From: a virus
Length of the DNA: 22,595 nucleotides
Strand: one strand, 5' to 3'
Virus record (IMG/VR): IMGVR_UViG_3300018424_010264
Location: 1 to 22,595 of that record
Part shown: positions 1 through 22,595 of the stretch, piece after piece
Layout of the letters: every line of letters starts with the position of its first letter
Numbering within the stretch: position 1 is the first letter of the stretch
The notes under the pieces: model-generated
What the model saw: only the letters and a program-made list of their open reading frames with translations
Told to the model about the DNA's origin: nothing
Databases searched by the model: none
Position numbers and translations under genes: made by a program

Positions 1-164
1 AGTGAAATAACTTTTAAGTAAGTTCTTGCAAAGTATGAAGGATTCTTCATGCATTTTGCATATTCTTTTATTTCTTCTTGAGTCCACTCTTGTTCAACAC
101 CGTCTCTTTTAACGTTTGGATTGCCAAGGTAACCAAGATCGTTATTCTTCAGACTCAATGACAT
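1..164 (-). CDS. gp17: Terminase large subunit gp17, N-terminal part (runs off the window)
   Basis: The large terminase subunit is the ATPase and nuclease that packages DNA into the prohead. Only the first 54 residues lie in the window; the reading frame is open to base 1. The start is the ATG at 164-162, giving a protein beginning MSLSLKNNDLGYLGNPNVKR. This is followed by a Trp-containing acidic stretch and a segment around residues 38-54 (CMKNPSYFARTYLKVIS) that strongly resembles the N-terminus of T4-type gp17. The ATPase motifs lie outside. The start overlaps the end of the small-subunit gene by 23 bases, and gene order 13-14-15-16-17 as in T4 supports the call. The identity is confident from the N-terminal match plus synteny; activity cannot be judged. 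Confidence 0.88.
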   Translation of the reverse strand, partial: MSLSLKNNDLGYLGNPNVKRDGVEQEWTQEEIKEYAKCMKNPSYFARTYLKVIS

Positions 165-489
165 TAGCATCTTCCATTTTTTTCAATAGCATTCTTTGTA
201 GGTCTGTTGAAGAACCTACATATACATTATTTTGAGTCATTTTATTAGGAAGTCCAACTTGATCTTTTAGTCTAACTTCTTTCTTTTTCTTTTGTAGTTC
301 CATTAGACGATCAGCAATTTCTGCATTTTGTTTCATCATATTAGATAATACTTCAAAGGCACGAGGATGCTCTGACTCACGGGCTAGTTCCATCATAAGC
401 TCAATAGCTTCATCACCTTTATCTGCTAGATTATAATATTTAGCTCTAGCATATTCATAATCGTCATCTATATCGTCTTTATTTTTCAC
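142..489 (-). CDS. gp16: Terminase small subunit gp16
   Basis: This is the DNA-recognition and regulatory subunit of the packaging motor and the partner of gp17. It has 115 residues, shorter than T4 gp16 (164). The N-terminus is acidic, and residues of about 20-75 are largely helical and charged, with the run QKKKKEVRLK suggesting a coiled-coil or oligomerisation core as in the family. The C-terminal part (VYVGSSTDLQRMLLKKM) resembles marine T4-like small terminases. The start codon is GTG at 489-487, overlapping the TGA stop of the gp15 gene (GTGA), which points to translational coupling. Its place between genes 15 and 17 is the strongest evidence. Confidence 0.85.
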   Translation of the reverse strand: MKNKDDIDDDYEYARAKYYNLADKGDEAIELMMELARESEHPRAFEVLSNMMKQNAEIADRLMELQKKKKEVRLKDQVGLPNKMTQNNVYVGSSTDLQRMLLKKMEDANVIESEE

Positions 490-1238
490 GACGTAATTGC
501 TCCATCATCAGTTTCATCTTTGCCTTCAACAACTGAACCTTCACCTGCTGTACCATCAGCAATATATTCTTCCAAGAAGCCAAATTCGTCAATATCACCT
601 TCTAACATATCAACATCAGTTACAGTAATTACACCTTGTTCTTTTACTGGGCCATAGAATCTTACACGCAGCTCAAAATCCAAAGTATAAATGATTGCTC
701 TACGAGATAAAAAGTCACCCTCATAATCTTCGGCTAATCCAACACTATTTAATACTATTGGAACATCATTCTTAATTCCCATTTCAGGAACTTCGTTAAT
801 TGTAATAGTATATTCTGGCTGAAAATACGGAATAATTTGCTCAATAATTTGAAGTGCATCATCTTGGTTTTTTGCCATAATAGACAATTGAATACCCATT
901 AAATATGGAGCATAAGTATATAAAGTATTTCTCGAAGAACCAGTTCCTCGAGTAATCTTATTCATTTTTGGTAGCTTAGTTGCTGAATCATATGACATTG
1001 AAGTAATTTCAAAAGACATACGTGGGAGCTTAATTGCAACCTTTGGATCAGTTAAACTTGCTTGACCTTCTAATCTTGCTAAAAACTTTTGCTTAGGTCC
1101 ATATGATAATGGGACACGAGTAATATTTTTAATTTCACCCGCACTATCTTTTCTTACTACTTTAATATTATTAAAAATAGTACCAAAGGCAGCAATAGTT
1201 CTTCTGATAGAGGCATGATAAAAATGTTCGTTAAGCAT
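486..1238 (-). CDS. gp15: Tail sheath stabiliser / tail completion protein gp15
   Basis: In T4, gp15 forms a ring at the head-proximal end of the tail, stabilises the sheath and joins the tail to the neck. This protein has 250 residues against 272 in T4. It begins MLNEHFYHASIRRTIAAFGT, the characteristic start of the family, and continues with the segment around residues 55-90 (LARLEGQ, LPRMSFEI) typical of T4-like gp15. The C-terminal 40 residues are acidic and low in complexity (GDIDEFGFLEEYIADG onward). The ATG at 1238 has a clear GGAGG site (minus-strand GGAGGTTAATAATG). It lies 2 bases after the gp14 stop and shares bases with the gp16 start, so it is one cistron of a 13-to-17 operon. 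Confidence 0.92.
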   Translation of the reverse strand: MLNEHFYHASIRRTIAAFGTIFNNIKVVRKDSAGEIKNITRVPLSYGPKQKFLARLEGQASLTDPKVAIKLPRMSFEITSMSYDSATKLPKMNKITRGTGSSRNTLYTYAPYLMGIQLSIMAKNQDDALQIIEQIIPYFQPEYTITINEVPEMGIKNDVPIVLNSVGLAEDYEGDFLSRRAIIYTLDFELRVRFYGPVKEQGVITVTDVDMLEGDIDEFGFLEEYIADGTAGEGSVVEGKDETDDGAITS

Positions 1239-1240
1239 TA

Positions 1241-2164
1241 TTAACCTCCAATCTCACCGAATGGATTGTCTTCACTAAAGTCAATAATACCATCTGCTTC
1301 AAGTTCAAATTCTTGGTTCCTTGATTGCGCATCATCTGGGAATGCAACTTTGCTTGATACGTCATTAATATCATATATATCAGTAATATCCCACAGGGCT
1401 CCAGAATCTACACCTTGTAGCTGCAGTGCTGTATGGAATTCATGTACCTTACCATCTGTAGTTGCCCAATCAGTGACAAATAGTTTTCTGGTACTATCAT
1501 CAACGACTTCGTAAGAAACAACTCTACCAGTAATATACTCTCCAGATCCTGCAGTAGTTTCTTGCCTAATATCTTCATTAACAACAAAGTTAGTTCCATT
1601 TGAATTGTTAATAACAAGCACAGTTTGTTGAGCTGCTTCTTGGTTAATAGCATCAACATCTGTAATTCCGGTATTTATTTTTTCACCAGAGTATTCGAAT
1701 AATTCACATTGTAAAGTATATGTTGGAAGATTAGATAGTTGATAGAAAGGTGATTCATGCTCTACAAATCTAACTTCAAATAAAGATTTAGATAAAGGTA
1801 AATAAATCAAATCACCTTCATTTGGTCTAACTGAACTTGCTGAGTTATTTTCAAGTCCAATATATTGTTCCCAACGTTTTTTAGCTACAATAAAGTTTGC
1901 TTGGTCTCTAATTTCAACACCAAACTTTGAAAGTAAGTTTCCATCACCTTCAAATCCATCTACATTTGCAATATACATTTCAATAATATAGGCATCTTCA
2001 AATTTAGATTCGATATCTTCGTTTAATATCGTATCTTCAGACACGACAGTACGCGGCAGATAATAAACATCTTGCCCATACATTTTTAGAGATTCGATTA
2101 CAATATCTTCGTAAAGATTTTGCTCGGATCTTACTTTTTGGCTGAAGTATACATTAGTGGCCAT
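1241..2164 (-). CDS. gp14: Neck protein gp14
   Basis: gp14 works with gp13 in the neck: it completes the packaged head and forms the docking site for the tail. The protein has 307 residues (256 in T4; marine relatives tend to be longer). The N-terminus MATNVYFSQKVRSEQNLYED and the following segment with GQDVYYLPR match T4-type gp14 well. Residues of about 85-110 (RDQANFIVAKKRWEQYIG) are also typical. The C-terminal third is acidic and ends in a short PFGEIGG tail. It lies 4 bases downstream of gp13 and 2 bases upstream of gp15. Confidence 0.92.
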   Translation of the reverse strand: MATNVYFSQKVRSEQNLYEDIVIESLKMYGQDVYYLPRTVVSEDTILNEDIESKFEDAYIIEMYIANVDGFEGDGNLLSKFGVEIRDQANFIVAKKRWEQYIGLENNSASSVRPNEGDLIYLPLSKSLFEVRFVEHESPFYQLSNLPTYTLQCELFEYSGEKINTGITDVDAINQEAAQQTVLVINNSNGTNFVVNEDIRQETTAGSGEYITGRVVSYEVVDDSTRKLFVTDWATTDGKVHEFHTALQLQGVDSGALWDITDIYDINDVSSKVAFPDDAQSRNQEFELEADGIIDFSEDNPFGEIGG

Positions 2165-2168
2165 TTAA

Positions 2169-2918
2169 TTATCCTACATAAAAATCAGGTGGCATCTCAT
2201 AATTTAATTGCATTTGTTCTCTAATTTGATTTAGCTCTTCGGTAGCATCATCAAAAATTTGGCGACCATTTAACGTTACACCACCTGGAAGTTGCATACC
2301 TTCAAACTTAATAAGGTTTGCTCCCCATTGTTGCTTAATTAAAGCCGTGACATATTGCTTTAAGAACATATCGTTATAAACATCTGAGTATGTCGATGGA
2401 TCTACAATTCTCATTGCTTCAACAATGACATAATCGCCTTCTTCAACGTCTGCATCCCAATCTAGGTCTAAATGAAGTTGATTCATATGCCTATTGAATC
2501 TTACAAATTCTCCATTGCCGTTTAGTTTCATATCCAATAATGAAACGTATTGCTGAATCATTTCATAATGAACTAAGTCTCCAATATATGATAAGTCATA
2601 TAAGTCATTTAAGTGAAGTTGATACTTAACCGAAAACATATTAATTGAAGAATTTGAGTCAGCAAATGGGAAAACTCTTTTTACATATAAAATATTATCA
2701 TTTAGACTAATATATTTATTGGTAATATCTGCTGCAGTTAATTGATGTTTTAAGTAAACTCGCATTGTAGCATCAGAATGATATTCTTGATAGAACTGCA
2801 ACGCATCGTCGACACGATCTTCTAGTTGATCTTCATCAACGTTAATTTCGATGACCGGTGCACCTAATCTTCTAAGCGCGTAATCGACGAGTTCTTGTCT
2901 TGTAGTAGGGTTTGCCAT
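2169..2918 (-). CDS. gp13: Neck protein gp13
   Basis: gp13 is the head-completion protein that closes the portal vertex after DNA packaging and binds gp14. It has 249 residues (309 in T4). The N-terminus MANPTTRQELVDYALRRLGA, followed by PVIEINVDEDQLEDRVDDAL and FYQEYHSDA, is the hallmark of marine T4-like gp13. The C-terminal helix-rich segment (MFLKQYVTALIKQQWGANL and GGVTLNGRQIFDDA) also fits the family. It is the first gene of the conserved 13-17 block and follows the upstream fibre gene by 7 bases, so it is probably co-transcribed with the fibre run. Confidence 0.93.
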   Translation of the reverse strand: MANPTTRQELVDYALRRLGAPVIEINVDEDQLEDRVDDALQFYQEYHSDATMRVYLKHQLTAADITNKYISLNDNILYVKRVFPFADSNSSINMFSVKYQLHLNDLYDLSYIGDLVHYEMIQQYVSLLDMKLNGNGEFVRFNRHMNQLHLDLDWDADVEEGDYVIVEAMRIVDPSTYSDVYNDMFLKQYVTALIKQQWGANLIKFEGMQLPGGVTLNGRQIFDDATEELNQIREQMQLNYEMPPDFYVG

Positions 2919-2925
2919 AATTTTT

Positions 2926-4485
2926 TTATCCTAACGCAATTGATAGTGCAATAGCATCATCTGATGTTGCAACATTAGCTGGAAGTGAATAACTAACAAC
3001 ACCAGTTGTTGAGTTGTAGCTTAGATCCCCACCAGCTGAAATTGCTGCCCGAGCTGTTGGTGTAATAGATGAATAAAAATTTTCATCGTCATTTAAAGCT
3101 GCTGCTAACTCGTTCAAAGTATCTAATGCAGCTGGAGCTCCACCAATTAAATTATTAATTTCTGTATCAACATAAGATTCAGTGGCATAGCTATTTGTAG
3201 TTAAATAGTTACCAACTCTCGTATCTGTGTAATATAAATTAGTAGAACCTTCTGATAAGTTGTCTGTATCTTTTGCAGCTAATCTTGTATCAAATGCAGA
3301 ATTTACTCTTGCTGCTGTGTAATAAAGATTATTACATTCGGTTAAATCTGCAGTTGTTTTTGTAGCTAATCTTGTATCAAATGCTGAATTAACTCTTGCA
3401 GTTGTATAATATAAATTAGTAGAACCTTCTGATAAGTTATCTGTAGATCTACAATTGAAATCAGTTGCAAAATCAGAAGATTTATAAGTTGTTACAGAAA
3501 ATTGACCAGATGATGAATTATAATTTAAATCACCAGAAGCAGAAAAATGAGCTCTTGCTTCTGCAGCGCTTGGTCCAGTATAATAAATTACACCTGTGGC
3601 TCCATTATAACACATGGATCCATCACCGCCATTATCCGTTACAGAAACGGCACATCTTGCTCTTGCATCTGTATAATAAAGATTAGTAGAACCTTCAGTT
3701 ATTTCATCGGTATTGTCTTTAGTTTCAATCTGCGATTGAACATAAGATTGCGTTGCATAACTATTTGATGTTAAGTAATTACCAACTCTTGCATCTGTAT
3801 AATAAAGATTAGTAGAACCTTCAGAAATAGAATCAGTATCTGCTGGTTCAGTATAAGAAATTACACCAGTTGAAGCATTATAGCTTAATGAACCAGAAAC
3901 CGAAATTGATTGCCTTGCTCTACATTGTGTAAAGTAAAGATTAGTAGAACCTTCAGTAATTTCATCAGAATTATCTTTAGTTTCAATCTGTGATTGAACA
4001 TAAGACTGAGTAGCATAACTATTATTACTTAGGTATGTAGCAACCCGCGCATCAGTGTAATATTGATTTGTAGAACCTTCACTTAAGTTATCAGTATCTT
4101 TATTTGCTAAATTATTATCAAAATAAGTTCCAAAATCACTAATTGCTAATTTTGTAGCAATAGAGTTATTTACAGTTGTAGAAAAAGAAGCGTCATCATT
4201 TAATGCAGCTGCTAGTTCATTTAATGTATTAAGAGCATCTGGTGCAGTATCAATTAAATTAGAAACTGCGGTATCAACATAAGACTCAGTGGCAAAATTT
4301 AATGTTCCCCATTCTAACCCAGTCGCTCCACTATTTACTTTTAAATACTGGCCAGTTGACCCAAGGCAAGTAAGACCAGTACCGCCATGACTGTATCCAA
4401 CTGCTTCTCCAGTTTGGAATTCGGCAAGACCAGTAGCATTCCCGCTACAATCAAATACTGTTCTAATCGGCGTTTTTATAGTCAT
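2926..4485 (-). CDS. Repeat-rich tail-fibre / structural protein
   Basis: This 519-residue fibre-type protein was assigned from its repeats. Residues of about 130-428 hold at least six copies of a block built around DNLSEGSTNLYYTDARV, and a second block (SYATQSYVQSQIETKDN) occurs twice. A third unit (NLI..AP.AL.TLNELAAALNDD) occurs near residues 77-98 and 445-467. Such repeats are common in fibres of marine T4-like phages and form extended trimeric beta structure in fibres generally. Seven cysteines are present (13, 40, 188, 278, 292, 345, 384), several at positions where sister repeats carry Ser, Thr or Asn. No catalytic domain is visible. The start has an AGGGAAG site. A virion fibre role is inferred from family resemblance and from its place beside the neck genes. 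Confidence 0.75.
   Translation of the reverse strand: MTIKTPIRTVFDCSGNATGLAEFQTGEAVGYSHGGTGLTCLGSTGQYLKVNSGATGLEWGTLNFATESYVDTAVSNLIDTAPDALNTLNELAAALNDDASFSTTVNNSIATKLAISDFGTYFDNNLANKDTDNLSEGSTNQYYTDARVATYLSNNSYATQSYVQSQIETKDNSDEITEGSTNLYFTQCRARQSISVSGSLSYNASTGVISYTEPADTDSISEGSTNLYYTDARVGNYLTSNSYATQSYVQSQIETKDNTDEITEGSTNLYYTDARARCAVSVTDNGGDGSMCYNGATGVIYYTGPSAAEARAHFSASGDLNYNSSSGQFSVTTYKSSDFATDFNCRSTDNLSEGSTNLYYTTARVNSAFDTRLATKTTADLTECNNLYYTAARVNSAFDTRLAAKDTDNLSEGSTNLYYTDTRVGNYLTTNSYATESYVDTEINNLIGGAPAALDTLNELAAALNDDENFYSSITPTARAAISAGGDLSYNSTTGVVSYSLPANVATSDDAIALSIALG
3202..4098 (-). repeat. Degenerate tandem repeats inside the fibre gene
   Basis: These imperfect direct repeats encode the DNLSEGSTNLYYT-type blocks. 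They can be read on the plus strand as recurring 'ataaagattagtagaacct' or 'taaattagtagaaccttc' strings near 3227, 3412, 3680, 3797 and 3936. The nucleotide repeats are well conserved, so recombination between copies could change fibre length. Confidence 0.8.
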
Positions 4486-4494
4486 TGCACTTCC

Positions 4495-5109
4495 CTAAAA
4501 TGAAAACAGCGCGATACCAGCTGATATAGAATCTCCATTAGCTAATGTGAAATTCTGAAAAACTCTAGCATCATTAATGTTTTGCTTAAATGTAAATGTT
4601 GCACTTCTAGTGCTTAATCCGTCTGATTCAGTAAAAAATGGAACATTAACTGTACTCACTTGGTTATTTAATCCAAGATTAGTTTGATTACCACTTGAAT
4701 CAGTAGTACTTGTGGCAACAGTAGCAATTTCTTGAGTTGCCGATCCTGAGCTAACCTTTGATCCAGCTGGGAGAACTGCTCCATTTGCAGAAATTTGAAT
4801 TTGCCCAGATCCATCTGATGAAATAGTTGCACCACCAATATTAATAGTATTACCGGCTAAATAAAGTTCATAAAATCTTTTAGTAGGACTTCCAAGACTA
4901 TATTGCTCATTATTTGCTGGTAGAATATCTTGATCAATTGCTCCTAAATCAATAGGTGTAATTGTTCTTACAGCTGCTGTACCATCATCTTGCTTGAAAA
5001 ATAATTTTCCATCATTTGTATTAAGAGCTAATTCTCCAAGTTCTAAATCACTTGTACTTGGAACGGAAGAAGCAGTTGAAGTTCTTTTTAGTTTAATTAC
5101 TGAAGCCAT
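4495..5109 (-). CDS. Fibre/baseplate-associated structural protein with tropism-determinant-like N-terminus
   Basis: This 204-residue protein begins MASVIKLKRTSTASSVPSTS, followed by a segment with LELGELALNTNDGKLFFKQ. This N-terminal motif (I.LKRT....PS...L..GELA.N..DG.L) is widespread in phage fibre proteins, where it resembles the N-terminal attachment region of major-tropism-determinant-type proteins. The middle (NTINIGGATISSDGSGQIQI) is beta-rich. Residues 150-204 form a low-complexity C-terminal domain ending IALFSF. The start ATG overlaps the stop of the upstream gene by one base (TAATG), showing translational coupling. A structural role is likely; the exact position in the virion is unknown. 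Confidence 0.65.
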   Translation of the reverse strand: MASVIKLKRTSTASSVPSTSDLELGELALNTNDGKLFFKQDDGTAAVRTITPIDLGAIDQDILPANNEQYSLGSPTKRFYELYLAGNTINIGGATISSDGSGQIQISANGAVLPAGSKVSSGSATQEIATVATSTTDSSGNQTNLGLNNQVSTVNVPFFTESDGLSTRSATFTFKQNINDARVFQNFTLANGDSISAGIALFSF

Positions 5110-6206
5110 TAAAATGTGCCTCCATCTATTTCATTAATAGAGACTTGGCCATTCACTACAGTAAAATCACTAGAATTATAAGCAGAAATACCTTTATTTG
5201 TATATGTGGCATTTTCCGCAGCTATTGCAAATTGTCCACTTACAATGGATGTATTAATACCTTCTCCACCTACAATAGTAAGAGTTCCTCCAGCTAAATT
5301 TACTGTATCAGTTCCAGTATCTCCAGCAATATCAAAAATAGTGTCTAGTGCAGTAGTTGTTACTGATGTGATTCTACCTTTAGCATCAACAGTAAATGAT
5401 GGAACAGAAGTAGATCCTCCATATGTTCCTGCTGTTACTCCAGAATTTGCTAATGTTGTAGTAATTAAAATATTTGAAGATCCATCAAAATCAGCAGAAC
5501 CATCTGAATCGCCATCGATTGTAATTGTTCTAGCAGTTGCTAATGCAGTAGCAGTATCAGCATTGCCAGTTAATGAACCAATAAATGAATTTGCATTAAT
5601 ATTGTTTGATGTATACCATCTATCATTTACTTCGTCCCATATAAATTGGACATTAGTTGCAGTGCCACGTTCAATTTCTAAACCAGCATTTTGAGATGGT
5701 GTTCCAGTTTCATCAGCATTCAATAAAAGAATTGCATCGCCAATTGAAACCTCATTTGAATTAACTGTTGTAGTTGTACCATTAACTGTTAAGTTACCTT
5801 GAACAATAACATTTCCTGAAGCATAAACAGCTGTGGCAGTTAAGTCATCAGTTGCTAACTGGCCATTTACTGTAACATCGTTAAATGCTACATTTGCAGT
5901 TGTAGAAACATCTTGGCCGATTGCAAATGTAGGATTAATTCCTTCACCAGCTGTACCATTTGTAATAGTAACACCAGTGCCCGCCGTAACTTCACCAACA
6001 TAGTTACCAGTTGTGTGAGTTCCAAGAGTTACTGAATTATTTGCTAAAGTCGTAGCAATTGAAACATTTGCTAGATTTGTTACTGTTCCAGAACCGGTTA
6101 CTACACCAGTTACAGAAATATCAAAATCGTTTACATCAAAATCAATAGCATCACCATCATCGTCATAAGTAACAGATATGCCATTTTGAACTCCACCCGA
6201 AATCAT
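5109..6206 (-). pseudogene. C-terminal part of a fibre-type structural gene separated by an in-frame TGA
   Basis: This 365-residue open frame begins at an internal ATG (6206-6204), but it is in the same frame as the 139-residue frame that ends at 6282. Between the TGA and this ATG, 25 further codons read in frame and include ANDAATKAYVDSLVSQEQI, a motif normally found in the middle of such fibre proteins. The rest is typical of marine phage structural proteins, with NVIVQGNLTVNGTTTTVNS, a segment IGDAILLLNADETGTPS, and repeated LANNSVT/LANSGVT motifs. The ATG at 6206 has no convincing Shine-Dalgarno site. The simplest reading is that 5109-6701 was one 529-codon gene, now interrupted by a nonsense change, read through, or miscalled in assembly. 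The stop overlaps the next start (TAATG). Confidence 0.7.
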
Positions 6207-6281
6207 CGCACCAGTTAGATCTTGAATTTGTTCTTGAGAAACTAAAGAATCTACATACGCTTTTGTTGCTGCATCATTTGC

Positions 6282-6284
6282 TCA
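6282..6284 (-). other. In-frame TGA codon interrupting the fibre-type gene
   Basis: Reading leftward the codons are CCT GTT TGA GCA AAT GAT. The frame before (from 6701) and after (to 5109) is the same, so a single base substitution explains the break without any frameshift. A TCA serine codon changed by one base would give this TGA. TGA is a normal stop in this phage (8278-8280 and 9743-9745), so a genetic-code change is not supported. Confidence 0.85.
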
Positions 6285-6701
6285 AACAGGAGTTGCAACT
6301 TGAGTAATTCTACTGCTTGAAGCAATAATCTCACCATTGGTTGCATTATTTGGAGCAAGAATAATATCACCATCGTGATTATCTGTAGCAGAAATTGTAT
6401 TACCATTAATATTGATATTATCAACATTAAGTTGATTAATCTTATTATCGTCATTAGTAACAATTGCTGAACCAGCAGTTAGCGTACCTTTTTCGTGGTC
6501 TAGCATATCAGTGAAGTATTGTCCACCAACTACAACATGAGTTGCAGCATCTCCACCAGTTTCTGGCCCTGCACCGATATAAAGCCTTCCGCCTCCAACT
6601 ACTGCTCCATAATTAGCACTTGAATATGCTAATTCACCATCACCAAGAGTAGATGGATTACCTGCCGTAGAGGATCTTTTTATTCTAATAACTGATGACA
6701 T
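6282..6701 (-). pseudogene. N-terminal part of the same fibre-type structural gene
   Basis: These 139 residues start MSSVIRIKRSSTAGNPSTLG and continue DGELAYSS, the same N-terminal fibre motif as in the 204-residue neighbour (I.IKR.S....PS.L..GELA). The segment ending IIASSSRITQVATPV runs straight into the TGA at 6284-6282, where homologous-looking fibre proteins would continue. The ATG shares one base with the stop of the upstream 89-residue gene (TAATG). If no readthrough occurs, the phage makes only this truncated product. The one-base coupling on both outer edges (6701 and 5109) argues that the two pieces were a single cistron. Confidence 0.7.
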
Positions 6702-6970
6702 TAGTAATGACCGCCTTCTATAGTTGTACCATCATCCATAGTACTTTTGGCTACAAATTTACCAACTGTTTCATCGTATATTAAAACTGCGCCCTGTTCT
6801 AAGTTTGTAACATCAACGTCTGAAAGTTCTGAAAGTCTTCCAATAGTTCCAACGCCAAGTTTATTTACTTCAATTCTTCTTCCAGAACTTGTCTTTCCAA
6901 CAATAGTACTAGTACTGCTTGTACTAATACGAGCTGTAAGTGACTGAGAATTTGAAGAAATAGTGCTCAT
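6701..6970 (-). CDS. Small structural protein of the fibre cluster
   Basis: This 89-residue protein starts MSTISSNSQSLTARISTSST. It is rich in Ser and Thr at the N-terminus. It has a short central segment (LSELSDVDVTNLEQGAVLIYDETVGKFVAK) of a kind repeatedly seen in marine phage fibre proteins: 'L..LSDVD.....G..L.YD...GKFV'. It is joined to both neighbours by TAATG one-base overlaps, so it is translated with them. No enzyme motif is seen. A minor virion or fibre-adaptor role is inferred from context only. Confidence 0.55.
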   Translation of the reverse strand: MSTISSNSQSLTARISTSSTSTIVGKTSSGRRIEVNKLGVGTIGRLSELSDVDVTNLEQGAVLIYDETVGKFVAKSTMDDGTTIEGGHY

Positions 6971-7305
6971 TAACTAGTCCTAGTTACTCTTGGTGTGACT
7001 TCCATTTGGCCTTCAACCACACGTGTGACAACGTTACCTGATTCGATTTCTACATCATAAACGTATCTACCTGCTTTCATATTTGATGTTTGAGAAGCAG
7101 TTAAAGAAATTGTCAATTCACCATTAGTAGGAGTATTCGCAGTAATAGCGAAATCTACAGCTGTACTTGATGTATATGTTTTTCTGATTTGACCACGATA
7201 AGTATAGTTAGTAAGATCTACTAATGCTCCGTCAGAATCTGTAACAGTAACAACTGACGAGAAATCTGATCCTTGGTCAACTGTAAGGTTAGCATAGATC
7301 GCCAT
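6970..7305 (-). CDS. Small beta-rich virion protein, first gene of the leftward late operon
   Basis: This 111-residue protein begins MAIYANLTVDQGSDFSSVVT, followed by TVTDSDGALVDLTNYTYRGQ. This pattern resembles small N-terminal baseplate or fibre attachment domains (BppU-like beta sandwich) found in marine T4-like phages; that assignment is from general resemblance only. It has no cysteines and no signal peptide. The start has a GGAGAAT site (7311-7317) and lies 25 bases downstream of a TATAAATA late-promoter motif (7331-7338, minus strand). It therefore appears to lead the operon that runs left to the neck and packaging genes. Confidence 0.6.
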   Translation of the reverse strand: MAIYANLTVDQGSDFSSVVTVTDSDGALVDLTNYTYRGQIRKTYTSSTAVDFAITANTPTNGELTISLTASQTSNMKAGRYVYDVEIESGNVVTRVVEGQMEVTPRVTRTS

Positions 7306-7330
7306 TCAAATTCTCCAAATGATTTTATAC

Positions 7331-7338
7331 TATTTATA
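7331..7338 (-). promoter_or_regulatory. T4-type late promoter motif for the leftward structural operon
   Basis: The plus strand reads TATTTATA, so the minus strand is an exact TATAAATA, the T4 late promoter core recognised by the gp55-type sigma factor. It lies 25 bases upstream of the ATG at 7305, with a GGAGAAT ribosome site in between, which is the right place for a late start. Confidence 0.7.
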
Positions 7339-7348
7339 ATTTTTGCTG

Positions 7349-7377
7349 TTTACAAACAAGCAATCTTGATGTATAAT
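7349..7377 (+). promoter_or_regulatory. Sigma-70-type promoter of the heptose operon
   Basis: A -35 TTTACA (7349-7354) and a -10 TATAAT (7372-7377) are separated by exactly 17 bases; only one base departs from the TTGACA/TATAAT consensus. It ends 42 bases before the hldA-like ATG. The same -35, spacing and -10 occur in front of the GT9 gene on the other strand (13515-13543). Its last base is shared with a late motif. Confidence 0.65.
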
Positions 7378-7384
7378 ATAAATA
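7377..7384 (+). promoter_or_regulatory. T4-type late promoter motif overlapping the heptose-operon promoter
   Basis: An exact TATAAATA on the plus strand begins at the last base of the sigma-70-type -10 box. The heptose operon could thus be read by the host polymerase early and by the phage late sigma factor afterwards. It lies 35 bases upstream of the ATG at 7420. Confidence 0.55.
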
Positions 7385-7401
7385 ATTGTATGAGTTTAAT
7401 C

Positions 7402-7409
7402 TATTTATA
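7402..7409 (-). promoter_or_regulatory. Second leftward late promoter motif
   Basis: The minus strand reads CTATAAATAG here, an exact TATAAATA. It lies 97 bases upstream of the 111-residue gene and just before the AGGA ribosome site (7409-7412) of the divergent hldA-like gene. It may be an additional late start for the structural operon, or chance in AT-rich DNA. Confidence 0.4.
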
Positions 7410-7419
7410 GGATTTCTAT

Positions 7420-8280
7420 ATGATCAGCGTGATTGGTGATATTATTATAGATGAATATTGGCATGGAAAAACCACTAGGCTTTCGCCAGAAGCACCCGTG
7501 CCAATTGTAGAACTTGGTGCAAAACATATTTCGTTAGGAGGCGCATCTAACGTTTATGCCAACTTAAAATCCCTTACAAAATCTGTCAACTTATATGGTT
7601 TAGTTCAAAAAGAATATTTAGAGCATTTTAATGATAAAACGCATCTTGTAGATACTCCTAAAATGCCAGTAAAAATAAGAGTTCTTTCAGAATCTCACTA
7701 TGTTACACGAATCGATAATGAAGAATATATGGATAATAATCCTTTAATAGACCATTTTGTTAGTAGTTCAAGAGGATGGAAAGAAAATGATATATTTTTT
7801 ATATCAGATTATGCAAAAGGAACCATTGCACATCCAGATGCTATTATAAATTATTTAAGAATTCATTCTCAAAAAGTTATTGTAGATCCAAAAGTACACT
7901 TATCTAAATATAGTGGAGCATGGATACTAAAGCCAAATAGAAAAGAATTTGAAGAATATGCTGGAGAATCTACTAATATAAAAGGTATAAAACAAAAAGC
8001 TATAAAAGCTAGAAAAGAACTAAATGTAGATCATTTAGTAATTACCTTATCGGAACAAGGTGTATTATGGGTGTCAGAAGATACTCAATTACATATTCCA
8101 ACTCAGGCTAAAAGTGTTTATGACGTTACGGGAGCAGGTGATACTTTTGGTGCAGTTTTAGCTTATGCTTTAGATCAAAATATGACTATGGAAGAATCTC
8201 TTAAATTAGCAAACAAAGCTGCAGCTAAAGCTGTTTCGAAACAGGGAACATACGTAATTCAACCAAAGGATTTAAAATGA
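7420..8280 (+). CDS. hldA: D-glycero-beta-D-manno-heptose-7-phosphate kinase (HldA / RfaE domain I type)
   Basis: This enzyme phosphorylates D-glycero-D-manno-heptose 7-phosphate at C1, the second step of ADP-heptose synthesis. The protein has 286 residues and is a PfkB/ribokinase-family sugar kinase. The N-terminal GDIIIDEYWHG and SPEAPVPIVE segments are diagnostic for RfaE/HldE kinases, as is the LGGASNVYANL glycine loop. The anion-hole and catalytic-base motif TGAGDTF lies near residues 237-243 (Asp241). It is slightly shorter than the kinase half of E. coli HldE (about 318). The start ATG has AGGA 7 bases upstream. The stop TGA overlaps the next ATG (ATGA). In this phage the two halves of bifunctional HldE are separate genes. 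Confidence in the family is high; in the exact substrate, good because of the neighbours. Confidence 0.9.
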   Translation: MISVIGDIIIDEYWHGKTTRLSPEAPVPIVELGAKHISLGGASNVYANLKSLTKSVNLYGLVQKEYLEHFNDKTHLVDTPKMPVKIRVLSESHYVTRIDNEEYMDNNPLIDHFVSSSRGWKENDIFFISDYAKGTIAHPDAIINYLRIHSQKVIVDPKVHLSKYSGAWILKPNRKEFEEYAGESTNIKGIKQKAIKARKELNVDHLVITLSEQGVLWVSEDTQLHIPTQAKSVYDVTGAGDTFGAVLAYALDQNMTMEESLKLANKAAAKAVSKQGTYVIQPKDLK

Positions 8281-8675
8281 GAATAGTTTTCACAAACGGT
8301 TGCTTTGATATATTACATAGAGGTCATGTTGAATATTTAGAAGCATCTAGTTTGCTTGGAGATTATTTAATTATTGGCTTAAATTCAGATGAATCAATAA
8401 AAAGACTAAAGGGTTCATCAAGGCCAATAAACAATCAAGATGATAGAAAATATGTATTAGAAAGATTAGATTGTGTTAATAAAGTAATTATTTTTGACGA
8501 AGATACACCTTATGAATTAATTAAAAAACTAAAACCAAATGTAATTACAAAGGGCGGTGACTATAAAGTTGAAGAAGTTGCTGGTCATGACCTTGTAGAA
8601 AAGACATATATATTACCATTCAAAGATGGATATTCCACAACCAATATGATTAAAAGGATAAATTATGAGACTTGA
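8277..8675 (+). CDS. hldC: D-glycero-beta-D-manno-heptose 1-phosphate adenylyltransferase (HldC / RfaE domain II type)
   Basis: This enzyme transfers AMP from ATP to heptose 1-phosphate, giving ADP-D-glycero-D-manno-heptose. It is a 132-residue cytidylyltransferase-fold protein. The N-terminal TNGCFDILHRGHVEYL contains the nucleotide-binding HxGH motif (His14, His17). A conserved NSDESIKRLKGSSRPINNQ segment follows (residues about 38-56), and GYSTTNMIKRI near residues 118-128 is the second nucleotide-binding motif. Length and motifs match the C-terminal half of E. coli HldE. AAAGGA (8265-8270) precedes the start. It overlaps hldA by 4 bases and the cupin gene by 11 bases. Confidence 0.9.
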   Translation: MRIVFTNGCFDILHRGHVEYLEASSLLGDYLIIGLNSDESIKRLKGSSRPINNQDDRKYVLERLDCVNKVIIFDEDTPYELIKKLKPNVITKGGDYKVEEVAGHDLVEKTYILPFKDGYSTTNMIKRINYET

Positions 8676-9024
8676 AGGATTTGTTGAAAAGGGCTGGGGT
8701 CATGAGCTTATCTGGGCAACCAATGATAAGTATTGTGGCAAATTCCTAAAATTCAATGAAGGTGCTAAATTTAGTATGCACTTCCATCGTGAAAAAGATG
8801 AAACTTGGTATGTCCTTGATGGAAAATTTATTGTTGAATGGATTGATACCAAAGACGCAACTGTTCATAAAAAAGAATTGAATGAAGGTGATAGTTGGCA
8901 CAATCCTCCATTACTTCCTCATAGAGTTTATTGTATAATGGCGGGAACTTTAATCGAAGTTTCAACAGCAGATTCTGTGGAAGATAACTATCGTGTTATG
9001 AAAGGTGACTCACAAAATGGGTAG
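8665..9024 (+). CDS. Single-domain cupin, sugar-phosphate-isomerase-like
   Basis: This 119-residue cupin resembles the C-terminal cupin of type II mannose-6-phosphate isomerases. The first cupin motif is complete: His39 and His41 in SMHFHREKDETWYVLDG, Glu46, then Gly53. The second has His86 in PPLLPHRV. A metal site (2 His, 1 Glu, 1 His) is therefore intact. It opens with EGFVEKGWGHELIW, the 'KxWGxE' start typical of these cupins. Its place between the heptose adenylyltransferase and phosphatase genes, with overlaps on both sides, implies a role in the same sugar pathway. Possible jobs are isomerising or epimerising a sugar phosphate, or supplying the missing GmhA step, but no such activity is shown by sequence. 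Confidence 0.75.
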   Translation: MRLEGFVEKGWGHELIWATNDKYCGKFLKFNEGAKFSMHFHREKDETWYVLDGKFIVEWIDTKDATVHKKELNEGDSWHNPPLLPHRVYCIMAGTLIEVSTADSVEDNYRVMKGDSQNG

Positions 9025-9745
9025 ATTTAGCTCTGATACTATTGAAGCAAATCCCGTTTCTAACAATGGTATTGCTTCATATAGTACCAACCAATATAAA
9101 CCTCAAGGTGGAATGTCTCAAGGTCCAACTGAAGAACAAATGCGATTACAAGAAATGCAAGCATCTTGGCCTCAAGTATTTCCAAAATCGATTATTGGCT
9201 TAGATCGCGATGGAGTAATTAATTTTGATAGAGGCCATTATCTTACTAAAATAGAAGAATGGGAACCAATTCCAGGATCTCTTGAAGCCATTCGTATGAT
9301 GAGATTAAAAGGATATAAAGTAGTTATTCTAACAAACCAAGGTGGAATAACTAAAGGCTTGCAAACTCATGAACAGGTAGAAGCTATTCACCAACATATG
9401 ATGCAGGTTTTTGGTGATGCAGGAATTTTTTCAATAGATGGTATGTTTTATTCTGAATCATCTTTAAAGGATGATTATTATGCTAAGCCAAATCTTGGAA
9501 TGTTTCATCGAACCGAAAAAGAAATATTCGGTAATAAACATAGATTTAAAAAAGGTGGATTCTATGTTGGTGATAAAATGAGTGATTTGAAAGCAGCATA
9601 TAAAATTGGTGCAACTCCTATTCTTGTAAAAACGGGTCATGGAGAAGATACACACCAAGCTTTAAAAAAATACTCAGCAGAAAAAATCCGTAAAAAAACT
9701 AAAGTATTTGATTCACTATTAGATTTTGCTAAGGCACTTAAATGA
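9017..9745 (+). CDS. gmhB: D-glycero-beta-D-manno-heptose 1,7-bisphosphate 7-phosphatase (GmhB-like, HAD family)
   Basis: GmhB removes the 7-phosphate from heptose 1,7-bisphosphate before adenylylation. From the ATG at 9017 the protein has 242 residues. A GTG at 9005 would add four, but AAAGG at 9001-9005 fits the ATG better. HAD motifs are intact: DRDGVIN with nucleophile and acid Asp63/Asp65, VVILTNQGG as motif II, and VGDKMSDLKAA as motif IV. Two oddities stand out. There is a roughly 58-residue polar, Gln/Asn/Ser-rich N-terminal extension not present in E. coli GmhB (191 residues). The zinc-loop Cys/His residues of E. coli GmhB are also missing: the region after DGMFYSE has no cysteine. 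It overlaps the cupin gene by 8 bases and hldD by 4 (ATGA). Confidence 0.82.
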   Translation: MGRFSSDTIEANPVSNNGIASYSTNQYKPQGGMSQGPTEEQMRLQEMQASWPQVFPKSIIGLDRDGVINFDRGHYLTKIEEWEPIPGSLEAIRMMRLKGYKVVILTNQGGITKGLQTHEQVEAIHQHMMQVFGDAGIFSIDGMFYSESSLKDDYYAKPNLGMFHRTEKEIFGNKHRFKKGGFYVGDKMSDLKAAYKIGATPILVKTGHGEDTHQALKKYSAEKIRKKTKVFDSLLDFAKALK

Positions 9746-10647
9746 TTATTGTAACAGGCGGATTCGGCTTTATCGGATCAAATATTATTCGCAACTTAAA
9801 TAAAAGAGGTCAAACAAATATTTTTGTTGTTGATGATCTTGAAAACGGCCACAAATTTAAAAATCTTGCAGATTGTGAATTTAATGACTATTTTGATGTT
9901 GAATCGTTTTTTGATGAATTTCCAGAGCATCTTTGGGAGCAAGTAACTCAAATTTACCATGAAGGAGCTATTTCTTCAACCACTGAGTGGAATGGTAAAC
10001 TTGTTATGGAAAGAAATTATAAGTTTTCTGACAAATTGCTTAATAAAGCAATGGAGTATAAAGTACCATTTTCCTATGCTTCCTCGGCTTCTGTATATGG
10101 ACCCACAACGCATTTTATTGAAGATGGTCAATTACAACCTTTAAATATGTATGCTTATTCAAAATACCTTTTTGATAAAAAGGTTGAAAGGCTTATGTCT
10201 TTAGACTGGTATCAAAATTCTCCATATGTAATACAGGGTTACCGATATTTTAATGTTTATGGAGATGGTGAAGAACATAAACAAGATCAAGCATCACCTG
10301 TACATAAATTTATGAAGCAAGCTTTAGAACAAGGCGTGATTAAAGTATTTGAAGGATCTGAAAATTTTAGAAGAGATTTTATAAATGCTGAGGATATTGC
10401 AATACTTAAAATTGAAATGCTAAATAGAAAGATTTCTGGCATTTTTAATGCAGGAACTGGTCAAGCTATTTCTTTTATGGATGTTGCTAATTTAGTTTCT
10501 CGCAAAACTGGGGCAAGAATAGAAAAAATTCCATTTCCAGAACATCTAAAAGGTCACTATCAAGAATACACTCAAGCTAATACAAGTAAATTACAAACAA
10601 TTGGATGTCCGGTAGCTTTTAGATCAGTTGCAGAATATTTAAGATAA
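9742..10647 (+). CDS. hldD: ADP-L-glycero-D-manno-heptose 6-epimerase (HldD)
   Basis: HldD inverts C6 of ADP-D-glycero-D-manno-heptose to give the L-glycero form used by heptosyltransferases. This 301-residue protein is an extended short-chain dehydrogenase. The N-terminal VTGGFGFIGSN holds the NAD(P)-binding GxxGxxG (Gly6, 9, 12). The catalytic YxxxK is Tyr137 to Lys141 (YAYSK). Several stretches follow E. coli HldD closely: HEGAISSTTEWNGK, GYRYFNVYG, KVFEGSENFRRDF, and the C-terminal IPFPEHLKGHYQEYTQA. The length is near that of E. coli HldD (about 310). It ends the operon at a TAA (10645-10647) that runs into the A-run of the convergent terminator. This is the most secure assignment of the pathway. 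Confidence 0.95.
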   Translation: MIIVTGGFGFIGSNIIRNLNKRGQTNIFVVDDLENGHKFKNLADCEFNDYFDVESFFDEFPEHLWEQVTQIYHEGAISSTTEWNGKLVMERNYKFSDKLLNKAMEYKVPFSYASSASVYGPTTHFIEDGQLQPLNMYAYSKYLFDKKVERLMSLDWYQNSPYVIQGYRYFNVYGDGEEHKQDQASPVHKFMKQALEQGVIKVFEGSENFRRDFINAEDIAILKIEMLNRKISGIFNAGTGQAISFMDVANLVSRKTGARIEKIPFPEHLKGHYQEYTQANTSKLQTIGCPVAFRSVAEYLR

Positions 10648-10671
10648 AAAAAGGGACCCAAAAGGGTCCCT
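10646..10671 (-). terminator. Rho-independent terminator between the convergent sugar operons
   Basis: A perfect 8-bp stem, AGGGACCC (10652-10659) and GGGTCCCT (10664-10671), closes an AAAA loop. On the minus strand it is followed directly by a T-run (plus-strand A-run 10646-10652), so it is built to end the leftward GT9-carbamoyltransferase transcript. On the plus strand the following bases (TAAAAGTTTGATTT) are only weakly T-rich, so termination of the heptose operon would be less efficient. Confidence 0.85.
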
Positions 10672-10699
10672 AAAAGTTTGATTTACGTTATTATAGTTT

Positions 10700-12517
10700 T
10701 TATGCAGCTTCCTCAGTAGATTCCTCTACCTCAGTATCATCTTCCTTTAGAGAAAGATTAGTTTCGCACTTAACCAATTTACCAATCTCTGGTAAATACA
10801 TATAGTCAAGTGCAGAATTTCTTAACGTATGAATTGCATCATCAATTGTTTCAACTAATGGTTCGCCTGCTAAATTAAAGCTTGTATTAAACAAAATTGG
10901 AACTTTAGTAATTTCGCGAAATGCATCAATTAAGTTATAATAGTTTTCATTTTGTTCTTTAGTTACTGTTTGAATACGGCAAGTTTTATCTACATGAACA
11001 ATAGAAGGAATTTCATCTATTTTAGATTCTCTTGCATCTACCGCATACATCATATATGGAGATTCTTCCATTCCTGCCATATTGAACCAGTCATTTGCAA
11101 ATTCTGCCATCATAGATCCTGCAAATGGTCTAAACCATTCCCGACCTTTTACTTTATTTACTGTAGCTTTACCACTAGGATCTCTTGGATCATATAAAAT
11201 AGAACGATTTCCAAGAGCCCGCGGGCCAGCTTCTGATCTACCTTGGAAAATAGTTACAATATTTCTATCTGCAATCATTTGAGCAACATCTGCTGGAGTT
11301 ACATCAGACAATTCGCAATCATCATATTGTTCTAAATTATATGTAGATGGATCATATTGTGGACCAAGATACAAAGTATTTAATGGTTCATTTTCAAAGT
11401 TTTCATTTTCTTCAATTTTATTTTTCATATACCAAGCAAATTTTGCTAATCCAATCGCCGTTCCACCATCATGAGATACTGGATCTACAAAGAAATTAAT
11501 ATTGTTATCTTTATCTTTAATATCTCGAAGGTATTTGTAATTTGCAACGCAATTAAGTCCATAGCCACCTGCTAATACTACGTTTTTAATTCCAGTTTGC
11601 TCTGAAACACCTTCAATCATATTAGAAATAGTAAGACTAGTTAAATGCTGCACATGCCAAGCTACATCTGGCAAAATAGAAGGCATTTTTTCTTCATCTT
11701 TATGCCAAGAATGAGGATCTTCTTCATCCCAACCTTCAATTAATTGTGGATATCTTTGAACATCAAGTAATGCTCCGGCTGGATATTGTGGAATTACAGC
11801 GTTTTTATTACCTCTATTCATTTCAAATAATTCAGGAACGTTTTGGTTATATTTTCCATAAGAGGCTAAACCCATAGTTTTTCCGGCTTCAATAAAACCA
11901 AATCCAAGATAATGAGTAACTGCTTCATATACTTTTACTAATCCAGCAGTATTGTCAAAACTGGCTAAACCAACGTTGGTTTTCATTCCTTCATTATGCC
12001 CATATGATTTCCAAATAGGATGAATTCCATTATCTTTATTTGCTATAAAAATAGATTCGGTTTCCCAACCTTTAGATACAGGAGAATTGCTATCTTCTGG
12101 ATCATGGTTCATTCTATGATAAGATCCAGCGCCATCAACTACAATACAAATTGCTTCATCAAATCCTGAGTTGAAAAATGCTCCAGCCGCATGCCCTAAA
12201 TGGTGTTCATTACTTAAGTTTGTAATTCTGACTTTAGGATTGTATTTACGAACAAGAGCTGCCCATGAGCTTTCGCCAGTCCAAGGAATTACGTGCTCTT
12301 TATAATCATCAGTGGATCCAGTTCCACCAATAAGAAATTCATCAACATGGTATTCTTCTAGAACTTGAATCATAGCCCTATATGGATTACCATCATATTT
12401 TGATCTAGATAAACGTTCTTCTTCTACATAACGTTCTAATTTACCATCTACTAAAAATGCCATAGATCCATTATGACCTGGATTAATAGCCATAATATTA
12501 TAAGTTTTATCGCTCAT
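10700..12517 (-). CDS. NodU/TobZ-family O-carbamoyltransferase
   Basis: Enzymes of this family make carbamoyl-adenylate from carbamoyl phosphate and ATP and transfer the carbamoyl group to a sugar hydroxyl. The 605-residue protein has both domains. The N-terminal Kae1-like domain has the metal and substrate residues His105 and His109 (EHHLGHAAGAF), Asp128 (VVDGAGS) and Asp350 (SHDGGTA), plus LAGGYGLNCVAN near 315-326. The YrdC-like C-terminal domain has GRSEAGPRALGNRSI (426-440) and FNTSFNLAGEPLV (543-555). The last 20 residues are acidic. It is coupled to the upstream GT9 gene (TAATG) and is the last gene before the terminator. A relative (WapO) carbamoylates O7 of heptose in Pseudomonas aeruginosa core lipopolysaccharide, which fits the heptose context; the acceptor here is inferred. 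Confidence 0.92.
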   Translation of the reverse strand: MSDKTYNIMAINPGHNGSMAFLVDGKLERYVEEERLSRSKYDGNPYRAMIQVLEEYHVDEFLIGGTGSTDDYKEHVIPWTGESSWAALVRKYNPKVRITNLSNEHHLGHAAGAFFNSGFDEAICIVVDGAGSYHRMNHDPEDSNSPVSKGWETESIFIANKDNGIHPIWKSYGHNEGMKTNVGLASFDNTAGLVKVYEAVTHYLGFGFIEAGKTMGLASYGKYNQNVPELFEMNRGNKNAVIPQYPAGALLDVQRYPQLIEGWDEEDPHSWHKDEEKMPSILPDVAWHVQHLTSLTISNMIEGVSEQTGIKNVVLAGGYGLNCVANYKYLRDIKDKDNNINFFVDPVSHDGGTAIGLAKFAWYMKNKIEENENFENEPLNTLYLGPQYDPSTYNLEQYDDCELSDVTPADVAQMIADRNIVTIFQGRSEAGPRALGNRSILYDPRDPSGKATVNKVKGREWFRPFAGSMMAEFANDWFNMAGMEESPYMMYAVDARESKIDEIPSIVHVDKTCRIQTVTKEQNENYYNLIDAFREITKVPILFNTSFNLAGEPLVETIDDAIHTLRNSALDYMYLPEIGKLVKCETNLSLKEDDTEVEESTEEAA

Positions 12518-13458
12518 TACTTCACCTTCTCAGAAATATCTTTTACGATCTTATTATAAATTTCATCAATTTGCTTATCATCAAAATCAGCACAGCGATC
12601 GTTTAATCTGTCTGCTAAATGAGAATCAAATCCACCAATACGAATTGGTGAGTATACCTTTTCAACTTTTTCGTTTTCAATAGTTTGAAAGAAATCAGGG
12701 TATGTTGTATTTATGGCATATGTAGAACCCATAATTACTGTTCCTGGTGTTCCAAAACAACGCGCCATATGCTGGCCTAAGGAATCACAACCAACAAAAT
12801 AATCAGCTGCTTCAATAAGCGCTGCCCATCCACGCATATCTAATTCTAATTTAAATGAAAAATCATCTTGTGGCAAATGGAATTGACGCTCTCCAAAGAA
12901 AATAAGATTATAGTCTTTTGCAAGCTTTTTGCCTAGTTTAAGATAAACGTGTGGTTCAATTGAACGAGTAGAATCATCAATAACATCTTGTCGATCAATA
13001 CGAGCTGAACGACCAAAAGGTTGAATAATAATTGTTGCTTTTCTTTTGCCTTGTTGCTGTTGCATATCAGCAATAATATTAGCTGCTGTTTTTTCTTCAG
13101 CTTTATTTAAAACAAGTTGAGGTAAACCAAGATCTGAATGATCTTCGGTTTCATTAATAATTTCATCAAATGCTTCTGCTAATGAAAGAGTTTGATTATA
13201 ATAACCCCAAACTCTATATGGTTCGGGCGAAATTACTTGACGATGTTTGATTTCATTATCAAATAGACCTTTTTGATCCATTGAATAAACGCGTGATTGA
13301 AATTCAGGCATTCCCCAAAGTAGAGAATCCCATCCTCCAATTACAATAATCCAATCTTCATCAGGGTGTTTTTTGTGATACTTAAGTAGGGCTGGAATAG
13401 CTGCAATTACTCTGCCCGCTCCGCCATCAATCATGAAGGCTTTGCTTCGTGTAGTCAT
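12517..13458 (-). CDS. GT9-like glycosyltransferase (probable heptosyltransferase)
   Basis: This 313-residue GT-B-fold glycosyltransferase resembles ADP-heptose transferases of family 9 (WaaC, WaaF, WaaQ, and protein-heptosylating relatives). The N-terminal GGAGRVIAAIPALLKYHKKHP (around residues 12-31) corresponds to the acceptor-side glycine loop. The C-terminal domain has ADYFVGCDSLGQHMARCFGTP (219-238), matching the 'D(S/T)xxxH.A...GtP' donor-nucleotide motif of GT9. Where WaaC has a catalytic Asp after the glycine loop (MGD), an Arg (Arg16) seems to occur here, so the catalytic residue may differ. There is no signal peptide or membrane segment. A GGAG site lies 6 bases before the ATG. Given the divergent ADP-heptose operon nearby, heptose is the likeliest donor; the acceptor is unknown. 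Confidence 0.8.
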   Translation of the reverse strand: MTTRSKAFMIDGGAGRVIAAIPALLKYHKKHPDEDWIIVIGGWDSLLWGMPEFQSRVYSMDQKGLFDNEIKHRQVISPEPYRVWGYYNQTLSLAEAFDEIINETEDHSDLGLPQLVLNKAEEKTAANIIADMQQQQGKRKATIIIQPFGRSARIDRQDVIDDSTRSIEPHVYLKLGKKLAKDYNLIFFGERQFHLPQDDFSFKLELDMRGWAALIEAADYFVGCDSLGQHMARCFGTPGTVIMGSTYAINTTYPDFFQTIENEKVEKVYSPIRIGGFDSHLADRLNDRCADFDDKQIDEIYNKIVKDISEKVK

Positions 13459-13514
13459 AAATTAACTCCATAGTTTAACGTAAATCAATCAACTCATTGT
13501 TGATACTATTATAT

Positions 13515-13543
13515 ATTATACCACTCTGGAGGAATTTTGTAAA
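13515..13543 (-). promoter_or_regulatory. Sigma-70-type promoter of the GT9-carbamoyltransferase operon
   Basis: On the minus strand a TTTACA -35 (plus 13538-13543), 17 bases and a TATAAT -10 (plus 13515-13520) are preceded by TGG, which gives an extended -10. It lies about 57 bases upstream of the GT9 start. The -35, spacer length and -10 are identical to the promoter of the heptose operon. The -35 lies in the loop of the hairpin at 13524-13554. Confidence 0.65.
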
Positions 13544-13562
13544 CCCCTCCAGAGCATTTTTT
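13524..13562. terminator. Hairpin with T-run in the plus orientation only, after the acidic-tail gene
   Basis: A 9-bp stem, CTCTGGAGG (13524-13532) and CCTCCAGAG (13546-13554), has a 13-base loop and is followed on the plus strand by CA and six T (13557-13562). It lies right after the last gene of the leftward fibre operon, yet the T-run would end plus-strand transcripts. For leftward transcripts it has the stem but no T-run and overlaps the GT9 promoter. It may be a weak leftward terminator or a stop for antisense transcription. Confidence 0.5.
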
Positions 13563-13929
13563 ATTCTGCTGGTGCTTCTTCTTCAGCAGCTTCTTCTTCA
13601 GCAGCTTCTTCTTCGGGTGGAGCTAGAGAAGCTTGATATACTGCTTCCGGATCAACATCATTAGCTCTTAAAACTTCCATTTCTCTTTGAATATCAAACC
13701 AAAGCTTTTTAAGTTCTGCTTCTTTAGCTAAATTATCTTCAGATCTTTCTTCAATAATTACCCTTTGAGCATCTTTAACTTCATTTACTAAATCATTTTT
13801 TTCTTTTGTCGTTAATAAGCCGAACTCATCGGGGATTTGAACCCATACAATATCTGGATGATAACGGCCTGTTGGATCGACATTGATAATTTCAACAATT
13901 GAATTATCTTCTAATCTACCATATAGCAT
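13561..13929 (-). CDS. Small acidic-tailed protein downstream of the Cys-rich fibre
   Basis: This is a 122-residue protein that I do not recognise. The N-terminus (MLYGRLEDNSIVEIINVDPT) looks like the small globular head seen in several phage fibre-associated proteins. Residues 42-90 are strongly helical and charged (likely coiled coil). Residues 106-122 are a low-complexity acidic tail made of EEEAA units encoded by a 15-bp tandem repeat. It follows the 1209-residue fibre gene by 16 bases with an AGGAG site. In T4-like phages the gene just downstream of a long fibre gene often encodes its assembly chaperone or adhesin (as with 37-38), so a helper role for the Cys-rich protein is a reasonable inference, not shown by sequence. 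Confidence 0.6.
   Translation of the reverse strand: MLYGRLEDNSIVEIINVDPTGRYHPDIVWVQIPDEFGLLTTKEKNDLVNEVKDAQRVIIEERSEDNLAKEAELKKLWFDIQREMEVLRANDVDPEAVYQASLAPPEEEAAEEEAAEEEAPAE
13574..13614 (-). repeat. 15-bp tandem repeat encoding an acidic tail
   Basis: The unit GCTTCTTCTTCAGCA (plus strand) occurs twice exactly, followed by 11 bases of a third copy. It encodes EEEAA repeats. Slippage could change the tail length in steps of five residues. Confidence 0.9.
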
Positions 13930-13945
13930 TTTAATTTAACTCCTA

Positions 13946-16900
13946 TTAATTCCAATATACAACAACTAGACCAGTACCACCTGCTCCGCAAAGTGTACCG
14001 CCGCCACCATAACCAGGTGTACCTCTTGGGAAGATACCACCATTATAAGCATTATTTGTAACAATTTGCTGATCACAAAGTAAGCCCATGCAACCAGATT
14101 TACCACCTCCCTGAGAAAATCCAGGAGCAATAGTGGTTGAAGAACCTTGAATACAAATTTGAGGAGAAGCTCCAATTATGCATTCAGTTGATGAGAATAA
14201 ATACTCATCATCTATTTTTGGTCCATTATAAATTTCTGGTACATATGGGCTAGATCCACTTCCTCCACCAGATTCAACACTTTTCTTAATTGCTCGAGCT
14301 ACATTACCGCAACAAGCATTCTGATAGCTATAATTCTGACACTGGCATCCCGCGGATAGCCCACATATTATATTACCATTTCCACCTCCGCCAATACATG
14401 GCGCAACAAATTTAAAATAACATTGGCTATCTTGATTAGGATTCGGAATAATGAAAAATTTGCATTCAGGCTCAGTACTATCATCTAAACAAGCCGTAAA
14501 ATAACTACGGCAAGCCGCATTGGGAGAATAACAGAATGCCTCATATGCATGATATGGCGCACAGTTACCAGTACAACAAGCACAGATCTTGCCAGCTTCA
14601 CACGTGTTCAAATAGTATTGAGTGGTTGATGCCGATCCACCAGATAAGCAGGTTTTTTGGCCAACAAAATTATTTGAAACTGAGTTAATATACAAACCAG
14701 CAGCAGATCCAACATTCAATGTAGTAGCTAGCTTAGGCTGATCGCCACCAGTATCTGCGCCTCTATAATATTCACACTCATATGTTAAACCTTGCTTTCT
14801 TTCTAACTCGGCCATCATACAAGCATAAAGCTTAAAGGAATAACAAAGTACAGCGCATTTTTCAGGAGTCCAACACATATTAGCGCATCCAAAACAGAAG
14901 TGAGTATTAATCACGCAGTTACAGCAACAATCTCCGCAATTATCCATATAAGATAATGGCAATATACAGCAATTGCAGCAGCATGTGGTTCCACCATCTA
15001 CATAAATGTCACATTTAACTGCCCAGCATTTTCTTAAATACCATGCTGCAAAGTTACCTTTATATTCATGTAGAATTTCATTAAATGTGTCTTGGCTCAT
15101 AACTGATGAACCACCACCTGTAGAAATAAACTTAGGAATATCTACTCCAGATGGATCAGCTCCAGGACCTGTTGTCAAGTAAGATCCAGTTACTTGGCAT
15201 GGAATATTACCACATGAATTAGGTCCACCAGCAGAACCTGGAAGAACTAAATCCAGGCCATTACCACTACAAACTCCATAAGTTGTAGCATTACACCACC
15301 AATTACCGCAATCATATCCTGAACTAGTACAACAGTGACAAACAGAAATACTTTTATCTGTACATGTAGATCTCATAATAAACTGTGGGGCGCACCCAGT
15401 ACAATACATACTACCATTACAATAGTATTGATAACATTTACCGCTTAAAAATGTAAGAGCAGTCAAGGTTGATTGGAATATTCCTCTTAGTCCACATACA
15501 TGATCTAATACACAAACCGCGGCATTTCTCAACCATACGTTGGGGGTTGAATAACTAACAAAATCATCTATTGTCATACAAGGTCTAATTAAACATGTAC
15601 AATTCATATTTGCAGCAAGATCGCAAGAATCCCAACTACTACAAGGGCGAGAACATGGTGTACCAGTACAAACTTCAGCGCATTGAACCGCGCAATGTTG
15701 ATAGCAACAAATCTTTAAACAATTATTATATGAAGTAGATGTTAAATCGCATGCATTACACCCAACTTCATGACCATTTAAATGGAATGGGAAATGGAAT
15801 CTCCAGTTACTGGTTGCTGCCAAATTACCGCAATAGCAAAGGCACATACCATGACCTCTAGACCATCCATCACAACCCTCACTACCATTAGAACACATTT
15901 GGCACCAGAAACAAGTACCTGCACAGCCTGGAGTTCTATTCCTACAATTTAGACTACAATATGTTTCTTTAGAAAATCCATTCCAAGGATAGCAGCATAA
16001 ATTTATGGCTGGGTTTACTGGAGCTGGAGTAAAGTCAACATAATTAAATAAATTACTATTATAATAAACACATCCAGGGAAGTTACCAGTTCTTCTACCT
16101 ACACTAACATCATCTGGATCAGTTTCAAATGTAACACCTTCTTCATACCAATGAGATAAAGAAGTTTCTGGTATTGCATACCAAGGGTGTTGACCCCAGC
16201 AGACTGTTGCACCATCACAGCAATAACGACCATTACCACAATTGTAGAAGAAATGCGCTGTATAGCAATTCTGCGCAAGACAATAATGTAATATAGGTTT
16301 TGTTGAAGTAGATGGCCCGGTTCCAACAAATTCGGCACACGCTCCAGGTTTACCATCGCCTAAAGGAGAACCAGAAGAAGGACCGGAATATGGCAATTCA
16401 ACTTCAGCTCTAAAATCGCCACTAGAATTAAATTTACTTGGAATATGGTAGTTGGAAGTTTTACAACTAGCTTCAAATGCTGCCTTGCAATGTCCATACC
16501 ATGTATTAACGCTACTATCTCTGGAACACCACATAAAACATGCAACAGTATCTTTTACAAGACATGTACACCCTTGAGTATGAAGGTTACACCAGCGAAC
16601 AGTGTTAAAGCATTCCCAAGCACAGAATCCTTCTAAGCAGGCAAGAACTGAATTTTGGAAAGGCAAGCAGCAGGCTGCACAAGCGCTTACCATAAAATAG
16701 GCCGTTGCTTCCAAGCACGAACAATTCGAATAACGATCTATTACTGGGCAACTAGTGTTGCTGGTGCAACAATCACCGCAAGCGCAGCCATTACTGCAAG
16801 TAGAACTGATATAATCAACTTCATTTGAAACAATAGAAGTTGTTTGACCAGCACCACCCGTATAGTTTTTATCTCCGCCTATACCACATCCAGGCTTTTG

Positions 16901-17575
16901 AGCAATACAAAAGATATTGTTTCCAGATGCAGTTTCATAGCATATTGCGCCGGATGGTATTCTTGTACAACTTAGTCTACATTTATACCCTGTGCCGCAA
17001 CAGCAACATATAGTGGGGAATCGACAAACACCACTTGAACCACTGACTGACGTTGATGTTATATCGTATCCACAACATCCAATTCCACCGGGAAATAATT
17101 CACAACAACAAAGGCAAGGTGCTTGAGCTCCGGTAGCAGTTATTTCAGAACCAAAGGAAGAAGATTCTTCATCATTACCTACAACAACACTAAACGTATC
17201 TCCTGGAGATACAGAGATTGTTTTTTCTGCGTATCCTCCTCCAGATCCAGCATATGCATAAAGGCAAGTTTTTAATTTTGGCAAACAATGAAAAGTACAC
17301 GCATAACCACATATGCATGCTGATAAGCAATTTGCATAGCAGCAACAGCCACTAACAAAACCGCGGGCGAAAGTGCATGTATTACAATGAGTAATTGTGC
17401 TTACCGTTGCACCTTCAATAAACCCTGTAGACCCTGCGGATCCACCTCCAACAGCAAGTGCCTTAATTGACGTAACACCAGATGGCACCGTGAAGGTATA
17501 CGTTCCAGGAGTGGAATAAACACATCTATTCGCAAAACCCGTAGGTACCTCTGGAGTTGCTATATATCTAGCCAT
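13946..17575 (-). CDS. Giant cysteine-rich, glycine-rich fibre/adhesin-type protein
   Basis: This 1209-residue protein has 139 cysteines by hand count (11.5%), including runs such as CCCC (190-193), CCCNCC (865-870) and CCCNC (883-887). The N-terminal 135 residues follow the glycine-rich adhesin pattern: PGTYTFTVPSGVTSIKALAV, then a GSGGGYAEKTISVSPGDTFSVVVG closing. The C-terminus ends GGGGTLCGAGGTGLVVVYWN, the usual end of such phage glycine-rich fibre tips. Cysteine-free stretches occur at 105-153, 372-412, 460-501, 794-849 and 935-975. No signal peptide, no zinc-finger spacing and no repeated unit is apparent. It lies between a small virion-type gene and the acidic-tail gene, with AGGAG before the ATG. 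A host-contact fibre role is likely by ends and context. What the cysteines do (disulfides, metal, or a modified residue) is unknown. Local GC looks higher than in the neighbours. Confidence 0.8.
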   Translation of the reverse strand: MARYIATPEVPTGFANRCVYSTPGTYTFTVPSGVTSIKALAVGGGSAGSTGFIEGATVSTITHCNTCTFARGFVSGCCCYANCLSACICGYACTFHCLPKLKTCLYAYAGSGGGYAEKTISVSPGDTFSVVVGNDEESSSFGSEITATGAQAPCLCCCELFPGGIGCCGYDITSTSVSGSSGVCRFPTICCCCGTGYKCRLSCTRIPSGAICYETASGNNIFCIAQKPGCGIGGDKNYTGGAGQTTSIVSNEVDYISSTCSNGCACGDCCTSNTSCPVIDRYSNCSCLEATAYFMVSACAACCLPFQNSVLACLEGFCAWECFNTVRWCNLHTQGCTCLVKDTVACFMWCSRDSSVNTWYGHCKAAFEASCKTSNYHIPSKFNSSGDFRAEVELPYSGPSSGSPLGDGKPGACAEFVGTGPSTSTKPILHYCLAQNCYTAHFFYNCGNGRYCCDGATVCWGQHPWYAIPETSLSHWYEEGVTFETDPDDVSVGRRTGNFPGCVYYNSNLFNYVDFTPAPVNPAINLCCYPWNGFSKETYCSLNCRNRTPGCAGTCFWCQMCSNGSEGCDGWSRGHGMCLCYCGNLAATSNWRFHFPFHLNGHEVGCNACDLTSTSYNNCLKICCYQHCAVQCAEVCTGTPCSRPCSSWDSCDLAANMNCTCLIRPCMTIDDFVSYSTPNVWLRNAAVCVLDHVCGLRGIFQSTLTALTFLSGKCYQYYCNGSMYCTGCAPQFIMRSTCTDKSISVCHCCTSSGYDCGNWWCNATTYGVCSGNGLDLVLPGSAGGPNSCGNIPCQVTGSYLTTGPGADPSGVDIPKFISTGGGSSVMSQDTFNEILHEYKGNFAAWYLRKCWAVKCDIYVDGGTTCCCNCCILPLSYMDNCGDCCCNCVINTHFCFGCANMCWTPEKCAVLCYSFKLYACMMAELERKQGLTYECEYYRGADTGGDQPKLATTLNVGSAAGLYINSVSNNFVGQKTCLSGGSASTTQYYLNTCEAGKICACCTGNCAPYHAYEAFCYSPNAACRSYFTACLDDSTEPECKFFIIPNPNQDSQCYFKFVAPCIGGGGNGNIICGLSAGCQCQNYSYQNACCGNVARAIKKSVESGGGSGSSPYVPEIYNGPKIDDEYLFSSTECIIGASPQICIQGSSTTIAPGFSQGGGKSGCMGLLCDQQIVTNNAYNGGIFPRGTPGYGGGGTLCGAGGTGLVVVYWN

Positions 17576-17586
17576 TTATTATCTCC

Positions 17587-17913
17587 TTAAACTTCTGTCT
17601 CAATGCCATAGGCTAAAACGCCAAGATCATCTGATGTAGTATAAACTTTAATTGTTTGCCCAGCTCCAACAACAATACCGGTTTTTTCATAAACCGTAGC
17701 TGAATCTAAAACTAAATTCTTTTCTAAATAATCGGCCGGATCAGCTGGAGTATCTCCAACAGCATCTGTAAGAGATAGATCCAAAGTTGCAGCTGAACTT
17801 CCAGTATTAATAACATTCACTGTAACGACAGAATATGTACTTGCCGGTGCAGTATAAACAGTTGTTAAAGTAATAGCTGCTGGATTCACTGCTCCGAGTT
17901 TACCTGATGCCAT
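17587..17913 (-). CDS. Small virion-type structural protein
   Basis: This 108-residue protein starts MASGKLGAVNPAAITLTTVY and continues TAPASTYSVVTVNVINTGSS. This start and the later 'VYEKTGIVVGAGQTIKVYTT' belong to a small beta-sandwich family that recurs next to fibre genes in marine T4-like phages (from memory of similar proteins; function not known). It has no cysteine, in contrast with its downstream neighbour. A TGGAG site precedes the ATG. It is probably a fibre-attachment or capsid/tail decoration protein; this is inference. Confidence 0.6.
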   Translation of the reverse strand: MASGKLGAVNPAAITLTTVYTAPASTYSVVTVNVINTGSSAATLDLSLTDAVGDTPADPADYLEKNLVLDSATVYEKTGIVVGAGQTIKVYTTSDDLGVLAYGIETEV

Positions 17914-17925
17914 TTAATTTCTCCA

Positions 17926-18315
17926 TTAAAAACTTGATGCAAAATAAGCTAAACCTGCTGAAGCGCTACCACCGCCACCACCTGCAGATTCCCATTTTAC
18001 TTTTGCTGTATTATAAACTTCTAATTTTCCCGCAGTGGTATTAAAGCGGAGTAATCCATTTGTTGGAGATGATGGCCTTTGAGCTTCAGTACCAACAGGA
18101 ACTTGTAAGCCAGATGTACCAGTAATTGTCAATTCCGCAACACTAAAAGATCCAGTTGAATCGATTTTAGCAGAGGTAACAGCAGAATTAGCAATTTTAG
18201 CAGTTGTAACCGCAGAAGAATCTAATTTGGCAGTTGTGACTGCACCATCAGCAACATCTGTTGCTAAAACGGTACTATCAGCAATACCTGAACTTGTAAT
18301 TCTTGTTAATGCCAT
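17926..18315 (-). CDS. Short fibre-like protein with AVTTAKI repeats
   Basis: This is a 129-residue protein. Residues 18-55 hold three to four copies of a short unit (DGAVTTAKLDS, SAVTTAKIAN, SAVTSAKIDS), a repeat found in many phage fibre proteins. Residues 63-110 (LTITGTSGLQVP, then RPSSPTNGLLRFNTTAGKLEVYN) are the 'PTNG.LRFNT..GKLEVY' fibre module. It ends with GGGGGS and a short hydrophobic tail. It is the first gene of its late transcription unit, with two TATAAATA motifs upstream (18339-18346 and 18372-18379). Confidence 0.65.
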   Translation of the reverse strand: MALTRITSSGIADSTVLATDVADGAVTTAKLDSSAVTTAKIANSAVTSAKIDSTGSFSVAELTITGTSGLQVPVGTEAQRPSSPTNGLLRFNTTAGKLEVYNTAKVKWESAGGGGGSASAGLAYFASSF

Positions 18316-18338
18316 TAACTATCTCCAGTATTTTCTTT

Positions 18339-18346
18339 TATTTATA
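18339..18346 (-). promoter_or_regulatory. T4-type late promoter motif upstream of the Cys-rich fibre unit
   Basis: Exact TATAAATA on the minus strand (plus TATTTATA), 23 bases upstream of the ATG at 18315, with TGGAG in between. This is the right spacing for a late promoter driving the 129-residue, 108-residue, Cys-rich and acidic-tail genes. Confidence 0.65.
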
Positions 18347-18371
18347 AAAGAAACGATCTTGATCTCAATAT

Positions 18372-18379
18372 TATTTATA
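18372..18379 (-). promoter_or_regulatory. Second late promoter motif upstream of the same unit
   Basis: A second exact minus-strand TATAAATA, 33 bases farther upstream and just after the stop of the tail-assembly-chaperone-like gene. Two copies in the same 69-base intergenic stretch make chance less likely. Confidence 0.5.
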
Positions 18380-18384
18380 ATCAT

Positions 18385-18885
18385 TTATGGCTTTGTTGGC
18401 CAGTCATCATCTGATAAATTAGGCCAATCATCATGACTTGTAATGTCTCTAAGAGCTTGCCGATAAGTAGCCATTTCATCAGTCATAGTAACATCTGATA
18501 ATGCAGTCCAATCTGTTTCAGCTAATAATTGATCTCTTTTATTTCTATTTCTTATAGCACTACTTTCATCTAAACTGGCTTGATAGGCAGTTTCATGCTC
18601 TTCTTTTGTTGTGACGTTACCATCTTCATCTGTTGTATCAGCAAACATATCGACAATTTGCCAAGCCTCAATCCAATTTCCATTTGCATCTTGCTCAACA
18701 CCATTTCTAGCAACGTTTTGGTATTGTCCTGCATCTGGCTTTGGAGATTTTAGCACGGGATCTAAATTCAATCCATCTAATGTTGCTTCTTTCCAAACTC
18801 TGGGTAGAGATACATTAGAAAAATGTTGTCTCCATTGCCCTTGTGTTTTAACTTCACCTGTTGTTCTTTCTCTATATTCAGACAT
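18385..18885 (-). CDS. Tail-fibre/tail-assembly-chaperone-like protein
   Basis: This is a 166-residue protein. The C-terminal segment (residues about 117-166: RDQLLAETDWTALSDVTMTD, then YRQALRDITSHDDWPNLSDD and WPTKP) is the pattern of phage tail assembly chaperones: 'R..LLA.TDW......YRQALRDI......P....WP..P' (PF16778-like). The N-terminal half (MSEYRERTTGEVKTQGQWRQHF) resembles proteins that accompany fibres in marine phages. Its position right after the 917-residue fibre gene supports a helper role for that fibre. AGGAG lies upstream of the ATG. Confidence 0.65.
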   Translation of the reverse strand: MSEYRERTTGEVKTQGQWRQHFSNVSLPRVWKEATLDGLNLDPVLKSPKPDAGQYQNVARNGVEQDANGNWIEAWQIVDMFADTTDEDGNVTTKEEHETAYQASLDESSAIRNRNKRDQLLAETDWTALSDVTMTDEMATYRQALRDITSHDDWPNLSDDDWPTKP

Positions 18886-18912
18886 TTGTTGATTCTCCTA
18901 TATGTCTGTTGA

Positions 18913-21666
18913 TTATGCTATTGCGTAGAAGATATAACTTCTGCCAGTGTCATTAAGTTCGCCATTTGTATTATTAACAATAAAACCAGAAGAGTGTGAA
19001 TCTATTGTGTCAGCATTTGTTACCTCTGCGGCTGAATCATTTATCCAAAGCCTCGCATCGTTTCCTGCTACAATACCTCTTTCACTATCAAACAACCACC
19101 AATTATCCGCATGAGTATAAGACTTAGCTAACACAAACCTAGCTCCATTACTGAAACCACAGTCAATAACACGACCTGAGGTGCCATCGCCAGTATAACT
19201 TCCTACCTTAGATATACCATCAAGTGAAGCAAATAGATAGGCTATAAAAAGTCCAGTAGATGTATTTACATCGGCTGCAGATCCAACAGTAAAAACACTG
19301 TCTGTTGGAGAAGTATTATTCCACCAAGAACTCGTTACGGCTCCTGTAGTATTTCTAGTATCATCAAGCCTTAAACTAGCGGTATTTCCAACACCACTAT
19401 GATAAACAGCCCAATCACCATTTGTATCTCTTCTTTTAACCCACATCATCTCAGGCGCAACTTTAAGATTGTGAGAAATGTCTCTACCCTGTACTCCATC
19501 GCCCGTGTAAGTAACGACATCAAAAAAGCCTGGAGCTCTTCTCCACATCCAAGACCAAATAGCAGCATTCCATCCTGCATCACTACTCCAACCATTCATA
19601 TAGTCGAACTCATAAGAAGCTACTGTACTTTCTCCCGAGGGCAGATTTGTTGACATATAATTGATGCCTGTTAATCTAGAAGCAGCAGCCCAGTTTGCCG
19701 TATTATTATCTTGTTTGCGAAGAGCAAAATCAACTGGAAAATTTGAAACATACAATGGAGGGTTATTAGAACTTCCAACATCTTCATTATCAATTGCAAA
19801 CACTTCATTTGTGTTTGTTGGCGTTGCCATTGGCCCTCTACGAATAGCCATATAGACATAATTAGCATTGGAATTCCATTGATTTTGATTAGAAAATAAT
19901 GTAAATCCAGTAGGTCTTAAGATGACTCCTTCATTATAGCTTTCAGCATTATTAGCAGTGGTTCTTAATTCTCTCGTATTATTTCCAGAAGCTACTGTTT
20001 CAATCCCTCGCATATTATCAGCAATTGCAGAAAATCCGGATTGATCAATATTTTTTGCGATTATCCATTGAGGTTCCCAACCTAATTCTACGTCTACTCT
20101 AGTTCCATTTCCACCTGTATATGTACCACAATAAATAATATCTTGATCTTCATCTGGACCAAACACTCCATCTCCATCATTATGACCAAAAATATATGCT
20201 ACATACTCCCAGCCATTTTGATTTGCTTCATAACCTACAGTGATATCAGTGCTTGAAGTGCCTTGTAAATAGCTTCCTTGCTCATAAGCCCCACTTGTTA
20301 CTGTCCAATTAAATGCCGATCCAGTATATATGGTACCAGTATTTCTTACAGGAGAAGTTGAATCTAAAGCAAATTGTTTACCACTAGAAGCAGTATTTGC
20401 TCCTAATCCTCTATGCCAAGTCCACCAACTAGTACCACCTGTATTTGTTGATTTAATTACAACCATTCCTGGTTCAGAATCTAAAGCATGAGATATAACT
20501 TGTTGTGAATTTGTATCTCCGCTATAAGTTACAATATCAAAAAACTTAGGAGCTTTTCTAAAAGTCCAAGATGCCAAATCAATGCCATTACCATTAACAG
20601 CACCAGTAGCACCTACGGCAAAACCGGTTGCATTAAATGATTTTAAACCATATGTAGAAGCTCCGTTATATTGTGCAGTTTGCTGATTTATTGATAAACG
20701 ATTATTCGCTCCCCGCGCAGTATCATAAATATGCATGTCTTCTGTAGTTGTCCGACTTTTAAAAATTACTGCTCCACCTTGACCTGCATCAGAATCATAC
20801 TCTGTTCCAAGATTCGTATCAATTGTAGTACCACCATTATTAGTAAAATCTCCTCCGGTCCCTTGATTTACTCCTATTTCATATCCACTTGTCATAGGAA
20901 GATAAATGATAGGATTCAAGGCAGCAAGAGACGATGCAGAAGTAGAACCTCCATCTGCATCAATAAAAATACGGCGATTTGAAGTAGTGGATAAATCTCT
21001 ATAAGTAAAGTCAAGATATAAGTGTGCTTGATTATGATCGAAATTATACCCGCCTGTTGACCTATTACCAATTGTTACAGTTGTTTGGCCAAAAGCTATA
21101 GTGTCATTTGTATAAGTATTCCATGTAACTGTTTGAGATACGTCGTTGATATAAACATGTCTATTTGAAGCATTAGTTAAATCAGCAGAAATTAATATAT
21201 GGAACCACTCTCCATTATTAAATAAACGAGGGTTTGCTCCATTTACTTCACCATAAAAAATATTAGTACTGCTAGAATTTCTACCTATAAACAATAATTG
21301 GTTTTCATTTCCATAAATATTAAAGAAAAAACCATTAAAGGAAATAGTACTCCAACTTGTTATTGGATTTTTATTGAGTTGAATCCATCCACTATAAGTA
21401 AATGTTTTAGAACCACTACTAGTACCAGTTAAAGCTGAGCCACTTCTTTCAATAGGGTATTCTGTTACTCCATCGAAATGAGTTGAAGATCCTACACCAA
21501 AATTTCCTAAAGCAATATCGTTGTTTATTCCTTGGCTTTTACCATTATCTGCATTTCCCTCATAAAGATATGTGGAAAACACATCTTCTACATTTGTAGC
21601 TCCACCCGCCGCATTAGCTGCAGTTGTTCCAGCAACAGCTTGCAAAGCTTTCAATTTTACTGACAT
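18913..21666 (-). CDS. Large fibre protein with LamG-like domain and four repeated C-terminal domains
   Basis: This is a 917-residue protein. After a short N-terminal attachment region, residues about 60-240 form a LamG/concanavalin-like jelly roll (FTYSGWIQLNKN, then NNGEWFHILISADL, HVYINDVSQTVTW and IGNRSTGGYNFDHNQAHLYLDF), a carbohydrate-binding fold. From residue 374 on, a domain beginning 'FDVVTYTGDG....ISH.L...P.MV.VK' occurs four times (starts near 374, 509, 713 and 818), apparently as two long-short pairs; I recall this as a DUF-type repeat of marine phage fibres. It has only two cysteines, unlike the Cys-rich neighbour. AGGAT precedes the ATG. A receptor-binding or fibre role is likely from the domains and neighbours. 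Confidence 0.75.
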   Translation of the reverse strand: MSVKLKALQAVAGTTAANAAGGATNVEDVFSTYLYEGNADNGKSQGINNDIALGNFGVGSSTHFDGVTEYPIERSGSALTGTSSGSKTFTYSGWIQLNKNPITSWSTISFNGFFFNIYGNENQLLFIGRNSSSTNIFYGEVNGANPRLFNNGEWFHILISADLTNASNRHVYINDVSQTVTWNTYTNDTIAFGQTTVTIGNRSTGGYNFDHNQAHLYLDFTYRDLSTTSNRRIFIDADGGSTSASSLAALNPIIYLPMTSGYEIGVNQGTGGDFTNNGGTTIDTNLGTEYDSDAGQGGAVIFKSRTTTEDMHIYDTARGANNRLSINQQTAQYNGASTYGLKSFNATGFAVGATGAVNGNGIDLASWTFRKAPKFFDIVTYSGDTNSQQVISHALDSEPGMVVIKSTNTGGTSWWTWHRGLGANTASSGKQFALDSTSPVRNTGTIYTGSAFNWTVTSGAYEQGSYLQGTSSTDITVGYEANQNGWEYVAYIFGHNDGDGVFGPDEDQDIIYCGTYTGGNGTRVDVELGWEPQWIIAKNIDQSGFSAIADNMRGIETVASGNNTRELRTTANNAESYNEGVILRPTGFTLFSNQNQWNSNANYVYMAIRRGPMATPTNTNEVFAIDNEDVGSSNNPPLYVSNFPVDFALRKQDNNTANWAAASRLTGINYMSTNLPSGESTVASYEFDYMNGWSSDAGWNAAIWSWMWRRAPGFFDVVTYTGDGVQGRDISHNLKVAPEMMWVKRRDTNGDWAVYHSGVGNTASLRLDDTRNTTGAVTSSWWNNTSPTDSVFTVGSAADVNTSTGLFIAYLFASLDGISKVGSYTGDGTSGRVIDCGFSNGARFVLAKSYTHADNWWLFDSERGIVAGNDARLWINDSAAEVTNADTIDSHSSGFIVNNTNGELNDTGRSYIFYAIA
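18916..20547 (-). repeat. Four diverged domain repeats inside the large fibre gene
   Basis: These are protein-level repeats with the core '(Y/S)YTGDG...R.I.......P..V.AK', starting near residues 374, 509, 713 and 818. They are too diverged to align easily as DNA, so they are old duplications rather than recent ones. Confidence 0.6.
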
Positions 21667-21672
21667 ATTATA

Positions 21673-22595
21673 TTATCCTATTGCTTGTCCTGCGATAAAT
21701 CCATACCAAGTTGTTCCACCATCTCTAGTTGTAAATACAAAAACATCTTTGCCGGATGCTGTTGCTGTAGGAGTAGGTGCAGTAGCTGAAGGCCAATCAA
21801 CTGAAGCAGGCCATGCCATAGTGTAACCAGATGCTGAAGCATCTTGAATTAGTTCAATTGTCATGGTATAACCAGTTCCAGATGCGGGAGGGTTTTGAAA
21901 GTTTGTAGTTGTAACAGATTCTGATAGCGTAATGCTAAATGTATTTCCAGATTCGCAATCAAAGTTTGCTGTACCAGAACTTGATGTTACTGCTACATAA
22001 GATTCATTATAAGAATCTACTAATAATTCACCAGTAATATCAACATCACCAGTATATGTTGAAATGTCTATAGAAGTTAAATAAGATTGTAAATCTGAAA
22101 TTTGAGATTCGGTAATACTTAAAGCAGCTTGGTGTTGAGTAACAGCAGATTCTGGAACATTAGCATCTGGAATATTGGCCCAAGTAACAGCGGATGATAA
22201 ATCATTTGTTTCAGTATAACTCGTCAAATATGTGTCTGCTAATTTTGCTGCAGTAACAGCACCATCTACAATTGCTGTAGTGTCAACTGCACTAGTTCCC
22301 ATTTTATCTACAGTAACAGATCCATCGGGAATGGCGCCGATATTTAATACGTTACCTAAGATAACCGCAAAGAAACTTGAACCAGATGCTGGAGCTTCAG
22401 TAAATGTAATGGTATTACTTAGAACATCATATGCTTCATATGGTTCTTGGAAAACACCATCAATAGATACCAAAATATTTTCGGCTCTAACCGGATATTT
22501 TGCTATACTATTCTTTGTAAGATTGAAGGTGACATCGGTCCCGTTAAACCCAGACGAGATATCATCTACATGAGTGTAGGCTCCGAGTAGAGGAC
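21673..22595 (-). CDS. Fibre protein, 5' end outside the window
   Basis: The frame is open from the right edge. An internal TTG at 22473 could be mistaken for a start, but the preceding 40 codons are fibre-like: PLLGAYTHVDDISSGFNGTD, then VTFNLTKNSIAKYPVRAENI. They lead into LVSIDGVFQEPYEAYDV, a very common module of marine phage fibres ('DDIS..F.G....F.L......Pv...nllvsi.GV.QEP..aY'). The visible part is 307 residues and has AVTAAKL-type repeats. The C-terminal domain (FSITLSESVTTTNF, then TGYTMTIELIQD and a Trp-rich end) is of the kind seen at fibre ends. It contains one cysteine (FDCESG). The real start lies beyond 22595. Confidence 0.75.
   Translation of the reverse strand, partial: PLLGAYTHVDDISSGFNGTDVTFNLTKNSIAKYPVRAENILVSIDGVFQEPYEAYDVLSNTITFTEAPASGSSFFAVILGNVLNIGAIPDGSVTVDKMGTSAVDTTAIVDGAVTAAKLADTYLTSYTETNDLSSAVTWANIPDANVPESAVTQHQAALSITESQISDLQSYLTSIDISTYTGDVDITGELLVDSYNESYVAVTSSSGTANFDCESGNTFSITLSESVTTTNFQNPPASGTGYTMTIELIQDASASGYTMAWPASVDWPSATAPTPTATASGKDVFVFTTRDGGTTWYGFIAGQAIG

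Follow-up and report, generated by a model that had tools for sequence, protein, structure and literature searches.

The window considered here, a viral DNA of 22,595 nucleotides, carries on one strand genes for a cysteine-rich, glycine-rich fibre-like protein, a small protein, a glycosyltransferase and a carbamoyltransferase, and on the other a set of genes related to heptose synthesis (Table 1). The fibre reading frame is uninterrupted and begins with ATG. The small protein encoded directly after it is probably, by analogy, a tail-fibre assembly chaperone; it has no family match above cutoff in Pfam or PHROGs, and a search for relatives gave none in viral contigs and one weak match in phages. 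The start of the carbamoyltransferase gene overlaps the stop of the transferase gene. Among the heptose-pathway genes only HldD passes its curated cutoff. Elsewhere in the window, positions 2926-4485 encode a fibre-like protein in which units of the ITEGSTNLYYTDARV type recur.

Table 1. Features of the window and the basis of their assignment
Feature	Coordinates	Strand	Basis or remarks
Cysteine-rich, glycine-rich fibre	13946..17575	-	1209 aa, 11.5% Cys; framework strands with Cys-rich insertions
Probable tail-fibre assembly chaperone, 122 aa	13561..13929	-	Position, acidic C-terminus; analogy to Pam3 gp25
Divergent GT9-fold heptosyltransferase, 313 aa	12517..13458	-	phrog_8954 ("unknown function"); model fold
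NodU/Nol-type carbamoyltransferase	10700..12517	-	PF16861 205 bits, PF02543, phrog_1601
Heptose-7-phosphate kinase (HldE N-domain)	7420..8280	+	TIGR02198 250 bits, below curated cutoff 345
Heptose-1-phosphate adenylyltransferase (HldE C-domain)	8277..8675	+	TIGR02199 178 bits, cutoff 181.5
Cupin	8665..9024	+	PF07883; recurs in transferase loci
GmhB-like heptose-bisphosphate phosphatase	9005..9745	+	PRK08942 134 bits, below cutoff
ADP-heptose 6-epimerase (HldD)	9742..10647	+	TIGR02197 309.8 bits, above cutoff 274.6

The initial annotation of this DNA had counted about 139 cysteines in the fibre, spread over residues 18-1196, with the runs CCCC, CCCNCC and CCCNC. The recount agrees, giving 139 and placing these runs at residues 190, 865 and 883. 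The five cysteine-free stretches that it named (105-153, 372-412, 460-501, 794-849 and 935-975) are exact, but the list is incomplete, as residues 19-63 and 1090-1131 form stretches of similar length. In T4-like viral contigs, ordinary fibre-like ORFs contain a median of 0.4% cysteine (95th percentile 1.2%), and the binomial probability of at least 139 cysteines among 1209 residues is about 1e-140 at a background of about 0.47%, so the content lies far above chance. The remaining virion ORFs on the same strand of the window contain 0-1.35%. The spacing of the cysteines is approximately geometric, with a slight excess at gaps 1 and 4, and a repeat search found no tandem unit, as the annotation had stated. 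Its further observation that zinc-finger or EGF-like spacing is lacking is matched by searches of Pfam, PHROGs and PDB sequences, which returned no zinc, iron-sulfur or EGF family, and HMM and PDB sequence searches found no homology of the core to a zinc or iron-sulfur family that might account for the cysteines. The CCC and CxC clusters could suggest that these residues bind metal (zinc, iron-sulfur or toxic metals), yet with no metal-family match, an i+3 cysteine enrichment of just 0.26 log2, and cysteines spread through unrelated families, we regard this as highly improbable.

Direct searches with the window fibre found no homologue in phages (best E = 1) or in viral contigs, and no meaningful match among PDB sequences. 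Pfam gave Gly_rich_2 alone, below threshold, at residues 22-52, and in PHROGs residues 18-56 weakly matched a minor tail protein and one PHROG without a name. BLAST alignments reveal a framework, TYTFTVPSGVTSIKALAVGGG ... AGSGGGYAEKTISVSPGDTFSVVVG, common to the window fibre and those of loci L053, L127, L129 and L063, which is interrupted by cysteine-rich insertions whose lengths differ widely. Framework strands in the window fibre include residues 17-51, 105-153 (a cysteine-free stretch that is mostly framework) and the C-terminal 1168-1209, and the glycine-rich framework at both ends is shared with other phage fibres, which bears out the earlier description of the protein as fibre-like. The supposition that other marine T4-like phages encode cysteine-rich, glycine-rich proteins was also correct: the cyanophages S-SSM7, Sf-FS3, P-SSM2, S-CAM1 and S-CAM3 each encode two to three such fibres just upstream of the transferase, carbamoyltransferase and heptose genes.

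An AlphaFold model of a related cysteine-rich family, A3 (phrog_4205), is of moderate confidence (pLDDT 73.5), and its best PDB matches are the fibre gp24 of cyanophage Pam3 (7ypx, E 6.6e-7) followed by the Bxb1 tail tip. The Pam3 fibre has a conserved glycine-rich stem and a variable distal tip, proposed to bind the receptor, and is assembled by a chaperone (Pam3 paper). Glycine-rich tips of this kind, which according to the same paper include gp38 of Salmonella phage, share with the present fibres a glycine-rich framework, variable loops and a small chaperone-like gene that comes after the fibre gene; the Pam3 paper makes no mention of cysteine, whereas the cysteine-rich fibres here reach 13.5%. 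Overall, the 1209-residue protein is very likely a receptor-binding fibre.

The model of the transferase is of high confidence (pLDDT 96.4) and has a GT-B fold, with the LPS heptosyltransferases WaaF and WaaC, the latter bound to ADP-heptose, and the protein heptosyltransferase TibC as its best PDB matches (Foldseek E 1.2e-10 to 1psw and 9e-10 to 2gt1). The similarity surfaced by fold comparison; a PDB sequence search with the transferase profile gave nothing meaningful, and PF01075 matches 16 of 21 family members, at best with 1.2e-5 and for the window member with merely 0.19. The enzyme thus resembles WaaC and WaaF in predicted fold and in a C-terminal Asp-Ser/Thr...His motif, where GCDSxGQH aligns with VDTGLSH and retains the Asp equivalent to WaaC D261, but differs from them in having a fibre gene as its partner, in barely detectable sequence similarity and in one catalytic residue. 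In WaaC the catalytic base is proposed to be Asp13, a residue "present in all the heptosyltransferases" covered by the review, and its replacement in D13A causes a 4688-fold loss (PMC5713226). This residue aligns with Arg (Arg16 in the window enzyme) in 51 of 52 phage transferases and in those of SBP1, HJ05 and D505. Because no general base is needed for a thiolate, the change from Asp to Arg fits a cysteine acceptor; alternatively, another base could serve, or the reaction could be altered. Residue 224 of the transferase, adjacent to the conserved Asp-Ser motif (GCDS, alignment A4), is Cys in all 52 phage enzymes and Val or Asn in WaaC and WaaF. Relatives occur in at least 594 stretches of viral contigs, compared with nine among 84,980 prokaryote species genomes, and these nine are probably phage sequence, since each lies in a MAG contig that also bears cysteine-rich ORFs.

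Comparison across loci connects this enzyme to the composition of the fibre. Among loci with at least 4 kb upstream of the transferase, 85 of 96 encode a fibre with more than 3.5% cysteine and 11 do not, compared with one of 69 transferase-free controls, which were anchored on gp13 rather than at matched fibre positions; after clustering of the transferases at 75% identity the figure is 48 of 53. In the other direction, all 54 loci that were reached from one cysteine-rich fibre family and had 4 kb downstream of the fibre carry the transferase, although these loci are closely related. Cysteine-rich ORFs lie 1-6 kb upstream of the transferase and, within these loci, almost nowhere else: ORFs above 6% cysteine make up 35-45% at 1-4 kb upstream versus 0-2% beyond 1 kb downstream. 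The sole control exception (L160 7517-8665) is a fibre of a transferase-free phage whose cysteines cluster in one CxC/CxxC-rich domain instead of being spread out. At L073, L109 and L117 the transferase is accompanied by small CxxCxxCC proteins that look YkgJ-like on inspection. The 159 cysteine-rich fibres fall into 25 BLAST families, which indicates that cysteine content rather than fold tracks the transferase. These comparisons strongly show that fibre cysteine content is tied to the adjoining transferase in many unrelated aquatic phages, and the two genes are almost certainly linked in function.

Related fibres from phages with and without the enzyme also differ in cysteine. In the Vibrio N4-like phages (Schitoviridae) SBP1, D505 and K479 a distant transferase adjoins a tail protein with 41, 41 and 39 cysteines, and in Aeromonas phage HJ05 one with 23. 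Homologues of the SBP1 fibre in five transferase-free phages have a single cysteine among about 72 residues facing SBP1 cysteines, a total that includes certain positions repeatedly, through different homologues, and the residues there are S, D, V, E, K, A, T, G, N and others. The A3-type fibre of the transferase-free S-CREM1 (S-CREM1_67) has one cysteine in 267 residues. Such cysteine-poor members of the same domain family, and the polar or varied residues that replace the cysteines, speak against the suggestion that the fibre stays reduced in the cell and becomes locked by disulfides after lysis into oxic water. The dense cysteines would suit such a lock, and so would the best-aligned fibre family, where about half of the cysteines stand in conserved columns and eight are nearly invariant; in that same family, however, 36 of 58 members have an odd cysteine count, as does the window fibre, and a heptosyltransferase partner is not predicted. 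We therefore hold a disulfide lock to be improbable. Of the three uses of the cysteines that the initial annotation offered, genomic context favours modification sites, while disulfides and a metal load fit less well because neither explains why cysteine composition follows a single heptosyltransferase gene through fibre families that are unrelated.

The reading that we prefer, and consider rather probable, is that the fibre cysteines are acceptors for hyper-S-heptosylation, the addition of an unusual seven-carbon sugar, by the adjoining GT9-type enzyme. The evidence argues strongly for the fibre as the substrate of the transferase and, to a moderate degree, for Cys rather than Ser or Thr as the acceptor. 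Against S-heptosylation, conserved cysteine columns would also be expected from disulfides or metal sites. A search for an acceptor sequence motif around the cysteines found none, and in one fibre member 6 of 32 cysteines lie within strands of the predicted secondary structure, a small difference from the 8.5 expected.

Known GT9 protein heptosyltransferases modify serine (PMC4358343), and the likeness of the phage fold to TibC allows that the fibre is heptosylated on Ser or Thr, as TibC and AAH do on autotransporter Ser, with the cysteines employed otherwise, for example in disulfides; the nearly invariant cysteine columns would accord with such a separate role. Yet Cys goes up from 0.4% in control fibres to 9.6% in the cysteine-rich ones, where Ser and Thr are lower, and the tracking of the transferase by cysteine content over 25 families is left unexplained, making Ser/Thr heptosylation unlikely. 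As proposed, the phage system would share with TibC and AAH a GT9-like fold, an ADP-heptose donor and an adhesin hyperglycosylated in the cytoplasm, but it differs in its fibre substrate, in the proposed Cys acceptor, in Arg for the catalytic Asp, and in having its own heptose pathway and carbamoyltransferase. Bacterial autotransporter heptosyltransferases (BAHT) act on Ser of an autotransporter passenger, whereas the neighbour of the phage transferase is a phage fibre, and the three cysteines in the whole window enzyme are too few for the four-cysteine iron finger of that family. The phage enzyme would thus work in the manner of BAHT heptosylation but is not a BAHT member, because both the iron finger and the catalytic Asp are lacking. 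S-glycosylated glycocins, made by ThgS-type S-glycosyltransferases, provide a precedent for sugar on Cys of a ribosomal product, but these are small bacteriocins modified by other glycosyltransferases at one to few sites, against about 100 in the phage proposal.

HypF, to which the carbamoyltransferase is related, carries out S-carbamoylation of HypE. The phage enzyme might accordingly modify the fibre thiols directly, leaving the transferase in another role, and its occurrence in 103 of 128 transferase loci and none of 80 controls, together with a median fibre cysteine content of 9.5% with the carbamoyltransferase and 4.1% without, would agree with this. However, the Vibrio and Aeromonas phages have cysteine-enriched fibres and the transferase with no carbamoyltransferase annotated alongside, and phage Mosig has a carbamoyltransferase, no transferase, and no cysteine-rich ORF in the 40 kb examined; direct S-carbamoylation is therefore very improbable.

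ADP-heptose is the putative donor for the transferase, as suggested by the pathway genes. Homologues of the HldE C-domain and HldD are present in all five transferase-bearing cyanophages and in one marine single-cell virus contig that also carries the transferase, and absent from the four transferase-bearing Vibrio and Aeromonas phages examined. Vibrio and Aeromonas synthesise ADP-heptose themselves, as a precursor of the LPS core. Sf-FS3 infects Synechococcus WH8102. The LPS of this strain contains neither heptose nor KDO (PMC4515613). This distribution is as predicted if the phages supply what their hosts lack, although the sample is small. Within the DNA examined at each locus, pathway genes were seen in about 47-50 of 128 transferase loci; the remaining phages must obtain ADP-heptose from the host or through genes of their own at another site, or else transfer a different sugar. 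In S-SSM7, the gene T4-GC306 (L007 43055-43390), annotated as phosphoheptose isomerase, matches the capsule phosphatase subfamily TIGR01689 below cutoff and is probably misnamed.

LPS-type genes have been noted in cyanophages before, with function unknown and possibly as "stuffer DNA" (PMC3037559), and an altered cell surface has been suggested (PMC2984593). On that published reading the transferase and heptose genes would remodel the host surface, and the cysteine-rich fibres would adjoin them for other reasons. The association of transferase and fibre in both directions, the lack of heptose and KDO in WH8102 LPS, and S-SM2, which has heptose genes, no such transferase and, over the 133 of its 191 kb that were covered, cysteine-poor fibres, make this very unlikely. 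The heptose genes of S-SM2 (L322, 143.6-163.3 kb) lie in an LPS-like cluster far from the fibres and without a GT9 gene.

In the S-heptosylation scheme, the 1209-residue protein would be a tail fibre, or the tip of one, that binds the receptor, with acceptor cysteines mostly in loops, as insertions between the glycine-rich framework strands. The adjoining GT9-type heptosyltransferase would hyperglycosylate these in the cytoplasm, using ADP-heptose from the phage's own cassette and capping the thiols before lysis. The neighbouring carbamoyltransferase might then O-carbamoylate the fibre heptose further, and the resulting dense carbohydrate surface on the tip might be used in host recognition or protect it; on these last two points the genomic evidence is no more than suggestive. 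We give about even chances to a widespread, hitherto unrecognised phage system in which fibre tips have evolved towards about 10% cysteine in order to receive S-linked (carbamoyl-)heptose from a dedicated GT9 enzyme without the customary catalytic base, the pathway being carried where the host lacks ADP-heptose.

No report of fibre S-glycosylation or heptosylation was found in the literature searched, subscription papers and preprints lying largely outside its scope. If correct, the proposal would describe a new viral way of sugar-coating the host-recognition tip, with dense S-glycosylation of cysteines on a virion adhesin; in bacteria, the literature found describes this modification in small bacteriocins only. 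It would give a role to the cyanophage heptose and carbamoyltransferase genes, left open in 2010 (PMC3037559), and identify two PHROG families so far listed without a function, 8954 as the transferase and 4205 as the fibre. It would also bear on how abundant marine phages recognise their hosts.
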